A stretch of 64,000 nucleotides of DNA. Source: Candidatus Delongbacteria bacterium (GTDB taxonomy: Bacteria > UBA4055). The notes beneath the pieces are model-generated. The model was not told the DNA's origin, made no database searches, and worked only from the letters and a program-made list of their open reading frames with translations. Positions within the stretch are counted from its first letter, which is position 1. Every line of letters starts with the position of its first letter. Location: the NCBI GenBank assembly GCA_016937995.1, contig JAFGVM010000057.1, positions 1 through 64,000 of the forward strand, in the 5' to 3' direction. The translations under genes and the position numbers were made by a program. Below are positions 1-64,000 of this stretch, one piece after another.

Positions 1-1
1 C

Positions 2-52
2 AGTCAGCTAAACATTATTTTTCCTGAAAGACTGGAAAAGTACATCAAATGA
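2..52 (+). other. Possible 3' tail of an upstream gene
   Basis: The second frame is open from the window edge and ends SQLNIIFPERLEKYIK followed by TGA at 50-52. It may be the last 16 residues of a gene cut by the window start. Nothing about its function can be read, and such a short open stretch could be chance. Confidence 0.2.
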
Positions 53-152
53 GAAAATGCCGTTTACACAAAATTCCTGACACTCCCGTATTGCTCGAGC
101 AACAGGTAATAAAGGAGTAGTATTCTGGGCTGAAGGTGAGTATGATAAAGCA

Positions 153-977
153 ATGGAATATTTCAAAGCAGATCTCGCGATCTGTGAAGAGATAGGTGAT
201 AAGATAGGTTATTCCAGGACCATAGGTAATATGAGCCTTATTTACAGTGAAAAATATGATCTTGCAAATGAATTAGATTGCTATGAAAAAAAATTATCTA
301 TCTGTGAAGAAATAGGAGATATGCAGGGAATTGCGAATGCTTTAGGTGGAATAGGACTAGTACAAGAATGGAAGGGGGAACATGCAACTGCAATGCAAAA
401 TTATCAAAAAAACTTGCAGATATTTGAAGAGCTTGGAGATAAAGAGGGAATTTCTTTAACAACAAGTAATATTGGGAATATTTACTTTGCAAATAAAGAT
501 TATTCAAAAGCTATAGAATATTACGACAGAGCAATTAAAATAGGCAGAGAATTAAGAATAAATTATTATTTATGCAGCTACTTGTATTACAAAGCTAATA
601 CCTTATACAAATTAAAAGATCCATCTGCTATTGCTCTTAACGATGAAGCAGCTAAATTATCAAAAGAAGTAGAAAGAGAAGAAAGTATATTTAAAACAAA
701 AGTTCTCAAATACAAATTAGAATTTATGTTCTCCGATGATATCGATGATAGAAAGAATATAATAGAAAAATTGAAAGAAATTTTAGACAAAGAGGAAGAT
801 AAAGCCACAATTGCTGAACTTAATTATGAAATAGCTTTATTATTATATGAACTAAAATATGATGTTAATGAATATAAAGACAAAGCGATCACACTTTTTA
901 ACGAATTATATAAAGATTGTAAATTTATAGCTTATAAAAATAGAGTTGAAGAATTAAATAGGCTGATAGCTATATAA
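153..977 (+). CDS. TPR-repeat protein, probably truncated at its 5' end
   Basis: The protein has at least three consecutive repeats of about 40 residues with the TPR pattern (GNIGNIYFANKDYSKAIEYY; also ICEEIGDK/ICEEIGDM/IFEELGDK between repeats), then a less regular helical C-terminus. TPR arrays of this kind are protein-protein interaction scaffolds; the partner is unknown. There is no signal peptide. The TPR homology continues upstream of the first ATG: the same frame from position 81 encodes ATGNKGVVFWAEGEYDKA, a good repeat, but contains no ATG, GTG or TTG and is cut by TGA at 78-80. The gene therefore looks like the 3' part of a longer TPR gene broken by deletion or frameshift. The downstream YkgJ-type gene begins 1 base after the stop, suggesting joint transcription. 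Confidence 0.65.
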   Translation: MEYFKADLAICEEIGDKIGYSRTIGNMSLIYSEKYDLANELDCYEKKLSICEEIGDMQGIANALGGIGLVQEWKGEHATAMQNYQKNLQIFEELGDKEGISLTTSNIGNIYFANKDYSKAIEYYDRAIKIGRELRINYYLCSYLYYKANTLYKLKDPSAIALNDEAAKLSKEVEREESIFKTKVLKYKLEFMFSDDIDDRKNIIEKLKEILDKEEDKATIAELNYEIALLLYELKYDVNEYKDKAITLFNELYKDCKFIAYKNRVEELNRLIAI

Positions 978-978
978 T

Positions 979-1302
979 ATGGGAAAAGATAACTGCAAAG
1001 GATGCACACAGTGTTGCAAATTATTTCTCGTTTGTTTGAATGAAACGGAATATGAATCATGTTATTACGATTCTATAGTAACTGGTTATGAACATTTAAG
1101 TACATTCAAAGAAGTGGAAGAGAACGGATTAAATATACTTAAAAAGAAAGATGATGGCAGTTGTGTTTATCTGAAGGATAATAAATGTGCGATCTATTCA
1201 AAAAGACCGCAAGTATGCAGAGATTTTTTCTGCGGGTCAGAGAAGAAAGAATTACAGAAGAATATAGAAGAAATAGAGAAGCAATGGACAATGGTCAATT
1301 AA
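979..1302 (+). CDS. YkgJ-family cysteine-cluster protein
   Basis: This 107-residue protein opens with CKGCTQCC, the CxxCxxCC cluster of the YkgJ/UPF0153 family, and has a second cysteine group, C-VYLKDNK-C-AIYSKRPQVCRDFFC, around residues 62-85. The family is thought to bind a metal or Fe-S cluster through these cysteines; its biochemical role is not established. The start lies 1 base after the TPR gene, so the two are probably cotranscribed. The C-terminal EEIEKQWTMVN runs into a repeat-rich region, so the natural end may have been altered. A second family member is at 30243-30776. Confidence 0.75.
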   Translation: MGKDNCKGCTQCCKLFLVCLNETEYESCYYDSIVTGYEHLSTFKEVEENGLNILKKKDDGSCVYLKDNKCAIYSKRPQVCRDFFCGSEKKELQKNIEEIEKQWTMVN

Positions 1303-1326
1303 CCGATAAATTACAAGCACACCAAG

Positions 1327-1455
1327 AATGTAGGGTAGAGCCCCTGTGCTCTACCGGGCAGGGAATTAAAATAAAACAAGATTGCCACGGATTTTTAAAA
1401 TCCTCGCAATGATAAAAGAAAGATCCTGTCCCGATAAATCGGAAAGAATGACGAA
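1327..1455. repeat. Cluster of three short palindromic intergenic repeats
   Basis: Three hairpin-forming units lie in a row. GGGTAGAGC...GCTCTACC is at about 1332-1354. The unit starting ATTGCCACGGATTTT and ending AATCCTCGCAAT is at 1381-1410. AGATCCTGTCCCGATAAATC followed by GGAAAGAATGACGAA is at 1421-1455. The second recurs at 58794-58827 and the third in altered form at 15833-15850. Such small dispersed palindromes are common between genes in many bacteria; no function can be assigned from sequence. Confidence 0.7.
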
Positions 1456-1483
1456 GAAAAAATAGAAAGAAAAGCACCAAAAG

Positions 1484-1501
1484 GTCACTATTTGATCGTT
1501 A
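1484..1501. promoter_or_regulatory. GGTCA-N5-TGATC dyad, matching one at 28133-28150
   Basis: The sequence AAGGTCACTATTTGATCG contains an imperfect inverted repeat, GGTCA-N5-TGATC. An almost identical 18-mer with a perfect dyad, GGTCA-N5-TGACC, lies at 28133-28150, and both are followed about 15-18 bases later by TATATTGC. This could be a shared operator or part of a dispersed repeat. It sits 60-78 bases before the start of the BRO-N gene. Confidence 0.35.
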
Positions 1502-1561
1502 GGGAATGTTATATTGCTCTCATAGAAAAATTGAGAACGATAAAACTGGAGGAAACATAGT

Positions 1562-2404
1562 ATGAGTAAAGATAACGAGACACTTGCAATATTTGACAAT
1601 TTTAAGATCAGAAGAACTTATGATGAGAAAAAAGAGTTATGGTATTTCTCTGTCATAGATATTGTTGCAGCTTTAACAGAACAGACTGATTATCAAATTG
1701 CCCGAAAATATTGGAATAAGCTGAAAGGACGATTAGTTAAAGAGGGAAATGAGTCGGTGACAAATTGTCACCAACTGAAATTACAGGCTACCGATGGGAA
1801 ATTTTATAAAACAGATGTTGCTGATGTTGAAACACTTTTAAGACTGATACAATCTGTACCGTCAAAAAAAGCTGAACCGATAAAATTATGGCTTGCAAAG
1901 GTTGGATATGAAAGAATGCAGGAAATGACAGATCCTGAATTAGCTCTAAACAGATCAAGAGAATACTGGCAGGATCACGGCAGAAGCGAAAAATGGATCC
2001 AGCAAAGAATGATGGGACAGGAAACAAGAAATAAATTGACTGATTACTGGAATGAACATGAGGTCAAAAAAGGAGAAGAATTTGCAATTCTAACTAATAT
2101 TATACATAAAGAATGGTCGGATATATCAGTAAAAGAGCATAAAGATATAAAAGGATTAAACAGACAGAATTTAAGAGACCATATGAGTGAAGCTGAGCTT
2201 ATTTTTACAGCTTTAGCTGAATTGTCTACAAGAAATATAGCAGAAGCAGAGGAATCAACAGGCTTAGAAGAAAATAAGGATTCTGCGGTGAAAGGTGGAA
2301 AGATTTCAAAAGATGCAAGGATCGCTCTGGAAAATAAAACAGGTAAATCGGTTGTTACAGATCAGAATTTCATAAAAGGTGGAAAGAAGAAAAAGAAGAA
2401 ATAA
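1562..2404 (+). CDS. BRO-N / phage antirepressor-like protein
   Basis: The N-terminal ~110 residues match the BRO-N (phage antirepressor) pattern: IFDNFKIRRTYDEKKELWYF, then SVIDIVAALT and a YWNKLKGRL-type segment. The C-terminal half carries the features of a chromosomal BRO-N family, with GGKISKDARIALENKTGKSV near the end. BRO-N domains bind DNA in phage and baculovirus proteins; the role of chromosomal versions is unclear. The start is supported by GGAGG about 7 bases upstream (ACTGGAGGAAACATAGT-ATG). The protein ends in a run of six lysines after GG, matching low-complexity DNA at the 3' end. Lying among repeats and downstream of a broken TPR gene, it looks like acquired accessory DNA. 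Confidence 0.75.
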   Translation: MSKDNETLAIFDNFKIRRTYDEKKELWYFSVIDIVAALTEQTDYQIARKYWNKLKGRLVKEGNESVTNCHQLKLQATDGKFYKTDVADVETLLRLIQSVPSKKAEPIKLWLAKVGYERMQEMTDPELALNRSREYWQDHGRSEKWIQQRMMGQETRNKLTDYWNEHEVKKGEEFAILTNIIHKEWSDISVKEHKDIKGLNRQNLRDHMSEAELIFTALAELSTRNIAEAEESTGLEENKDSAVKGGKISKDARIALENKTGKSVVTDQNFIKGGKKKKKK

Positions 2405-2466
2405 TAGATAACTTTACCAGATAAATAAGATTCAAAATAAGATCACAAAGCGGGAAAGATAGTGAT

Positions 2467-2508
2467 GGGTTGTGGGTCTTGGGTTGTGGGTCTTGGGTTG
2501 TGGGTTGT
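2467..2508. repeat. 14-bp tandem repeat, three copies
   Basis: GGGTTGTGGGTCTT occurs twice perfectly (2467-2480, 2481-2494) and a third time with changes (2495-2508). It lies between the convergent BRO-N gene and radA and looks like a slippage-type minisatellite. Confidence 0.8.
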
Positions 2509-2562
2509 GAGCTGGCTCAAGGATTCGCTGGGTTTAAGGTAATGGAGGATGATAATTTTTAT

Positions 2563-3915
2563 CTAAACAATAAAACTTAGCAGCTCATTCAGATCAGAGA
2601 TATATGTTACTTTCTTCGCGAATTTCTTTGTTTCGTTTTTACTGGCATTTGGAATAAAAATTTTCTCAAATCCCAGCTTCACTGCTTCATTTACTCTTTG
2701 TTCTATCCCTGATACCGCTCTGATCTCACCGTTCAGTCCTACCTCTCCACAGAAAACACTTTTCTTGGGTATAATAATATTCCTGAAAGAAGATATCAAA
2801 GAGATTGCGACAGACATATCTGCACCAGGATCATTAAGCTTACCACCACCTGTGATATTCAGAAAAACATCCTGACTGAGAATATGAAGACCGATCTTTT
2901 TATCAAGAACAGCAAGTATCTTACTAAGTCTTTTAATATCAAAACCGACACAGTTTCTCTGTGGGTTTCCAAAGTTAGAATCAGAAACTAATGCCTGTAT
3001 CTCAATAAGCAGAGGTCTTGTACCTTCCATAGCCGCTGTAATGGACGTTCCGGTATTCTGAGTGATTTCCTCATTTAAAAAATACTGAGAAGGATTAAGA
3101 ACTTCAACGAGACCCTCCTTTCTCATCTCGAACATCCCGATCTCATTGGTCGATCCGAAACGGTTCTTGATCGTTCTTAGAATTCTGAATCTGTGATATC
3201 TGTCTCCTTCAAAGTAAAGAACTGTATCGACCATATGCTCAATTATCTTAGGTCCTGCTATTGCCCCGTCCTTCGTTACATGACCTACAAGGAAGAAGGA
3301 TATATTAAGCTGTTTTGCCAGCATTACAAGTTTTGCTGCTGCTGATCTTATCTGACCTACTGATCCCGGTGTTGATTCTGTACCGGGGTCATAGACAGTC
3401 TGGATCGAATCAATGATAACTACCTGAGGTTTATTTTCTTCGATCCATTCAGATATCTTATCAAGGTTATTTTCGCAAAAAATATAGAAAGAGTCATCAT
3501 CAGATTCAATTCGCTGAGATCTGTGCTTTATCTGATGCAAAGATTCCTCACCTGAGACATACAAAGTAGAAATATCCTTGCCGCATAAGTTCGCAGCAAG
3601 TTGGAGCATGAGTGTTGATTTACCGATCCCGGGATCACCGCCGATCAGGGAGACCATACCTGATAAAATACCGCCACCCAGTACCCTGTCAAGTTCTGAA
3701 ATATTGCATGAAATTCTATCAAGTTCATCAATTTTAATATCTTTGAGTTTTACTGGTTTATTATCTTTGATCAAAGAGGTAGGCTTGTTAGTGATCTTAC
3801 TTTCTTTAAATTCCTTCAAAGTTCCCCATTCATTGCATGAAGGGCATTTGCCGAGCCATTTTACAGTATCAAATCCGCACTCAGTGCATACAAATTTAGT
3901 TTTATCTTTAGCCAT
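2563..3915 (-). CDS. radA: DNA repair protein RadA
   Basis: RadA (Sms) is a RecA-like ATPase that drives branch migration during recombination. All family parts are present at the usual length (450 residues): an N-terminal C4 zinc finger (CTECGF...CPSCNEW, residues 10-27), Walker A GGDPGIGKST near residue 92, the RadA signature KNRFGSTNEIG near residue 250, and a C-terminal Lon-protease-like domain with GGGKLNDPGADMSVAISLIS. The start ATG at 3915 is preceded by CGGAGTAAAC. That ribosome-binding segment is duplicated: the 12-mer CGGAGTAAACAT occurs twice in tandem, the second copy supplying the start codon. The gene stands alone on the minus strand, 66 bases downstream of the VWA-like gene. 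Confidence 0.97.
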   Translation of the reverse strand: MAKDKTKFVCTECGFDTVKWLGKCPSCNEWGTLKEFKESKITNKPTSLIKDNKPVKLKDIKIDELDRISCNISELDRVLGGGILSGMVSLIGGDPGIGKSTLMLQLAANLCGKDISTLYVSGEESLHQIKHRSQRIESDDDSFYIFCENNLDKISEWIEENKPQVVIIDSIQTVYDPGTESTPGSVGQIRSAAAKLVMLAKQLNISFFLVGHVTKDGAIAGPKIIEHMVDTVLYFEGDRYHRFRILRTIKNRFGSTNEIGMFEMRKEGLVEVLNPSQYFLNEEITQNTGTSITAAMEGTRPLLIEIQALVSDSNFGNPQRNCVGFDIKRLSKILAVLDKKIGLHILSQDVFLNITGGGKLNDPGADMSVAISLISSFRNIIIPKKSVFCGEVGLNGEIRAVSGIEQRVNEAVKLGFEKIFIPNASKNETKKFAKKVTYISDLNELLSFIV

Positions 3916-3937
3916 GTTTACTCCGATGTTTACTCCG
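3914..3937 (-). repeat. Tandem 12-bp duplication spanning the radA ribosome binding site
   Basis: On the plus strand ATGTTTACTCCG is repeated exactly at 3914-3925 and 3926-3937. On the coding strand this reads CGGAGTAAACAT twice, giving two Shine-Dalgarno copies, only the second of which leads into the radA ATG. Confidence 0.9.
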
Positions 3938-3981
3938 CTGGTTGAAACTTGCGGTTAGGGTTGTTATATCCCTTGGGATAA

Positions 3982-6018
3982 TTATAGTAAATCCTTGTAT
4001 TTTCGATACCCTAATTCTACTAAGAATATAAGCAGCATCAAAATGAAAAAGTATAAATTCCTTACAAGTTTAATTTTAGTATTTTCTGTAACGATCTTAG
4101 TCTTTCCGATCAAGCTATTGAAATAATCTTTTGCTTTAAAAATAGGTATCAATTTACCGTTTGATCTATCAGCAATATCCTGCATAAGGTCCATATTTGC
4201 ACCCAAAGAAGATAACTCCTGATCATTTTCAATTATTTTAAACTCTCTTTTCGTAAACATGAAAACTTTATTATCACGGATCATTGAAATATCAGCTGTG
4301 TACAGACCGGGTTCCATGATATTAACATTTGCGGAATACTTATCATTCTTAAATGAAAACTCAGATTCAGCTTTATTCTCAATAATTGTAAGTTTAACAG
4401 TTTCATTCTTCAAAGGTCTAAGATTGTCATCAAATATCTTTCCTTCAAAGTTTATTATTTCACCGCTTGAATATACAGACTTCTGAGGAGTTATCTTTAT
4501 CTGTTCAGAAGTTTTATCAATGGACAAATATTCGATAACATTAAGAAAGAATTTCTCAAGTTCTGAATTAACCCCGTCAAGATCAAATACATCAAAATTA
4601 TTCCAGAAATATCTCATGTTGACTAAAACAGTGTTCTTTTTTGTATCGATCGATCTGAAAGAAGAATGGGCAGAATTATTATCCAAAATATCTAAGATCG
4701 GGATAAAAGGTCTTTCGCCGGGTATGAAACCAGCATCGAATTCTATTGACGGAAGGTCATTTAAAGTTATGTGTTCATCATCATACATATAAAGAAAACT
4801 GTTCAGATCATTTTTATTATTTGACAGAAAACCTTTTTTGTAGACCGGTCTAAAATTGTTCAACGATAATCCCTCAAGTTCATTGAGTTTACTGCGTTCA
4901 GTTTTTTCTGTAATAAAAATAAGCTTAGAGTTGAATTTACCGATCATCTCATCAAGTTTAGGGTAAGTTCTTTTATCAGGATATGAATAAAGCAATATCA
5001 GATCAAAATTTTTATCACTGATCACAGAAGGATCATCAGCCGGATCAAATAGCTGATAACTGAAATTATGTTTTGAGAAAATATCCAGTATAAATTTAAG
5101 GTCCAGAGAAAGATTGCCATAAACGATCAGGATATTCTGTGCAAGATTCGAGATCTTTTGAAATATCTTTCTGGAATTATTGTACAGATTTTCTTCATTG
5201 TTAAGTTTGTTTATAGAAAATTCGATCGATTTAAAGTTCTGATCGTTAGAATTTAAGATCACTGGGATTCTTTTTAGAGATCCGTTTTCCGGAACATTCT
5301 CAATAATATTTTTAACAACTTTACCGTTTTCTTTAACAGAGAGCCGGAATTTATCTTCACTTGAAATACCGTTGATTCCAACGATTACCTCATAGCTGAT
5401 ATCTGAATTCTGTGGGATAATATCCTCGTAAGAAATGTCATTTATGAAAATATCGACCAGATCGGGTTTGCTTCTGGTGTGAATAAAGTTAATAGGCAGA
5501 GTGTTTGAAAGAGAATTATTACTGTAGTCCGTAAAATTACCGTCAGTTATCACTATGATATTCTCATACTGTTCATCTGGACTACCGTGTCTAAAGTGTT
5601 TAAGGTCCGATATTTTATCCACTTTGGTAAAATTATCAGTATTGTCAAATTCTGATATACCGTTCAGGGTCCTTGTACTGTCCCCGAATAAATAGCTTTG
5701 AAAAATATCATCCCTGGAGATATATTCAATCATTTGTTTTATTGAATCTGCTTCAGTCGAATCACTCCGGACTATTGAAATTGAGTTGTCAAAAAGCACG
5801 ATGTTCTTTGGTCTAATGGTCTTATCTGTTGATAATGTGAGTACAGGATCAAATAATAGTAAAAGTATTTGAAAAAGTAATAATGACCTTAAAAAGACCA
5901 TCACTCCAGTTCTTATTTTTTTTAATCCAGATCCTTTGTAATACCAGAGTGAAAAATATATGATCACAGGTATTGATAAGATCAAAAATATGCCGGGGAA
6001 ACGAAGATCGATATTCAT
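3982..6018 (-). CDS. Membrane protein with VWA-like domain
   Basis: The 678-residue protein has two N-terminal hydrophobic helices (about residues 9-27 and 38-61), a long extracytoplasmic part and one C-terminal helix (NLYFFILMLLIFLVELGY). After the second helix, IVLFDNSISI fits the DxSxS metal site of a von Willebrand A domain, and ENIIVITDGNFTD fits its TDG segment. This layout resembles BatA/BatB-type and related membrane VWA proteins of the FCB group, whose functions are poorly known. The middle (residues ~190-480) has beta-rich, Ig-like character and a gap where a Rossmann-like segment (ILIVYGNLSLDLKFILDIF) appears. The gene follows a bidirectional hairpin terminator and precedes radA. 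Confidence 0.6.
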   Translation of the reverse strand: MNIDLRFPGIFLILSIPVIIYFSLWYYKGSGLKKIRTGVMVFLRSLLLFQILLLLFDPVLTLSTDKTIRPKNIVLFDNSISIVRSDSTEADSIKQMIEYISRDDIFQSYLFGDSTRTLNGISEFDNTDNFTKVDKISDLKHFRHGSPDEQYENIIVITDGNFTDYSNNSLSNTLPINFIHTRSKPDLVDIFINDISYEDIIPQNSDISYEVIVGINGISSEDKFRLSVKENGKVVKNIIENVPENGSLKRIPVILNSNDQNFKSIEFSINKLNNEENLYNNSRKIFQKISNLAQNILIVYGNLSLDLKFILDIFSKHNFSYQLFDPADDPSVISDKNFDLILLYSYPDKRTYPKLDEMIGKFNSKLIFITEKTERSKLNELEGLSLNNFRPVYKKGFLSNNKNDLNSFLYMYDDEHITLNDLPSIEFDAGFIPGERPFIPILDILDNNSAHSSFRSIDTKKNTVLVNMRYFWNNFDVFDLDGVNSELEKFFLNVIEYLSIDKTSEQIKITPQKSVYSSGEIINFEGKIFDDNLRPLKNETVKLTIIENKAESEFSFKNDKYSANVNIMEPGLYTADISMIRDNKVFMFTKREFKIIENDQELSSLGANMDLMQDIADRSNGKLIPIFKAKDYFNSLIGKTKIVTENTKIKLVRNLYFFILMLLIFLVELGYRKYKDLL

Positions 6019-6040
6019 ATCAGTAGCAAATAAAATTATA

Positions 6041-6077
6041 AAAAAAATACGGCGGATTATTTCCGCCGTATTTTTTT
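6041..6077 (-). terminator. Bidirectional-looking rho-independent terminator
   Basis: A 9-bp stem TACGGCGGA/TCCGCCGTA (6048-6056 with 6062-6070) is flanked by A7 on one side and T7 on the other. On the minus strand it closes the gene at 6090-7400 before the VWA-like gene starts. Confidence 0.9.
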
Positions 6078-6089
6078 ATGGTTAAATTG

Positions 6090-7400
6090 TTAATCAAGGT
6101 CAATTTTGGTATCCTCTTCAATATCATCTCCTTCTGTATTCAGTTCGGAGAAATCAAAACCGCTCTTAAGTAATTGTTTTTTTTGCAGAGGTTTATTTTC
6201 AGGTTCTTCAATGAGAATTTCTTCCGGTTCTTTTTCGGAATTTCCAAAATCGAGATCAAGGTCATCAAGAGGTTCCTGAACTTCCGGCTCGGGAGTAGTA
6301 ACTGGTTTTGTTTTTAACGTCTTAGTCTGTACTTCAGGCTTAACAGCTTTCTTTTCTGAAACTTCCTCTTTTCCATAAGGAGTTTCAAATTTGTCCAGAA
6401 GTACCATCATGATCTCTTCAATGACCTTGTCAATATTATTTCCTTTTGCCTCAACATTAACAATAGATGCAATATCCAGAAAGAAGGTTTCGTATTTTTC
6501 GTATAGACCGCCTTTTTTTCCTATGAATAGAAGTCCTAAGAGTATAAGGATCACCAAAGCCATTACTGCGATTATTATAATAGAAATAATTCCCATTCCG
6601 GAAGATGATTCTTCGGTCAGTCCATCAGCCTCGCTTACAATAAATTCATCAGAGTCATAACCGCTGTCGTCAGTTAAAGCAACTTCGGAACTGTCGTCGG
6701 GATCCTCCGTTTTATCAGCTAAAGCCGCTCCGGTTTCAAATCCGCTGGATTTTACAGTTATGAACAATTGATTGATCTTACTTTTTCCAACAGCTCTGTA
6801 AAGAGATATCTCTTTCTCAAAATTCTCACTTCTAACCAGTGAAATTTCTAAAGTATTAGTACCTTTTTTGAATTTCAGATCTGTGTCCGATAGTATCCCT
6901 ATAAGTTCACTGTCGTAGTCAGCATTGAATTTTCCTGAGTAATCTTTTATCGAGTTCAGATATACGATCTGTGACGGTTTGTCAGGAGACAGGTTTACAG
7001 CTGTGTATGTTGAAAAAAGTGTGTCATTCTCAACAATTTGAATTTCAGGAAGGTATTTAGCAGACAAATAGATCTTTTCAGTTTTACCGATATTTTTTTT
7101 AACGAAAGTAAAGCTGGTTTTATACAATTTATCTATTTCTTTGTCTTCATCATTAACCAGTCTGATGTCATAGATCAGTTCAATATTACCGGCATTATTT
7201 TTCTTAAGTACGAATGGTTTTTTTATCTCACTCTGGTATTCATATGTTTCATAATTCTTCAGTTCTAACTGAACTTTACCATACTCTCCGTCACCAAACT
7301 GGAAATTTCTTTTCTTGGAAAATTCCAGCTTCTGAATACTGAACAGCATTTGAGTCAGTATCAAAATCGAGACAAGGGAAAAAGATAATTTTTTGAACAT
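6090..7400 (-). CDS. Exported single-pass membrane protein of unknown function
   Basis: I do not recognise this family. The start at 7400 is chosen because GGAGGATGAA precedes it and it opens a signal peptide (MFKKLSFSLVSILILTQMLF); a longer frame to 7457 would overlap priA. Residues ~20-240 look beta-rich and extracytoplasmic. An acidic linker (ALTDDSGYDSDEF) leads to a transmembrane helix near residue 275 (GIISIIIIAVMALVILILLG). The last ~130 residues are a charged, low-complexity cytoplasmic tail rich in E, P and D that ends DIEEDTKIDLD. The gene directly follows priA and ends at a strong hairpin terminator. Its layout recalls BatD-type proteins, and the next gene is VWA-like, but the sequence itself gives no family signature. 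Confidence 0.7.
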   Translation of the reverse strand: MFKKLSFSLVSILILTQMLFSIQKLEFSKKRNFQFGDGEYGKVQLELKNYETYEYQSEIKKPFVLKKNNAGNIELIYDIRLVNDEDKEIDKLYKTSFTFVKKNIGKTEKIYLSAKYLPEIQIVENDTLFSTYTAVNLSPDKPSQIVYLNSIKDYSGKFNADYDSELIGILSDTDLKFKKGTNTLEISLVRSENFEKEISLYRAVGKSKINQLFITVKSSGFETGAALADKTEDPDDSSEVALTDDSGYDSDEFIVSEADGLTEESSSGMGIISIIIIAVMALVILILLGLLFIGKKGGLYEKYETFFLDIASIVNVEAKGNNIDKVIEEIMMVLLDKFETPYGKEEVSEKKAVKPEVQTKTLKTKPVTTPEPEVQEPLDDLDLDFGNSEKEPEEILIEEPENKPLQKKQLLKSGFDFSELNTEGDDIEEDTKIDLD

Positions 7401-7434
7401 TTCATCCTCCATAGGAATATTGTTTATTTTCGGT

Positions 7435-9843
7435 TCAGATGACCTCTGTGGGATCAATATCGACCGAAACCTTTACGTTCGACCTGGTTCTATAATTTTT
7501 TAAAGCGTTGTTAATTGCGGATCTGAGAATATTACCATTACTGTCGAGCTCTATGTCGGTTTTAATGATAATGTTCATCCGGTATATATTATTAACTTTT
7601 AATATCATCCTGTCAACAGGTTTATAAATTAATATTTTGTTATCCTCTTTTTTCAGTAATCTATAGAGTTCCATTGATGCTGTCTTTACTTCATTATGGT
7701 CCTTGGAAGAGAACATTATCTTCGCCATCTTGAAATACGGAGGATATCCTGCAAGCTTTCTATTTTCCAACTCATACTTAATGAAACCAATATAATCATG
7801 TTTTCTTGCAAATTCAAGCACATGATTCATTTCGTTGTAAGTCTGGATCAGCACCTGTCCCTTAATTTCACCTCTTCCGGCCCTGCCGGATACCTGAGTG
7901 ATCAGCTGAAAAGCTCTTTCATCAGACCTGAAATCAGGAAATATCAGTTCAGTATCAACATTTACGATACAAACCAGACTGACATTATGAAAATCAAGTC
8001 CTTTTGCTATCATCTGTGTTCCCACTAAGATCGATCTCTTAGTGTTCTCGAACTCATTTAAGATTTTAAAATGACTCTCTTTCTTTCTTGTGGAATCCTG
8101 ATCCATCCGTAATATTTTTATATCCGGGAACAACTTGCCCAGTTCAAAAGCAACCTGTTCTGTTCCAATACCCTTAAAAGATATATTAGATTTACCGCAA
8201 ATTCCACAATAATCTTTTGCTTTTTCATAGTATCCGCAATGATGACAGATCAGCTGTTTTGAATTTAAATGATAAGTCAGTGAAACAGAACAGTTCGGGC
8301 ATGAACTCACACTTCCGCAGGATTCACATATCAGATGTGTGGAATAACCTCTTCTGTTCTGAAGTACGATTATCTGCCGGTCGCTCATCAATTCCCTTCT
8401 AAATACTTCTATCACCGAATCTTCAAAAATATTATAGAACTGCTTTCTCTTTACGACCTTTATCTCGGGTAATTTGGATATGCCGATCCTTTTAGTTAAT
8501 TTGAGGAGAGAAAATTTATTTCTTTCAGCATTGAAAATTGATTCTATAGACGGTGTTGCTGATCCCAGAATGACCGGAATGTTATTCAACTTTCCTCTCA
8601 AAATAGCCATATCACGGGCATTGTATCTCGGGGAGGGATCGATCTGTTTATATGCACTCTCATGCTCTTCATCAACAATTATCAAACCCAGATCACTTAA
8701 AGGAGCAAAAATGGCCGATCTAGGACCGATAACGATCGGGTATTTATTATCTTTAATGCCTTTCCAGCTGTCATATTTTTCACCTTCCGACAACCTGCTG
8801 TGCAAAATTGCAATATCATTACTGAAGACCTCTCTGAATCTTTTCACAGTTTGAGGGGTCAATGATATTTCAGGTATCAGGACGATAACTGATCTGTTAT
8901 TTTTTCTCACTTTTTTTATAGCTTCAATGTATACTGCAGTTTTACCGCTACCGGTCAATCCGTATATTAAAAATGTTTGAAAGATATTCTCATCCAGGAC
9001 ATTGTTTATCTTTTCTACACACTCGTTCTGTTCGTCGGTCAGTAAAAATTCTTTGGGAGGATCAATTTTATCTGTAAGTTCGATGCTTAATCTGATATTT
9101 TCCTTCCTTACCTTATTACACAATCCCAGTGAAACGGATCTGTTTATTATATGGTCTGAAAAATTATACAGTTTACCTGCTTCTTTTTGTAGTATCCCCA
9201 TACCGTTTTGAGCAATAAAATCATAAAATTCATCGATCCTTTTGGTTGTCTTTACGTCCGGTTTTGGTATAACGGGTACAATAAAATTCAGATATTGAGC
9301 CTTATCAGGATGTTCCAAAGTATTAATGATATTAATGTATTCTCTTCTTACGAGCGAAGTAATGTTCTTATCGAAGTCAGGTGAATTGATATGATCAGAG
9401 AGCACACTGTACTTAGTCCGGAGTGATTTTTCCAGATACTCAATTATTCTGATTTGTTCAGAATTTAGATCAGACTTTTCTATGGGTCGATCTAAATTTA
9501 ATTCTACGAATTTTTTTCTGTTACCGTATAAAGCTGCAGGAAGGACCTGTTTTAGTACTTCACCGTATGAGGATAAATAATAATTTGAGATCCATTTGCA
9601 GAACACGAGCATTTCATTGTTGAAAACTGGAGTTTCATCCAAAACCGATTCGACAGTTGTGAGCTTATAATCAGGTTTTACCTCAACCAGGGATGTGATC
9701 ACACCGATCATTTTACGGTTATTAAAGTTAGCCTTAACCCTCCGTCCGATCAAAGTATCACTGACGGCTGCTGTTCTTACAGCGTAAGTGAATTCCTTAT
9801 CCAGAGGTATGGGGAATGAAATATTAACGTAGATATTATCGAT
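7435..9843 (-). CDS. priA: Primosomal helicase PriA, start codon not canonical
   Basis: PriA restarts stalled replication forks. The sequence shows Walker A GLTGSGKT, the DEEH box, helicase motifs (ILGSATPSIES, GTQMIAKGLDF, QVSGRAGRG) and the zinc-binding insert CESCGSVSSCPNC...CHHCG...CGICGK. The first ATG/GTG/TTG in frame is a TTG at 9753. The frame stays open upstream to a TGA at 9877-9879 and encodes YVNISFPIPLDKEFTYAV, which is the conserved PriA N-terminus (3'-end binding domain). No ATG, GTG or TTG exists in that extension. I place the start tentatively at ATC 9841-9843 (IDNIYVNISFP...), where family members usually begin; CTG at 9874 or an ATA/ATT codon are alternatives, as is a sequence error. 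The following gene starts 35 bases after the stop. Confidence 0.9.
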   Translation of the reverse strand: MDNIYVNISFPIPLDKEFTYAVRTAAVSDTLIGRRVKANFNNRKMIGVITSLVEVKPDYKLTTVESVLDETPVFNNEMLVFCKWISNYYLSSYGEVLKQVLPAALYGNRKKFVELNLDRPIEKSDLNSEQIRIIEYLEKSLRTKYSVLSDHINSPDFDKNITSLVRREYINIINTLEHPDKAQYLNFIVPVIPKPDVKTTKRIDEFYDFIAQNGMGILQKEAGKLYNFSDHIINRSVSLGLCNKVRKENIRLSIELTDKIDPPKEFLLTDEQNECVEKINNVLDENIFQTFLIYGLTGSGKTAVYIEAIKKVRKNNRSVIVLIPEISLTPQTVKRFREVFSNDIAILHSRLSEGEKYDSWKGIKDNKYPIVIGPRSAIFAPLSDLGLIIVDEEHESAYKQIDPSPRYNARDMAILRGKLNNIPVILGSATPSIESIFNAERNKFSLLKLTKRIGISKLPEIKVVKRKQFYNIFEDSVIEVFRRELMSDRQIIVLQNRRGYSTHLICESCGSVSSCPNCSVSLTYHLNSKQLICHHCGYYEKAKDYCGICGKSNISFKGIGTEQVAFELGKLFPDIKILRMDQDSTRKKESHFKILNEFENTKRSILVGTQMIAKGLDFHNVSLVCIVNVDTELIFPDFRSDERAFQLITQVSGRAGRGEIKGQVLIQTYNEMNHVLEFARKHDYIGFIKYELENRKLAGYPPYFKMAKIMFSSKDHNEVKTASMELYRLLKKEDNKILIYKPVDRMILKVNNIYRMNIIIKTDIELDSNGNILRSAINNALKNYRTRSNVKVSVDIDPTEVI

Positions 9844-10070
9844 AGTGCTTATCCCAATGTCTAATACATCATACAGTCAGATAAAGTAATTACAAAAGTA
9901 AAGATTAACAAGTAATAACAATTTTAAAATTTAATAATCTAATTCATCCTGAATCAGTTACAAAGAAATAAAATAATTTGCATTTGCTAAAACTTACATC
10001 TATGTTTATTTTAGTCATGTGAAATAAAATAGATTTGAAAAATCACGGTTTTAATTTATCAGAGGGATTA

Positions 10071-12155
10071 ATGATGGCAGATAAGAATACATATACTTTC
10101 GGTTTATATGGAAGATGTCCGGTTTGTAAAGAGATCACTTCAGAAGCGTGTGATGGATGTGGTTCCAAAAACTCTTTTACTGATTCCAGTAAACAAGGGA
10201 TCGTGATCTGTACAAAATGCAAGATGGAACACAGCATTGAATGTGAAAAGAAGAGTTGCAATAAACAGATAAAAGTCTTAAAAACTCCTAAAAATGAAGA
10301 TGAAAGAAAGCGGATAGATGAATTTATTTACAGAAAGCAGCATAAAGACATGGACAAACGCCAATTTACTATCAAAGAATCTCCCAAAAAAACAATAGTC
10401 AAAGCAGTTCAGGTCCCTATCGAAGATAAAATTGAAAAATCAGGTATTATTAAACTGGATGAGGGAATGGAAGAGCTATTGGCTGGAACCAGGAAGAGTG
10501 TTCTTGAAAAAACTACCGTTGAACCTTTGTCTAAATCTGAGGATCTAAAACCTGATCAAAGTGCTGTTAATACCGGCTTCAAAAAGGATACTTTTATACA
10601 GGACGAAAGTTCTATAAGGGAAGAACCTGCTGATAAAGTAGAACCTGAAATAGAACCTGAACCGGTTCGGGATGATAAGAAACCACTGATCGATATTGAT
10701 AATAATGATGTTATAATGGATAAAGATTTTGAACATAAAGCCGTTGAAATAAAACCTAAAGTGTCTGAACCGATCGAGATCAAGAAAGAAGAGCCTGTTA
10801 AAGACATTCCTCTTGAAAAAGATCAGCTTGATGATAATCTTGAGGGTGAAATAAATTTAAATGTTTCAGCTACCGAATCAAAGGATGAGGAACTATCCTC
10901 TGAAGTCAAGCAGGAGCTTGATCTGATCAAAGATTACTGGTACAAAAAGGAATTGACTGAAAAAGAGGAGAAGAAGGAAGAAGAAAGAAGGATAGTCAAT
11001 CAATTCTATGATGAACAGGATGATACTGTTCTTGATAAAAAGATCAACTTTGAAAATGTGTACAATGAAACAAGTTATTTTGACTGTAAGGTCTGCGGAA
11101 GGGAAGAAAAAAAGATAACATGTGACCAATGTGGTCAAAGTAATCAGTTCTCGCTTAACTATGACGCACTTAGCTGTAAATGCGGTAATCAGGTAAAGGT
11201 TATGACCTGTGAGTGTGGAGCAAAGCACGGTCACAGTGATTTTTATCTTATCTCGGAAGGTATTAAATGGCAGTATTCAAAATCCAAAAGTTATTACAAC
11301 TACAGAAAAGGAAGACTGCTGGTATTTTCAACATGTCCGACCTGTAATGCTTTTTCAGTAGAAAAATGTAAGGTCTGCGGAAGTAAAGTGAATTTTGGTG
11401 CACCGAATAAGAACAATGAAGTATACTGTAAAAACTGTGGTACGGTAAATCAGTTCCTTTGTGAGAACAGGAATTGTGATAACTCTGTAAAATCGCTTAA
11501 AAACCCAAGTTCGATCGAAGAAAAGCTTGATCTTTTGAACGAAGTAATGAACTTCAAAACCAGAATAAATGAAAAGAAGGTTAAGTACACAGAACCGGGA
11601 GGAGATAAAAAAGTTGCAAGCTCATCTCAGGGTATTTCTATCGGGAATGTGTCATCTACTCCGGATTTCTCGAACTCATTCATAGAAGAGTTCGATTCTA
11701 AGACAAGGGATCTTATAACGAATTCATTTATAGAGGAAGTTGAAACTGAAGTTAAACAGAGAAAGAAAGTAGACGAAGAAGTAAAAACTTTCAACAGGGA
11801 TAACTTTGCTCCGAGAGCTCCGGGAATATCTCTTGGTGGAGCAAAACCTGAAGATGATGAGGAGCAGGAAAATGTAATTTCGTTCGATGATTCAGGAAAG
11901 GGGATAGGTTTTTATATCTTACTTGTGGTCATTGTTGCGGTAATTGCAGGCGGTGGATGGTGGGGATATAACAACTTCCTTAAAAAAGGACCTGATCCTG
12001 TAATTGAACCGAAACCAAAAGAAGTGTCCGTAGAAAAACCAATCGTTAAAGATATTCCGGCTGTTATTGATTCTACTACAGTTGTAGTAACAGATTCAAC
12101 AGCTGTAGTAGATTCGACTAAAATGGTTGACGGACATGTAGAAGATAAAAAATAG
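10071..12155 (+). CDS. Multi-zinc-ribbon protein with C-terminal membrane helix
   Basis: I do not recognise this family. The start at 10071 (ATGATG) follows GAGGGA by 5 bases; an upstream TTG lacks such a site. The N-terminal ~60 residues hold cysteine pairs (CPVCK, CDGCG, CTKCK, C..KSCNK). A long acidic, probably disordered linker rich in K, E, P and D (residues ~90-320) follows. A second cysteine block around residues 335-480 has CKVCG, CDQCG, CKCG, CECG, CPTCN, CKVCG, CKNCG and CENRNC. Near residue 615 is a single helix (GIGFYILLVVIVAVIAGGG), then a short E/P/V/D/T-rich tail. The two cysteine blocks look like repeats of one double zinc-ribbon module. Topology predicts the ribbons in the cytoplasm. 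There is no close partner gene. Confidence 0.7.
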   Translation: MMADKNTYTFGLYGRCPVCKEITSEACDGCGSKNSFTDSSKQGIVICTKCKMEHSIECEKKSCNKQIKVLKTPKNEDERKRIDEFIYRKQHKDMDKRQFTIKESPKKTIVKAVQVPIEDKIEKSGIIKLDEGMEELLAGTRKSVLEKTTVEPLSKSEDLKPDQSAVNTGFKKDTFIQDESSIREEPADKVEPEIEPEPVRDDKKPLIDIDNNDVIMDKDFEHKAVEIKPKVSEPIEIKKEEPVKDIPLEKDQLDDNLEGEINLNVSATESKDEELSSEVKQELDLIKDYWYKKELTEKEEKKEEERRIVNQFYDEQDDTVLDKKINFENVYNETSYFDCKVCGREEKKITCDQCGQSNQFSLNYDALSCKCGNQVKVMTCECGAKHGHSDFYLISEGIKWQYSKSKSYYNYRKGRLLVFSTCPTCNAFSVEKCKVCGSKVNFGAPNKNNEVYCKNCGTVNQFLCENRNCDNSVKSLKNPSSIEEKLDLLNEVMNFKTRINEKKVKYTEPGGDKKVASSSQGISIGNVSSTPDFSNSFIEEFDSKTRDLITNSFIEEVETEVKQRKKVDEEVKTFNRDNFAPRAPGISLGGAKPEDDEEQENVISFDDSGKGIGFYILLVVIVAVIAGGGWWGYNNFLKKGPDPVIEPKPKEVSVEKPIVKDIPAVIDSTTVVVTDSTAVVDSTKMVDGHVEDKK

Positions 12156-12229
12156 TATTTCAATGGATGCAATGGATTAGATACAATTCAATACATACGA
12201 AAAAAGAAAAAAAATAATTAGGAGGAAAA

Positions 12230-12787
12230 ATGAAAAAGATCAAATTAGTTCTATTGGTATGTTTACTCTTTGTAGCATCAATGGTAAATGCTGATACTTA
12301 CGGAAAGCAGAATTCTTTCGGACTTAATCCGTTTGGTTTATTGTTCAACATCTATTCCGGTGAATATGGAAGATTCATGGATGCTGCCGGTACAACAGAA
12401 ATAAATGTACCTTTCTACTTCTTCAGCTATGAAGATTTTACTGCATTAGGATTAGGTGCTAAGTACAGGATGTATAAAGACGGAAACGGAGAAGGTGTAT
12501 TCTACGGTGGTGGATTGACTATTGATTCATGGACTTGGGAAGATATTTATTGGTACGATTCAGTATCAATGACATGGAAAACAGAGGATACAACTTGGTT
12601 AACAATTACTCCTTTAGGTGAATTAGGATACAGATGGTCTTGGCCAAATGGATGGACTATTGCACCTTCATTAGAGTTAGGATTTGCAGTTTCTACCTTT
12701 GATGGAAATGATGACTGGGGTGATTTGGATTATGGTGCTCAAGGTTTGCATTGGGGTCTTAATTTAGGGGTTGCTTACATGTTCTAA
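12230..12787 (+). CDS. Small predicted outer-membrane beta-barrel protein
   Basis: The protein has a clear signal peptide (MKKIKLVLLVCLLFVASMVNA) and then short alternating hydrophobic/aromatic strands with many Gly, Trp and Tyr. It ends LGVAYMF: a terminal aromatic residue is the usual barrel-assembly signal. At 185 residues it would form an 8-strand barrel, as OmpW- or OmpX-sized proteins do. The start follows AGGAGGAAAA. A strong terminator follows 17 bases after the stop. Similar-sized barrels lie at 59959-60588 and 61828-62370. The specific function is unknown. Confidence 0.75.
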   Translation: MKKIKLVLLVCLLFVASMVNADTYGKQNSFGLNPFGLLFNIYSGEYGRFMDAAGTTEINVPFYFFSYEDFTALGLGAKYRMYKDGNGEGVFYGGGLTIDSWTWEDIYWYDSVSMTWKTEDTTWLTITPLGELGYRWSWPNGWTIAPSLELGFAVSTFDGNDDWGDLDYGAQGLHWGLNLGVAYMF

Positions 12788-12803
12788 ACGTAGAACAAAT
12801 TTT

Positions 12804-12833
12804 AAAGCCGGAATTTATATCCGGCTTTTTTTT
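12804..12833 (+). terminator. Rho-independent terminator
   Basis: A 9-bp stem AAAGCCGGA/TCCGGCTTT (12804-12812 with 12820-12828) is followed by an uninterrupted T run. It ends the small barrel gene. Confidence 0.9.
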
Positions 12834-12855
12834 ATTTAACTGATTAGGATATATA

Positions 12856-13098
12856 ATGAAAAGGATAATAGCAATAATCTGTATACTGTTGATCATTGTT
12901 TCGTGTACTCAAGTCAAAGAAAAGAAAGCTGTAACTACTACAACTAAAAAAGATGCAGTCAAAGTTGAGAAGAATGCTGCACAGCAATTTGTGGATACTC
13001 AAAAAAGTTACATAGATAAAACAAAAGAAAAAGTTGAAAAAAATCAAAAAGCACAGGATGATCAGAAAAAAGAACTGGATAACATTATGGGCAAATAG
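12856..13098 (+). CDS. Small lysine-rich lipoprotein
   Basis: The 80-residue product begins MKRIIAIICILLIIVSCTQ, a type II signal peptide with Cys17 as the likely lipid anchor (IIVSC lipobox). The mature part is almost entirely charged (K, E, D, Q) and predicted helical (KSYIDKTKEKVEKNQKAQDD), like a short coiled coil. It could be a periplasmic spacer or peptidoglycan-associated lipoprotein, but no family is recognised. It ends 2 bases before the convergent pyk stop. Confidence 0.7.
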   Translation: MKRIIAIICILLIIVSCTQVKEKKAVTTTTKKDAVKVEKNAAQQFVDTQKSYIDKTKEKVEKNQKAQDDQKKELDNIMGK

Positions 13099-13100
13099 AT

Positions 13101-14846
13101 CTATTTGATTCCGCTGTAAACTAATCCTTTCTTTGCGTTAACAGTAACGAGTGTACCGCTCTTTAAGATATCAGCAGCACTTTCTGCGTTAGCAATAACA
13201 GGTATATCGACCGCCTTTCCGACTATTACGGATTCAGAATTATCAAATTCCTCTTCAGTGATCAATGCGGAAGCATTTTTTATCAGATGGAGTATTTTTT
13301 CAGTTGTCGAAGAAATAACAAGCACGTTACCTGCCGTAAAATTCCTTATTCCTGAGCCGTCTTTTGAAATAACGCACACATTTCCGGAAGAGGATAATTT
13401 ATTTAATCCTTTACCTTCAATCAGAACATCACCGACCACCTGAACTTTCATCGTGTTAGTTGTACCTCTGACATTTATAGGTGTGCCACCTGTAATAACA
13501 ACAAGATCACCGGATCTGATCAGTTTTGCATCCATTGAACTTTTTATAGCATGTTCAAAAAGTTCGTCAGTTGTACTTTTTAATTCTGTTAAAAGCGGTG
13601 TTACACCCCAGGAAATCGAAAGTTGATTATATACTTTGTTATTGATAGTCGTGGCAATGATCGGACAGTCCGGTCTGTATTTTGACACAGTTCTGGCTGT
13701 ATTGCCTGATTTCGTAACGGTAATGATGGCTGCAGCGCTTACAGAATGAGCAGTAGAACACGTTGCATATCCTATTGCATTTGTTACATTGTCAGATTGT
13801 TTTATAAAATTTTCTCTGAATTTTTTCTGATAGTCAATATCCTCCTCAGCTTTTTCAGCGATCATTGCCATAACTCTCACTACTTCTACAGGATAGCTCC
13901 CGATAGAAGTTTCACCTGACAGCATTATCGCACTTGTCCTGTCATAAACTGCATTGGCAACATCAGTGATCTCTGCTCTGGTAGGTCTTGGATTTCTAAT
14001 CATGGAATCAAGCATTTGGGTAGCAGTAATAACAGGCTTAGAAAGTTTGTAGCATTTTTTAATTATATCTTTCTGAATGCCTGGAATTTCTTCGAAAGGT
14101 ATTTCAACTCCCATATCCCCACGAGCGATCATAATACCGTCAGCGATCCTGACTATATCCATTATATTATCTACTCCGTCCCTGTTTTCGATCTTGGCAA
14201 TGATCTTAATATCATCTCCGCCATTCTCATTAACGAAATTTCTAATAGTTTTAATATCTGAATGATCACTAACAAATGATGCCGCTATAAAATCGATATC
14301 ATTTTTTATACCGAACAGAAGATCTTTTTTATCAACTTCGCTAAGATACGGTAATTTCACCTTCGTTCCGGGAACGTTCACACCCTTCTTATTTTTTACT
14401 TCCCCGCCATTTATTACTTCACAGATAATATCAGGACCGTTTACTTTTACGACTTTCAACTCAATCAAACCATCATCTATCATGATCTTATTACCTTTAT
14501 CTATGTCATCAGGAAGTCCTTTATAAGTTATTGATACTTCATTCTGATTGCCGATTATATCACGGGTTGTCAAAGTAAAACTATCATTCTTATGTAAAAT
14601 GATCGATGAATTCTCAAAGTCCTTTATTCTAATTTCAGGACCTTTAGTATCAAGAAGGATGCCCACCGGCATTTTCATTTCTTCTCTGACCTCTTTGACC
14701 ATGTCTATCATTTTCTGATGTTGAGCATAATCTCCATGAGAAAAATTAATACGGGCTACGTTCATTCCCTTCAGGATCATATTTTTTAAAACTTTTTTTG
14801 AATCTGTGGCAGGTCCAAGAGTGCATATTATTTTTGTTCTTTTCAT
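13101..14846 (-). CDS. pyk: Pyruvate kinase with extra C-terminal domain
   Basis: Pyruvate kinase converts phosphoenolpyruvate and ADP to pyruvate and ATP. It opens MKRTKIICTLGPATDSKKVL and contains MNVARINFSHGDYAQH, the K-loop IIAKIENRDGVDNI, RGDMGVEIP and TATQMLDSMIRNPRPTRAE. It has 581 residues; the core needs ~470. The remaining ~100 (VQVVGDVLIEGKGLN... ending VTVNAKKGLVYSGIK) match the PEP-utiliser swivelling domain found at the C-terminus of some pyruvate kinases, as in Bacillus. The start follows GGAGAATAAAA. It is the last gene of the aspS-xseB-fmt-pyk run, 2 bases after fmt. A pyruvate phosphate dikinase at 38960-41641 catalyses interconversion of the same pair with PPi. Confidence 0.97.
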   Translation of the reverse strand: MKRTKIICTLGPATDSKKVLKNMILKGMNVARINFSHGDYAQHQKMIDMVKEVREEMKMPVGILLDTKGPEIRIKDFENSSIILHKNDSFTLTTRDIIGNQNEVSITYKGLPDDIDKGNKIMIDDGLIELKVVKVNGPDIICEVINGGEVKNKKGVNVPGTKVKLPYLSEVDKKDLLFGIKNDIDFIAASFVSDHSDIKTIRNFVNENGGDDIKIIAKIENRDGVDNIMDIVRIADGIMIARGDMGVEIPFEEIPGIQKDIIKKCYKLSKPVITATQMLDSMIRNPRPTRAEITDVANAVYDRTSAIMLSGETSIGSYPVEVVRVMAMIAEKAEEDIDYQKKFRENFIKQSDNVTNAIGYATCSTAHSVSAAAIITVTKSGNTARTVSKYRPDCPIIATTINNKVYNQLSISWGVTPLLTELKSTTDELFEHAIKSSMDAKLIRSGDLVVITGGTPINVRGTTNTMKVQVVGDVLIEGKGLNKLSSSGNVCVISKDGSGIRNFTAGNVLVISSTTEKILHLIKNASALITEEEFDNSESVIVGKAVDIPVIANAESAADILKSGTLVTVNAKKGLVYSGIK

Positions 14847-14848
14847 TT

Positions 14849-15808
14849 TTATTCTCCTGATCTGAAGAACATTCCTACAGATAATGAATATCCGTTAATG
14901 AATGAAGCAGAATCAATTACAGATTTTCCTTCAGGTTGAACTTTATGTATCTTCAAAACACCTTGTCCTGTAGCAACATTTATTAAGTTGTTTTTTCGGT
15001 CAATTTCTATGACCGTACCAGGTGTATGTGAATTCTCTGAAATATCAAATGAAGTTTCGATGATCTTTAATCTTTTATCGTTAAATAAACAAAAAGCTCC
15101 GGGTTTTGGAGCAAGACCTCTTACCTGATTATGAATAGATTCAGCAGAATGATTCCAGTTTATTTTAAAGTGTTCGGGGAAGATCTTTGGAGCATCAATG
15201 GTTACAGCAGTTGAAATATCCTGTGAAGTTGTTTGATAATCAGCGTTGAAAATATTTTTGATCACTGCCGGCAAAAAATTACTTCCCTCAACTTTAAGTT
15301 TGTCATAAAGTATCCCGAAATTGTCTCTTTCTTCTATTATAATTTCTTTCTGAGCTATAATATTACCACTGTCGACCTGATCATTATTTAGAAAAAATAC
15401 TGTAAGTCCGGTTTTTTTATCTCCATTGAACAAAGCATGATTTATCGGTGCAGCACCTCTGTAATTAGGTAAAAGGGAAGCATGAAGATTTATAGATCCC
15501 AGAGGTGGAATTTCAAGCACTTTCTTTGGTAAAATCCTGAAAGCGACAACAACATAAAGATCAGCATTCAGTTCCTTAAGTTGTCCGATAAAATCATTAT
15601 CTCTCATTTTCTCAGGTTGAAGGACAGGTAGACCGAGATCGAGAGCAGTTTGTTTTACGGGTGTAAAACTTACTTTCTTTCCTCTTCCTCTCTGTTTATC
15701 AGGTTGAGTTACCACTGCTTTAATTTCTATGCCGGATCTGTGAATTGCCTGTAACGAATCCACAGCAAAGTCAGGTGTTCCCATGAATATGATCGATCTT
15801 TTAGACAT
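14849..15808 (-). CDS. fmt: Methionyl-tRNA formyltransferase
   Basis: Fmt formylates initiator Met-tRNA using 10-formyl-tetrahydrofolate. The N-terminus RSIIFMGTPDFAVDSLQAIH, SLLPNYRGAAPINHAL (catalytic Asn/His region) and LNNDQVDSGNIIAQKEI are characteristic, and the C-terminal domain (VRGLAPKPGAFCLFNDKRLK) binds tRNA. Its length of 319 is standard. It sits in the aspS operon, separated from xseB by a 45-base gap that contains a short palindromic repeat. The folate genes at 58-60 kb supply the pathway for its cofactor. Confidence 0.97.
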   Translation of the reverse strand: MSKRSIIFMGTPDFAVDSLQAIHRSGIEIKAVVTQPDKQRGRGKKVSFTPVKQTALDLGLPVLQPEKMRDNDFIGQLKELNADLYVVVAFRILPKKVLEIPPLGSINLHASLLPNYRGAAPINHALFNGDKKTGLTVFFLNNDQVDSGNIIAQKEIIIEERDNFGILYDKLKVEGSNFLPAVIKNIFNADYQTTSQDISTAVTIDAPKIFPEHFKINWNHSAESIHNQVRGLAPKPGAFCLFNDKRLKIIETSFDISENSHTPGTVIEIDRKNNLINVATGQGVLKIHKVQPEGKSVIDSASFINGYSLSVGMFFRSGE

Positions 15809-15832
15809 ATCAGTAAGAAGAAAGATCCTGAA

Positions 15833-15850
15833 ATAAATTCAGAATGACGG
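15833..15850. repeat. Short palindromic repeat between xseB and fmt
   Basis: AGATCCTGAAATAAATTC followed by AGAATGACGG forms a CTGAA/TTCAG hairpin and resembles the unit at 1421-1455. It is the only spacer in an otherwise tightly packed operon. Confidence 0.6.
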
Positions 15851-15853
15851 TAA

Positions 15854-16048
15854 TTAACCGATTTCCTCAATTCCTTTATTAGTTATCTTCAGCAATTTTC
15901 CTTCAGCATCTGAAAGTTGTTTTCTACAGAAATCCAGAAGTTTTTTCCCCTCTTCGAAATATTCAAATGTTTTATCAAGAGGAATATCCCCGGATTCAAG
16001 CTTTTCCATTATTTCATTCAGTTTTTTAATAGCTTCTTCATATTTCAT
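15854..16048 (-). CDS. xseB: Exodeoxyribonuclease VII small subunit
   Basis: XseB is the small subunit of exonuclease VII, which degrades single-stranded DNA. The 64 residues follow the family pattern: YEEAIKKLNEIMEKLESGDI, then PLDKTFEYFEEGKKLLDFCR and a short tail. It has a good ribosome binding site (GAGGAAAAATATA-ATG). The large subunit gene xseA is not in this window. It lies 12 bases after aspS. Confidence 0.93.
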   Translation of the reverse strand: MKYEEAIKKLNEIMEKLESGDIPLDKTFEYFEEGKKLLDFCRKQLSDAEGKLLKITNKGIEEIG

Positions 16049-16060
16049 TATATTTTTCCT

Positions 16061-17809
16061 CTATTTCTTTTTAACGGAAATATTCAACTCATCCAATTGA
16101 TCCTGAGATACTTCAGATGGTGCTTTTGTCAATGGACAGTTTAAACTTTTTGCTTTAGGGAATGCGATCACTTCTCTAATAGTTTCTTCTCCTGTCATGA
16201 CCTGCAGCAGTCTATCAAGTCCGGGTGCAATTCCTGCATGAGGGGGAGCTCCATATTTAAAAGCTTTTAACATAAATCCGAATTTGTCTTCTATCTCCTC
16301 ATTGGTCAGATCTAATCTTTTGAAGATCTTTTCCTGGATATCCCTGTCGTGGATCCTTACACTTCCTGAGGCAAGTTCAACTCCGTTCAGGACAAGATCA
16401 TAACTTTTACTCAGTACATTACCGGGATCATTCTCAATTTTATCGATATCTTCTTCTTTAGGCATTGTGAACATATGATGCATAGCATCCCATCGATCAG
16501 CTTCCTCATTGTATTCAAACATCGGGAAATCGGTTACCCAGCAGAATTTGAAATCTTTCGGATCGGTCAATCCAAGTTCATTTCCAAATCTGTTTCTCAA
16601 GCCACCGAGTACTTTGTTCACAGTTGAAGTTCTATCGGCACCGAAAAAGATCATTGCGTTACCATTTACCTCTGCAAGTTCAATGATTGTTCTTTTATCA
16701 TCATCTGTCAGAAATTTCTCGATCCCTGCTTCAAATTTTCCGTCTACCAGTTTAACGAATGCCAATCCTTTTGCCCCGAGGTGTTTCGCGTAGTCCTCAT
16801 ACTTCCCGATCTGCTTTCTGCTAAGGTCTTCCTTTCCTTCAACAGCAATGAATTTAACACATTCAGCATTTTTGAAAACTCCAAATTCTGAGTTTCTGGT
16901 AATATCTGTAATATTCTTAAGTTTTAGCCCAAACCTAAGGTCAGGTTTATCCACACCGTATTCCTCCATAGAGACAGAATAAGGTATTCTTTCAAAAGGT
17001 ACAGGAATTTCAATTCCCATTGATTCACTGAATATCTGATGCATTAAACCTTCTGTTAAAGAAAAAATGTAATTCTCATCAACAAAACTCGCTTCAATAT
17101 CGATTTGGGTGAATTCCGGTTGTCTGTCACCTCTGGCATCTTCGTCTCTGTAACATCTTGCGATCTGGAAATATTTATCCATTCCGGAGACCATTAAAAG
17201 CTGCTTGAATATCTGTGGTGATTGCGGAAGGGCGTAGAAACTTCCCGGAAATAATCTGGCAGGAACCAGATAATCTCTTGCTCCTTCAGGTGTACTTTTT
17301 GTGAAAGTTGGAGTTTCTATTTCCAAAAAACCTTTTTCAGACAGAAAATTTCTTGTAGCCATTGTTACTTTATGACGTAGTATCAAATTTCTGGTCATTA
17401 CTTCTGATCTCAGGTCCAGATACCGGTATTCTAATCTAAGTTCTTCTTTGGCATCAGATCTGCCTTTTAAAAAATTGAATGGAGGTGTAATTGATTCGTT
17501 CTCGATTTTTATATTATTTGCATCAATTTCTATTTCACCTGTTGCAAGATTACGGTTAGCATCAGGTTTTACTTTTACGACTCCATCAATAGACACAACA
17601 AATTCATTTCTGCATTTGGATGCAAGTTCAATAATATCCTGCGAAACTTTAGCCGGGTCAAAAATAACCTGTGTTATACCATACCTGTCTCGAAGATCAA
17701 AAAATAATAAACCACCAAGATTTCTATATTTATGTACCCATCCGGATAAAGTGACATTTTTATTTTCATCATTTTTTCTCAGTTCACCACAATTGTGTGT
17801 TCTCTTCAT
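16061..17809 (-). CDS. aspS: Aspartyl-tRNA synthetase
   Basis: This is a bacterial-type class IIb aspartyl- (possibly aspartyl/asparaginyl-) tRNA synthetase of 582 residues. The N-terminal OB fold (VTLSGWVHKYRNLGGLLFFD), ELRLEYRYLDLRS, motif 2 with CYRDEDARGDRQPEFTQ, a central GAD insertion and motif 3 (GAPPHAGIAPGLDRL) are all visible. The start ATG 17809 begins MKRTHNCGELR, usual for the family. It is the first gene of the aspS-xseB-fmt-pyk operon; the upstream region is shared with a divergent lipoprotein gene. Confidence 0.97.
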   Translation of the reverse strand: MKRTHNCGELRKNDENKNVTLSGWVHKYRNLGGLLFFDLRDRYGITQVIFDPAKVSQDIIELASKCRNEFVVSIDGVVKVKPDANRNLATGEIEIDANNIKIENESITPPFNFLKGRSDAKEELRLEYRYLDLRSEVMTRNLILRHKVTMATRNFLSEKGFLEIETPTFTKSTPEGARDYLVPARLFPGSFYALPQSPQIFKQLLMVSGMDKYFQIARCYRDEDARGDRQPEFTQIDIEASFVDENYIFSLTEGLMHQIFSESMGIEIPVPFERIPYSVSMEEYGVDKPDLRFGLKLKNITDITRNSEFGVFKNAECVKFIAVEGKEDLSRKQIGKYEDYAKHLGAKGLAFVKLVDGKFEAGIEKFLTDDDKRTIIELAEVNGNAMIFFGADRTSTVNKVLGGLRNRFGNELGLTDPKDFKFCWVTDFPMFEYNEEADRWDAMHHMFTMPKEEDIDKIENDPGNVLSKSYDLVLNGVELASGSVRIHDRDIQEKIFKRLDLTNEEIEDKFGFMLKAFKYGAPPHAGIAPGLDRLLQVMTGEETIREVIAFPKAKSLNCPLTKAPSEVSQDQLDELNISVKKK

Positions 17810-17904
17810 AAATTATTTTCTCCAAAATATCGTGTTTTATCAGCACCTGAAAAATAAAGTGATTATAACATAAAATCAATATATATAAAATTCATTTATT
17901 TAAG

Positions 17905-17933
17905 TTGCACCTGAGCAGACATTTGATTAAATT
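17905..17933 (+). promoter_or_regulatory. Sigma-70-type promoter for the lipoprotein gene
   Basis: TTGCAC at 17905-17910, 17-base spacer, TAAATT at 17928-17933, 28 bases before the start codon at 17961. Confidence 0.55.
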
Positions 17934-17960
17934 AAAAAGATAGAAAATTGGGGATCGAAT

Positions 17961-18473
17961 ATGAGGATCATAAATTTAACACTTTTACTGGCACTTATCG
18001 TTCTCACCGGTTGCAAAATTACAGGCCAGTATATTATAGATCAAAGCGGTGAAGGTACAGGTAAGATCATAGTTGAGAATTTCAACAAAAATATCTTTTT
18101 AGCAAGATTACGTGAAGACGAAAAGTATAAAAAAATTGAGATCACGTCTATTGATTCGATCGATCCGGACCTTTTTCATGTAAACATCAAGTGGGAAAAA
18201 TTTGAAGATGTCTTCAAGAGCATGAAGAAACTTGAGGACGGGAATATAGAATTGAATCTGGGGACTTATGAATTTCCTATAACTGTCAAGATCGATGGAG
18301 TGATAGATCCAAAAAAATCTACCGGTGAATTATTAGAACCTGATAAAATGGAATTCAAGTACAGTAAAGCGATCCTCACATATCTACCTGAGGAAAATTT
18401 CAGCTTTATGACCTTTTTACTGATTACTCTTGCTGTCCTGATCATTTATTTTTTGTTGTTCAGAAGAAAGTAA
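17961..18473 (+). CDS. Lipoprotein with C-terminal membrane helix (LppM-like)
   Basis: The protein starts with a type II signal peptide (MRIINLTLLLALIVLTGCK, lipobox LTGC, anchor Cys18). The middle is a soluble domain beginning ITGQYIIDQSGEGTGKIIVE, and a single helix with a basic end closes it (FMTFLLITLAVLIIYFLLFRRK). The lipid anchor plus C-terminal helix resembles LppM-like proteins, but I base this on layout and the repeated beta-strand pattern rather than a diagnostic motif. It stands alone between the aspS operon (divergent) and the exbB promoter. Confidence 0.6.
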   Translation: MRIINLTLLLALIVLTGCKITGQYIIDQSGEGTGKIIVENFNKNIFLARLREDEKYKKIEITSIDSIDPDLFHVNIKWEKFEDVFKSMKKLEDGNIELNLGTYEFPITVKIDGVIDPKKSTGELLEPDKMEFKYSKAILTYLPEENFSFMTFLLITLAVLIIYFLLFRRK

Positions 18474-18523
18474 TGAAGATGGGGAATGTGCTATTTATTT
18501 AGATAAAAAAAACAAATATTGTC

Positions 18524-18552
18524 TTGACAAATAACAAAAAGCAAAGTAACTT
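18524..18552 (+). promoter_or_regulatory. Sigma-70-type promoter of the exb-tonB operon
   Basis: A perfect -35 TTGACA (18524-18529), 17-base spacer and TAACTT (18547-18552) lie 84 bases upstream of the exbB start. This is the clearest promoter for the four-gene exbB-exbD-exbD-tonB unit. Confidence 0.7.
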
Positions 18553-18636
18553 AATGGCTCGAATTCAGGCTTCTATAAGCAGGGATTAAAATGGGAAAAT
18601 TATAACTAAATGAAATAAAAAAAAACGGAGGAAAAA

Positions 18637-19245
18637 ATGACTGAATATTTTGTTAAAGGTGGACCTTTTATGTGGCCGATCCTGATTATCTTTATTATTG
18701 GAATAGTAATCAGCCTTTACAAACTTTTCTCTCTACTAGGAACTGGAAAAAATGCCGGTGAATTAATGAAGGAAGTAAAGAAAGCATTAGCTTCACAGGG
18801 AACTGAAGGAGCATTAAGATTAGTTCAAGGCGGAAAACCTGTGGAAGAACTTATCAACGCAGGACTTAAGAATGTTAAGAACGGTATTGATAACGTAGAA
18901 AAAGCAATTGTAAACGAAGGTGGAATTCAGTCAACTTATCTATATAGCGGTATGATATGGATGTCTTCAGTAGTAGGTCTTGCACCGATGCTTGGTTTCC
19001 TTGGAACTGTTTGGGGAATGGTTGGAGCAATGGATGCGATCGCTGCTGCGAACGATATTTCTCCATCGATCGTTGCTGGTGGTATTTCAGAAGCACTTTT
19101 AACTACTGCATTCGGTCTTGTAGTTGCTATTATTATTCAGACTGTTCAAGGTGTGTTCCAGTCGATCATTGATAGCAGAGTTCTTGACATGGAAGAGACA
19201 AGTGTTGCTTTGATCGAAACATTAGTTGAAAACGAATCTAACTAA
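18637..19245 (+). CDS. exbB: ExbB/TolQ/MotA-family proton channel subunit
   Basis: ExbB forms the inner-membrane channel pentamer that uses proton-motive force to energise TonB. Three helices are visible: WPILIIFIIGIVISLYKLF (residues 8-27), one around residues 100-125 (SVVGLAPMLGFLGTVWGMVG), and ALLTTAFGLVVAIIIQTVQG near 152-172. LGTVWGMVGAMDAIA and the third-helix TTAFGLVVAI are family hallmarks. At 202 residues it is the short FCB-type form. GGAGGAAAAA precedes the ATG. It is followed 19 bases later by two ExbD genes and tonB, so the operon encodes a complete energiser. Confidence 0.93.
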   Translation: MTEYFVKGGPFMWPILIIFIIGIVISLYKLFSLLGTGKNAGELMKEVKKALASQGTEGALRLVQGGKPVEELINAGLKNVKNGIDNVEKAIVNEGGIQSTYLYSGMIWMSSVVGLAPMLGFLGTVWGMVGAMDAIAAANDISPSIVAGGISEALLTTAFGLVVAIIIQTVQGVFQSIIDSRVLDMEETSVALIETLVENESN

Positions 19246-19264
19246 AAAATAAGAGAGAATACCA

Positions 19265-19681
19265 ATGCTTAAAAAACCTGAAAGAAAGGTTGGGGAATTC
19301 AATGCATCTTCGATGGCGGATATTACTTTCTTGTTGCTTATATTCTTTCTAGTTACGACTACTATATCATCGGATAAAGGAATAAAATTTGTTCTGCCTC
19401 AAAAAGCGGATCAAACTGAGGGTGTTAAGGTTAAAGGGGTTGTGAATATCCTTTTAAACGACGATGATGATGTTCTTCTTGGAAAGAAAGGAAAAGAAGA
19501 AGAGGTCAATATTCAGCAGGTAAGAGACAGATTACAAGTTCTAAGCAGGGAAATTGCGGCAAATGGAGATTCCATTATTGTTTCAATAAAGGTTACTCCG
19601 GGATCGACTTACAAGAATTATATAGAGATCCTTGACCAGGTAAAAAGTGCCAATATAAATAGAATATCCCTAGCACAATAA
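19265..19681 (+). CDS. exbD: ExbD/TolR-family protein, first copy
   Basis: ExbD is the single-pass partner of ExbB and carries the conserved aspartate in its membrane helix. Here that is FNASSMADITFLLLIFFLVT (Asp in MADITF). The periplasmic part has the ExbD pattern ending YIEILDQVKSANINRISLA. The 138-residue length is normal. ExbB ends 19 bases upstream and the second ExbD begins 19 bases downstream. Two different ExbDs with one ExbB are common in FCB bacteria and probably form a heteromeric pore plug. Confidence 0.92.
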   Translation: MLKKPERKVGEFNASSMADITFLLLIFFLVTTTISSDKGIKFVLPQKADQTEGVKVKGVVNILLNDDDDVLLGKKGKEEEVNIQQVRDRLQVLSREIAANGDSIIVSIKVTPGSTYKNYIEILDQVKSANINRISLAQ

Positions 19682-19700
19682 AATTCAAAATGGAAGAATT

Positions 19701-20105
19701 ATGATAGGTAGTAAAAAGAAAACAGAGTCAGGACAAATATCGACTGCATCTATGCCTGATATTATCTTCATGCTTTTGATCTTTTTCATGGTGAGTACTG
19801 TGTTCCGTGAGTTTAGGGGGATTCCTGTAAAAATACCTTCTGCAGTAAATGCGAATAAGATCGAGGGAAAGAGAAATATTACTTATTGTTATATAGATGT
19901 GAACAAAAGGATAAGTGTTGATGATAAATTGGTGACAACTAAAGAGTTAACACCGATGATGTATCTTAAACGTACTCAAAATCCAAGAGTGATAGTTTCT
20001 CTTAAGATTGATGAGAATGCGAAAAATTCAATACTTGATCAAGTTCAAAAATCTTTACAGGAAGCTGATGCAAGAAGAATTGTATATGCATCTACATCCA
20101 AATAA
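19701..20105 (+). CDS. exbD: ExbD/TolR-family protein, second copy
   Basis: This paralogue keeps the essential membrane aspartate in ISTASMPDIIFMLLIFFMVS and a periplasmic domain with SILDQVQKSLQEADARRIVY. It differs clearly from the first copy in the periplasmic part (TYCYIDVNKRISVDDKLV), so the pair has diverged rather than been recently duplicated. Its stop is 52 bases before tonB. Confidence 0.92.
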   Translation: MIGSKKKTESGQISTASMPDIIFMLLIFFMVSTVFREFRGIPVKIPSAVNANKIEGKRNITYCYIDVNKRISVDDKLVTTKELTPMMYLKRTQNPRVIVSLKIDENAKNSILDQVQKSLQEADARRIVYASTSK

Positions 20106-20157
20106 TTGGGAAGAGAAATCATATAGTTAATGTATTGAAAATGAATCAGGAGTAATA

Positions 20158-20826
20158 ATGGCTCATAAAGTAGGAAAGTTACACGATAAGGCTTTGAAAT
20201 TGGAAGAGATTTCGACCATTGTTGTGTTCGTTCTTCTGACATTTGTATTCGCGATTTTTCATAAATTTGAGACCAAAGTGATTGAAGAGGGTATCAGAGA
20301 AATTGATATTGTGGTTGAAAAGGTTGAAATAACAGAGCAGGTCAAGAAAACTATCAAGCCGGCTGCTGTTAAAATACCTATAGCAGTAGAAGATGAGGAT
20401 GAAATTGATGAGGATAATGAAATTGAGATCGAAACAACAGATTTTGAATTCAACGATCCACCTCCACCACCTCCACCACCTCCTTCTGTAGATGAAGAAG
20501 AAATATTTGATTTTTTTGCGATACAGGAAAAACCGGAAATGATGCCGGGTGAAGCACAAAAAATATCAAGCTATATTTACAAAAATTATCCACCTCTTGC
20601 TAAACGAAGCGGAGTGTCAGGTAAAGTGAGATTGAAATGGGTTGTAAATAAAGACGGTATTCCAACTGATATCACAATTGTTAAAGAAAAACCAAAAGAT
20701 ATGGGATTCGGTCAAGTGGCGGAAAAGGCTATCCAGGCCGCAAGATTTAAACCTGGTATGCAAAGGGATAAACCGGTCGCTGTCCGAATGAGTCAGTGGA
20801 TAAGTTTTAAAACGAGCACAAAATAG
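20158..20826 (+). CDS. tonB: TonB-family energy transducer, first copy
   Basis: TonB couples the inner-membrane ExbB-ExbD motor to outer-membrane receptors. It has a short cytoplasmic N-terminus, one helix (ISTIVVFVLLTFVFAIFHKF), an acidic linker, a run of nine prolines (FNDPPPPPPPPPSVDEEE, about residues 99-116) and a C-terminal TonB domain (YPPLAKRSGVSGKVRLKWVV ... ARFKPGMQRDKPVAVRMS). The motif EEIFDFFAIQEKPEM between linker and TonB domain recurs in the second TonB at 22337-23008. The start follows CAGGAGTAATA. A terminator follows directly, so it closes the exb operon. Confidence 0.92.
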   Translation: MAHKVGKLHDKALKLEEISTIVVFVLLTFVFAIFHKFETKVIEEGIREIDIVVEKVEITEQVKKTIKPAAVKIPIAVEDEDEIDEDNEIEIETTDFEFNDPPPPPPPPPSVDEEEIFDFFAIQEKPEMMPGEAQKISSYIYKNYPPLAKRSGVSGKVRLKWVVNKDGIPTDITIVKEKPKDMGFGQVAEKAIQAARFKPGMQRDKPVAVRMSQWISFKTSTK

Positions 20827-20833
20827 CTAATGT

Positions 20834-20866
20834 AAAGGTCTGAAATATTCAGACCTTTATTTTTTG
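20834..20866 (+). terminator. Rho-independent terminator of the exb-tonB operon
   Basis: A 10-bp stem AAAGGTCTGA/TCAGACCTTT (20834-20843 with 20849-20858) is followed by ATTTTTTG. Confidence 0.88.
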
Positions 20867-20895
20867 ATTACGTTATTATTAAGAGGGAAATATTC

Positions 20896-22176
20896 ATGAA
20901 TATTTTAGTAATAGGTTCAGGCGGGAGAGAACATTCTATACTAAAAAAACTATCAGAGAGCAAAAAAGTAAGCAGGTTATATTGTTTGCCGGGTAATGCC
21001 GGGACATCAGAACTGGCTGAAAATATTGGATCACAGTTTATGGCTCAGGATAAGTTAATTGAATTTGTAAAGAACAATTCAATTGATCTGACCGTGATAG
21101 GACCGGAACAACCATTGATAGAAGGTTATGCAGACCGGTTCATAAAAGAGGGGCTCAATGTATTCGGTCCGGAAAGTAAAGCAGCTGTTATAGAAGGCAG
21201 TAAAGCATTCTCTAAAGATCTGATGCACAAATATAATATACCTACAGCAAATTATAAAAATTTTACAGATTACGATCAAGCAAAAGAATATCTGTCTAAA
21301 CAAACTGTTCCTATTGTGATCAAGGTAAGCGGAATAGCAGCAGGAAAGGGTGCGATAGTGTGTTTGACCAGAGAAGAAGCTGAAAAGACATTAAAAAGTA
21401 TGATGGTGGACAAAGAATTCGGAGAAGCAGGTGATGAGGTAGTTATCGAAGAGTTCTTAACCGGAGAAGAGGCATCAATTTTTGCAGTATCTGACGGGAA
21501 TTATTATAAAATACTTCCAACAGCACAGGACCATAAAGCTATCTTTGATGGGGATAAAGGGCCTAATACAGGGGGAATGGGAAGTTACTCACCTGCTCCT
21601 ATTATAAATGATGAATTAATGGAAGATATACAAAAAAGTATTATTGCCCCTACATTTGATGCTATGAAAAGCGAAAACAGAACCTACAAGGGAGTTCTGT
21701 TTGTTGGATTAATGATCACCGGGGAAGGTCCAAAAGTGATAGAATATAACTGCCGTTTCGGTGATCCGGAAACACAGGTCATATTACCGAAGTATGACGG
21801 TGATCTTGCAGAGCTGTTAATGGAAGCAGCAACATCCAAATTTACAGGCAATGAGATATTGCCTGCAAAAAATGAGCATTATTTATGTCTGGTCTTAGCA
21901 TCAGGTGGATATCCGTCTTCATATGTTAAAGGTTATACAATAGATGGTTTGGATCGTAGAGATGAAAATACAAGTGTTATCCATGCAGGAACAAAAGTAG
22001 AAAATGAAAAAATTGTGACTTCCGGAGGAAGAGTTCTGGGTATTGTATCAAGAGGAAATACTTTGAAGGAAGCTAAGGAAAGATCATACAATTTTGCTGA
22101 TCAAATAAAATTTAAAGATAAATACTGCAGAAATGATATCGGGGATAAAGGTATTAACAGGTATGATAATAAATAG
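20896..22176 (+). CDS. purD: Phosphoribosylamine-glycine ligase
   Basis: PurD (GAR synthetase) performs the second step of purine synthesis, joining glycine to phosphoribosylamine with ATP. The sequence shows the N-domain MNILVIGSGGREHSILKKL, LYCLPGNAGTSELAENI, the ATP-grasp segments (VIKVSGIAAGKGAIVCLT; DHKAIFDGDKGPNTGGMGSY) and YNCRFGDPETQVILP. Length 426 is normal. AGAGGGAAATATTC precedes the ATG. It is isolated from other pur genes and sits between two tonB genes. Confidence 0.97.
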   Translation: MNILVIGSGGREHSILKKLSESKKVSRLYCLPGNAGTSELAENIGSQFMAQDKLIEFVKNNSIDLTVIGPEQPLIEGYADRFIKEGLNVFGPESKAAVIEGSKAFSKDLMHKYNIPTANYKNFTDYDQAKEYLSKQTVPIVIKVSGIAAGKGAIVCLTREEAEKTLKSMMVDKEFGEAGDEVVIEEFLTGEEASIFAVSDGNYYKILPTAQDHKAIFDGDKGPNTGGMGSYSPAPIINDELMEDIQKSIIAPTFDAMKSENRTYKGVLFVGLMITGEGPKVIEYNCRFGDPETQVILPKYDGDLAELLMEAATSKFTGNEILPAKNEHYLCLVLASGGYPSSYVKGYTIDGLDRRDENTSVIHAGTKVENEKIVTSGGRVLGIVSRGNTLKEAKERSYNFADQIKFKDKYCRNDIGDKGINRYDNK

Positions 22177-22240
22177 ATAGATCTGTTCTGTTCTTGTTAA
22201 ACATATTTCAAAATCCAGTTGAATATATGATACTATAAAT

Positions 22241-22268
22241 TTGCTTTTTGCTAATAAATTGTTATATT
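22241..22268 (+). promoter_or_regulatory. Possible promoter of the second tonB
   Basis: TTGCTT (22241-22246), 16-base spacer and TATATT (22263-22268), 69 bases before the chosen start of the second tonB. Confidence 0.4.
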
Positions 22269-22336
22269 AATAGTAAGATGCTTTCCTTGATGCCATGATC
22301 CGAAATGATTTTCTAATTCTTAATTCGGAGGTCAAA

Positions 22337-23008
22337 ATGAGCTGGAATGTAGGCCATATCGCAGAAAAGAACAACAAATTAGCACAAATATCGGTATTGA
22401 TAGTATTTGCAATTTTAACATTTGTTTTTGCCATATTTCATAAATTTGAAACGGGTGTCATAAATACGGATATAAAGATCTCTGATATAGACATTATTGA
22501 CGTTGATATAACAGTACAGCCAGACGTAAAGCAAAGGGTTGAACCGGTCTCCTCAAAGATCCCGATCGCAGCAGAGGATGATGAAGAAGTTGAGGATGAT
22601 CCTCTTTTAGATATTCCGGACACTGAATTCGATGCCAGCAGTTTACCACCGCCACCTCCAGATTTTGCCGGGGGTGATGAGGAGATATTTGATTTTTTTG
22701 CAATTCAGGAAAAACCTGAGATGAATGACAGATCAAGAAAGAAATTATCTGAATTTATTTTTAAAAATTATCCACCGTTGGCAAAAATTAGTGGCGTATC
22801 CGGTAATGTTCTTCTAAGTTTTATTTGTTCCAAGGAAGGTATACCGACAAAAATTGAAATTGTCAGAGAAAAACCAAAGGATATGGGTTTTGGTGAAGTA
22901 GCTATTAAAGCTTTACAACAAGCAGTATTTTCTCCGGGAATGCAGAGAGATAAACCCGTAGCAGTCAGAATGAAATTCCCAATTAAATTTACAACTAAGA
23001 AAAATTAA
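22337..23008 (+). CDS. tonB: TonB-family energy transducer, second copy
   Basis: The start at 22337 is chosen because CGGAGGTCAAA precedes it; an ATG at 22295 has no such site. The protein has the membrane helix ISVLIVFAILTFVFAIFHKF, an acidic linker (EDDEEVEDDPLLDIPDTEFD), a shorter proline stretch (PPPPPDF) and a TonB C-terminal domain (YPPLAKISGVSGNVLLSFIC ... FSPGMQRDKPVAVRMKF). It is a clear paralogue of the TonB at 20158-20826, sharing EEIFDFFAIQEKPEM and the GFGEVA...KALQ pattern. It has no ExbB or ExbD of its own nearby and probably uses the upstream motor. It has its own promoter candidate and terminator, so it may be made under different conditions. Confidence 0.9.
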   Translation: MSWNVGHIAEKNNKLAQISVLIVFAILTFVFAIFHKFETGVINTDIKISDIDIIDVDITVQPDVKQRVEPVSSKIPIAAEDDEEVEDDPLLDIPDTEFDASSLPPPPPDFAGGDEEIFDFFAIQEKPEMNDRSRKKLSEFIFKNYPPLAKISGVSGNVLLSFICSKEGIPTKIEIVREKPKDMGFGEVAIKALQQAVFSPGMQRDKPVAVRMKFPIKFTTKKN

Positions 23009-23084
23009 GGAAAAGCAATATTCAATTTTCAATAAAATTGTCTACAAAATAGATTTTCCAACAAGTTCACTAAGTTATATTTTA

Positions 23085-23107
23085 GGTAGCCGATGCTACC
23101 GTTTTTA
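23085..23107 (+). terminator. Rho-independent terminator after the second tonB
   Basis: GGTAGC (23085-23090), CGAT loop and GCTACC (23095-23100) are followed by GTTTTT. Confidence 0.75.
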
Positions 23108-23235
23108 TTTGTAAAACTTAATTGCATAATTCTGTTTACGTATTTATATTCTATTACAAAAATGAAGTAACGTATCAGGGTACATTGATAAATAAAGACC
23201 TGATCGTATTAAATATCAGGAATATTGGAGGAAAA

Positions 23236-24141
23236 ATGAGAAGATTATTAGCGTTATTTATGATCATAATGTCTTTCAGTTTGTTTTCACAAAGTGATCT
23301 GTCCGCTGAAGAAATGGCAATGTTCAAAAGTAATGTTGTTGTTCCGTTGCCCTCAGAAATAATAATGGCATTGGACAGACTTTCCGAAGTAAATTGGAAA
23401 GAGATCGTTAGTTATGATTATACAGCTAACTATGCTGAAAATTATAAGATCGCATTAAACCTGGGTGTAAGGGTGGCTCAGGGATTTATAGCGATCCAGG
23501 CGGAAGATCGTAAAAACACGGGTGAAATGTTCAGTGTCAGTAGAGATCTTGCTGAAAATTTTGGAGCTAACAGCGAGATGTTCATAGATAAAGACCAGAT
23601 ATCTAACCTTCTGAATGAAGGTAAGTGGATGGATCTAAGAGGGATACTTGACGGTATTCATTTAGAGATAAAAGTGGAAATGAAAAAATATGATCCTGAT
23701 TATGTTGCTTTAGCTAGTGTTGGTGGTTGGATCGAAGGTTTGGAAGTTGTTTCAAAAGCATTATTATCGAACTATTCAGAAGATGCATCCACAATATTGT
23801 ATCAACCTGAATTGATAGAGCATCTTGCTTCAGAGATCCTTAGTATAAAGGATATTAATAAAAATAACCCTGAAGTAAAACTTATCAACGAAGAAATGCC
23901 TAAGATACAAAAATTATGCGATATGGGTTATGGTAATCCTATACCTGTTGAGAACATTAAACAGCTATCAGATATAAGCAGTAATCTGATAAAGGTTATT
24001 ATTACCGAGACAAAAAAAGAAGAGAAAATTGACAAAGAAAAGGAAGAGAGTAAAATAGCAGGGTTTCCTGTAGCGGTATTTGTTGCATTATTAGTTGTTT
24101 TCTTTGTTATCCTGAAAAAGAAAAAGAAAGGAGGAAAATAA
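23236..24141 (+). CDS. Exported protein with C-terminal membrane anchor, unknown
   Basis: I do not recognise this family. The start at 23236 is preceded by GGAGGAAAA and opens a signal peptide (MRRLLALFMIIMSFSLFSQ); the longer frame upstream lacks one. The mature part is predicted mostly helical, with no cysteine or metal motif standing out. The end is a membrane helix with a lysine-rich stop (FPVAVFVALLVVFFVILKKKKK), so the bulk is periplasmic and anchored at its C-terminus. Its stop overlaps the start of the next gene by 1 base (TAATG), so the two are translationally coupled. Confidence 0.7.
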   Translation: MRRLLALFMIIMSFSLFSQSDLSAEEMAMFKSNVVVPLPSEIIMALDRLSEVNWKEIVSYDYTANYAENYKIALNLGVRVAQGFIAIQAEDRKNTGEMFSVSRDLAENFGANSEMFIDKDQISNLLNEGKWMDLRGILDGIHLEIKVEMKKYDPDYVALASVGGWIEGLEVVSKALLSNYSEDASTILYQPELIEHLASEILSIKDINKNNPEVKLINEEMPKIQKLCDMGYGNPIPVENIKQLSDISSNLIKVIITETKKEEKIDKEKEESKIAGFPVAVFVALLVVFFVILKKKKKGGK

Positions 24142-24629
24142 TGAAATTTGATCGATTGAGATTAGAAAGATACTTTTTAATTCTCTTATCAGTTTTATTG
24201 ATAAATACTTCTTCTTACGTTTACTGCCAGGATGATGATTGGGAGGATGAGAGTGAGACAGATATAGAATATTTATCGGGTGAGTCAAAAAAGGAAATGA
24301 TGGTTAAAGAATATTACACTAACGGTGATGTAAAATCAGGATACTTCAGTGAAAATAAAAATGTTTATGCAACCTTTACTTTATACAAAGGTAACTCATA
24401 TGCATTCTCAATAGGAGCTGCCGATAATGCTGAACCTCTTAAAGCTTCTTTATACGGAAATAATTTCGTAGATAAAATATTTTCTGAAAATATTGAGACA
24501 AACAATTATAAGGTATTTTATTTCACTCCGGACAAAAGTGGTACCTACTATATGAAGGTTGAATCCAAAGAAGAAAAAGACAGTGATTCGGAATGGATGT
24601 ATTTCTACGGTTTTAAACAGGTTAAGTAA
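24141..24629 (+). CDS. Exported small protein with PPC-like beta domain
   Basis: A signal peptide (FLILLSVLLINTSSYVYCQ) is preceded by a long basic N-region. An acidic stretch (DDDWEDESETDIEYL) follows, then a beta-sandwich-like domain with YATFTLYKGNSYAFSIGA and VFYFTPDKSGTYYMKVES. That last pattern resembles the bacterial pre-peptidase C-terminal (PPC) domain, which usually flanks secreted enzymes, but here it stands alone. The gene is coupled to the preceding anchored protein by a 1-base overlap, so they may act together. A terminator follows. Confidence 0.65.
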   Translation: MKFDRLRLERYFLILLSVLLINTSSYVYCQDDDWEDESETDIEYLSGESKKEMMVKEYYTNGDVKSGYFSENKNVYATFTLYKGNSYAFSIGAADNAEPLKASLYGNNFVDKIFSENIETNNYKVFYFTPDKSGTYYMKVESKEEKDSDSEWMYFYGFKQVK

Positions 24630-24641
24630 AGTGTTTTATAC

Positions 24642-24664
24642 AGGCAGGCTTGACCTGCCTTTTT
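24642..24664 (+). terminator. Rho-independent terminator
   Basis: AGGCAGG (24642-24648), loop CTTGA and CCTGCCT (24654-24660) are followed by TTTT. Confidence 0.8.
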
Positions 24665-24680
24665 AATTTAGATTATAAAT

Positions 24681-25979
24681 ATGAATAAGATTAAACGATA
24701 TATTAACAGAGAATCTCTCAGCTGGGCTTTGTATGACTGGGCAAATTCTGCATTTGCCACAACGGTAATGGCAGTATTTTTCCCATTATTTTTTAATGAT
24801 TACTGGAGTAAAGGAGTTGATACGGTAGATACAACTGCCAGATTAGGATTTGCAAATTCAGCAGTAGGTGTATTGATTATGTTCTCTGCTCCTATACTGG
24901 GGTTCATCTCTGATAACAGCTCTCTTAAGAAAAGGTTTCTTCTTATCATGACACTCTTGGGATCTCTATCAACATTTTTCCTGTTCTTTGTGGGGCAGGG
25001 GGTGTGGTTGGTTGCACTGATCCTCTATATCCTGGCGGCTATAGGATTCAGCGGAGGAAATATATTTTATGATGCACTGCTGACCTCTGTTGCCAACAAA
25101 AACAGATATAATTTTGTTTCAAGTCTTGGATATTCGCTCGGATATTTAGGCGGGGGGATTTTATTGGCCTTAAATATCTTCATGTCTTTGAATCCGGGTA
25201 AATTCGGAATAGAAAGCAGCGCATATGCTGTCAGATATTCCTTCATTACTGTAGGGCTTTGGTGGCTATTATTCTCTATCCCACTGTTCAGTCTTGTGAT
25301 CGAGAAAAAAAATAAACGGAACAGAGTATTTGATTCTTTCAAACAGAGTTTTACAAGTGTTCTTAAAACGTTCAAAGAGATTAAAAATTATAAACCCATT
25401 CTATATTTCCTGATAGCTTACTGGTTATACATTGATGGTGTGGATACAATAGTAAGAATGGCCATGGACTTTGGAATATCATTAGATCTTCAAAGGGACA
25501 GTATGATCAAAGCATTCCTTCTTACTCAATTCATCGGTTTTCCTGCTGCACTCCTTTTCGGAGTATTTGCAAAAGGAAAAAAAGGTGCAAGGAATGGTAT
25601 ATATCTGACATTGGTAATATATTTGACAGTATCTATTTTTGGTGCATTATTGGATACAGAGACTGAATTTTTTATTCTTGCAGGTGTTATAGGTCTTGTC
25701 CAGGGAGGGATTCAAGCTTTAAGCAGGTCATATTTCGCAGAGATAATTCCAAAGGAAAGAGCAGGAGAGTTCTTTGGTTTTTATAACATGATAGGAAAAT
25801 TCGCAGTAGTGCTTGGTCCTTTGTTGATCGGTACTACAGGTTTGATGCTTAGAAAATTCGGATTTAACAGTGAAATGGCAACAAGAGGCGGTATATTTTC
25901 GGTATCACTGTTCTTTATCGCAGGCGGAATTATGTATCATCATGCTGTCAGGGTTGAAAAAAGGGATTCACAATATTAA
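24681..25979 (+). CDS. UMF1-family MFS transporter
   Basis: The N-terminus SWALYDWANSAFATTVMAVF is the signature of the UMF1 (Atg22-like, YxiO) branch of the major facilitator superfamily. Around 12 hydrophobic helices are visible over 432 residues, with the central loop after helix 6 (VIEKKNKRNRVFDSFKQSF) and QALSRSYFAEIIPKERAGEF in the second half, also typical. Substrates of bacterial UMF1 proteins are mostly undefined; export of amino acids or other small molecules is only a guess. No strong ribosome binding site precedes the ATG, which lies 17 bases after a terminator. Confidence 0.88.
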   Translation: MNKIKRYINRESLSWALYDWANSAFATTVMAVFFPLFFNDYWSKGVDTVDTTARLGFANSAVGVLIMFSAPILGFISDNSSLKKRFLLIMTLLGSLSTFFLFFVGQGVWLVALILYILAAIGFSGGNIFYDALLTSVANKNRYNFVSSLGYSLGYLGGGILLALNIFMSLNPGKFGIESSAYAVRYSFITVGLWWLLFSIPLFSLVIEKKNKRNRVFDSFKQSFTSVLKTFKEIKNYKPILYFLIAYWLYIDGVDTIVRMAMDFGISLDLQRDSMIKAFLLTQFIGFPAALLFGVFAKGKKGARNGIYLTLVIYLTVSIFGALLDTETEFFILAGVIGLVQGGIQALSRSYFAEIIPKERAGEFFGFYNMIGKFAVVLGPLLIGTTGLMLRKFGFNSEMATRGGIFSVSLFFIAGGIMYHHAVRVEKRDSQY

Positions 25980-25989
25980 TACTCAAAGC

Positions 25990-26018
25990 TTGACAAATAT
26001 TCATCAGTTAGTTATTAT
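25990..26018 (+). promoter_or_regulatory. Sigma-70-type promoter of metG
   Basis: TTGACA (25990-25995), exact 17-base spacer, TATTAT (26013-26018), 35 bases before the metG start. Confidence 0.7.
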
Positions 26019-26052
26019 AGTGCAACTTTAATGATAAATTACAGGTAAAAAA

Positions 26053-27927
26053 ATGAAAAAATATTTTACAACACCAATATATTATGTAAATGGAAAACCT
26101 CATCTCGGACATGCATATACAACAATTCTGACGGATGCTTTTACAAAATATTATAAGCTTTTTGGATATGATACAAAATTCATCACAGGAGTTGATGAAC
26201 ACGGTCAGAAAGTTTATGAAGCTGCAGTCAAAATGGGAATGACCCCAAAAGAATATGTTGATGGTCTTATACCTGCCTTCACACAATTATTTGAAAAATG
26301 TGATATTGACTATGATATTTTCTATAGAACTACGAATGAAAAACATTACAAAAAAGTACAGACTATCCTTCAAGGTTTGTACGATAAAGGTGATATTTAT
26401 AAGGATCATTACGAAGGTCAGTATTGTACTACCTGTGAAACATTCGTGACTGATAAAGACCTTATTGACGAAAAATGTCCGGAATGCGGAAAGGAGACTA
26501 CCTTATTAAAGGAGGAGAATTATTTCTTTAATATGGCTAAATATGCTGAGGAGTATGAAAAATATATTAATGAAAGGGATGATTTTATCTATCCGAAATT
26601 CCGAAAGAATGAGGTACTCGGAATATTAAAAAAGGGTCTGAATCCACTCTGTATTTCAAGAAAAAAAGAAAAAATGCCATGGGGTATACCATTACCTTTC
26701 GATGATCAATTTGTAACCTACGTTTGGTTCGATGCGCTTACGAACTACACGAATGGTATTGGATATCTGGAGGATGAAGATAAATTCAATGCCTATTGGC
26801 CTACTACAACGCATATGATGGCAAAGGATATACTTCTTCAACATACGATCTATTGGCCTACAATGCTGCTGGCAATGGGTGTAGAACTTCCCAAGAGTAT
26901 GCTTATTCACGGATGGTGGATGGGAGAGGGTGGTAAAAAGATGAGTAAATCACTCGGAAATGTGATCGATCCGACAGAACTTATTGATACTTACGGTTCG
27001 TCATCTTTCAGATTCTATGTTCTCAGAGAGATGTCCTTAGGGCATGATGGAGTATTTACAAAAGAATTCTTCATCAACAGACATAATACTGAACTTGCAA
27101 ATGACTTCGGAAATCTTTTAAACAGAGCAAGTCATATGATAGCAAAGAATTTTGAAAGTAAGATCCCTGAGTGTAATAAAAAAACTGAATTCTGCGGCCC
27201 ATTTATTAATGAATTCAATGATTTGATGAAAACGGTAGAACCGCTTATATATGACTTTGAGCTTAACAAGGCTCTTGATAACATCATGAGAATGATCAGG
27301 AATACAAATAAATACATGGAAGATACAGCACCATGGAAACTGATCAAAGAAGATAAAGAGCTTTGCGGTTCGGTTCTGTATAATGCTCTTGAATCAGTGA
27401 GAATTACAAGTTTATTGCTTTCTCCGGTAATACCTAAGAAATTTGAAGAGATAAAAGATATTTTTAAAGGTGATCTGGATATGACTTTGGAATATGGGAA
27501 ACTTGAACCAGGTAAGAAGATCAATAAAGCTGTTTCTCTGTTCCCTAAGATAGACAAAGAAAAGGAAGAGAAAAAGGAACCGGTAAAAGTTGTAGATGAT
27601 AATCTGATCGGAATAGAAGATTTCGGTAAAGTTGAGATAAAGACAGGTAAGATCATTAAATCTGATAATGTTGAAGGCAGTGATAGATTGTTATTGACCG
27701 AAGTTGATCTTGGGAATGGTGATATCAGGCAGATCGTTGCAGGGATAGCAAAATTTTATCACCCTGAAGATATTTTGAATAAACATATTCTGGTTGCTTC
27801 AAATCTTAAACCTGTTACTATTATGGGTTTTGAGAGTCAGGGAATGTTACTTTCTGTTAAGTCAGGGAAAAATCTTAGACTGGTTGAGGTTGATCCGGAG
27901 TTGTCGCTCGGCAAGAAATTAGTTTAA
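26053..27927 (+). CDS. metG: Methionyl-tRNA synthetase
   Basis: MetG is a class I synthetase. The N-terminus FTTPIYYVNGKPHLGHAYTT carries the HIGH-type motif (HLGH). A single zinc knuckle (CTTCETFVTDKDLIDEKCPECG) lies near residues 127-148, and KKMSKSLGN near residue 298. The C-terminal ~105 residues (FGKVEIKTGKIIKSDNVEGS ... NLKPVTIMGFESQGMLLS) form the EMAP-II/Trbp111-type tRNA-binding domain, joined by a charged linker. Length 624 suits a full-length dimeric form. It has its own promoter and terminator and is thus a single-gene unit. Confidence 0.97.
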   Translation: MKKYFTTPIYYVNGKPHLGHAYTTILTDAFTKYYKLFGYDTKFITGVDEHGQKVYEAAVKMGMTPKEYVDGLIPAFTQLFEKCDIDYDIFYRTTNEKHYKKVQTILQGLYDKGDIYKDHYEGQYCTTCETFVTDKDLIDEKCPECGKETTLLKEENYFFNMAKYAEEYEKYINERDDFIYPKFRKNEVLGILKKGLNPLCISRKKEKMPWGIPLPFDDQFVTYVWFDALTNYTNGIGYLEDEDKFNAYWPTTTHMMAKDILLQHTIYWPTMLLAMGVELPKSMLIHGWWMGEGGKKMSKSLGNVIDPTELIDTYGSSSFRFYVLREMSLGHDGVFTKEFFINRHNTELANDFGNLLNRASHMIAKNFESKIPECNKKTEFCGPFINEFNDLMKTVEPLIYDFELNKALDNIMRMIRNTNKYMEDTAPWKLIKEDKELCGSVLYNALESVRITSLLLSPVIPKKFEEIKDIFKGDLDMTLEYGKLEPGKKINKAVSLFPKIDKEKEEKKEPVKVVDDNLIGIEDFGKVEIKTGKIIKSDNVEGSDRLLLTEVDLGNGDIRQIVAGIAKFYHPEDILNKHILVASNLKPVTIMGFESQGMLLSVKSGKNLRLVEVDPELSLGKKLV

Positions 27928-27938
27928 CAACTTTATGG

Positions 27939-27963
27939 GCGTATCGATATACGCTCTTTTTTT
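27939..27963 (+). terminator. Rho-independent terminator of metG
   Basis: GCGTAT (27939-27944), loop CGAT and ATACGC (27949-27954) are followed by TCTTTTTTT. Confidence 0.8.
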
Positions 27964-27984
27964 ATAACCAAAATAAATAATTCG

Positions 27985-28107
27985 TTGGGGAGACCTCTTG
28001 CGGTCTCCCACATAATGTTTTAATTCGCCAAGCGGGAAGGCGTGGAAGCCTTCCCATACGAAATTATAAAACATTTGACATTCCGTGTTGGTTATTGAAT
28101 ATTGTGA
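27985..28107. repeat. Palindromic intergenic repeat cluster
   Basis: In the 340-base gap between metG and yraN are two hairpins: GGGGAGACCTCTTGCGGTCTCCC (27988-28010) and GGGAAGGCGTGGAAGCCTTCCC (28033-28054). Next to them, on the minus strand at 28077-28104, is the unit CAATATTCAATAACCAACAC followed by GGAATGTC. That last unit also occurs at 58674-58710 and 61742-61775. Confidence 0.75.
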
Positions 28108-28132
28108 AATATTTCAGAAAAATATTTCACAA

Positions 28133-28150
28133 GGTCACTATTTGACCGGA
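28133..28150. promoter_or_regulatory. GGTCA-N5-TGACC dyad, matching one at 1484-1501
   Basis: AAGGTCACTATTTGACCG holds a perfect 5-bp dyad separated by 5 bases. It shares 17 of 18 bases with 1484-1501 and, like it, is followed by TATATTGC. It lies about 120 bases upstream of yraN. Confidence 0.35.
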
Positions 28151-28206
28151 TGTCTTTTGTATATTGCAATAAAGTAGGTCGTTTATGCACTAATGAATAC
28201 CGCACA

Positions 28207-28234
28207 GACTTCTGACTTCTGACTTCTGACTTCT
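28207..28234. repeat. 7-bp tandem repeat, four copies
   Basis: GACTTCT is repeated four times without change just upstream of yraN. It is a simple slippage-prone microsatellite in the noncoding leader. Confidence 0.85.
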
Positions 28235-28267
28235 AAATTCTAACTTAAAAAGTGAGGACTTTTTCAA

Positions 28268-28642
28268 ATGTGTGAATATAATAACAGGAATACAGGCACT
28301 ATCGGGGAGGATATTGCGGCTGGTTATCTTTCAACTCTGGGATATGAGATAATTAAAAGAAATTTTCAATATTCTAATTTTGGTGAAATAGATATAATTG
28401 CAAAAGATAAAAACGTTCTCGTTTTTGTAGAGGTGAAAGCGAATAGAACATCCCAATTCGGAAATCCTGTTCTGCGTGTAGGAATATCTAAGCAGAGACA
28501 GATATATAAAGTTGCACAAATTTACATGTTATATAATAATATTAGAAATACAGACTGCCGCTTTGATGTAATAGCTATAGAAATGGGTTATGAAAAGAAT
28601 GAGATCACGCATATTGAGAACGCTTTCAGTATTGTTCTATAG
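28268..28642 (+). CDS. yraN: YraN family (UPF0102) nuclease-like protein
   Basis: The 124-residue protein has the family core GTIGEDIAAGYLSTLGYEII, then NFGEIDIIAKDKNVLVFVEV with K following. The E-(x)n-D-(x)n-ExK arrangement (GEIDII ... FVEVKA) is that of restriction-endonuclease-like folds, to which the UPF0102 family belongs. It also keeps the typical VGISKQRQIYKVAQIYM helix. The cellular role is not established; in many bacteria the gene neighbours rnhB, which is not present here. Confidence 0.9.
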   Translation: MCEYNNRNTGTIGEDIAAGYLSTLGYEIIKRNFQYSNFGEIDIIAKDKNVLVFVEVKANRTSQFGNPVLRVGISKQRQIYKVAQIYMLYNNIRNTDCRFDVIAIEMGYEKNEITHIENAFSIVL

Positions 28643-28738
28643 TATGATCAATTCAGACTAAAAAAAAGACCGGCTATGATGGGAGCTGTGTTCGATATTT
28701 ATGAAAGAAATTCATATAATAAAACATTTTAACTTTTC

Positions 28739-28767
28739 TTGACATTACCTATGTCATTGCGTATTTT
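28739..28767 (+). promoter_or_regulatory. Sigma-70-type promoter of the aminotransferase gene
   Basis: TTGACA (28739-28744), exact 17-base spacer, TATTTT (28762-28767), 36 bases before the start codon. Confidence 0.68.
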
Positions 28768-28802
28768 TTCTTTCCTGAAAATAAAACAATGGAGATATAC
28801 AA

Positions 28803-29999
28803 ATGGGAAGATTATCACTGTCAAACCGTAATGAGATCATGCAGGAAAGTCCTATCAGAAAACTTGCACCTTATGCGGAAGCTGCTAAATTAAAAAGGAT
28901 CAATGTTTATCACCTAAACATTGGGCAACCAGATATTAAAACCCCTGACGAAATGATAAATGCATATCATACGATCCCTCCTGTTATAAAGTACGGACCT
29001 AGTGAAGGAACTTTGAGTTATAGAAAAAAACTGGCTGAATATTACAATAGAGTCGGAATAAAAGTAGATGAAACAAATATCTTTGTGACAACAGGTGGAA
29101 GTGAAGCTATAATTTTTACTCTATTATCAGCTTTATCACCTGGTGATGAAGTCATTATACCGGAGCCTTTCTACACGAACTATAACGGTTTTGCTGTGAT
29201 GGCAGGTGTTAATGTTGTACCTATTACTACAAGTATTGATACAGGATTTGATCTTCCTGAAATCTCTGAATTTAAAAGCAAGTTGACTGATAAGACCAAA
29301 GCGATAGTTATCTGTAATCCGGGTAATCCGACCGGTGCTGTATTTTGTAAAGATAAATTACAAAAATTAGTTGATTTTGCCAGGGATAATGACCTTTATG
29401 TTATCTCTGATGAAGTTTATAGAGAGTTCACATATGATTGTAAGGCTACTTCGATACTTGAATTTGAGAATTTTGAGGAGAATGCAATTTTAATAGATTC
29501 AACTTCAAAACGTTATTCTGCTTGCGGTTCCAGGATCGGAAACATTGTAACAAGGAATAAAGAACTTCTTAAACTCGTACTTAAATTTGGACAGGCAAGA
29601 CTTTGTCCTCCAAGTATTGATCAGACTGCAGCAGAAGCAGCAGTTGATGTTCCCCAGTCATATTTCGATGAAGTATTGGTAGAATATAAAAAAAGAAGAG
29701 ATCTTGCATTTCAAGAATTATCAAAAATACCTGATGTAACTGTTTCAATGCCGAAAGGAGCTTTCTATATGATAGTGGGCTTACCTGTGGAAGACGCCGA
29801 TGAATTTGCAAAGTGGTTACTGTCTGAATTTAATGTAAATAATGAAACGACTATGGTGGCTCCTGTATCAGGTTTCTATGCAACTCCTGGTTTGGGAAAA
29901 AATCAGATAAGAATTGCATATATTCTAAACACTGAAGATCTAAAAAAGGCTATCAATATACTTAAACTTGGGCTTGAAGAGTATAGAAGGAAACAATAA
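28803..29999 (+). CDS. PLP-dependent class I/II aminotransferase
   Basis: The protein has the fold-type I pattern: substrate-arm segment YHLNIGQPDIKTPDEM, ANPGNPTG-type motif VICNPGNPTGAVF, SDEVYREFTYD and the PLP lysine in DSTSKRYSACGSRIG (about residue 238). Overall it resembles the aspartate/aromatic aminotransferase group; the exact substrate cannot be fixed, and the SKRYSACGSR loop is the version often annotated as aspartate aminotransferase. Length 398 is normal. GGAGATATACAA precedes the ATG. Its stop overlaps the start of the next small gene (TAATG). Confidence 0.9.
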   Translation: MGRLSLSNRNEIMQESPIRKLAPYAEAAKLKRINVYHLNIGQPDIKTPDEMINAYHTIPPVIKYGPSEGTLSYRKKLAEYYNRVGIKVDETNIFVTTGGSEAIIFTLLSALSPGDEVIIPEPFYTNYNGFAVMAGVNVVPITTSIDTGFDLPEISEFKSKLTDKTKAIVICNPGNPTGAVFCKDKLQKLVDFARDNDLYVISDEVYREFTYDCKATSILEFENFEENAILIDSTSKRYSACGSRIGNIVTRNKELLKLVLKFGQARLCPPSIDQTAAEAAVDVPQSYFDEVLVEYKKRRDLAFQELSKIPDVTVSMPKGAFYMIVGLPVEDADEFAKWLLSEFNVNNETTMVAPVSGFYATPGLGKNQIRIAYILNTEDLKKAINILKLGLEEYRRKQ

Positions 30000-30262
30000 T
30001 GTTCGGTAAGAAGGTTCAGAAGAGAGAGTTCGGTTATAGACCGGTTCATTCTGACATGACAAAGAATGACACACCTTTAAGAGAGAGGATAAAGTTCACA
30101 ACTTTCTCCTCTCAGGATAAAAGAAGCTCTAAAAGAAGGACCATAATACTGATCCTGTTTTTAATTTTGATTATTGCTGTGATCGTTAATTTCGGGATAT
30201 CAACCCTGTCGATAGAAGAAATAAAGATCAAGGAAACAGAATTTGAGAAGATTACCCCCTAA
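29999..30262 (+). CDS. Small single-pass membrane protein
   Basis: This 87-residue protein starts MFGKKVQKREFGYRPVHSD, then a basic region (KRSSKRRTIILIL) and a single helix of about 20 residues (IILILFLILIIAVIVNFGI), with a short charged end. FGKK...REFGYRPV resembles a small FCB-group family with a conserved aromatic N-terminus and a membrane helix, function unknown. It overlaps the aminotransferase stop by 1 base and the next gene by 20 bases, so the three form one operon. Confidence 0.6.
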   Translation: MFGKKVQKREFGYRPVHSDMTKNDTPLRERIKFTTFSSQDKRSSKRRTIILILFLILIIAVIVNFGISTLSIEEIKIKETEFEKITP

Positions 30263-30776
30263 TACACTTAGCATAATTGATGAATATTTTACTTTTTTCG
30301 ATTCAACAAATGCCAAGATAGATAAGATTGTTAAAAAGCACGAAAAAAATCTGTCATGCAAAAAGGGATGTACTTATTGCTGCATGAATATTTCTGTTCT
30401 GCCGATAGAGTTTTATGCAATTGGAAAAATGATCCTGAAGGCGAAAAAACAAATAACTGTGAACAGGCATAAAAGGTGTGCATTTCTGCAGGATAATCTT
30501 TGTATGATATATAAATACAGACCTATCATATGCAGAACCCACGGACTACCTTTATCACATAGGGACAGCCATGATCCAGGAAGGGTAAATGTTTCAATTT
30601 GTGAAATGAACTTTGTTGATAAAATACCGAAATTTAATCTGGATAATACTCTTGACATGGATGAAATAAATTTAAAACTGTATAGATTAAATGAGAAGTT
30701 CATATCGAAATTTAAGACCAGAATGTCAGCAAGGATACCTCTGGTTAAAGTTGCTGCTTACGTAAAAGGTAGATGA
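30243..30776 (+). CDS. YkgJ-family cysteine-cluster protein
   Basis: The 177-residue product carries CKKGCTYCC near residue 40, then CAFLQDNLCMIYKYRPIICR, the two cysteine groups of the YkgJ/UPF0153 family, thought to bind a metal or Fe-S centre. It is longer than the copy at 979-1302, with an extra helical C-terminus. The frame begins with TTG at 30243 inside the previous gene; there is no ATG before the conserved part. AAGGAAACAG lies a few bases upstream, so TTG is the likely true start and translation is probably coupled. Confidence 0.8.
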   Translation: MRRLPPNTLSIIDEYFTFFDSTNAKIDKIVKKHEKNLSCKKGCTYCCMNISVLPIEFYAIGKMILKAKKQITVNRHKRCAFLQDNLCMIYKYRPIICRTHGLPLSHRDSHDPGRVNVSICEMNFVDKIPKFNLDNTLDMDEINLKLYRLNEKFISKFKTRMSARIPLVKVAAYVKGR

Positions 30777-30834
30777 TCAATTTCCAATTATAAGGCAGGA
30801 TCAGGCCCAAATTCCGTCAGGAAGGTTTTGTTTT

Positions 30835-31866
30835 TTAACAAAAGTAGAAATAATGTTTGTTTTGTAAAAAATTGTTTTCATCAAAGAAAACGGCGATATT
30901 TTTCAGATCATCCGGACCCGAAACAGTTACAATTATCTGTAATTTGTCAATATTTTTGATAGTACGGTAGTCTTCTATACAGGTACCATAAATAGTCTCA
31001 CCGATCTTTTTTAAATTATTACTTACCCATCTAAAAGGGATATCAAATTTATCATGAAGTATTTTAACCAGTTTTTTTCCTTTTGATCCGGTCCCCCATA
31101 CAACTAGAGTCTTTTCCCTGTTATGATCAAGTTCAAAAAAATACTTAAGCTTCAGGTCAAAGAACTGCTGATCCTTATATCTCGGATCATTTCTGGAAAT
31201 TCTTGCGGGATGATCTCTCCAATAATGTAATAATTCATTATATGAACGTACTTTTAAACCGTATTTATAAAACCGGAATGCAAGATCATAATCTTCAGGA
31301 TAGATATTTGTATTGAAAGCTTTACATCTGATTAGATCATCTCTATGAACAAGCCAGCAGGATGATTGAATAACACATTCCCTGTATATTTCATTATAAC
31401 AATCTTCATTCAAAATAAGATGATTAAGCCATTTTTCATATTTCTTATAACCATCTCCAATTTCAGTATCAGAAAAACATTTTACCGGTCCCGTAATTAC
31501 ATGACCTTTCCCTGATGCGAGATACAACTTCTTCATTTTTTCCAATTTATACTCGGTCATAAGGTCATCAGAATCCATTCTGGTAATAAGATCACCTCTG
31601 CTATGAATAAAGGCTGTTTTTAAAGCAGTAATAATGCCATCTCCTTCTTCATTTTGAAGAACAGTGATCCTGCGGTCTTTATTTGAAAAATCTTCTAAAA
31701 TCTGTTGGCTAGAATCTTCTGAATGGTCATTTACTACGATCAATTCCCAATTATTCTCTGTTTGATCCAGTATTGAGTTTATGGTCATAGTAAGAAATTG
31801 TTCAGAGTTTCTTACAGGCATTAATATTGAGATAAGTGGTTTTATTTTTGATGAGTTATCAGTCAT
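30835..31866 (-). CDS. Family 2 glycosyltransferase with C-terminal Rossmann-like domain
   Basis: The N-terminal ~230 residues are a GT-A fold glycosyltransferase: LISILMPVRNSEQFLTMTIN, then VVNDHSEDSSQQILEDF and the metal-binding DxD in LITRMDSDDLM. The last ~90 residues add a separate domain, EKTLVVWGTGSKGKKLVKIL and LQIIVTVSGPDDLKNIAV, which looks like a nucleotide-binding Rossmann unit seen in some sugar-modifying enzymes. The start at 31866 (ATGACTGA) overlaps the previous stop by 8 bases; an upstream ATG at 31890 would overlap more. The sugar donor and acceptor cannot be predicted. It is the last gene of the leuD-plsC-arsR operon. Confidence 0.85.
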   Translation of the reverse strand: MTDNSSKIKPLISILMPVRNSEQFLTMTINSILDQTENNWELIVVNDHSEDSSQQILEDFSNKDRRITVLQNEEGDGIITALKTAFIHSRGDLITRMDSDDLMTEYKLEKMKKLYLASGKGHVITGPVKCFSDTEIGDGYKKYEKWLNHLILNEDCYNEIYRECVIQSSCWLVHRDDLIRCKAFNTNIYPEDYDLAFRFYKYGLKVRSYNELLHYWRDHPARISRNDPRYKDQQFFDLKLKYFFELDHNREKTLVVWGTGSKGKKLVKILHDKFDIPFRWVSNNLKKIGETIYGTCIEDYRTIKNIDKLQIIVTVSGPDDLKNIAVFFDENNFLQNKHYFYFC

Positions 31867-32308
31867 TTGCGTAAAGATTTTCAGGTTCAACCTTTACCTG
31901 TACAGAGGTGATTTCCGAGATTGCCAGGTCCAGTTGAAGAGAATCAAGAGTTCCGTTTAAGGACTGCAGTATTTCACCATTTTTTATAAATTTATATGTT
32001 GGGACGCACTTTATTTTGTTTTCTTTTGCGAATTTGTAATTTTTATCTACATCAATATGTGCAAAAGTTATACTGTCTTTAAAAGTTTCAGCTGTTTTGT
32101 TGAGAATACTTTTATAGTGGTTATTTACTTTGTCACTATCTCTGAAATAACCCACTATAATAAGTTCATCATTATTTTTGATCATTTTATTGTAACTTTT
32201 CCTGTTAAGGTCAAGAAGGTAATTTTTTATCTTTTTATCAGTAGTATCTTCCCTGCATGAAAACAAGGTTAAAAATAAAATGATATATGTTATTTTAAAA
32301 AGTCTCAT
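31859..32308 (-). CDS. Thioredoxin-fold lipoprotein without catalytic cysteines
   Basis: A lipoprotein signal (MRLFKITYIILFLTLFSCR, anchor Cys18) is followed by a thioredoxin-like domain: ELIIVGYFRDSDKVNNHY at the active-site position and KCVPTYKFIKNGEILQSLNG at the cis-Pro loop. The CxxC pair is replaced by RDSDK, so it is not expected to be a disulfide oxidoreductase; a structural or chaperone-like role fits better. The only other cysteine precedes the cis-proline (KCVPT). Start and stop overlap neighbouring genes by 1 and 8 bases. Confidence 0.7.
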   Translation of the reverse strand: MRLFKITYIILFLTLFSCREDTTDKKIKNYLLDLNRKSYNKMIKNNDELIIVGYFRDSDKVNNHYKSILNKTAETFKDSITFAHIDVDKNYKFAKENKIKCVPTYKFIKNGEILQSLNGTLDSLQLDLAISEITSVQVKVEPENLYAND

Positions 32309-32619
32309 TATCGATCAACTAACATTCTTATTATGTTGTGAGTAATAGGTTCAATGATCTTATAATTTATCTTATTCCCATTCTTAACACCTTCGATTAT
32401 ACCATGTTTTCTAAGAACAGCCAGTTGTTGAGAAACAATTGGTTGAGGCTCAGCTACACAATTTACTAAACTTTTTACAATTCCTTTTTTTTCATAAATT
32501 GCAATGAGCAGTTTAAGTCTAACAGAATGTCCGATTGCTTTTACGATCTCAGCTTCTCTTTCTAGACAGGAACTAAGAATAAAATGAAAATTTCCACATT
32601 TATCTTTTTTCGAGTTCAT
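32308..32619 (-). CDS. ArsR-family transcriptional regulator
   Basis: The 103-residue protein has the winged-helix pattern of ArsR/SmtB regulators: IVKAIGHSVRLKLLIAIYEK, then QPIVSQQLAVLRKHGIIEGV (recognition helix and wing) and KNGNKINYKI. Cysteines at residues 8 and 18 and in SLVNCVAEPQP could bind a metal or respond to redox state, since the Cys before the recognition helix is near the site used by several metal-sensing members. Such genes usually repress their own operon. Here the gene lies in the middle of the leuD operon, overlapping plsC by 20 bases. Confidence 0.85.
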   Translation of the reverse strand: MNSKKDKCGNFHFILSSCLEREAEIVKAIGHSVRLKLLIAIYEKKGIVKSLVNCVAEPQPIVSQQLAVLRKHGIIEGVKNGNKINYKIIEPITHNIIRMLVDR

Positions 32620-33349
32620 GTAATTCTCCCTTTAAATTTTTGATCTCCTCCATTATCCTCTCCGAAATGAGTTTCCAGGTTTCTGGTTTATTCTCCATTT
32701 TAAAAAATTCGTCAAAGAAAATAGGTTCTCCGATAATCACTCTAACTTTCTTACCTACTCTTGGCATAGATTTCCCGACAGGTAATATGTCTCTTATACC
32801 CTCATGATAACATGGTATAGCCTTAACTTTTGATTCATAAATCCTTTTTCCAACACCACCTTTTCCAGGTAAAAGATCTCCAGATCTACTTCTGGTCCCT
32901 TCAGGAAATATATGTACAATTCCACCATTTATGAGTTTTTGAGTAACTAATTTTTGGGCAAATTGATCAATACCTTTTCCCCTTTCCAGAGGAATGCATT
33001 TTACAAAATTCATATACATGGACATGAACCAGTTTTTGTAGAAATTACCATATTCTGGAGTGTGGTATGGGAGGTATTTATAATTCAACATACCTTTTTT
33101 GAGAAAAACTATACAATCGATAAATCCTGAATCGAACATAGTTGTATGGTTAGATGCAAAAACGTAAGGTGCTTTTTCTCTCTGGATAATATCCTTTCCA
33201 TAGAATCTGCTGCTGTTCAAGATATACATCCAGATCCAGATGAAAATACTTGTAAGAAAAGTAAATATCTTCGACATGATCCTGAAGATCAAATTTTCTT
33301 TAGGCACCTTCCATTTTTCAACAACTCTATTTGAAGTTTTTTCTGTCAT
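32600..33349 (-). CDS. plsC: PlsC-like 1-acyl-glycerol-3-phosphate acyltransferase
   Basis: The acyltransferase motifs are present: NHTTMFDSGFID (the HX4D motif, catalytic His and Asp), CIPLERGKG and FPEGTRSRSGDLLPGK. One N-terminal membrane helix (FTFLTSIFIWIWMYIL, residues ~29-44) fits a peripheral or single-pass inner-membrane enzyme making phosphatidic acid or acylating a related lipid. Length 249 is normal. The start overlaps the leuD-like stop by 1 base. Confidence 0.87.
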   Translation of the reverse strand: MTEKTSNRVVEKWKVPKENLIFRIMSKIFTFLTSIFIWIWMYILNSSRFYGKDIIQREKAPYVFASNHTTMFDSGFIDCIVFLKKGMLNYKYLPYHTPEYGNFYKNWFMSMYMNFVKCIPLERGKGIDQFAQKLVTQKLINGGIVHIFPEGTRSRSGDLLPGKGGVGKRIYESKVKAIPCYHEGIRDILPVGKSMPRVGKKVRVIIGEPIFFDEFFKMENKPETWKLISERIMEEIKNLKGELHELEKR

Positions 33350-33882
33350 TAATTAACACTTTTTCCATATTTGAACAGATCTCCTGCCTGATAGATATCC
33401 ATCTGAACCTGTGAGAAAGGTGTTGCCTGCAATACTGTTGTAGCATTAACTGTGATAATTCCTTTTTCAAGATCGATCTCCAGATCATCACCCATTTTTA
33501 TCTTTTCAGCTTCTTCACCTGCCCATAATATCGGCATTCCTGAGTTTATTGCATTTCTTTCGTATATTGCACCAAAAGATTTTCCGATGATCAATTGAAT
33601 CCCGTTAGCTCTAAAGCAATCTACAGCCTGTTGTCTTGAAGATCCCGAACCGAAATTTTCTCCGATGATCAAAATTTCGTTATTATGATCATCTTCTGCA
33701 AATCTTTCATAACCTTCCAGGTTATCGAAAGAATATTTTCCCATTTCGTTTATATCTGTAATGGTAAGATACCTGTTATGAAAGATCATATCGGTATCAA
33801 CATCAGGTATAAGCATACCATCTTTACCTTTTACAACATAAGCCTTGCCCTTAATAACAGTCGGTTTCATATGTTTCCCCAT
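33349..33882 (-). CDS. leuD: LeuD-like aconitase-family small subunit
   Basis: The protein has the small-subunit swivel fold of isopropylmalate/homoaconitate dehydratases: GMLIPDVDTDMIFHNRYLT, LIIGENFGSGSSRQQAVDCF and LIIGKSFGAIYERNAINSG. It needs a large catalytic subunit (LeuC-type) with a 4Fe-4S cluster, and none lies nearby. The reaction could therefore be isopropylmalate, citramalate or homoaconitate isomerisation. An internal ATG at 33870 follows GGGGAAAC and may be the real start. A good promoter lies 44 bases upstream; it is the first gene of a five-gene operon. Confidence 0.8.
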   Translation of the reverse strand: MGKHMKPTVIKGKAYVVKGKDGMLIPDVDTDMIFHNRYLTITDINEMGKYSFDNLEGYERFAEDDHNNEILIIGENFGSGSSRQQAVDCFRANGIQLIIGKSFGAIYERNAINSGMPILWAGEEAEKIKMGDDLEIDLEKGIITVNATTVLQATPFSQVQMDIYQAGDLFKYGKSVN

Positions 33883-33925
33883 TTAAATTTATTGCTATAT
33901 AGATTTTTTCCACATTTATGTGAAT

Positions 33926-33954
33926 AATATATCTCTATATTTAATGCTTGTCAA
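33926..33954 (-). promoter_or_regulatory. Sigma-70-type promoter of the leuD operon
   Basis: On the minus strand TTGACA (33949-33954), exact 17-base spacer, TATATT (33926-33931). It drives leuD-plsC-arsR-thioredoxin-glycosyltransferase. Confidence 0.75.
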
Positions 33955-34091
33955 GAAAATATTCTTAAAGTAAAACAGTAAGAAAAATAAATTGCATGAG
34001 CTGTGTTAAATAAAAGAATATTTAGATTTGCAAATATCATGCTTTAAAGTTACAATTAACATGTTGAAGAATTTAGTTGCATGGTAAAGTT

Positions 34092-34859
34092 ATGAAATAC
34101 AAAATAATATTGATAATAGTTCTGAATTTGTTCCTGTCAGCCAGAGAATTACAGAGTCTGAATCTCTTTAATAAAGAATTTTATTTTTTTGATGGTTTTG
34201 AAAATAATTTGCAAATATACACTGACAATGGAAAGTTGATCAAAGAAGTGGATATGTCCAATATAAACAAAAATTCAATTTCAGATTTCTTTATCAGATA
34301 CAACAGCATAAACAGTTATTTGTTCGATTCAATTTCAGGAGTATTATATTTTCTGGATGAAAATTATAATTTGAGTTATTCTTTTGATCTGACTGAGATA
34401 TTTAAGCTAAAGTTGAATGCCGAGATATATCCTGCAAATTACAACTCATTGATATTAGCCTCAGAAGATCTTGAAAAGTATTACATACTTGAGAATAAGG
34501 AAATGAGTGAGATAATATTTCTGTCAGATGATCCTGTTGATTATTCTTATTCATCGAACAGTCTCTTTATTTTGTTTTCAGATAAAGTGGAGGTGTATTC
34601 CTATGAAGGGATATACCAAAGATCGTTTCCATTGAAAGAATTAATTGAACCGTCCAAAATATTTATTTCTGGTAAAAATCTGTTTGTGAAGCATAAAGAT
34701 GGAATAGACAGGATCAATTGCTCAATAAATTTTAAAATTACAGGCGAAGATTATCAAACCCGAATAATAAATGAGAGCAATATTCAGGACTTCGCTATTG
34801 TTTCAAACAATGCAGCATTATTGATAAATAATAAAATTATTTTCAGGACATTAGAGTGA
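34092..34859 (+). CDS. Exported protein of unknown function, beta-propeller-like
   Basis: I do not recognise this family. The start at 34092 opens a signal peptide (MKYKIILIIVLNLFLSA); the frame extends 15 bases further to a TTG without a good ribosome site. The mature part of about 240 residues repeats short beta strands with Y/F-rich turns (FYFFDGFENNLQIYTDNGKL, LYFLDENYNLSYSFD, DKVEVYSYEGIYQRSF), a pattern like WD or NHL propeller blades, but no diagnostic motif is present. Its stop TGA overlaps the GTG start of rsgA, so the two are coupled. Confidence 0.6.
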   Translation: MKYKIILIIVLNLFLSARELQSLNLFNKEFYFFDGFENNLQIYTDNGKLIKEVDMSNINKNSISDFFIRYNSINSYLFDSISGVLYFLDENYNLSYSFDLTEIFKLKLNAEIYPANYNSLILASEDLEKYYILENKEMSEIIFLSDDPVDYSYSSNSLFILFSDKVEVYSYEGIYQRSFPLKELIEPSKIFISGKNLFVKHKDGIDRINCSINFKITGEDYQTRIINESNIQDFAIVSNNAALLINNKIIFRTLE

Positions 34860-35788
34860 CGGAAAAAGGCTTAGTTCTATATGGTAACGGAGTAGATTAC
34901 ACAGTTATTGTTGATGATAAGGAAATTATCGCAAGGTTGCGCGGTAAGCTATTGCATACAACAAAAAGATCACATCATCCGGTCTGTTCCGGTGATTATG
35001 TTAAACTGATAAAAGAAAAAGATGACTACCAAATATCAGAGATCCTTCCAAGAAAGAATAAAATTTCAAGACCTTCCAATTATCAGATCAGAAAAGAACA
35101 GGTCATAGCTGCCAATATTGATTATCTTTTCCTGATAGTATCAGTATACTCTCCCAGGTTCAATACCGGATTTATTGACAGGATATTAACTTATAGTAAT
35201 ATGCAGCAGATCGAAACCATTATCGTGGTAAATAAAGTCGATCTCGGAGTTTCAGATTATGAGCTTGAATGTATTGAAGGATATAAAAAGATAGGTTATA
35301 AAGTGATAGGAACATCAACAAAAGAAAATACAAATATTGACAAGATAGAAGAGTTAACTTCAGGAAACATAACTGCATTCATTGGCAATTCAGGAGTTGG
35401 GAAATCATCAATTTTAAATTCTATAGATCCAACGGTAATGCAGAAGGTTAATGAAACATCTACATATTCTCTGAAAGGGAAACATACAACCAAACAAAGC
35501 AGATTATTTCCAATAAGGAACGGAGGGTATATAATGGATACTCCAGGGATCAGGGAATTTGGGCTTTGGAACATAGAATGGGATGAGCTGAAGAATTATT
35601 TTCCAGAGATACATGCTCTCAGCAGTAAATGCAAATTTCATAACTGCTTACACAAAAATGAACCCGGATGTGCTGTAAGAAATGCTGCAGAAAATGAAAG
35701 TATCCCTGATTTTAGGTATGAAAATTATCTTAGAATTCTTGATACTCTTTATGAGAACAGGAATATATATTTCAAAAAAGATGAATAA
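34856..35788 (+). CDS. rsgA: Ribosome small-subunit GTPase RsgA
   Basis: RsgA is a late assembly factor of the 30S subunit. The circularly permuted GTPase order is visible: G4 NKVDLG (residue ~124), G1 GNSGVGKSS (~181) and G3 DTPGIREFG (~229), followed by a C-terminal zinc site (CKFHNCLHKNEPGC). An N-terminal OB domain (VIVDDKEIIARLRGKL) precedes it. Length 310 is standard. It starts with GTG overlapping the previous stop by 4 bases. A convergent bTHX gene lies 84 bases downstream, also a ribosomal function. Confidence 0.95.
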   Translation: MTEKGLVLYGNGVDYTVIVDDKEIIARLRGKLLHTTKRSHHPVCSGDYVKLIKEKDDYQISEILPRKNKISRPSNYQIRKEQVIAANIDYLFLIVSVYSPRFNTGFIDRILTYSNMQQIETIIVVNKVDLGVSDYELECIEGYKKIGYKVIGTSTKENTNIDKIEELTSGNITAFIGNSGVGKSSILNSIDPTVMQKVNETSTYSLKGKHTTKQSRLFPIRNGGYIMDTPGIREFGLWNIEWDELKNYFPEIHALSSKCKFHNCLHKNEPGCAVRNAAENESIPDFRYENYLRILDTLYENRNIYFKKDE

Positions 35789-35812
35789 AAAAAGACAGGT
35801 TTGACCTGTCTT
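35784..35812 (-). terminator. Terminator between rsgA and bTHX
   Basis: AAGACAGGT/ACCTGTCTT (35792-35800 with 35804-35812). The A run on its left gives a T run on the minus strand, so it best serves the bTHX transcript; it can also fold at the end of rsgA. Confidence 0.7.
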
Positions 35813-35871
35813 AAATTATTGTGTTAATAAAAACTCCGGAAATACTTAAGAATCATTGCACCTCTTAATTT

Positions 35872-35979
35872 TTACTTTTTTACCTTTTTTACAACAGCTT
35901 TTTTTCTCTTTTGTCTTGTTTTTCCGGCAGTACCTCTATTGATCTTGCCTTTTCTGCTGCTTAGATCTCCTTTACCCAT
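35872..35979 (-). CDS. Small ribosomal protein bTHX
   Basis: This 35-codon gene reads MGKGDLSSRKGKINRGTAGK followed by TRQKRKKAVVKKVKK. MGKGD, the RKGKI-RG core and the GKTR segment match the Thx (bTHX) protein of the small subunit, known from Thermus and Bacteroidota. The start is preceded by AGAGAGGTTTACA. The protein is very basic and lies in a 300-base region otherwise empty. Because it is short, routine gene calling often skips it. It supports an FCB-type lineage. Confidence 0.85.
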   Translation of the reverse strand: MGKGDLSSRKGKINRGTAGKTRQKRKKAVVKKVKK

Positions 35980-36127
35980 TGTAAACCTCTCTAAAGTATT
36001 ATTTTGATTTGCCTTAAACATAAAGTATTATGGTGATTAATTCCACTTAAAAAATAATTTTTTCCATTTGTTTAATTAACTGATTTTATTATCTTGAAAG
36101 TAATAAATTTTTCATCGGGAGATAGAA

Positions 36128-36307
36128 ATGGAACTGTATGACCTTGTAATGCCGCTGGGGATTATAACATATGTGCTGATAATTCTGGCTATTTTAACCG
36201 GAAGAAGAATCATAAAACTTCATCCCAAATGGCATAAGATCATTGCTGTATTAGCACTTGTATTTGCAACTTTACATGCTGCAATTGTCATTTCTTATAA
36301 CATATAA
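36128..36307 (+). CDS. Small two-helix membrane protein
   Basis: A 59-residue frame begins MELYDLVMPLGIITYVLIIL, preceded by GGGAGATAGAA. It has two hydrophobic helices separated by GRRIIKLHPKWHK; the second continues IIAVLALVFATLHAAIVIS. Histidines at the loop and in the middle of the second helix are placed like heme ligands in small cytochrome-b561 or ferric-reductase-like helices, but two helices are not enough to claim this. It is followed 16 bases later by an exported protein gene, probably in the same transcript. Confidence 0.6.
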   Translation: MELYDLVMPLGIITYVLIILAILTGRRIIKLHPKWHKIIAVLALVFATLHAAIVISYNI

Positions 36308-36323
36308 ACCAAATGGAGACATC

Positions 36324-36689
36324 ATGAAAAAGATATTCATTTTAATGATCATTACAGGGTTTTTAATGGTCATTTCGGCACATTCTGCATCAAAAGTAGA
36401 AGCCAAATACAATTTCGAGAACAAATTACTCACAGTTAATTTTACACATTCTGTAAAAGACAACACAAAACATTTTATTGAAGAAGTGAAAATTGATCTG
36501 AACGGAAAAGAGATCATCTCTCAAATGTTAAGTTCTCAGGATGATAATGTGAAGGGTGAACTCCTTTTTAAGATCAATGATACGAAGTTAGGAGATGTGA
36601 TCAATATTAGCGCTAAGTGTAACAAAGGTGGAACCAGGAAATTTGAACTTGTTTTGAAAAAAGAGAATGAAGTGAAAGAAATAAAATAA
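36324..36689 (+). CDS. Exported protein resembling the superoxide reductase domain
   Basis: The start at 36324 follows TGGAGACATC and opens a signal peptide (MKKIFILMIITGFLMVISA). The mature ~100 residues show NFTHSVKDNTKHFIEEVKID, then DVINISAKCNKGGTRKFEL. In desulfoferrodoxin and superoxide reductase the iron site uses His residues in a similar HxxxxxxH-IxxIxL strand and a Cys in a CNxHG loop. Here the pattern is kept in part, but CNKGG lacks the last His. It could be a SoxY/SOR-fold relative without the enzyme activity. It is probably cotranscribed with the two-helix membrane protein at 36128. Confidence 0.6.
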   Translation: MKKIFILMIITGFLMVISAHSASKVEAKYNFENKLLTVNFTHSVKDNTKHFIEEVKIDLNGKEIISQMLSSQDDNVKGELLFKINDTKLGDVINISAKCNKGGTRKFELVLKKENEVKEIK

Positions 36690-36716
36690 TAATACATCAA
36701 AGTTTTACATATTATT

Positions 36717-37211
36717 CTACCCAATTATACCTTTGAGATGTTTTACATATTTTGCAGCTCCACCTTTTTGATATCCGGTTTTACCTAGAAGTTTTTCGTT
36801 ATTATCCAGTAAAATTATAGTTGGATAACCTCTGATATCAAATTTTCTGGCAAGTGACTTATTTTGTTTTTTTAATTCATTTGATTGTTTGATCGATCTT
36901 GGGAAATCTAACTTAACAAGGATCAGATTTTTATCTGCGTAATTCTGAAAATCTTTTTTGCTGAAAACTTCATTATCTAATTTGATACACCAACCACACC
37001 AATCTGATCCCGTAAAATCCAATAAAAGTTTTTTCCCTGACTTCTTTGCTTTGGATACAGCAGCTGAATAACTTGTTTCCCAATTACCCATGGCAGGAGA
37101 GTATAATGCCTGTATTTTTTCGGAAGTGCTGCTCCTATTGATATAATTCTCGTATGCATAGTATACACCGATCAAAACGATACCGACCAGTAAAATATGT
37201 TGAATTTTCAT
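36717..37211 (-). CDS. Membrane-anchored thioredoxin-like protein
   Basis: A short N-terminal helix (MKIQHILLVGIVLIGVYYAY) anchors or exports the protein. The rest is a thioredoxin-like domain with the redox site FTGSDWCGWCIKLDNEVF (CGWC) and the cis-Pro loop FDIRGYPTIILLDNNEKL. The WCGWC pattern is that of the Thioredoxin_7/DsbD-like group, which acts on periplasmic disulfides. It is the last gene of a minus-strand run that starts with the SGNH hydrolase at 38892. Confidence 0.85.
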   Translation of the reverse strand: MKIQHILLVGIVLIGVYYAYENYINRSSTSEKIQALYSPAMGNWETSYSAAVSKAKKSGKKLLLDFTGSDWCGWCIKLDNEVFSKKDFQNYADKNLILVKLDFPRSIKQSNELKKQNKSLARKFDIRGYPTIILLDNNEKLLGKTGYQKGGAAKYVKHLKGIIG

Positions 37212-37225
37212 GTATTATCCACTTG

Positions 37226-37576
37226 CTATATTTTTAAACTTTTATCTAAGAAATACTGAAATTCCAAAGTTCTGCCTTCAGGGTCTTTACCCCAGAAATG
37301 ATAGATGTTGAACTTAGGATTTAGAACCGGTTCGGTTGTTGATATATCTTTCAGTCTGGTGTATGCTTCATCTACTTTAGGCTGCGATTCATAAAAAAAT
37401 GTAATACACGGATCCACTTCTTCTTTTTCTCCCTGACAGAATCCAAGAAGAAAATTTTCATGTTTCAGAATAATGCATTGTCCCTGATCATACCATAATT
37501 CCATTCCGATACGATCAATATAGAAATTTCTTATCATCTCAAGATCATTAGTTCTAAAAAATATTAAACCAGCCAT
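37226..37576 (-). CDS. VOC-superfamily (glyoxalase-like) protein
   Basis: The 116-residue protein has the beta-alpha-beta-beta-beta pattern of VOC domains: AGLIFFRTNDLEMIRNFYID, GMELWYDQGQCIILKHENFL, FYESQPKVDEAYTRL and HFWGKDPEGRTLEFQYFLD near the end. The acidic residue of EFQYF is a usual metal ligand, but the histidine of glyoxalase I is not clear, so no substrate is suggested. It lies 14 bases before the thioredoxin-like gene. Confidence 0.8.
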   Translation of the reverse strand: MAGLIFFRTNDLEMIRNFYIDRIGMELWYDQGQCIILKHENFLLGFCQGEKEEVDPCITFFYESQPKVDEAYTRLKDISTTEPVLNPKFNIYHFWGKDPEGRTLEFQYFLDKSLKI

Positions 37577-37592
37577 TTAACACCATCCAAAA

Positions 37593-37841
37593 TTATAGTT
37601 CGAGCTCAACAAGTTTTGCAGTTACTTTCTCAATTGCAGTCAGTTCATTAATTATCTCATTTTTACCTTCACCGACAAATTCTATCATGATAAATCCAAC
37701 TTCAGAACACTGATCAAGAACTCCATCGTGAATGCCGAGCCTGGTTTTGATACTGCAACCGTATTTTGTAAGAATTTCCTGCACGCTTACTGCAGAAGCA
37801 TGCCTTTTACCGATAAGAATAAGAATTATTGATTTTTTCAT
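37593..37841 (-). CDS. ACT-like small regulatory protein (TM1266 type)
   Basis: This 82-residue protein has one ferredoxin-like beta-alpha-beta-beta-alpha-beta unit: SIILILIGKRHASAVSVQEI, YGCSIKTRLGIHDGV, GFIMIEFVGEGKNEIINELT and a final strand. It resembles the small ACT/NikR-C-like family typified by Thermotoga TM1266, which is annotated as an iron-only hydrogenase system regulator. No hydrogenase genes are in the window. A ligand is not predictable. Confidence 0.65.
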   Translation of the reverse strand: MKKSIILILIGKRHASAVSVQEILTKYGCSIKTRLGIHDGVLDQCSEVGFIMIEFVGEGKNEIINELTAIEKVTAKLVELEL

Positions 37842-37862
37842 GTGTTACCTCCGTAATACAAT

Positions 37863-38174
37863 TTAGTTTATCAGGTTGAAGTATCTTTCAAGTAACTCTT
37901 CCAACTCTGTCATTGCAAAATTCCTACTGAATCTCTTGCTTTCTTTTCCCTCTACGAAAACGATTACAGACGGGACAGTAAAAACTGTGTATTGTCCGCA
38001 AATCTCTTCAGATTCTTTTGTATTAACAAATACGAACTTGAAATCATTGTATTTTTCAACAAGCTCTTTCACTTTAGGTTTCAACACCTTACAGACATTG
38101 CACTCATCATGTGAGAAGTAAGCTACAGTTACGATTTTATCTGAAACGATATTGTTAAAATCATTAATTTTCAA
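37863..38174 (-). CDS. Cytoplasmic thioredoxin-like protein
   Basis: This 103-residue protein has the thioredoxin fold pattern: KIVTVAYFSHDECNVCKVLK with a CNVC active site, FKFVFVNTKESEEICGQY and the cis-Pro segment TVFTVPSVIVFVEGKES. There is no signal peptide. The CNVC site is unusual compared with CGPC, and closer to small YbbN- or monothiol-type variants. Its start overlaps the end of the SGNH hydrolase by 11 bases, so it is probably translated from the same transcript. Confidence 0.85.
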   Translation of the reverse strand: MKINDFNNIVSDKIVTVAYFSHDECNVCKVLKPKVKELVEKYNDFKFVFVNTKESEEICGQYTVFTVPSVIVFVEGKESKRFSRNFAMTELEELLERYFNLIN

Positions 38175-38892
38175 TTTTCAATTTTCCACTTTCAATTGTT
38201 TCTTGAACCAGCTTTCCCCAAACAACATATCCTTCAGCATTTAAATGTAGTCCATCATGTGTGTACTCAGGTTTCAGCAGATTGTTTTCTGAAAGAACCT
38301 TGTTCAGGTCTAAAAAAAGTATTTCCTTTTCCTCGGCATATTTCTTTAATTCTGCATTTATTTTTGTGACCAGAGGATTATTATGCTCATGGCTGTAGTA
38401 CATTCCATTATTGTAAATTACAGATTGAAGAACAGGTTTTATCTCATTCTTCAATAAAATATTCATGATCTCTTTTATATTTGCTATTATTTCCTCAGTT
38501 GGTAACCGTCTGGTAAGATCATTGATACCCCCAAGAAAAAAACATGCTTTAGGTTTAACTTTAAGAACGCTTTCCATTCTGCTCAGCATTCCTTCAGTTA
38601 TATCTCCGTTAATACCTCTGTTGACAATATCTTTTCTTTCAAGTAATTCGTTCCAATCGATCCCTGCAGTGATCGAATTTCCCAGCATTACTATATCGGC
38701 TTGTTTATTGAAAAGCATAAAATTTTCTACTCCGGGTTTATATTTTGGATTGTCTGTATAGTGATATTCCGTCTGAATATTAAGTTTTCCTGCCAAATAC
38801 TGTATTGTTCTTTTCCATAGACCTCCTTCTAATATCAGGATCACTGTTATCAGGAGCAAAAAGATATTTGTAATTAACAAGAATTTTTTCAT
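38164..38892 (-). CDS. SGNH/GDSL hydrolase
   Basis: The catalytic blocks of SGNH esterases are visible: block I IVMLGNSITAGIDWNEL (Ser in GNSIT), block II ...NRGINGDITEGM (Gly), block III FFLGGINDLTRRL (Asn) and block V YTHDGLHLNAEGYVVWG (Asp-x-x-His). One N-terminal helix (FLLITNIFLLLITVILIL) exports and possibly anchors it, so it acts in the periplasm or outer membrane. It could be an acyl- or acetyl-esterase or rhamnogalacturonan-type esterase; the substrate is not evident. The gene begins 68 bases after the ppdK stop, beyond a terminator. Confidence 0.87.
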   Translation of the reverse strand: MKKFLLITNIFLLLITVILILEGGLWKRTIQYLAGKLNIQTEYHYTDNPKYKPGVENFMLFNKQADIVMLGNSITAGIDWNELLERKDIVNRGINGDITEGMLSRMESVLKVKPKACFFLGGINDLTRRLPTEEIIANIKEIMNILLKNEIKPVLQSVIYNNGMYYSHEHNNPLVTKINAELKKYAEEKEILFLDLNKVLSENNLLKPEYTHDGLHLNAEGYVVWGKLVQETIESGKLKIEN

Positions 38893-38906
38893 ACGTACAA
38901 TATAAA

Positions 38907-38938
38907 CAAAAAAGAAGTCATTTAGCAGACTTCTTTTT
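38907..38938 (-). terminator. Rho-independent terminator of ppdK
   Basis: AAAGAAGTC/GACTTCTTT (38911-38919 with 38928-38936) with a T run on the minus strand. It separates ppdK from the SGNH hydrolase gene. Confidence 0.85.
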
Positions 38939-38959
38939 TGTTTATTGATAACTTAACCA

Positions 38960-41641
38960 TTAATGGGAATGTTCATGGTCGTGGTCATGTCCGCAATCAC
39001 AACCTTCATCTTCGCAGTCACAGTCATGATCATGTGGCGGATACATTATAGCAGCATGAGCAGCGGCAAGTCTTGCGATAGGTACTCTGTAAGGAGAACA
39101 ACTAACTTCATCAAGTCCTATAACATGACAGAATACAACAGAATCAGGGTCACCACCGTGTTCACCGCAGATACCTATATGAATGTCCGGATTAGCTTCT
39201 TTTGCTGTTATTACACAATGCTCCATGAGTTTACCAACTCCTTCCTGATCTATAGTCTGGAACGGATCTTTTTCATAAATTCCAAGCTCGACATATTTAG
39301 TTAGGAATGAAGCAGCATCATCTCTACTGAATCCGCAAGTCATCTGAGTAAGGTCATTTGTACCAAAACTCATAAATTCACAGTGCGGTGCGAACTCATC
39401 AGCGGTCAAAGCTGCCCTAGGAACCTCGATCATAGTTCCAATTTTATAATCAACCTTATTACCAACCTGTAATTCTTCAGCCACTTTTTCAATAACTTTT
39501 TTAACATTTAAATATTCTTCAACTTTACCTGTCAGTGGTATTTCGATCCATGGTTTTGCACCCGGAACGGTTAGAGCAGCTTTGAAAATAGCCCTTGCCT
39601 GCATAGCAGGGATCTCAGGATATTTAACAGCCAATCTGCAACCTCTGAATCCAAGCATAGGATTGAATTCATGAAGACTTTCAATAGTGGATCTCAGTTC
39701 TTCAACAGATACATTGATCTCAGCTGCAACATCCTCTATATCTTTTTCTTCCTTTGGTAAGAACTCGTGCAAAGGAGGATCAAGTAGTCTGATTATCATA
39801 GGTTTGCCTTCAAGTACTTTGAAGATATCTTCAAAATCTTTCTGCTGGAAAGGTTCGATCTTAGCTAATGCTTTTTCTCTTTCAACCTGTTCTTTTGCAA
39901 CTATCATTTCTCTTACAGCCTTAATTCTGGAAGCTTCAAAGAACATATGTTCTGTACGGCAGAGGCCAATTCCCTCAGCTCCAAATTTTACAGCAACTTT
40001 TGTATCTTCAGGAGTATCCGAATTAGCTTTTATCAGCATTACTCTAAATTTATCGGCCATTTCCATCAAAGCACCAAAATCACCGGATAATTCAGGTTCA
40101 GTGACCGGCACACTACCTTCGTAAACAGCTCCGGTTGACCCATCTAAAGTTATTACATCGCCATGATTAAAAACTTTTCCATTGAATTCCAATGTTCTCG
40201 CATGCTCATCGATCTTAGCAGTTGAACATCCTGCAACACAACATTTACCCATTCCTCTTGCAACTACGGCTGCGTGAGAGGTCATTCCACCCCTGGCGGT
40301 AAGAATACCGTTAGAAGCATTCATACCAATAAGGTCCTCAGGAGAAGTTTCATTTCTAACAAGGATAACATCTTCACCGGATTCATTTAATTCGTGAGCA
40401 AGATGTGCATCGAACACAACCTTACCAACAGCAGCACCAGGTGATGCAGGTAATCCAATTGCAAGCGGGGTTAATTCTTTTACAGCTACAGGATCCAGAT
40501 GAGGGTGTAACAACTGATCCAACTGGGCTGGTTCAACTCTCATTACAGCCTGTTCTTCATCGATCAATCCCTCTTTTACCATTTCAACTGCCATTCTGAC
40601 AGCAGCAGCAGCAGTTCTTTTACCATTACGGGTTTGAAGCATCCATAATTTACCTTCTTCAATAGTAAATTCCATGTCCTGCATATCTGTATAATGTTTT
40701 TCAAGGTTATCTCTGTATGATACCAATTCGTTGTAAATAGCTTCATTCTGATCTTTTAGTGCCTGAATTTCCAAAGGTGTTCTAATACCTGCAACAACAT
40801 CTTCTCCCTGGGCATTCATCAGATACTCACCATAGAATTTATTTTCTCCGGTACTAGGATTTCTGGTAAAACATACTCCTGTTCCACTGGTATTACCTTT
40901 ATTTCCAAAGACCATAACCTGAACATTTACAGCAGTTCCGGCCAAACCCTTTAGATCGTTCAATTTTCTATATAAGATCGCTCTGTCGTTATTCCATGAT
41001 CCGAATACGGCTTCAACAGACATTTTTAACTGCTCAAACGGGTCCTGAGGGAATAATTTACCTGCTGTTTTTTGTATTGCGGCTTTGTATCTTTCAATAA
41101 CTTTTTGAAGGTCGTCAGCAGACAGGTCAGTGTCAAATTCAACCCCTTTTTCATTTTTTACTGTATGAAGTTCCTTCTCAAAGATTTCACCATCAATACC
41201 CATTACAACATTTCCGAACATTTGAATAAATCTTCTATATGAGTCGTATCCAAATCTAGGATTGTTTGTTTTATTGATCAAACCTTTAACAGAAATATCA
41301 TTCATTCCTAAATTTAAAACAGTATCCATCATACCCGGCATTGATACGGCAGCACCGGATCTTACTGACAGTAATAATGGGTCTTCATCATCGCCAAGTT
41401 TTTTACCAAGGCTATCTTCAAGTTGCTTGACATGGATTTTATATTCTTCAATTATTCCGTCAGCGATCTTATTTTGACCGTCTTTATAAAAATCCTGACA
41501 TGCTTCAGTAGTTAAAGTAAATCCGGGAGGAACCGGGATCCCAAGTTTTGTCATTTCAGCCAGGTTTGCTCCCTTACCACCAAGAAGCTCTTTCATTTTA
41601 GCTTCTCCTTCACTGAAGCTATATACAAATTTTTTAACCAT
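38960..41641 (-). CDS. ppdK: Pyruvate, phosphate dikinase with His/Asp/Cys-rich tail
   Basis: PPDK interconverts pyruvate, ATP and Pi with PEP, AMP and PPi. All domains are present: N-terminal nucleotide-binding (VYSFSEGEAKMKELLGGKGA; VRSGAAVSMPGMMDTVLNLG), the phosphohistidine swivel domain (LTARGGMTSHAAVVARGMGK, catalytic His) and the C-terminal PEP domain (GTNDLTQMTCGFSRDD; IGICGEHGGDP). It has 893 residues. After the normal end (AAAHAAIMYPP) a 24-residue tail holds 7 His, 7 Asp and 4 Cys (38963-39034), unlike usual PPDKs. The start is preceded by AAAAGGAGAATAAA. A promoter lies about 70-100 bases upstream, and the gene is divergent from rpoD. Confidence 0.96.
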   Translation of the reverse strand: MVKKFVYSFSEGEAKMKELLGGKGANLAEMTKLGIPVPPGFTLTTEACQDFYKDGQNKIADGIIEEYKIHVKQLEDSLGKKLGDDEDPLLLSVRSGAAVSMPGMMDTVLNLGMNDISVKGLINKTNNPRFGYDSYRRFIQMFGNVVMGIDGEIFEKELHTVKNEKGVEFDTDLSADDLQKVIERYKAAIQKTAGKLFPQDPFEQLKMSVEAVFGSWNNDRAILYRKLNDLKGLAGTAVNVQVMVFGNKGNTSGTGVCFTRNPSTGENKFYGEYLMNAQGEDVVAGIRTPLEIQALKDQNEAIYNELVSYRDNLEKHYTDMQDMEFTIEEGKLWMLQTRNGKRTAAAAVRMAVEMVKEGLIDEEQAVMRVEPAQLDQLLHPHLDPVAVKELTPLAIGLPASPGAAVGKVVFDAHLAHELNESGEDVILVRNETSPEDLIGMNASNGILTARGGMTSHAAVVARGMGKCCVAGCSTAKIDEHARTLEFNGKVFNHGDVITLDGSTGAVYEGSVPVTEPELSGDFGALMEMADKFRVMLIKANSDTPEDTKVAVKFGAEGIGLCRTEHMFFEASRIKAVREMIVAKEQVEREKALAKIEPFQQKDFEDIFKVLEGKPMIIRLLDPPLHEFLPKEEKDIEDVAAEINVSVEELRSTIESLHEFNPMLGFRGCRLAVKYPEIPAMQARAIFKAALTVPGAKPWIEIPLTGKVEEYLNVKKVIEKVAEELQVGNKVDYKIGTMIEVPRAALTADEFAPHCEFMSFGTNDLTQMTCGFSRDDAASFLTKYVELGIYEKDPFQTIDQEGVGKLMEHCVITAKEANPDIHIGICGEHGGDPDSVVFCHVIGLDEVSCSPYRVPIARLAAAHAAIMYPPHDHDCDCEDEGCDCGHDHDHEHSH

Positions 41642-41711
41642 TTTATTCTCCTTTTAATTTATAAAACATACAGAGTTGAACCTGTTCATTATTTCACAGT
41701 AAAGCATACTA

Positions 41712-41740
41712 AAAATAAAAACTTATGCCTCTTAAGTCAA
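41712..41740 (-). promoter_or_regulatory. Sigma-70-type promoter of ppdK
   Basis: On the minus strand TTGACT (41735-41740), exact 17-base spacer, TATTTT (41712-41717), 71 bases before the ppdK start. Confidence 0.65.
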
Positions 41741-41772
41741 TAATATTCTGACGAAAATACGATAGTAGTTGC

Positions 41773-41904
41773 TAAAAATATTGATATTTTTTATGGGCAT
41801 CGACCATATTGGAATTTTTTTAGATGCACTATTAAGTATAAATAGCGGCAGTTCTATACTTTATACGCTTCATAAAAAAGAAAACATTCCATCAATATTT
41901 TTAA
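41773..41904. repeat. Widely spaced 13-bp inverted repeat between ppdK and rpoD
   Basis: TAAAAATATTGAT (41773-41785) is exactly complementary to ATCAATATTTTTA (41892-41904). This lies in the 514-base gap holding the two divergent promoters. The gap has no gene I can support. The arms are very AT-rich, so chance is possible. Confidence 0.4.
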
Positions 41905-42065
41905 AATAAATTCGACTGATATTATGAAATAAATTTGATCAAAATTGTAGGATCATACCTGAAAGTCAAATTGAGTTATGTTTTTTTATCAAAAATCTCA
42001 GCATTTGGAACTACTTTCTATAAAACATGCAATAAAAAAATAAATAAATATAAATGATTTTTTTC

Positions 42066-42094
42066 TTGCCAAAACGACTTTTTTATGTTACCTT
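42066..42094 (+). promoter_or_regulatory. Sigma-70-type promoter of rpoD
   Basis: TTGCCA (42066-42071), exact 17-base spacer, TACCTT (42089-42094), 62 bases before the rpoD start. Confidence 0.6.
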
Positions 42095-42155
42095 TGAAGA
42101 CCTTGTCAGTTAGGCACAGGCGTAATTTAATTTATATAAAAGAGGGTAATGCTAT

Positions 42156-43016
42156 ATGATGTACGTGGGATACCGCTCAAACAAATCACTGAACGAATAT
42201 TTAAAAGAGATAAGCAGGGAGAATCTATTAACTGCTGCTCAGGAAGTTGAACTTACCAAGATAATGCGTAATAATAAGGGTATTAAATCCCAGAGAGCAA
42301 AAGACAAAATGGTAAAATGTAACCTGAGATTCGTTGTATCTGTTGCAAAGCAATATAAAAATCAGGGTTTAAGTTTCAATGACCTGATCAATGAGGGAAA
42401 TTTAGGATTAATAAAAGCAGCTTCAAGATTTGATGAGACTAAAGGTTATAAATTTATTTCTTATGCAGTATGGTGGATCAGGCAATCAATACTTCAGGCC
42501 CTTGCAGAACAGTCCAGAGTTGTAAGACTTCCATCAAATAAAATTTCAGTCCTTAATAAAATTCATAAGACACGCTCCAGATTACAGAATAAATATGAGA
42601 GAGAACCGACAGTTGAAGAAATTGCGGGTATAATGGATGTTTCTGAAGAAGAAGTTTATAATACTTTAAAAATATCAGGCCAGCATCTGTCGATTGATTC
42701 ACCTATTAAAGACGGAGAAGATAACAGACTTATTGATGTTCTTAAAAGTGATCAGAGCCCAATGCCGGATTCAGATCTAACTGACTTTTCATTGAGTGTT
42801 GAGATCGAGAGAGCTTTAGAAACTTTATCACCTAGGGAGAAGGAAGTTATCACAATGTATTTTGGTATTGAAAGATATGAACCGCTTACTCTTGAGGAGA
42901 TCGGACAGGAGCTTAATCTTACGAGAGAGAGGATCCGTCAGATCAAGGAAAAAGCACTTCATAGATTGAGACATAAATCCAGATCTAAGACACTGAAGAT
43001 GTACTTAGACAGATAA
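42156..43016 (+). CDS. rpoD: RNA polymerase primary sigma factor, short form
   Basis: This 286-residue sigma-70 factor lacks region 1.1. It starts near region 1.2 (SLNEYLKEISRENLLTAAQE) and contains 2.1-2.4 (FNDLINEGNLGLIKAASRFD, then KFISYAVWWIRQSILQALAE, the promoter -10-recognising helix, and QSRVVRLPSNK), region 3 and 4.2 (LTLEEIGQELNLTRERIRQI, the -35 recognition helix). Such short RpoD-type factors are the housekeeping sigma of FCB bacteria. Two ATGs in tandem follow AGAGGG. A strong terminator follows, so it is monocistronic. The conserved -35 helix agrees with the TTGACA boxes in this window. Confidence 0.93.
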   Translation: MMYVGYRSNKSLNEYLKEISRENLLTAAQEVELTKIMRNNKGIKSQRAKDKMVKCNLRFVVSVAKQYKNQGLSFNDLINEGNLGLIKAASRFDETKGYKFISYAVWWIRQSILQALAEQSRVVRLPSNKISVLNKIHKTRSRLQNKYEREPTVEEIAGIMDVSEEEVYNTLKISGQHLSIDSPIKDGEDNRLIDVLKSDQSPMPDSDLTDFSLSVEIERALETLSPREKEVITMYFGIERYEPLTLEEIGQELNLTRERIRQIKEKALHRLRHKSRSKTLKMYLDR

Positions 43017-43040
43017 AGTTCATAAGTTATAAAAATATAA

Positions 43041-43071
43041 AAAGCCGATCAATTTGATCGGCTTTTTTTAT
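43041..43071 (+). terminator. Rho-independent terminator of rpoD
   Basis: A 10-bp stem AAAGCCGATC/GATCGGCTTT (43041-43050 with 43056-43065) with T run. It lies at the convergent junction with valS. Confidence 0.92.
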
Positions 43072-43085
43072 ATGTCTACGAAAAC

Positions 43086-45722
43086 TTAACCCAGATTCTC
43101 TAAACTATTTTTCAATTTCTCTATAGCATCAAGGTTATTTGCAAGTTTGTCTTTTTCTTTAGAAATAACCTGCTCAGGTGCATTTGAAACGAACTGATCG
43201 TTAGCCAACTTCTTATTGATACCAAAATTGATACCATCAAGTCTTTTGATCTCTTTTTCGATCTTCTCTTTCTCAGCATCTATATCAATAATATCCTCCA
43301 GTGGAATAAATATCTCTGTTCCACTTACTACAAAACTGGAAGCTAATTTAGGAGCTTCAACATTTGCATCAAAAATGATCTCACCGATCTTTCCTAGGAA
43401 TTTGATGATCGCACTGAAGTGACTAAGTGAAGTATCGTCAGATTTTAAAACGATATTCAATTCCTTAGAAGGCGCAATATTATTTTCAGCCCTGACATTT
43501 CTAACTTTGCTGATGATCTCTTTAATTATTTCCATTAACTCTTCATCCTTTAATGATACCAGATCTTTATTAAAATCAGGTAATGATGAAAGCATAATTG
43601 AATCATTCACATCTCTATTTTCAATACCCATCCATAGCTCCTCAGTTATGAACGGCATGAATGGATGAAGCAGTTTTAAAGCAATATCGAATACGTAGAA
43701 AGCATTTTCGAGAACTGATCTTTTTGCTTCAGCATCATCTGATTGAAGTCTTGATTTCGCCATTTCAATATACCAGTCACAAAGATCGTTCCAAAGGAAT
43801 TCATAAACCGCTTTTACAGCCTCATTCGGATGAAATTCTTTTATTTTATTCTCAGTTATTTCAAGTGTCTGCTGTAATCTTGAATTTATCCATCTGTCCT
43901 CAGGTGAGTCAAGGTGGATCTTTGGTTCAAGCTTTCCATCAAACTTTTCTCTGTGCATCATCAGAAACCTTGAAGCGTTCCATACTTTATTTGCAAAATT
44001 CCTTCCAAGGTCACATTTTTCTTTAGAGAAAAGAACATCATTTCCGGTTGGAGTTAATCTTATTAATGTGAATCTGAAAGCATCAGATCCATATTCATCA
44101 ATGATCTCAAGTGGATCAGGAGAATTTCCAAGAGACTTACTCATTTTACGACCCTGCTCATCTCTTACAACTCCATGAAAATAAACATCATGGAAAGGGA
44201 TATCATTCTTATATTCCATACCGGCTATTATCATTCTGGCAACCCAGAAGAAAATAATATCAGGTGCAGTAACTAATAAGTTGGTAGGGTAGAAGTAATC
44301 CTCTTCCTCTTTGTTGGTATGAACTCCGAAAGGCCATAACCAGCTAGAAGCCCAGGTGTCGAGAACATCATTGTCCTGATATATACCATCACTTTTACCG
44401 CAGTTTGAGCAAGTTGAAGGTTTTTCTTTTTCAACCATGATAACATCATTACAACCGGGTTTTGAACAATAATATGCCGGGATCCTGTGTCCCCACCATA
44501 ATTGTCTGGAGATACACCAGTCCTGAATATTATCCAGCCAGTGATAATAAGTTTTTTCCCACCTTTCCGGGTGAAATTTTATCTTACCCTGTTTAACTAT
44601 TTCAATAGCGGGTTTGACAAGCTCATCCATCCCAAGATACCACTGTTCACTCATAAGATATTCTATCGGAACTTTTCCTCTTTCACTGATACTTACCTGA
44701 TGAACGTGATCTTTGATCTGCTCTACAAGACCCATCTCGGTAAGTTTTTCAACTACCTTTTTTCTTGCTACGTATCTGTCAAGTCCTATGAATCCCTCAG
44801 GGACCTGATTATTCATAGTCGCATCTTTATTGATGACAGTGATCATCTTAAGATCATGTTTTTTGCCGAGAATATAATCATTTGGATCGTGAGCAGGAGT
44901 GATTTTTACTGCACCTGTACCTTTTTCCGGATCTGCATATTCATCTGCTATAATTGGCAATTCTCTGTCCATGAAAGGTAATATTGCAGTTTTACCGATC
45001 AGATGCTTAAGCTTCTCATTTTCCGGATGGATAGCTATTGCAGTATCACCGAACATAGTCTCCGGTCTTGTAGTTGCGATAGTTACAAACTCATCACTGT
45101 CCTTAACAGGATACTTGAAGTACCAAAGTTTTCCATTTTTCTCCTCAAAAAGAACTTCTTCATCAGAGATAACTGATTGTGATACAGGACACCAGTTTAC
45201 AAGTCTGTAACCTTTGTAAATATGACCTTTTTTGTATAAATCTATGAACGTATCGATAACTCTCTCGTAATACATATCATCCATAGTAAATCTTTCTCTT
45301 TCCCAGTCACATGCACAACCGATCTTTTTCAGCTGCTGAATGATAATTCCACCATGTTCATCTTTCCACTTCTGAGCTTCTTCAAGGAATTTTTCTCTAC
45401 CGAGTTCTTCTTTTTTGATACCCTGATCAGCCAGTTTTGCGACAACTTTATTTTCTGTTGCAATAGATGCATGGTCTGTTCCGGGGATCCAGATAGTCTC
45501 AAAGCCTTTAAGCTTGTGCCATCTGATATAAATATCCTGGATAGTATTATTTAAAACATGACCAACGTGTAATATTCCGGTAACATTCGGCGGTGGGATC
45601 ACTATTGTGTAAGGTGTTTTATTTTTATTGATCTTTCCTTTAAATAATCCTTTCTTGATCCAGCTGTTATATAATCTTGCCTCAATATTTTTCGGATCAT
45701 ATGTTTTATTTATTTCTGACAT
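43086..45722 (-). CDS. valS: Valyl-tRNA synthetase
   Basis: ValS, 878 residues. Present are the class I motif PPNVTGILHVGHVLNNTIQD (HVGH), the editing domain (TTRPETMFGDTAIAIHPENE), WWGHRIPAYYC with a zinc-ribbon insert (CSKPGC...CSNCGK), RKMSKSLGNSPDP and the anticodon-binding domain. The C-terminal ~65 residues form a coiled-coil tRNA-binding arm (DAEKEKIEKEIKRLDGINFG), as usual. The start follows AAGGAGCAAAATA. Single gene with its own promoter. Confidence 0.97.
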   Translation of the reverse strand: MSEINKTYDPKNIEARLYNSWIKKGLFKGKINKNKTPYTIVIPPPNVTGILHVGHVLNNTIQDIYIRWHKLKGFETIWIPGTDHASIATENKVVAKLADQGIKKEELGREKFLEEAQKWKDEHGGIIIQQLKKIGCACDWERERFTMDDMYYERVIDTFIDLYKKGHIYKGYRLVNWCPVSQSVISDEEVLFEEKNGKLWYFKYPVKDSDEFVTIATTRPETMFGDTAIAIHPENEKLKHLIGKTAILPFMDRELPIIADEYADPEKGTGAVKITPAHDPNDYILGKKHDLKMITVINKDATMNNQVPEGFIGLDRYVARKKVVEKLTEMGLVEQIKDHVHQVSISERGKVPIEYLMSEQWYLGMDELVKPAIEIVKQGKIKFHPERWEKTYYHWLDNIQDWCISRQLWWGHRIPAYYCSKPGCNDVIMVEKEKPSTCSNCGKSDGIYQDNDVLDTWASSWLWPFGVHTNKEEEDYFYPTNLLVTAPDIIFFWVARMIIAGMEYKNDIPFHDVYFHGVVRDEQGRKMSKSLGNSPDPLEIIDEYGSDAFRFTLIRLTPTGNDVLFSKEKCDLGRNFANKVWNASRFLMMHREKFDGKLEPKIHLDSPEDRWINSRLQQTLEITENKIKEFHPNEAVKAVYEFLWNDLCDWYIEMAKSRLQSDDAEAKRSVLENAFYVFDIALKLLHPFMPFITEELWMGIENRDVNDSIMLSSLPDFNKDLVSLKDEELMEIIKEIISKVRNVRAENNIAPSKELNIVLKSDDTSLSHFSAIIKFLGKIGEIIFDANVEAPKLASSFVVSGTEIFIPLEDIIDIDAEKEKIEKEIKRLDGINFGINKKLANDQFVSNAPEQVISKEKDKLANNLDAIEKLKNSLENLG

Positions 45723-45750
45723 TATTTTGCTCCTTGCATTAATGAGTTAA

Positions 45751-45779
45751 AATATAATTATTGTTCAAATTATTATCAA
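45751..45779 (-). promoter_or_regulatory. Sigma-70-type promoter of valS
   Basis: On the minus strand TTGATA (45774-45779), exact 17-base spacer, TATATT (45751-45756), 29 bases before the valS start. The rest of the 301-base gap up to ssb holds only the ssb terminator; I see no gene and no T-box motif. Confidence 0.65.
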
Positions 45780-45964
45780 GGCTTATTGAAACGAAGTATG
45801 AATTAGATTTTTAAAAGATTTTTAGAAATACTCCATTAGCAATAAGCCTTACGGACGGCTACTGCTTGATAAAAATGATCTTTGGAATAGTTCTGCATGT
45901 TCTCTTCTCTTTTTTAACTACGAGAATATAACATAAGAATTCTGTTTTGGACAAAATTTTTTAC

Positions 45965-45998
45965 AAAAAAAATCCTGCAAGTGTTTAATTCGCAGGAT
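45965..45998 (-). terminator. Rho-independent terminator of ssb
   Basis: ATCCTGC/GCAGGAT (45972-45978 with 45992-45998) with a 13-base loop and a T run on the minus strand (A run 45965-45972). Confidence 0.8.
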
Positions 45999-46023
45999 CT
46001 TATGATATTATTTATTAGGAAAT

Positions 46024-46455
46024 TTAGAACGGCAGATCATCGATTGGTTCATTATCAGATTCTTTTGAGTTGGTTTCCTGATGATCATCACTATCAGAAT
46101 GTCCGGAATAATTATCTGAGTTATCTTTTCTAGGAGAGAGATTTTTTACTGCATTACCAACTATCTCAGTAATATATTTTCTAACTCCGCTTTCATCATC
46201 CCACGTACGTGTTGATATTTTTCCTTCCAAAAATACTGTCATACCCTTTTTAAGGTACTCACCTGCATATTCAGCCTGTCTGCCAAATAGAACGATATTA
46301 TGCCAGTCAGTTTTCTCTTCCCAGTTATCACCTCTTTTGAATCTCTCACTTGTTGCAATTGAGAATTTACATATTTGAACTCCACTAGGCGTAAATTTTA
46401 CATCAGGGTCTTTACCAAGATTCCCAATTAAAAAAACTTTATTTACACTCGCCAT
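46024..46455 (-). CDS. ssb: Single-stranded DNA-binding protein
   Basis: SSB coats single-stranded DNA in replication and repair. The OB fold is clear (MASVNKVFLIGNLGKDPDVK, WHNIVLFGRQAEYAGEYLKK, GMTVFLEGKISTRTWDD), followed by an S/D/N-rich linker and the conserved acidic tip DNEPIDDLPF that binds partner proteins. The start at ATG 46455 follows GAGGAGAGTG; a GTG lies one codon before. The gene begins 11 bases after the PorV-like stop, so both come from one promoter. PriA and RadA are other SSB-linked functions in the window. Confidence 0.96.
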   Translation of the reverse strand: MASVNKVFLIGNLGKDPDVKFTPSGVQICKFSIATSERFKRGDNWEEKTDWHNIVLFGRQAEYAGEYLKKGMTVFLEGKISTRTWDDESGVRKYITEIVGNAVKNLSPRKDNSDNYSGHSDSDDHQETNSKESDNEPIDDLPF

Positions 46456-46465
46456 CACACTCTCC

Positions 46466-47389
46466 TCATTTTTTCTTTATGTCTAAAATATTATCTAAAT
46501 TTATTCCGGCAGTTAAGTTGAATTCAGTATCGAGCTCACCGTTTATCAGGTAAGTAAAATCAAAATAATAAGCATTGAACGGTATGGACAGCCCAAGTGA
46601 TGTCCCTGCAAATTTTTCTATTTTTTCATTAGAACCGATTTCTTTATCAGCAAAACTAAAATCATATCCTGCTCTGATCAAAAAATGTTCTTTAGGCTGA
46701 AATTCCAAACCTGCACCGTAAGTGTAGTAATCAGCAAAATAATAACTTGCCTGAAGTCCGACTTCCAGAGGTAGTTTAGTAAGTTTATTTGCGATCCCGA
46801 ATTTTAACGAAGTAGGCAGATCTTCCTTGGTCTCGTTAAATGCATCAAATTGAAATCCCAGATTGTATACCCCTGCACCGATATTGACCTTTCCGCCAAA
46901 AAAATCATTAAGGAAAGTAATATCCACTGCCATACCGGAAGATGAGTAATCTTCGATAGAGCTGTAGAAATATTTTATGTTCAAACCTGTTGCCAGACCA
47001 TCAATAATTTTTGCTGTTGAAGCCATTAGCATCAGATCGTAGGGATGGTATTCAGTATTATTTTCAATATCTAAGAACTTTCCATAATCCAGATAGGCTA
47101 CTGAGAACGCTACAGGAATGTTCTTATAAACTTCTGGATAAACAAAAGTGGTATTGGTAAGATTGATATCGGAAAAATAATTGCTGTACGACAGGTTTGC
47201 AAGCATATCATCAGAATACAATAATCCTGCAGGATTGGAATATACTGAGAATGAACTTTTATTCATGGCAATATCGCTTTTTCTGAGTGCACTGCTTCTG
47301 GAGTCAATGTTCGATTCTGAAATTAAAAAAATTTCAGCAAATGTAAACTTGGCTGAAAGTAATATTAAAATAAATAAGATCCTATTCAT
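46466..47389 (-). CDS. PorV/PorQ-family outer membrane protein
   Basis: The start at 47389 is chosen because it opens a signal peptide (MNRILFILILLSAKFTFA); the frame runs on to 47467 but overlaps the promoter. The mature protein has the PorV/PorQ N-terminal pattern RSSALRKSDIAMNKSSFSVY followed by SNPAGLLYSDD, and a series of amphipathic strands ending TEFNLTAGINL. PorV proteins are 14-strand barrels; in Bacteroidota some take part in type IX secretion, but the family is broader and no other T9SS genes are seen. It is cotranscribed with ssb. Confidence 0.75.
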   Translation of the reverse strand: MNRILFILILLSAKFTFAEIFLISESNIDSRSSALRKSDIAMNKSSFSVYSNPAGLLYSDDMLANLSYSNYFSDINLTNTTFVYPEVYKNIPVAFSVAYLDYGKFLDIENNTEYHPYDLMLMASTAKIIDGLATGLNIKYFYSSIEDYSSSGMAVDITFLNDFFGGKVNIGAGVYNLGFQFDAFNETKEDLPTSLKFGIANKLTKLPLEVGLQASYYFADYYTYGAGLEFQPKEHFLIRAGYDFSFADKEIGSNEKIEKFAGTSLGLSIPFNAYYFDFTYLINGELDTEFNLTAGINLDNILDIKKK

Positions 47390-47437
47390 TTCTGTTCTTG
47401 TAATTAACCGTATGTAGTTCAAATTAATCTCCATATC

Positions 47438-47467
47438 AATATATTGTTTAAGTACATAATAAGTCAA
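47438..47467 (-). promoter_or_regulatory. Promoter of the PorV-like gene and ssb
   Basis: On the minus strand TTGACT (47462-47467), 18-base spacer, TATATT (47438-47443), 49 bases before the chosen start. Its place inside the longest open frame supports the later start. Confidence 0.6.
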
Positions 47468-47511
47468 GCAGTTTATTTTGACTGATTACAGGTTAATAGG
47501 TTAAACATTGT

Positions 47512-47540
47512 TTGACACGATACTGTTTCATTAATAAACC
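47512..47540 (+). promoter_or_regulatory. Possible promoter of the ABC ATPase gene
   Basis: TTGACA (47512-47517), exact 17-base spacer, TAAACC (47535-47540). The -35 is perfect and the -10 weak. It lies 89 bases before the chosen start. Confidence 0.45.
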
Positions 47541-47628
47541 TCAAGGAATGATCAGATAAATAAAATCTTGGAATATGAGGACTAATTAATTATGTTTACT
47601 GGTGAGTTTAACAAAGAAGAAAAGTGCT

Positions 47629-48339
47629 ATGAATATCGCAATTGAAATAAAAGATCTGGTAAAAAAATATAAAAAATTAGCTGCACTTGATAAATTAGAT
47701 ATCAACATTAAAGAGAATTCTATCACTGCTTTCATTGGTCCTAACGGTAGCGGTAAGACCACTTTGCTTAAATTACTTCTTAATATCGTGAATACTTCTG
47801 GTGGAGAAGTAAGATTTGTTAAACAGTACAAGACAGGTTTTTTATCGGATGAATTTACTCCATATGAGCATCTGACTGTCAGAGATAACCTTAAAGCATT
47901 TGCAAAATTAAAAAAAATACCAAAGAGAGTAATTTCAGAAGAGGTTGAAAGGGTCTTGCTGATCACATTTTTAACAGATGAAAAGAATAAACTATTCAAA
48001 GATCTCTCTTCAGGAATGAAAAAGAAATTTCATTTTGGATTAGCTTTACTAGGAAAACCTGAGCTATTGATCCTTGATGAACCTTTCAGTGCCCTTGACC
48101 TTGTCGGCAGAAAAGATTTTATTGCTATTTTGAAATATCTTAAAGAGAAAAGAGATACAACGATCATTTTAAGCTCACACGATCTGACTAGCATAAGTGA
48201 CTTTTGTGATGAGATAATTTTTATGAAAAAAGGTAAGATAATTTTAGAAACAGACAGTTCGGAATCTTTATCATCATTGAATGAAAAATATATGGAGTTT
48301 TTTCAAGATGATATAGATCAGGCCCTCTCAAATCTTTAG
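47629..48339 (+). CDS. ABC transporter ATP-binding protein
   Basis: The ATPase has all key motifs: Walker A FIGPNGSGKTTLLKLLL, signature LSSGMKKKFHFGLALL, Walker B LLILDEPFSALD and the switch SSHDLTS. The overall type is that of drug/lipid/gliding-type ABC-2 exporters (CcmA/NatA-like). No permease gene is adjacent on either side, so it is an orphan here; the partner must lie elsewhere. The start at 47629 begins MNIAIEIKDLVKKYKK; a GTG at 47602 is an alternative. Confidence 0.88.
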   Translation: MNIAIEIKDLVKKYKKLAALDKLDINIKENSITAFIGPNGSGKTTLLKLLLNIVNTSGGEVRFVKQYKTGFLSDEFTPYEHLTVRDNLKAFAKLKKIPKRVISEEVERVLLITFLTDEKNKLFKDLSSGMKKKFHFGLALLGKPELLILDEPFSALDLVGRKDFIAILKYLKEKRDTTIILSSHDLTSISDFCDEIIFMKKGKIILETDSSESLSSLNEKYMEFFQDDIDQALSNL

Positions 48340-48485
48340 TCACTTGATCTATTTTACAAAGATCCTCATCTTGAAAAATCAATTTTCCCTGAACTATCTT
48401 GTTCGCTACATTTTGATAGTAATAATTTTTTTTTCTTGTGCAAATAGCATAATTACTTTATTTTAAAGTGAATATTGATTCAGTC

Positions 48486-48514
48486 TTGATAAATGATACT
48501 TAAAATTATAAATA
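48486..48514 (+). promoter_or_regulatory. Sigma-70-type promoter of the C10 peptidase gene
   Basis: TTGATA (48486-48491), exact 17-base spacer, TAAATA (48509-48514), 22 bases before the start codon. Confidence 0.55.
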
Positions 48515-48535
48515 TTTCTATAGATAGGATGCGAT

Positions 48536-51500
48536 ATGAAAAGTTTAATATCAATAATACTGGTACTGTGTGTCTCTCTTTCTGCTGCTTTTGTAGATAA
48601 GGATAGAGCACAAAAAGTTGCAGTAAATTTCTATAAGAACCGCTGTCCTGAAGTGACTGCTAAATCAGGTGCAAATGTTGTGAAAGTCATTGAAAATGTG
48701 TATATGGGAGAAGTGACCAGATACACTGTTAAATTCGAACAAGGTTTTGTGATCATTACTTCAAATGATCAACTAAAACCTATTTTAGCATATTCAGACC
48801 ACGGAACTGTTCCAGACCCTGATAAATTGGGTGGTCAGAATTTTAAAGAATGGATCGAAAACTATGACAGACAGCTTTATTGTGGAAAATCCAGTAAATA
48901 TGTTGATGAAGCTGCCGTTCAACAGTGGATAGATATTGAGAACAATGTTTTTCCAAAGTCTTACAATATAGTTGTTGATAGACTCGTAGAGAGTAAGTGG
49001 GATCAAATATATCCCTGGAACGATCAATGTCCTGAAAAGGACAACACATGGACTTATGTTGGTTGCATAGCTACTACAATGGCACAAATGCTAAATTATC
49101 ATCAATGGCCTGTTACCGGAGAAGGAACAGTTTCATATGATTGGAATGGAACAACTTTATCTGCAGATTTTTCAACTTTAAATTTTGATTATTCAATGAT
49201 GAAAGATGAAATTGTGATCGAATGGGGATTATATCCTGAATATTGGGAATCCATGAATATGAACCAATCTGAATTGGATATGCTGGCAAGTCTTTCTTAT
49301 AATATGGGACTTTCGGTTGAAATGGATTATGGTACAACTGCCGATGGTGGTTCGGGACAAACCGCATTAGGTGTTGCAGATGCTTTCATGGATCATTGGA
49401 AAGCAGCTTCTTCTGTTTTTTATAGTTTAGGTACACCATTATTACCAGAAGAAGACGCTGCACTAATACGATCTGAACTTGACGCAAAAAGACCCTGGTT
49501 CTGGGCAGGTGGTCTTCATGCATTCTTACTCGACGGTTATACCAGTGATTACTGGTATCATTTTAACTTCGGCTGGGGTGGAGATTATGACGGTTGGTTC
49601 CAGAGAACTTTTATAATTCCAGGAGGAGTTGGTTCCTGTGATACTGGCGGGGGAGATTTCACTGCAAGTCAGATAGGTATAACATATGTGCCTTTGAACG
49701 ATCCTTTTACAGCATGGCCTGCACCGGAAAATTTTACGGGACAATTATTGAACGATTCAGATGTTCAGCTAACCTGGACAAAACCTTCTACAGGTAACCC
49801 ACTTAGTTACAATATTTATAGATCTGTGGATCACACTGAGCAAAAATTGATCAACAATACAATATCTCTATCCTACAGTGATCTAAATTTGTCAGCTGAA
49901 GACTATGCTTATTCTGTTAAGGCAGTTTATTCTGACGGAGAATCACATTTTACCGATACATACTATGTTCAGATTACCGAGCAAGAAGAATACCCAATAG
50001 CTGAAAATCTGTCTGCGACACCTGTCGGAAGGACCAGTATTGATATAGAATGGACAAAACCATATACCGGTATTATTTTCTTTGAAGAGGATTTTGAAAC
50101 CGGTATGACAGGATGGGTTCAAAAACAATCTGTAGCTGCCGGTGTTAAATCACCTTCTAGAGATTATTTCAAAGATAATATTGATGGCTGGATGTTAGTT
50201 GACTATAGCACATTCAACTCAGATGAATACATTCATAGTGGATATAACGCAACAGGACTTTCTTATTCTGCAGGTTCAAATGGGAATGGTCCATGGAGTT
50301 GGAACTTCACACCGGAATTTACTTTATCTTCCAACGGATTTATCAGTTTTTGGATATGGTATAAGAATAACGAAACAGAAGGATGGCTTACTAACATTAG
50401 AGGTTATTTGTATACGGGCGATTTTACTGAGGCAAACACAATTCAAGCTGAAGCTAATTTGACAAATATATTCTCTTGGGATGGTTCAGTTCTTGGCGAA
50501 GCTGGGAATAATCTCTATGATTCGGAAGTATTTTTCGATATTTCTGCTTACACAGGCACATATAGATTCGGTTGGGCTTATGAGTATACTAATGGTTATC
50601 AGTTAGCTATAGATGATGTCATTTGTGGAAGTAATCAGGGTGGAACTGATGAACCAACAGGATATGAAATTTACAGAAATAACACTTTGGAAGCTACAAT
50701 AAATGATCCAGAAGCAATTTTCTGGTCGGATACTAATTTTGCTGACGGAGATAATGAATATTTTATAAGAGTGCTTTATCCTACAGGACAATCGATCCCA
50801 TCAGACAGGGTAACAGCTTTTATCGACGCAAATCCCAAACCTGATTTTCTAACAGGTGTTTTTAATGATCTAAGCAATGATGTTGAATTGAACTGGTATA
50901 TGCCATACGGAACACCTCCTCACTGGTCAGCATATATTGCTCCAGAAAATTGTACTACGACAGTTGATTATTTAGATGATACTGATTGTGCAAGAAGAAG
51001 AGTTGAATTCAGAGCAGAGGAGTTAGGGCTCTATTATCCAGTTACAATTGATTCTTTAGCAGCGGGATTTTATGAATGGGAAGATGAACCGTGGAATGGT
51101 AATACCTTTGTTATCAGACTATGGGAAGGTCATCCTATTGATGGAGGTGTACTGCAATATGAATCCGGTACACTTACTGCAATTTCCGGAGAAATATACA
51201 AAATAGGTTTACCGATGCAGGTTGTGGTAAACGGGGAATGGAATGTTGAAGTAGAGGCATTGGACGTAACGACCGGTCACCCATCAACTCTTGCTGGTCC
51301 TTCGACTTCTGGAATAAACAGTTATTTTTACTATACTCAAGAGAGTTCGTACAATTATTATGTTTCATCCGGTGGAGAACCTTTGACATACTGTATGATA
51401 GCTCATGTTACAAGTGGAGACCCCGATCCAATTGTTAAATCTGGTTGGACAGCAGAAAAAGAACTCGTTGAAAAATTACCAATGATCGACAATAGGGTTA

Positions 51501-51979
51501 GAAAAATTGCAGACCTGAAAATTTCAGGAAAAGGATTGGACTATTATAAAATTTATAGAAATGATGTGATAATCGGTACTTCTACAACTACAAGCTATAC
51601 AGATAACTCTCTTGTATACGGAACTTATACATATTATGTAACAGCCTGCTATTTAAATCCGGTAGGTGAGTCAGATGGAAGTAATACTGTTGAAGTAATT
51701 GGTGGAATTGATCCTCCGGGACCTTTTCTTAATCCGGTTCCAAGTGTTTTAGGGAATACATTAACAATATCATGGGATCCCTTAGCCGAAGCAACAGGAT
51801 ATAATATCTATTCGTCAACAGATCCCTATGGAACATTCACTTTGGAAGATTCAGTAGTTGGTACGACATGGGAATCAACAATAATGCTGGATAAGAAATT
51901 CTTTTGCATAACAGCAACAAATGAAATGAAAGAACCTATGAAAGAAATTAGGGTGAAACAACCGGGTCTAGTTAAGTAA
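48536..51979 (+). CDS. C10-family (streptopain-like) cysteine peptidase with FN3 domains
   Basis: A 1147-residue secreted protease. A signal peptide (MKSLISIILVLCVSLSAAF) leads to a C10 propeptide (VDKDRAQKVAVNFYKNRCPE ... GFVIITSNDQLKPILAYSDH). The peptidase domain has catalytic Cys in YVGCIATTMAQMLNYHQWP (around residue 178) and His in WFWAGGLHAFLLDGY, plus FNFGWGGDYDGWF. Behind it are fibronectin-III-like units (PENFTGQLLNDSDVQLTW near 395, IAENLSATPVGRTSIDIEW near 485, and further ones near 775 and 1070), with a jelly-roll adhesin-like domain at FFEEDFETGMTGWVQK. The end (EIRVKQPGLVK) does not resemble a type IX sorting domain. Likely roles are nutrient protein degradation or interaction with other cells. 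It has its own promoter. Confidence 0.87.
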   Translation: MKSLISIILVLCVSLSAAFVDKDRAQKVAVNFYKNRCPEVTAKSGANVVKVIENVYMGEVTRYTVKFEQGFVIITSNDQLKPILAYSDHGTVPDPDKLGGQNFKEWIENYDRQLYCGKSSKYVDEAAVQQWIDIENNVFPKSYNIVVDRLVESKWDQIYPWNDQCPEKDNTWTYVGCIATTMAQMLNYHQWPVTGEGTVSYDWNGTTLSADFSTLNFDYSMMKDEIVIEWGLYPEYWESMNMNQSELDMLASLSYNMGLSVEMDYGTTADGGSGQTALGVADAFMDHWKAASSVFYSLGTPLLPEEDAALIRSELDAKRPWFWAGGLHAFLLDGYTSDYWYHFNFGWGGDYDGWFQRTFIIPGGVGSCDTGGGDFTASQIGITYVPLNDPFTAWPAPENFTGQLLNDSDVQLTWTKPSTGNPLSYNIYRSVDHTEQKLINNTISLSYSDLNLSAEDYAYSVKAVYSDGESHFTDTYYVQITEQEEYPIAENLSATPVGRTSIDIEWTKPYTGIIFFEEDFETGMTGWVQKQSVAAGVKSPSRDYFKDNIDGWMLVDYSTFNSDEYIHSGYNATGLSYSAGSNGNGPWSWNFTPEFTLSSNGFISFWIWYKNNETEGWLTNIRGYLYTGDFTEANTIQAEANLTNIFSWDGSVLGEAGNNLYDSEVFFDISAYTGTYRFGWAYEYTNGYQLAIDDVICGSNQGGTDEPTGYEIYRNNTLEATINDPEAIFWSDTNFADGDNEYFIRVLYPTGQSIPSDRVTAFIDANPKPDFLTGVFNDLSNDVELNWYMPYGTPPHWSAYIAPENCTTTVDYLDDTDCARRRVEFRAEELGLYYPVTIDSLAAGFYEWEDEPWNGNTFVIRLWEGHPIDGGVLQYESGTLTAISGEIYKIGLPMQVVVNGEWNVEVEALDVTTGHPSTLAGPSTSGINSYFYYTQESSYNYYVSSGGEPLTYCMIAHVTSGDPDPIVKSGWTAEKELVEKLPMIDNRVRKIADLKISGKGLDYYKIYRNDVIIGTSTTTSYTDNSLVYGTYTYYVTACYLNPVGESDGSNTVEVIGGIDPPGPFLNPVPSVLGNTLTISWDPLAEATGYNIYSSTDPYGTFTLEDSVVGTTWESTIMLDKKFFCITATNEMKEPMKEIRVKQPGLVK

Positions 51980-52029
51980 AGTAACAGTTTGATTTGGTCG
52001 AGATCAAATATATCCAACTTTATTTTATC

Positions 52030-52059
52030 TTGACTTTTGAGTTAAAATATTTATATTTT
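52030..52059 (+). promoter_or_regulatory. Sigma-70-type promoter of the coiled-coil gene
   Basis: TTGACT (52030-52035), 18-base spacer, TATTTT (52054-52059), 40 bases before the start. Confidence 0.55.
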
Positions 52060-52098
52060 GGCTACTGATAATAAAAAAAAGCTTCAAAGGAGCACAAA

Positions 52099-52368
52099 AT
52101 GAAAAGAATATTGGCAATAATTTTTATCATGGCATTATCACTTAATGTTTACGCACAAGTTGACTATGACAAAGAGATAAAAGCGCAAGAAGAGAAGATA
52201 GCTAAGATCGAAACAGATATTACAGATATCGAAGCTAAGATAAAAGCGTCAAAAGAGAAGATTAAGACTACAGAAGAAAAGATCGAAAAATTAAAAAATG
52301 ACAAAAAAGAAATAGAGAATAACATTAAAAAATTAGAACAAGAGATCGAAACACTAAAGAACAAATAA
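52099..52368 (+). CDS. Exported coiled-coil protein
   Basis: An 89-residue product with a signal peptide (MKRILAIIFIMALSLNVYAQ) and a mature part that is a single continuous heptad coiled coil (AQEEKIAKIETDITDIEAKI, then repeated K/E/I pattern). It contains no cysteine and no aromatic residue in the coil. The pattern resembles small periplasmic coiled-coil proteins such as Lpp-like or OmpH-like helices, but has neither lipobox nor the Skp signature. It has its own promoter and terminator and so may be highly expressed. Confidence 0.75.
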   Translation: MKRILAIIFIMALSLNVYAQVDYDKEIKAQEEKIAKIETDITDIEAKIKASKEKIKTTEEKIEKLKNDKKEIENNIKKLEQEIETLKNK

Positions 52369-52390
52369 ACTTACTATTCTCTCTTTATGA

Positions 52391-52430
52391 CTTGAGTTCG
52401 ATCAATATGGTCAAACTCAAGTTTTTTTTT
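52391..52430 (+). terminator. Rho-independent terminator
   Basis: CTTGAGTT/AACTCAAG (52391-52398 with 52414-52421) followed by nine or more T. Confidence 0.85.
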
Positions 52431-52468
52431 ATCAGGCTGTTAATAATTGAAATAATAACGGACTAATC

Positions 52469-53320
52469 ATGGAAGTAGTTAGTTTAAGTAAGATACTTGA
52501 ATTGATCGATAAATTACCTAACTATCCAAAAGATATTCACCAGATAAATAAAAATCTCAAAACTGACAACGATGATTTCACTCCCGTAATTAATTACGTT
52601 AATTCAAATAAAATATTCTCAAAAATATTTAATAATTTTATTCCTGAATCAAAAAGAGAGCTGGGCTTATCTGAGAACCTGCCTAGCATAATTAATAAAC
52701 TTGGCGTAACTAATCTAAGAAATGTTTTGTATACATGCTCGGTATTAGCATTAAATGAAAATGAACAAACCGCTCTTGTCCTAAAAAAAATCATAATAGC
52801 AGCACATATCAGCAGAGATATTATCGAGAAGATAAATCTGTTCAGAAAAACAAAACATAATCCTGAAAATTTTTATCTTTATGCATTATTCCATGATGTT
52901 GGAGAATTATTCGCAACAATGTACTTTCAGGAAGAGCTGGTTCAGACAGTGTTTGATTCAAATGAATCAATAGACCTTGATGACATTAATGATGTTGTGC
53001 ATCACAACGAGATCGGGTATATGATGATAAACAAGTGGGAGCTGCCTTCAATTTTTTCATATATTTGTCTGAATCACACTAAACTGGAATACCGTAAATT
53101 TACAGCTGATTTTATTTTTATCATAAATGTTCTGGCTGTTGCAGATGCTTTAGCTATGGAGATATTTGATTTTAAGAAACCGCTTATTAATAACTGGGAT
53201 GTTGGTCATTCAATATATAAGGTAGGACTTAGAGAGGATGATGTTTATACTGAGGCCGGTATTATTGGAGCTGTAAATAATAAGATCCCGAAGATTTTAT
53301 CGTTATACAATCTAAAATAA
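52469..53320 (+). CDS. HDOD-domain protein
   Basis: The protein has the HDOD fold: LPSIINKLGVTNLRNVLYTC near residue 70, AAHISRDIIEKINLFRK near 110, then YLYALFHDVGELFATMYF, a HD-type pair (HDVGE) and VVHHNEIGYMMINKWELP. HDOD proteins are mostly signalling modules related to HD phosphohydrolases but often without catalysis. Here His-Asp of HDVGE is retained, but the complete HD metal set is not evident. No other domain is fused. It lies alone between a terminator and a convergent gene. Confidence 0.85.
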   Translation: MEVVSLSKILELIDKLPNYPKDIHQINKNLKTDNDDFTPVINYVNSNKIFSKIFNNFIPESKRELGLSENLPSIINKLGVTNLRNVLYTCSVLALNENEQTALVLKKIIIAAHISRDIIEKINLFRKTKHNPENFYLYALFHDVGELFATMYFQEELVQTVFDSNESIDLDDINDVVHHNEIGYMMINKWELPSIFSYICLNHTKLEYRKFTADFIFIINVLAVADALAMEIFDFKKPLINNWDVGHSIYKVGLREDDVYTEAGIIGAVNNKIPKILSLYNLK

Positions 53321-53379
53321 AACACTCGTTTTTAGATAAGGAAGACCGTATGAAACTCAGAAAAAATAATTTAAATGTA

Positions 53380-54618
53380 TTATTCAAAGATGTCGGTTAT
53401 CCCGACTGCTTTTATATAGGATTTAAGATGAGATGCAGCTTCATTGATTTTTTGTATACAGGCAAATGAATTACATGCAATATATTTTACACCTTGCTGA
53501 GTATAGTTACCTAGAAATTTATCAGTGATATTTTTACGCGTATCGTAATTTTCAATGTTATACAACTCGGAAGCTCCGCAACATTTATCATCATTAAAGT
53601 GAATGATATTATCCTTATGAAAAACAGAATCCACAGTAGAAACGATCAGATCTTTTATATTCTGCTCCTTATAAGTTCTGAGCATTGCATGTGTTGAAAT
53701 TTTCTCAGAGAATCTGGGACTCAGAGGAATATTTTCTTTTCTTATAAACTCGATGGAATTCATCACAGGGATCTTAAAATTTCCGACTTCAAGAAAATTA
53801 CGGTATTGATTGTTAAGCATTTCCGTACAATTTGAGCATTGGGTTATTATAGCCGAAACATCTTTTAAATTGTTGAAAATATTCAAATTTTTAAGAGCAT
53901 TATTTTTAGCCAGTTTTATTGATCCATTATCCAGCAAAGGTGAACCGCAACAAACCTGATTTTCAGGGATTAGAACTTCAATTCCATTTCTCCTCAGGAT
54001 ACCGATCAAATGATCTGAAGTCTCGGGATAATTAAAATTTCCACCACATCCAAGGAACAAAGCAACTCTTTTTTTCTGTTCTCCTACAAGCTCATGTCTA
54101 TTATTCATATTGAAAAAGAACCTTTCAGGTAAAGGTGGTAGAATTGCGGAATTAGGTAACTTTAGAATGTTGTATACAAATTTTCCAATAAAATTACGTG
54201 TGTTCAAATCATTTTTATTTATAACTTTTCTAAAATATCTTAAAATCTTATGGGATAAATTACTCAATGGTATGCTTGAGTTAAACAGATACTTCAGAAA
54301 TGTTACCCTGAAGTATCTTGTTTTACTTAGATTAATGTCAACTTTAGCAGCTGTTATCAGATCAGCATAATTAACATTTGCAGGACAGATTTCTACACAT
54401 TTCCTGCAATTTAAACAGGCATACATTTTACCGGAGAGATTTTTAGTGAAATTAAGTTCTTCCGAGATAAGTCCATGGATCAAACTTATTCTGCCTCTCG
54501 TCGAAGATGATTCTGTACCTTCTTCAAGAAAAACAGGGCAAACCGTCCTGCAGGTTCCGCAAAGAGTACAGATATCGGTCTCAGCAGAATACTTTTTTAA
54601 ATATTTTAAATCCGCCAT
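53380..54618 (-). CDS. Iron-sulfur protein of the GlcF / CCG-domain family
   Basis: The protein has two 4Fe-4S motifs at the N-terminus (CTLCGTCRTVCPVFLEE and CLNCRKCVEICPANV) and two cysteine-rich CCG-type domains (LGCGGNFNYPETSDHLIGIL and QVCCGSP; then HFNDDKCCGASELYN). This is the plan of glycolate oxidase subunit GlcF and the related LldE/HdrD electron carriers, which pass electrons from a flavoprotein to quinone. No GlcD/flavoprotein gene is adjacent, so the donor is unknown. Length 412 is in range. Its start overlaps the lpxK stop by 13 bases, so it is in the same operon. Confidence 0.85.
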   Translation of the reverse strand: MADLKYLKKYSAETDICTLCGTCRTVCPVFLEEGTESSSTRGRISLIHGLISEELNFTKNLSGKMYACLNCRKCVEICPANVNYADLITAAKVDINLSKTRYFRVTFLKYLFNSSIPLSNLSHKILRYFRKVINKNDLNTRNFIGKFVYNILKLPNSAILPPLPERFFFNMNNRHELVGEQKKRVALFLGCGGNFNYPETSDHLIGILRRNGIEVLIPENQVCCGSPLLDNGSIKLAKNNALKNLNIFNNLKDVSAIITQCSNCTEMLNNQYRNFLEVGNFKIPVMNSIEFIRKENIPLSPRFSEKISTHAMLRTYKEQNIKDLIVSTVDSVFHKDNIIHFNDDKCCGASELYNIENYDTRKNITDKFLGNYTQQGVKYIACNSFACIQKINEAASHLKSYIKAVGITDIFE

Positions 54619-55661
54619 TCAGGTTTTTCCAGGTAAATATTTTCTAATATTGAAGTCTTATCAAGGGTTTCTGAATACAAATCTAGACTGATATCCAGAT
54701 AAAATAACCTTTCGTTAGTTTGAAATTCCTCAGGCAACTTAACAAAGTCCTTCAGAGTAGTTATAATATAATCAGCTCCAGTTTCCAGAATAGCATTAAT
54801 GTCGTTTATTGAGTAATAGTGATGGTCTGAGAATGATCTTTTACCGGAAACTTTCATATTCTCGAAGGAAGAATAGAAATTATCAGGGTCACCTATGCCA
54901 CAAAACAGATAAATATTTTTATCATGAATGCTATCCAAAAGAATTTCTTGCTGATTATTTTTTATTCTATCAGCATTGACATAAGAGATCAAAACTTTTT
55001 TCCCGTACTTTTTCAGGTATTTCAATTTCGGAATTAACTTTTTATCAAGAGAATTAACTTTTGAAAGAATTAAAATATCCGCGGAATTAAGTCTGAAAAT
55101 AAAATCCCGTAAAATACCAAAGGGGAGAAGAAACTTATTGCCAAGAAACCTTCTTTCATCCACAAGAACTATATCGATGTCCTTCTTGATCTTCCTATGC
55201 TGGAATGCATCATCAAGAACAATAAATTCCGGATCGAAATTCTCTATGGCAAAGTTTGATGCTGATACTCTGTCAGGATCACAAATTGTTGGAACACCGG
55301 TCGAAGAAGCTATAATTAAAGGTTCATCTCCAGAATTAACTACATTTCCCAGAAGAGTTTTACCGTCATGAACAACGATCTGATCGCTGCTTTTCCTTTT
55401 ATAACCCCTAGATACTACAACTGTCCTTTTACCAGCTTTTAACAACTCATGCACAAGACTGATAACAGTTGGGGTTTTCCCTGTACCTCCGACAGTAATA
55501 TTTCCAACAGATATGATCTTTCCGGGAACTTTGTATGATCTGAATATTTTCAGTTCGTAAAGTGAGTGCCTTAAATAAACTGCGATAGAATACAACGTTG
55601 TAAATATCAAAAGTAAAGGAGATAGTAAAAAAAAGTATATTTTGTTTTTAAAAAGTCCCAT
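54606..55661 (-). CDS. lpxK: Tetraacyldisaccharide 4'-kinase
   Basis: LpxK phosphorylates the lipid A precursor in the inner membrane. The N-terminal helix (IYFFLLSPLLLIFTTLYSIA) anchors it, followed by the Walker A motif SVGNITVGGTGKTPTVISL and VVSRGYKRKSSDQIVV. The family DDAFQHRK motif appears as VLDDAFQHRKIKKDIDIVLV. Length 351 is normal. It shows that the organism makes lipid A. It overlaps the FeS gene downstream and lies 12 bases after the DUF3108 gene. Confidence 0.95.
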   Translation of the reverse strand: MGLFKNKIYFFLLSPLLLIFTTLYSIAVYLRHSLYELKIFRSYKVPGKIISVGNITVGGTGKTPTVISLVHELLKAGKRTVVVSRGYKRKSSDQIVVHDGKTLLGNVVNSGDEPLIIASSTGVPTICDPDRVSASNFAIENFDPEFIVLDDAFQHRKIKKDIDIVLVDERRFLGNKFLLPFGILRDFIFRLNSADILILSKVNSLDKKLIPKLKYLKKYGKKVLISYVNADRIKNNQQEILLDSIHDKNIYLFCGIGDPDNFYSSFENMKVSGKRSFSDHHYYSINDINAILETGADYIITTLKDFVKLPEEFQTNERLFYLDISLDLYSETLDKTSILENIYLEKPEWRI

Positions 55662-55673
55662 AAGCTGTTAAAA

Positions 55674-56447
55674 TTATTTCAAAGTGTACCAGTCCAATTC
55701 TGCTACTATTGATCCAAAGAAAAGTTTTGTCTCCATTTTAGCAGGCATTTTTTTATCATCATCGGTCAACCATACCTGAACTTTTCCATCCTTTTTAAAA
55801 ACACCGCCATCGGCCATTATAGGCTCTACCACTATACATTCGAATTTGCCTGCCTTTGTCTTGATCTTTTCCTTCCTCAGGACAAGAACTTTTATGTTAT
55901 AGATCTTAGTATTATCAGTTGCAGGTATTAATATTTCCTGCCCAAGTTTCAGATCCTGCATTCTTACAAAGAATAGAGATGAAAGTGCATCTATTACATT
56001 TGGAGGGATCTTAATTTCTTTTCTTTTATTTTTTTTCCCTTTTCGAACTCTGAAATAATTCGCAGTGTGATTTTCCTGATCATAATCAATTTCAATGTCA
56101 ACGTGGTAAGATCCTTCCCTTAGGTGTTTTTCGAAACGCACTGATCTAAGTGAGTCTTTATCGAAGTATGATCTTGTCCAGTCTCGGACCTTGTATATCC
56201 AGTTGAACGCATCTCTTGATTTTGCAGTTGTTTTAAAAATGAAACAATCGTTACCTTTGTAATGTTTATTTTCTCTTACTTCAATGGTCGCATAACCTGC
56301 AAGCATGAAACCGTAATTTACCTCAAAATGAAGATATTCACCATTTTGAAAAGGAAAGGTTCTCACCTTTAAAGAATCATCTTTTACCTGAGAATAAGCC
56401 CCGGTAAGATAAATAATAAGAAATATGTAGATTGATTTTTTTATCAT
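55674..56447 (-). CDS. DUF3108 exported protein
   Basis: A signal peptide (MIKKSIYIFLIIYLTGAYSQ) is followed by the DUF3108 pattern: QNGEYLHFEVNYGFMLAGYA, TTAKSRDAFNWIYKVRDWTR, IPPNVIDALSSLFFVRMQDL and VWLTDDDKKMPAKMETKLFF. DUF3108 proteins are periplasmic, beta-rich and of unsettled role. It lies between the EIIA-like gene and lpxK, 5 and 12 bases apart, so it is in the same operon, which hints at an envelope link without proving it. Confidence 0.85.
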   Translation of the reverse strand: MIKKSIYIFLIIYLTGAYSQVKDDSLKVRTFPFQNGEYLHFEVNYGFMLAGYATIEVRENKHYKGNDCFIFKTTAKSRDAFNWIYKVRDWTRSYFDKDSLRSVRFEKHLREGSYHVDIEIDYDQENHTANYFRVRKGKKNKRKEIKIPPNVIDALSSLFFVRMQDLKLGQEILIPATDNTKIYNIKVLVLRKEKIKTKAGKFECIVVEPIMADGGVFKKDGKVQVWLTDDDKKMPAKMETKLFFGSIVAELDWYTLK

Positions 56448-56452
56448 AGGTT

Positions 56453-56839
56453 TTATGAGATAATGGCCCTATTCCCGTCAGTTTTGATTACTTCAGCAAG
56501 TTCTTTTCCTGAATAATTGTTTCTTTTAGTCAGGAATGAAAGGATCATGGAAATATTAATACCTGAAACTGTAACGATCCTGTCACTGGATGAAGAAACC
56601 TTTCTTGATGCAATAAAACAACTTCCTCCAGGAAAATCAGTTGCGAGAATGTAAAAACTGTCAGGATCAGATTTTGTTATATCCTCGATCATCTTAATTA
56701 TATCTTGAAGGGAGAGGTCCTTATTAGATATTGTGGAAATAAATTCAGGTGAAAAATTCCCGACGATCTTTTTTGCAATATTTAACAATTCTTTCCCGAG
56801 TTCACCGTGGGATATTATGATCATTTTATTCATAATCAT
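56453..56839 (-). CDS. PTS EIIA component, mannose/fructose family
   Basis: The protein has the EIIA-Man fold: MIIISHGELGKELLNIAKKI with the phosphorylatable His (residue 11 in the frame used), YILATDFPGGSCFIASRKV and a C-terminal helix. It accepts phosphate from HPr in sugar transport or regulation. No EIIB, EIIC or EIID genes are adjacent, so this is more likely a regulatory EIIA paired with HprK, as in incomplete PTS systems of other FCB bacteria and proteobacteria. Its start overlaps the hprK stop by 14 bases. Confidence 0.85.
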   Translation of the reverse strand: MIMNKMIIISHGELGKELLNIAKKIVGNFSPEFISTISNKDLSLQDIIKMIEDITKSDPDSFYILATDFPGGSCFIASRKVSSSSDRIVTVSGINISMILSFLTKRNNYSGKELAEVIKTDGNRAIIS

Positions 56840-57800
56840 TACTTAAGTAAGAGTTTAATTTTTTCTGTTTTTTCATTTTATTGATAAGAAGTTTATTGAA
56901 TTCTTTAGCAGCATTGTAACCATATACTTTCAGGTGAAGGTTCAAAGCTATGGTTTCAGCAATAACAGTTATGTTCTTACCTGGATAAATAGGTAATTTG
57001 ATCCTTGGTATATCAACACCGAGTATTTTTATGCTGTTGTCATTTTCTCCGACCCTTTCATAATTTTCATTTGCTTTCCAGTCTTCAAGAAGTATCACCA
57101 TCTCGACTCTTTTTTGTATCCTGATCGCTCTTGTTCCGAAAATCTCTTTAACATTCAGTATACCAATTCCACGGATCTCCATGAACGGGGTGTAATCTCC
57201 ATGATTTCTGCCGATCAGTACCTGCTCACCCCGTTTTGTTATAGTTACGACGTCATCCGCTACAAGTCTGTGTCCTCTCTCTACAAGGTCAAGGGCTATC
57301 TCACTTTTTCCTATACTGCTTCGACCCATGATAAGCAGACCGGTACCGTACACATCGACAAGAGTGCCATGAATTTGTGTTGAAGGAGCAAATCTATTAT
57401 CTAAAAATTCGATGGTTTTGTGGTAAAGGGAGTGAAAATATATTGCTGTTTTGAAAAGAGGGATATTATTTTTTTCACACATTTTTACGAATTCAGGATG
57501 TATCCTTTTTTTCCCCTGACAGATTATTCCCGGAATATCAAACGTACAGAACTTTTCTATATTTTTTGTATCGTTCTTTTTAATTCTTTCATTGATGTAA
57601 TTTACCTCTGTCGGGGCAAAGACCTGTAAATATTCAAATTTGAATCCTTTGAAGTATCCTGTTAAAGCAAGACCAGGTTTGTTCAATCCGCTTTTAGTGA
57701 TCTTTTTATCAGTCCCGAGAATATTTTTTATCATCGGGATCAGTTTTAGAGTGGTCTTAGTATTTTCATAAAAACATTTTACAGATATGGATTTTTGCAT
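56826..57800 (-). CDS. hprK: HPr kinase/phosphorylase
   Basis: HprK phosphorylates and dephosphorylates a serine of HPr in response to metabolite level. The N-domain is present (SISVKCFYENTKTTLKLIPM) and the C-domain has Walker A GRSSIGKSEIALDLVERGHR, the adjacent LVADD, and the HprK signature MEIRGIGILNVKEIFG. Length 324 is normal. The start ATG follows TGAGGTTTATT. It is the first gene of the operon hprK-EIIA-DUF3108-lpxK-FeS protein. HPr (ptsH) and EI (ptsI) are not in the window. Confidence 0.95.
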   Translation of the reverse strand: MQKSISVKCFYENTKTTLKLIPMIKNILGTDKKITKSGLNKPGLALTGYFKGFKFEYLQVFAPTEVNYINERIKKNDTKNIEKFCTFDIPGIICQGKKRIHPEFVKMCEKNNIPLFKTAIYFHSLYHKTIEFLDNRFAPSTQIHGTLVDVYGTGLLIMGRSSIGKSEIALDLVERGHRLVADDVVTITKRGEQVLIGRNHGDYTPFMEIRGIGILNVKEIFGTRAIRIQKRVEMVILLEDWKANENYERVGENDNSIKILGVDIPRIKLPIYPGKNITVIAETIALNLHLKVYGYNAAKEFNKLLINKMKKQKKLNSYLSNDYE

Positions 57801-57825
57801 AATAAACCTCAGAATTTATTATTTC

Positions 57826-57948
57826 CAGACTGTTGAAAAGCTTCGCATATCTTCATCCCAATCATATTTCTTTTCATGTCGCTTGGGTCATACAAGCTCA
57901 ATTAAGAAATAAATTTGCTCTTTGATCTGCTTGTTTTTGAACAGTCTG
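57826..57948. repeat. Noncoding segment bounded by CAGACTGTT inverted repeats
   Basis: In the 307-base gap between hprK and folE, CAGACTGTTGAAAA (57826-57839) faces TTTTTGAACAGTCTG (57934-57948): nine exact base pairs extended by four more after one mismatch. The 123-base segment resembles a small nonautonomous element or a large hairpin. No gene or transposase is found in it. The remainder of the gap shows no feature I can support. Confidence 0.4.
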
Positions 57949-58107
57949 TGCTCATTTTGACAAACTCGATGCAATATGTCGAACACTGTCCTTATAAATT
58001 TAAGTAACATTCAGTAGTATAACAATAAAAATATATTGGGTAAACGGATCATTTTGTATTATCTTACGGGTTGTATTTGGTTTAATAATGAATGTGAGAA
58101 ATATATC

Positions 58108-58671
58108 ATGCCTGAAACGACTAATAAACTTAAAGATCATTTTAAAGGAATTCTTTCTGATATCGGTGAAGATCTGAACAGGGACGGATTACGGACAACT
58201 CCAGAGAGAGCGGCCAAAGCTTTCAGATTCCTTACGAAAGGATACTCTGAAGATATTGATAAAGTTGTAAATGGAGCTATTTTTGAAACTTCAAACGATG
58301 ATATGGTGATCGTAAAGGATATTGAACTTTATTCTCTTTGCGAACATCATTTGCTCCCGTTCATAGGTAAATGTCATGTCGCATACATACCGAATGGTAA
58401 AGTCCTTGGATTATCTAAAGTCGCAAGGATCGTTGACGTATTTTCAAGAAGGCTTCAAATACAGGAAAATCTTGTAAGGCAGATCGCTGAAACTATCCTG
58501 AAATATACAGATGCAGAGGGTGTAGGTGTTGTAATTGAAGCTCAACATTTATGCATGATGATGAGAGGTGTTGAGAAGCAAAATTCTGTCATGACAACTT
58601 CGTGTATGCTGGGTTCGTTCAGGGACGAAAATGCTACACGATCAGAGTTTCTAAGCCTGATAGGAAAATGA
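58108..58671 (+). CDS. folE: GTP cyclohydrolase I
   Basis: FolE converts GTP to dihydroneopterin triphosphate, the first step of folate (and queuosine/pterin) synthesis. The start at 58108 gives [20 protein letters not shown]; a longer frame to 58036 adds 24 non-conserved residues. The family set is present: [20 protein letters not shown], zinc site [40 protein letters not shown] and [20 protein letters not shown]. Length 187 is standard. FolB and a pteridine-reductase-like SDR follow after a repeat-rich gap. Confidence 0.96.
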
Positions 58672-58673
58672 TG

Positions 58674-58827
58674 AATATTCAATAATCAACACGGAATGTT
58701 CAATATCCAAGGGAAACTGTAGGGGACGATTTCTTTTCGTCCCCAAACATCCCGTAAAGACGTGATTTATCACGTCTCGTATAAAAAAAATAGATTGCCA
58801 CGGATTATAAATAATCCTCGCAATGAC
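58674..58827. repeat. Four consecutive palindromic intergenic repeats
   Basis: Between folE and the SDR gene are four units. AATATTCAATAATCAACACG with GAATGTTCAATATCCAA is at 58674-58710. GGGGACGA...TCGTCCCC is at about 58721-58744. AGACGTGATTTATCACGTCT is at 58758-58777. The ATTGCCACGG...CTCGCAATGAC unit is at 58794-58827. The first recurs at 28077-28104 and 61742-61775, the last at 1381-1410. Confidence 0.75.
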
Positions 58828-58838
58828 AAAGGAAAGTA

Positions 58839-59555
58839 ATGAATAAAGCAGCGTTAATAACCGGTGCAGCAAAAAGAATCGGAGCACAAATTGCTATTGA
58901 ACTGGCAAGATCTGGATATGATATTGCTCTGCATTATAATTCATCCGAGCAAGATGCTCTACAAACCCAGAAAACAATTCTTGAAAATGGAGTTCAATGC
59001 AGTCTGTTCAAAGGTGACTTAGGAGATAAAATCTACTTGTCAGAGTTGATCAAAGTTGCCTATTCTACTTTCCCTAATTTATCAGTATTGGTAAATAACG
59101 CATCCATATTCAAAAGAGCATCTATTACGGATACTAAATTTGAAATGTTTGAAGAACTTATAGATGTTAATCTCAAAGCACCTTATTTTCTGATCAAAGA
59201 ATTTTCATCAATGTGCGGTTCAGGCAATGTTGTAAATATCCTGGACACAAAGATAACAAAGAGTCAAAATGTTTATGCTGCGTATATCTTGTCAAGAAAA
59301 TCTTTGGCATATCTGACAGAAATGGCAGCTGTTGAATTTGCACCCGGTATAAGAGTAAACGGAATTTGTCCCGGCCTTATCCTGCCGGCTGTTAACGAAA
59401 GTAAAGAGTATGTTGAACGACTATCACAAAAGAACCTGCTTAAGAGAAAAGGATCTCCTGAAAATATTACTTCTACAGTGAAATTTATTCTCGAGAATGA
59501 TTTTCTGACCGGAGAGATCATTAAGGTAGATGGAGGAGAGAACTTGATATGGTAA
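58839..59555 (+). CDS. Short-chain dehydrogenase, pteridine-reductase-like
   Basis: An SDR of 238 residues. The nucleotide motif AALITGAAKRIGAQIAIELA has the TGAAKRIG form typical of pteridine reductases and FolM (dihydromonapterin reductase), LVNNASIFKRASI follows, and the catalytic pair is in YAAYILSRKSLAYL (Tyr...Lys spacing YxxxSRK). The end (FLTGEIIKVDGGENLIW) is the usual SDR end. Between folE and folB, a role as dihydrofolate/dihydromonapterin reductase is likely, possibly replacing a missing DHFR. AGGAAAGTA precedes the ATG, and it overlaps folB by 7 bases. Confidence 0.85.
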   Translation: MNKAALITGAAKRIGAQIAIELARSGYDIALHYNSSEQDALQTQKTILENGVQCSLFKGDLGDKIYLSELIKVAYSTFPNLSVLVNNASIFKRASITDTKFEMFEELIDVNLKAPYFLIKEFSSMCGSGNVVNILDTKITKSQNVYAAYILSRKSLAYLTEMAAVEFAPGIRVNGICPGLILPAVNESKEYVERLSQKNLLKRKGSPENITSTVKFILENDFLTGEIIKVDGGENLIW

Positions 59556-59890
59556 TATCAATCAAGAATATCAAAGCTGATGTAATTGTTGGAACTTTGG
59601 ATCAGGAGAGAATGTACCCTCAAACGATCGAATTGGATATTGAATTTGAATATGATGCAGGTAAGGCAGCAGAAACAGATGATTTTAATTATGCCGTAGA
59701 TTATAAGGAATTAACAGATGAAATCCTTGAATATCTTAAAGGAACTAAGTTTTATCTGATAGAAACTTTAGTGAGCAGGATCACAGAAAAGCTGAAGAAC
59801 AAAGAACATATTACTTCAGGAAAAGTAATCTTACGAAAACCTAAAGCATTGAATTGTGCTGAATATGTAAGTGTTGAAGGAACATTTTAG
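59549..59890 (+). CDS. folB: Dihydroneopterin aldolase
   Basis: FolB cleaves dihydroneopterin to 6-hydroxymethyl-dihydropterin and glycolaldehyde. The 113 residues show the family fold: SIKNIKADVIVGTLDQERMY, PQTIELDIEFEYD, FNYAVDYKELTDEIL and ETLVSRITEKL. The usual GxxxxER appears as GTLDQER, with the active-site Glu kept. The start overlaps the SDR stop by 7 bases, so folE, SDR and folB belong to one pathway and at least two are cotranscribed. FolK and FolP are not in the window. Confidence 0.93.
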   Translation: MVISIKNIKADVIVGTLDQERMYPQTIELDIEFEYDAGKAAETDDFNYAVDYKELTDEILEYLKGTKFYLIETLVSRITEKLKNKEHITSGKVILRKPKALNCAEYVSVEGTF

Positions 59891-59958
59891 TGTTTGTTAG
59901 TTATAAGTAAATAGCTTATATTGTCGCAAATTTAGAATTAAGTAAAAGGAGATAAAAA

Positions 59959-60588
59959 ATGAAGAAATTAACTATGATGATATTTCTGTTGGCAATGGTG
60001 TCAATGTATTCTCAGGGTAAAATTGGAGCAATAAAAGCGGGAATGTTCTTTCCGGGAGCTTGTGAAGGTGGATTTGATCTAGGTATTGAATATGGATTAC
60101 ATATAGATACAAATCTGGATGTGTCAGTTGAAATGGACTGGTTTAAAAAAGATTTCGAAGATAAAGAGATCAAGGATGAATATGAAAATGTTCCGGGTTT
60201 AACAGCAACCGATCTAAGGACCCTAAGTGAAACAACGATTTATGATTTCCCTGTCCTGGTTATGGTTACTGCGAAATTTCCAATTAATTTTAACTATAAA
60301 TGGTTTGCAACAGGTGGATTAGGAGCTGAAATGCTCTACGCTTCTTATACAACTTTTGATGATGATGATAAATCAGAGCTTGCTTTCGATTTTAACTGGC
60401 GACTGGGTGGTGGTATGATTTATAACCTTGGTGAAAGATCTGAAGTTTTGGCAGAAGTTGGATACCATTATTCAAAACCAAGCTATGAGTATGAAGATGA
60501 TTATGCCGGTACTACATATACTTTTAAAAGAGAATATGACATGAGTGGTATCTTCGGCAGAATGGGTGTAAGGTTTTTCTTTAACTAA
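59959..60588 (+). CDS. Predicted outer-membrane beta-barrel protein
   Basis: A signal peptide (MKKLTMMIFLLAMVSMYSQ) is followed by ~190 residues of short amphipathic strands with acidic turns (TTFDDDDKSELAFDFNWRLG, GMIYNLGERSEVLAEVGYHY) and a C-terminal aromatic (FGRMGVRFFFN). Such proteins belong to the OmpW/porin-like small barrels; the specific role is unknown. GGAGATAAAAA precedes the ATG. It resembles the products of 12230-12787 and 61828-62370 in size and plan. Confidence 0.75.
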   Translation: MKKLTMMIFLLAMVSMYSQGKIGAIKAGMFFPGACEGGFDLGIEYGLHIDTNLDVSVEMDWFKKDFEDKEIKDEYENVPGLTATDLRTLSETTIYDFPVLVMVTAKFPINFNYKWFATGGLGAEMLYASYTTFDDDDKSELAFDFNWRLGGGMIYNLGERSEVLAEVGYHYSKPSYEYEDDYAGTTYTFKREYDMSGIFGRMGVRFFFN

Positions 60589-60613
60589 CGAAGAATAATA
60601 AGGATGTGATTTT

Positions 60614-61741
60614 ATGAAATATGGTAATTTTTTGTTTTCAAGTGAATCGGTAACAGAAGGTCATCCTGATAAGATAGCTGACCAGATTTCTGATGCTATT
60701 CTTGATGCAGCATTAAGAGATGACCCTATGAGCAGGGTCGCGATAGAAACTTTCGTAACTACCGGACTGGTTGTAGTAGGTGGGGAAATGACTACTAAAA
60801 CATATATAGATATACCTACAACAGTCAGAAATACGATCAAAGAGATCGGTTACGATGATTCCAGAATGGGTTTTGATTATAATACTTGCGGTGTAATTTC
60901 CACAATAGATCAGCAAAGTCCGGATATTGCTCTCGGAGTTGACAGGGATGGAGCAGGTGATCAGGGTTTAATGTTCGGGTTCGCTTGTAACGAAACCCCG
61001 GAGTATATGCCACTACCGATCGTTCTTGCTCACAAACTTACTAAGAAGCTGTCTCAATGCAGAAAAGAAGGTAATCTGGAATTCTTAAGGCCTGATGGAA
61101 AGTCTCAGGTATCAGTTGACTATAAAGACTGGAAACCTGAATCAATAAATACAGTTGTAGTATCAACTCAACATTCAGATACGATCAGTCATTCAGATCT
61201 TAGCTCAAAGGTAAAAAAACACGTTATCGAACCGGTTATTTCAGAGATGTTCGAAACACATGACTATAAAACCTATATCAATCCAACAGGACATTTTGTT
61301 ATTGGTGGTCCTATGGGTGATGCCGGACTTACCGGTAGAAAGATCATTGTCGATACATACGGAGGTTATGCAAGACACGGTGGAGGTGCTTTTAGCGGAA
61401 AAGATGCTACAAAGGTTGACAGATCAGCTGCTTATATGGCACGATATATTGCAAAAAATATTGTAGCGTCAGGACTCGCAGAAAAACTTGAGATACAACT
61501 TGCTTATGCAATTGGTGTAGCAGAACCAGTTTCAATAATGGCTGAAACTTTCAGGACAGGAAAGGTTAGCGGTGAGGATATCGTAAAGCTGATCAGAAAG
61601 CATTTTGACCTTACACCGAAAGGTATTATTAAGAAATTAGACTTAAGAAAACCTGTGTTCAAAGAAACAGCTGCTTATGGTCATTTTGGAAGGGATCAGT
61701 TCAGTTGGGAAAAACTTGATATGGTGGATAAACTGGCATAG
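60614..61741 (+). CDS. metK: S-adenosylmethionine synthetase
   Basis: MetK makes S-adenosylmethionine from methionine and ATP. Family motifs: [60 protein letters not shown] and [20 protein letters not shown]. The length of 375 is normal. AAGGATGTGATTTT precedes the ATG. It is 26 bases after the barrel gene; no SAM riboswitch is apparent upstream. Confidence 0.97.
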
Positions 61742-61775
61742 CAATAATCAATGTCCAACACGGAATATCCAATTA
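61742..61775. repeat. Dispersed palindromic repeat after metK
   Basis: CAATAATCAATGTCCAACAC followed by GGAATATCCAATTA is a third copy of the CAACACGGAAT unit also at 28077-28104 and 58674-58710. It lies in the gap between metK and the barrel gene, next to a GGGCACAAC...TTGTGACC imperfect hairpin. Confidence 0.65.
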
Positions 61776-61827
61776 TGAAGGGATTTGTAAGGGCACAACA
61801 ATTTGTGACCGATACACATAAAAGAAC

Positions 61828-62370
61828 ATGAAAAAACTTTTTATAATAATATTACTTCTCAACTTTATAGCCTTATTTTCAGGTGAGTTCGACCTGTTCA
61901 AAGAAAAAAAGGCGCAGGATCAAAGTTTGTACAAGGACCTGAAACACAATAAAATAAGATTGTCCTATACTCTGTTCCCTGCAAGCTACAATAAAATTGG
62001 TTTTGCAGTAGAAGAATACATAACGAAAAGACTTGGTTTTATGATCGAAGCTGATTTTTCAGATGAAGGATCAACCATGAAGGAAAAAGCTGAGATAATA
62101 ATTGCAGGATCTTACCGTCTTACAAAAAGAGTTAGAACTTGGGTCTTTCAGGGAAATTTAGGTCTTTCGTTCAATGATGATGTTGCTTATGATAATGGTA
62201 TGAGCAAAGGATTCAGGACTAATCATATGTACGGCAGATTTACAGTTGAATACTTATTCAAGAACGGATTAGGATTTGACTTTTCCATGGTTGGAAGAAT
62301 GCCAATAGAATTTGATATTAATGAGGATATGTCACCTCAACATTCCATAGGAATACTTTTTAATTTCTAA
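61828..62370 (+). CDS. Small predicted outer-membrane beta-barrel protein
   Basis: A signal peptide (MKKLFIIILLLNFIALFSG) leads to ~160 residues with the strand-turn pattern of small barrels (YTLFPASYNKIGFAVEEYIT, FGLSFNDDVAYDNGMSKGF, FDFSMVGRMPIEFDIN) and a final aromatic (IGILFNF). An initial charged segment (FDLFKEKKAQDQSLYKDLKH) is exposed. The role is unknown. There is no strong ribosome binding site. The next gene starts 24 bases later with a TTG. Confidence 0.7.
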   Translation: MKKLFIIILLLNFIALFSGEFDLFKEKKAQDQSLYKDLKHNKIRLSYTLFPASYNKIGFAVEEYITKRLGFMIEADFSDEGSTMKEKAEIIIAGSYRLTKRVRTWVFQGNLGLSFNDDVAYDNGMSKGFRTNHMYGRFTVEYLFKNGLGFDFSMVGRMPIEFDINEDMSPQHSIGILFNF

Positions 62371-62393
62371 ATAACAAAACCGGCTGAACTAAA

Positions 62394-64000
62394 TTGAAAT
62401 ATTTTACGATACTCATACTGATATTAGCATTATCATTTTTTTATGTTCTTACGATAAAAAACAGTGATTCAGAACCTGAAATTTCGAAAATTAAATTGAT
62501 CTCTGAAATTGACACAAGTTTGATCGCAGAGGTTCCATACAATGATTTTTTAAAAAATATAGACATTGATGTTAAAAATTCATATTTTACAAAGAGTAAT
62601 ATTTTGATCGACAGTATGGAATATTTTGCTGAAGTTTTAGTAGCAAATGAAGATTCTTTGATATTCGAAATACCAAAAGAATTTAAAAATAGTGATATAT
62701 ATGTTGAGTTTAATTCATTTTCAACGGTCAACTCAGGTTCTGTTTCGATAAAGCATGATCAGAAGCTAAAAAAGGTGGTCTTAGAAGAAACTACTTTTAC
62801 AAAACATAGAATTTTTCTTGGCAAGGTGAAGTCAAGCATAGTTGTGCAGCAAAGTAGATCTACTTACATTTTTAATTTTAGATTATTAAGATCAGTTAAA
62901 CCCCGATGGGACAGAAAAAAGAAGAAAAGCATTGTTATATTTGATATTGCTGGTCTAAAAGACAGTCTCATAAGTGATACTACAGCTTTTCCATTACTTT
63001 CAAAAATACGATCCAGATCAAAATATTTTCCAAAAACTTTTTTGCAATCTTTAAATAGATATGAATCAAAAGTTTCATTCTTAAAATGCCTTGATACCTA
63101 TTTAAATCTTGATAATTTTCCACCATATAAGGATGAAAAAACAATAATAATGGATAGTTTGAGATATTCATCTTTGCCTGAGATCTATGATCTGTCAGGA
63201 TATAATACACATTTTTACGGTAGCAGATCTGAAAATGATAACGGGATCATCACAATGTTCAATAACTCTTCTGTTTTCTTTCACGATCCCGGAAGCAACA
63301 GTCATATGATCAAAAAATTTTATAACGATATAAACGAAAATAAAAATGCTGAAAATTTTTACTTTTTAGATCTTAATTGCGAAACAGATGACCATAATTT
63401 ATACTTGAGAAATATTGATTATTTCCTGCGGGAATATTTTTTCTACGTTAAAACCAAAGTGAATCTGAATGACTACATTTTCATATTTATATCAAGTTCC
63501 TCGGATAAAATTTATGAACCTCTTATAACTATGTTCTATTCTGAGGGTAACATTGAGCCTGTAAGAATAACAGCAAGAATAAATTTAACTGATGTTGCCA
63601 AAACGATCCTTAATTATTCAAAATTAAGATCCCCTGATCATTTTAACGGTAATGATCTAAGTTCTACATCAGAAATTGAAAGCAGAATGAGTATTTTAGG
63701 ATCAGAACTCGATACACTGATATTTTATGACGAAAAGTTCATTTACAAAAAACAAAAGTACTCAGAGAATTTTAAATTAGAAACGATAGCTGAAGAAACT
63801 TATATTGTTAGAAAAAAACAGGATATTGAACATGATTACAAAGAAGCTGTTTTACGGGAATACGAAGGTGACTATGTAAAATATTTTATATTCAGAAACA
63901 ACAGTGAAAAGGTGAAGAATTATAATATAAAAATAAATTCGAAAAGCAGATTCGTTCCATTTAATAATATTGAGGATTATTATTCTCAGAAAAAGAAACG
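62394..64000 (+). CDS. Membrane-anchored protein resembling a degenerate sulfatase (incomplete)
   Basis: This frame is open from TTG 62394 to the end of the window without a stop (over 535 codons), so its 3' end lies beyond. It begins MKYFTILILILALSFFYVLT, a signal anchor. Residues ~185-440 follow the order of the alkaline-phosphatase/sulfatase superfamily: a KKKSIVIFDIAGLKDSLISD segment where sulfatases have the metal and formylglycine start, FFHDPGSNSH, ENFYFLDLNCETDDHNLYLR (compare the PFFLYVHY-type segment), DYIFIFISSSSDKIYEPLIT and INLTDVAKTILNY. The catalytic Cys/Ser-Pro-Ser-Arg and the late metal Asp-His-Gly are replaced. It is either a pseudoenzyme or a distant homologue. TTG is weakly supported; no better start is upstream. 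Confidence 0.6.
   Translation, partial: MKYFTILILILALSFFYVLTIKNSDSEPEISKIKLISEIDTSLIAEVPYNDFLKNIDIDVKNSYFTKSNILIDSMEYFAEVLVANEDSLIFEIPKEFKNSDIYVEFNSFSTVNSGSVSIKHDQKLKKVVLEETTFTKHRIFLGKVKSSIVVQQSRSTYIFNFRLLRSVKPRWDRKKKKSIVIFDIAGLKDSLISDTTAFPLLSKIRSRSKYFPKTFLQSLNRYESKVSFLKCLDTYLNLDNFPPYKDEKTIIMDSLRYSSLPEIYDLSGYNTHFYGSRSENDNGIITMFNNSSVFFHDPGSNSHMIKKFYNDINENKNAENFYFLDLNCETDDHNLYLRNIDYFLREYFFYVKTKVNLNDYIFIFISSSSDKIYEPLITMFYSEGNIEPVRITARINLTDVAKTILNYSKLRSPDHFNGNDLSSTSEIESRMSILGSELDTLIFYDEKFIYKKQKYSENFKLETIAEETYIVRKKQDIEHDYKEAVLREYEGDYVKYFIFRNNSEKVKNYNIKINSKSRFVPFNNIEDYYSQKKK

Follow-up and report, generated by a model that had tools for sequence, protein, structure and literature searches.

Modular anatomy of the zinc-ribbon protein

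The gene described here occupies positions 10074 to 12155 (+) of the window, the 64,000-nucleotide stretch of Candidatus Delongbacteria DNA that was analysed, and encodes a 693-residue membrane protein with 24 cysteines and a single transmembrane helix. Cysteine makes up 3.4% of this zinc-ribbon protein, compared with 1.1% for the open reading frames of the window. There are two candidate start codons, ATG 10074 (MADKNTY...) and ATG 10071, which lies one codon earlier and would add one Met; the former is preferred because the N-termini of the orthologs fall at the equivalent position. A Shine-Dalgarno-like AGAGG is found immediately upstream of the start. The cysteines are all confined to three modules of eight. 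Module N spans residues 15-62 (cysteines 15, 18, 26, 29, 46, 49, 57, and 62; 10116 to 10259 (+)) and is defined by alignment and an AlphaFold model in which its pLDDT is about 83. Module 2A spans residues 338-381 (cysteines 338, 341, 350, 353, 368, 370, 379, and 381; 11085 to 11216 (+)), has a distinct spacing, and is modeled with a pLDDT of about 70-87. Module 2B spans residues 421-468 (cysteines 421, 424, 432, 435, 452, 455, 463, and 468; 11334 to 11477 (+)). The CxxC motifs listed in an initial annotation of this DNA are all present in the open reading frame; the two cysteine-rich blocks that it described are really these three modules, the ligands C57, C62, C463, and C468 having been overlooked.

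Judged by their sequence profiles, modules N and 2B are duplicates of each other. Both follow the spacing C-x2-C-x7-C-x2-C-x16-C-x2-C-x7-C-x4-C without deviation, and their profiles align over 67 columns with an E value of 1e-14. This alignment scores 73.3; when the cysteines were fixed and the other columns shuffled, 60 such controls reached no more than 45.2. Module 2A is spaced C-x2-C-x8-C-x2-C-x14-C-x-C-x8-C-x-C and scores 22.5 against N, where the shuffled controls reach 23.0, and 26.0 against 2B, where they reach 24.8, so that a shared origin with either is not demonstrated. The earlier proposal that the blocks are duplicates of one module therefore stands for N and 2B but not for 2A. 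Each module is likely to hold two zinc ions, as predicted from its eight cysteines, and weak Foldseek matches suggest that the pairing may be nested (Cys pairs 1-4 and 2-3), the arrangement of PriA. A structure model of 2A and 2B together reached moderate confidence (pLDDT 71.6, pTM 0.44), and for this reason its fold matches are left out of the argument. The modules differ in charge: 2B is basic (+3 to +6), N weakly so, and 2A ranges from neutral to acidic.

About 200 residues of acidic linker (10374 to 10970 (+)) join modules N and 2A. This stretch bears out the charged linker noted previously and is predicted to be disordered; in the AlphaFold model, linkers and tail are unstructured. Across orthologs, the cysteines of N and 2A are separated by 135-307 residues while the cysteines themselves and their spacing are kept, which argues for folded metal modules on a tether. 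The same picture is seen in dN/dS between two genomes of the window genus (G001 and G002), which is 0.029 for module N, 0.024 for 2A and 2B together, and 0.043 for the helical segment, compared with 0.21 for the linker. For most other pairs, synonymous sites are saturated, but the nonsynonymous distances repeat the contrast between modules and linker. Three further segments stand out in the ortholog alignment. The first, RRIVNQFYDEQxD..LDKKINFENxYNET, precedes module 2A (10986 to 11072 (+)). The second, the basic aromatic segment IKWQYSKSKSYYNYRKGRLL (11259 to 11324 (+)), separates module 2A from 2B; it carries a net charge of +4 to +6, is 91-100% identical within the main clade, and lies in a region where beta strands are predicted by the structure model. 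The third is a conserved helix ahead of the membrane (11664 to 11798 (+)), also predicted by AlphaFold, which holds two copies of the motif NSFIEE at a distance of 16 residues (SNSFIEEF and TNSFIEEV). This repeat could serve as a docking motif.

Membrane helix, tail, and lipoprotein

The transmembrane helix is made up of residues 610-628 (11901 to 11957 (+)), with a 19-residue Kyte-Doolittle mean of 2.39, and one dominant hydrophobic peak is present in all 11 orthologs. An N-terminal signal was found in none of them. The protein had been described as ending in one helix; the single hydrophobic helix is there, but it is followed by a tail of about 60-65 further residues (11979 to 12152 (+)). 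The charges flanking the helix are mixed on both sides, and the positive-inside rule alone is thus a weak guide to orientation. A better one is provided by a nearby gene for an 80-residue predicted lipoprotein with the lipobox IVSC (12856 to 13098 (+)). In genera g2, g4, and g5, the ortholog tails (NAAQxYIDAQKxNIxxAKxAVEK...) are homologous to this lipoprotein, which is a separate gene in the window genus, g1. The alignment between tails and lipoprotein is clear, and a profile made from the large protein, with lipoproteins left out, detects the lipoprotein in G001 and G002 in whole-genome searches (E values of 3e-5 and 4e-5). Searches with the lipoprotein give strong matches solely to these tails and lipoproteins. 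Lipoproteins are exported, and from the homology we infer that the tail is periplasmic and the zinc modules cytoplasmic. Indirect support is thereby given to the earlier placement of the protein on the cytoplasmic side of the inner membrane, through the tails of some genera.

Conservation of the tail is low, and several genera lack its helical segment. On a tree of the conserved part of the protein, the segment is fused in G005, G011, G003, G006, and G010, separate in G000 to G002, and missing both in the deep clade formed by G004 and G007 and in G008, which groups with G000 to G002 with moderate support (82/80). This pattern would fit one gain of the tail followed by one loss from the large protein, the lipoprotein being the separated copy. 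Tail segment and lipoprotein are both absent in g3, g6, and g7, so they are not essential to function. Between the zinc-ribbon gene and the lipoprotein gene of the window lies a gene for a predicted secreted protein, possibly an outer-membrane barrel (12230 to 12787 (+)), which has no Pfam match and is kept within the genus only. A terminator-like hairpin of 9 pairs followed by a T run (12804-12828) stands between this gene and the lipoprotein gene.

Distribution and gene neighborhood

Of the 13 genomes searched in one Delongbacteria family, 11 have an ortholog, counting the genome of the window; the two that lack one are 86 and 90% complete. The records of this family are named Candidatus Delongbacteria or UBP11, with one labeled Cloacimonadota. 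Conservation of the cysteines, on which the initial annotation had staked its reading, is complete, as all 24 are aligned in each ortholog that covers them. The gene is single-copy, and neither paralogs nor stray zinc modules were found in the family. A profile search of 290 genomes returned no ortholog outside the family, the outside matches being partial and weak (E above 1e-4). In a scan of about 85,000 species genomes, the reach of which was relatives sharing two conserved peptides, all 9 confirmed loci fell within the Delongbacteria lineage. The search for phage relatives gave no match, and a phage origin was rejected on this basis.

In genera g1, g4, g5, and g7, the zinc-ribbon gene is divergent from priA, beyond which lie two unannotated membrane proteins and then radA; fmt, aspS, and an exbB/tonB-type set are found on the other side. 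In the window, the two predicted membrane proteins between radA and priA are encoded at 3982-6018 (-) and 6090-7457 (-), in the order common to these four genera, and neither belongs to a Pfam or NCBIfam family. In G004 and G007, the zinc-ribbon gene is at another location, away from priA. There it overlaps the start of a downstream XerC/D-like tyrosine recombinase gene (G007 L037:9836-12266 and G004 L038:7794-10248), and the overlap suggests translational coupling in this deep clade. No constant co-directional neighbor or operon partner was seen across genera, and for want of such constancy an operon-based assignment of function was set aside. Elsewhere in the window, 30243-30776 encodes a 177-residue protein with 8 cysteines that matches PF03692, the CxxCxxCC zinc- or iron-chelating family.

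Relation to known families and proposed role

No model in Pfam, NCBIfam, or PHROG reaches its cut-off for the zinc-ribbon protein, and searches of the PDB by sequence and by fold (Foldseek) gave nothing significant. The protein thus matches no known family, as had been suspected, and constitutes a new one. The remark that no family with this plan is known goes too far, since other proteins are known in which a zinc ribbon is followed by a linker, one transmembrane helix, and a periplasmic part; the plan seen here varies that layout and is not unprecedented. The closest example is ZitP of Caulobacter crescentus, a bitopic protein whose cytoplasmic zinc ribbon binds PopZ directly and whose periplasmic domain has a separate job (PMC5182065, PMC5182063). 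Like ZitP, which resides in the inner membrane, the protein is predicted from its sequence to have a cytoplasmic N-terminal zinc region, a flexible stretch, one transmembrane helix (found in all members), and a periplasmic C-terminal part, with the orientation taken from the tail-lipoprotein homology. ZitP is made up of zinc_ribbon_5 (PF13719), a transmembrane helix, and DUF3426, and has one four-cysteine ribbon of about 40 residues in 311, whereas the protein described here has three eight-cysteine modules in 693. PF13719 was not found in the protein by Pfam scan, nor in G000, G005, or G007 at an E value of 0.1, under conditions in which Caulobacter, the control, was positive. DUF3426 was absent from all 11 members in a Pfam scan, and PopZ (PF10691) was absent from G000 and G007, with only a 13-bit trace in G005. 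Membership of the ZitP/zinc_ribbon_5 family was rejected on these three counts. AgmX/GltJ, a gliding-motility protein of Myxococcus xanthus, has an N-terminal zinc finger and has been compared with ZitP (PMC5182063), but this is one short finger, as opposed to three eight-cysteine modules without a zinc_ribbon_5 match.

Two other resemblances are fainter. The cysteine-rich region of PriA (PF18319) has four Cys pairs within about 45 residues, which make up two zinc sites. Foldseek ranks PriA chains near the top when queried with the full model (E 0.15, probability about 0.8) but not when queried with the 2A-2B model, which places the resemblance probably in module N. PriA is, however, a soluble helicase; there is no Pfam match to PF18319, and hhalign against PriA of the same genomes gave a probability of 5-14%. 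Among Pfam models, only the TFIIB zinc ribbon (PF08271) recurs, in 10 of the 11 members (best E 0.0005), and it stays below the gathering threshold, at 18.9 bits against a cut-off of 29. Its spacing, C-x2-C-x16-C-x2-C, is shared by the inner four cysteines of module 2B; unlike the TFIIB ribbon, 2B adds an outer set of two cysteine pairs, and the protein is not a transcription factor.

It is proposed that the protein acts as a membrane-anchored, multivalent docking platform, bitopic with a cytoplasmic N-terminus and periplasmic C-terminus, a reading that we hold with even confidence for and against. The mechanism would most likely be a larger, multivalent version of the ZitP kind, outside the ZitP family. 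The three cytoplasmic zinc modules, carried on a long acidic flexible tether, would dock at least one cytoplasmic partner, most likely a protein, and keep it at the inner membrane, while the transmembrane helix and periplasmic tail would attach the assembly to the envelope. In some genera this tie would be made by the fused helical tail; in the window genus, it may involve the separate lipoprotein that carries the same segment, which could interact with the tail. A point against a docking platform is that the gene neighbors are functionally inconsistent, with priA and radA on one side in most genera and a tyrosine recombinase in two.

Alternatively, the protein may be a membrane tether for nucleic acid, which its zinc modules and basic aromatic segment would bind, keeping RNA, the chromosome, or the replication machinery at the inner membrane; this alternative is rather unlikely. 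IKWQYSKSKSYYNYRKGRLL, strongly basic and nearly invariant, is the best argument for it and suits nucleic-acid binding as well as protein docking; the basic module 2B, the subthreshold TFIIB trace, and the neighboring priA and radA, or the recombinase in two genera, point the same way. However, module N has little positive charge and 2A has none, and the linkers are acidic; protein binding is common among zinc ribbons, the link to neighbors differs between clades, and priA is divergently transcribed. Of the two kinds of cargo that the initial annotation had suggested, nucleic acids or proteins, the precedent of ZitP (PMC5182065) favors proteins. It is a good deal less probable that the protein is a cytoplasmic metal or redox sensor, in which zinc loss or cysteine oxidation would alter the modules and pass a signal to the periplasmic tail. 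Its 24 cysteines, possibly six metal sites, and transmembrane helix with a periplasmic tail would be in keeping with this, but the protein is without an output domain, the tail is poorly conserved and in several genera lacks its helical segment, and the ligands are spaced as in structural zinc sites. That the gene arose as a local duplicate of the PriA cysteine-rich region, fused to a membrane anchor, is highly improbable: PriA ranks among the best structural matches, also has four Cys pairs of similar spacing, and adjoins the gene in most genera, but the structural match is weak, the comparison with same-genome PriA is not significant, and in G004 and G007 the two genes are apart.

A bolder reading makes the protein a Delongbacteria-specific organizer that spans the inner membrane and connects an assembly in the cytoplasm (the chromosome or the machinery of replication or division) with the outer envelope, by way of a tail that one genus has separated into a lipoprotein; this version is speculative and we think it unlikely. 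The gene is single-copy and evolves slowly, it is carried by most searched genomes of a whole uncultured lineage, and it turned up nowhere else; these traits make it a candidate for a lineage-defining cell function. Its duplicated eight-cysteine zinc module is missing from the searched family libraries and could be added to them as a new domain, and the splitting of the tail into a lipoprotein opens a natural way into what the system does in the periplasm.
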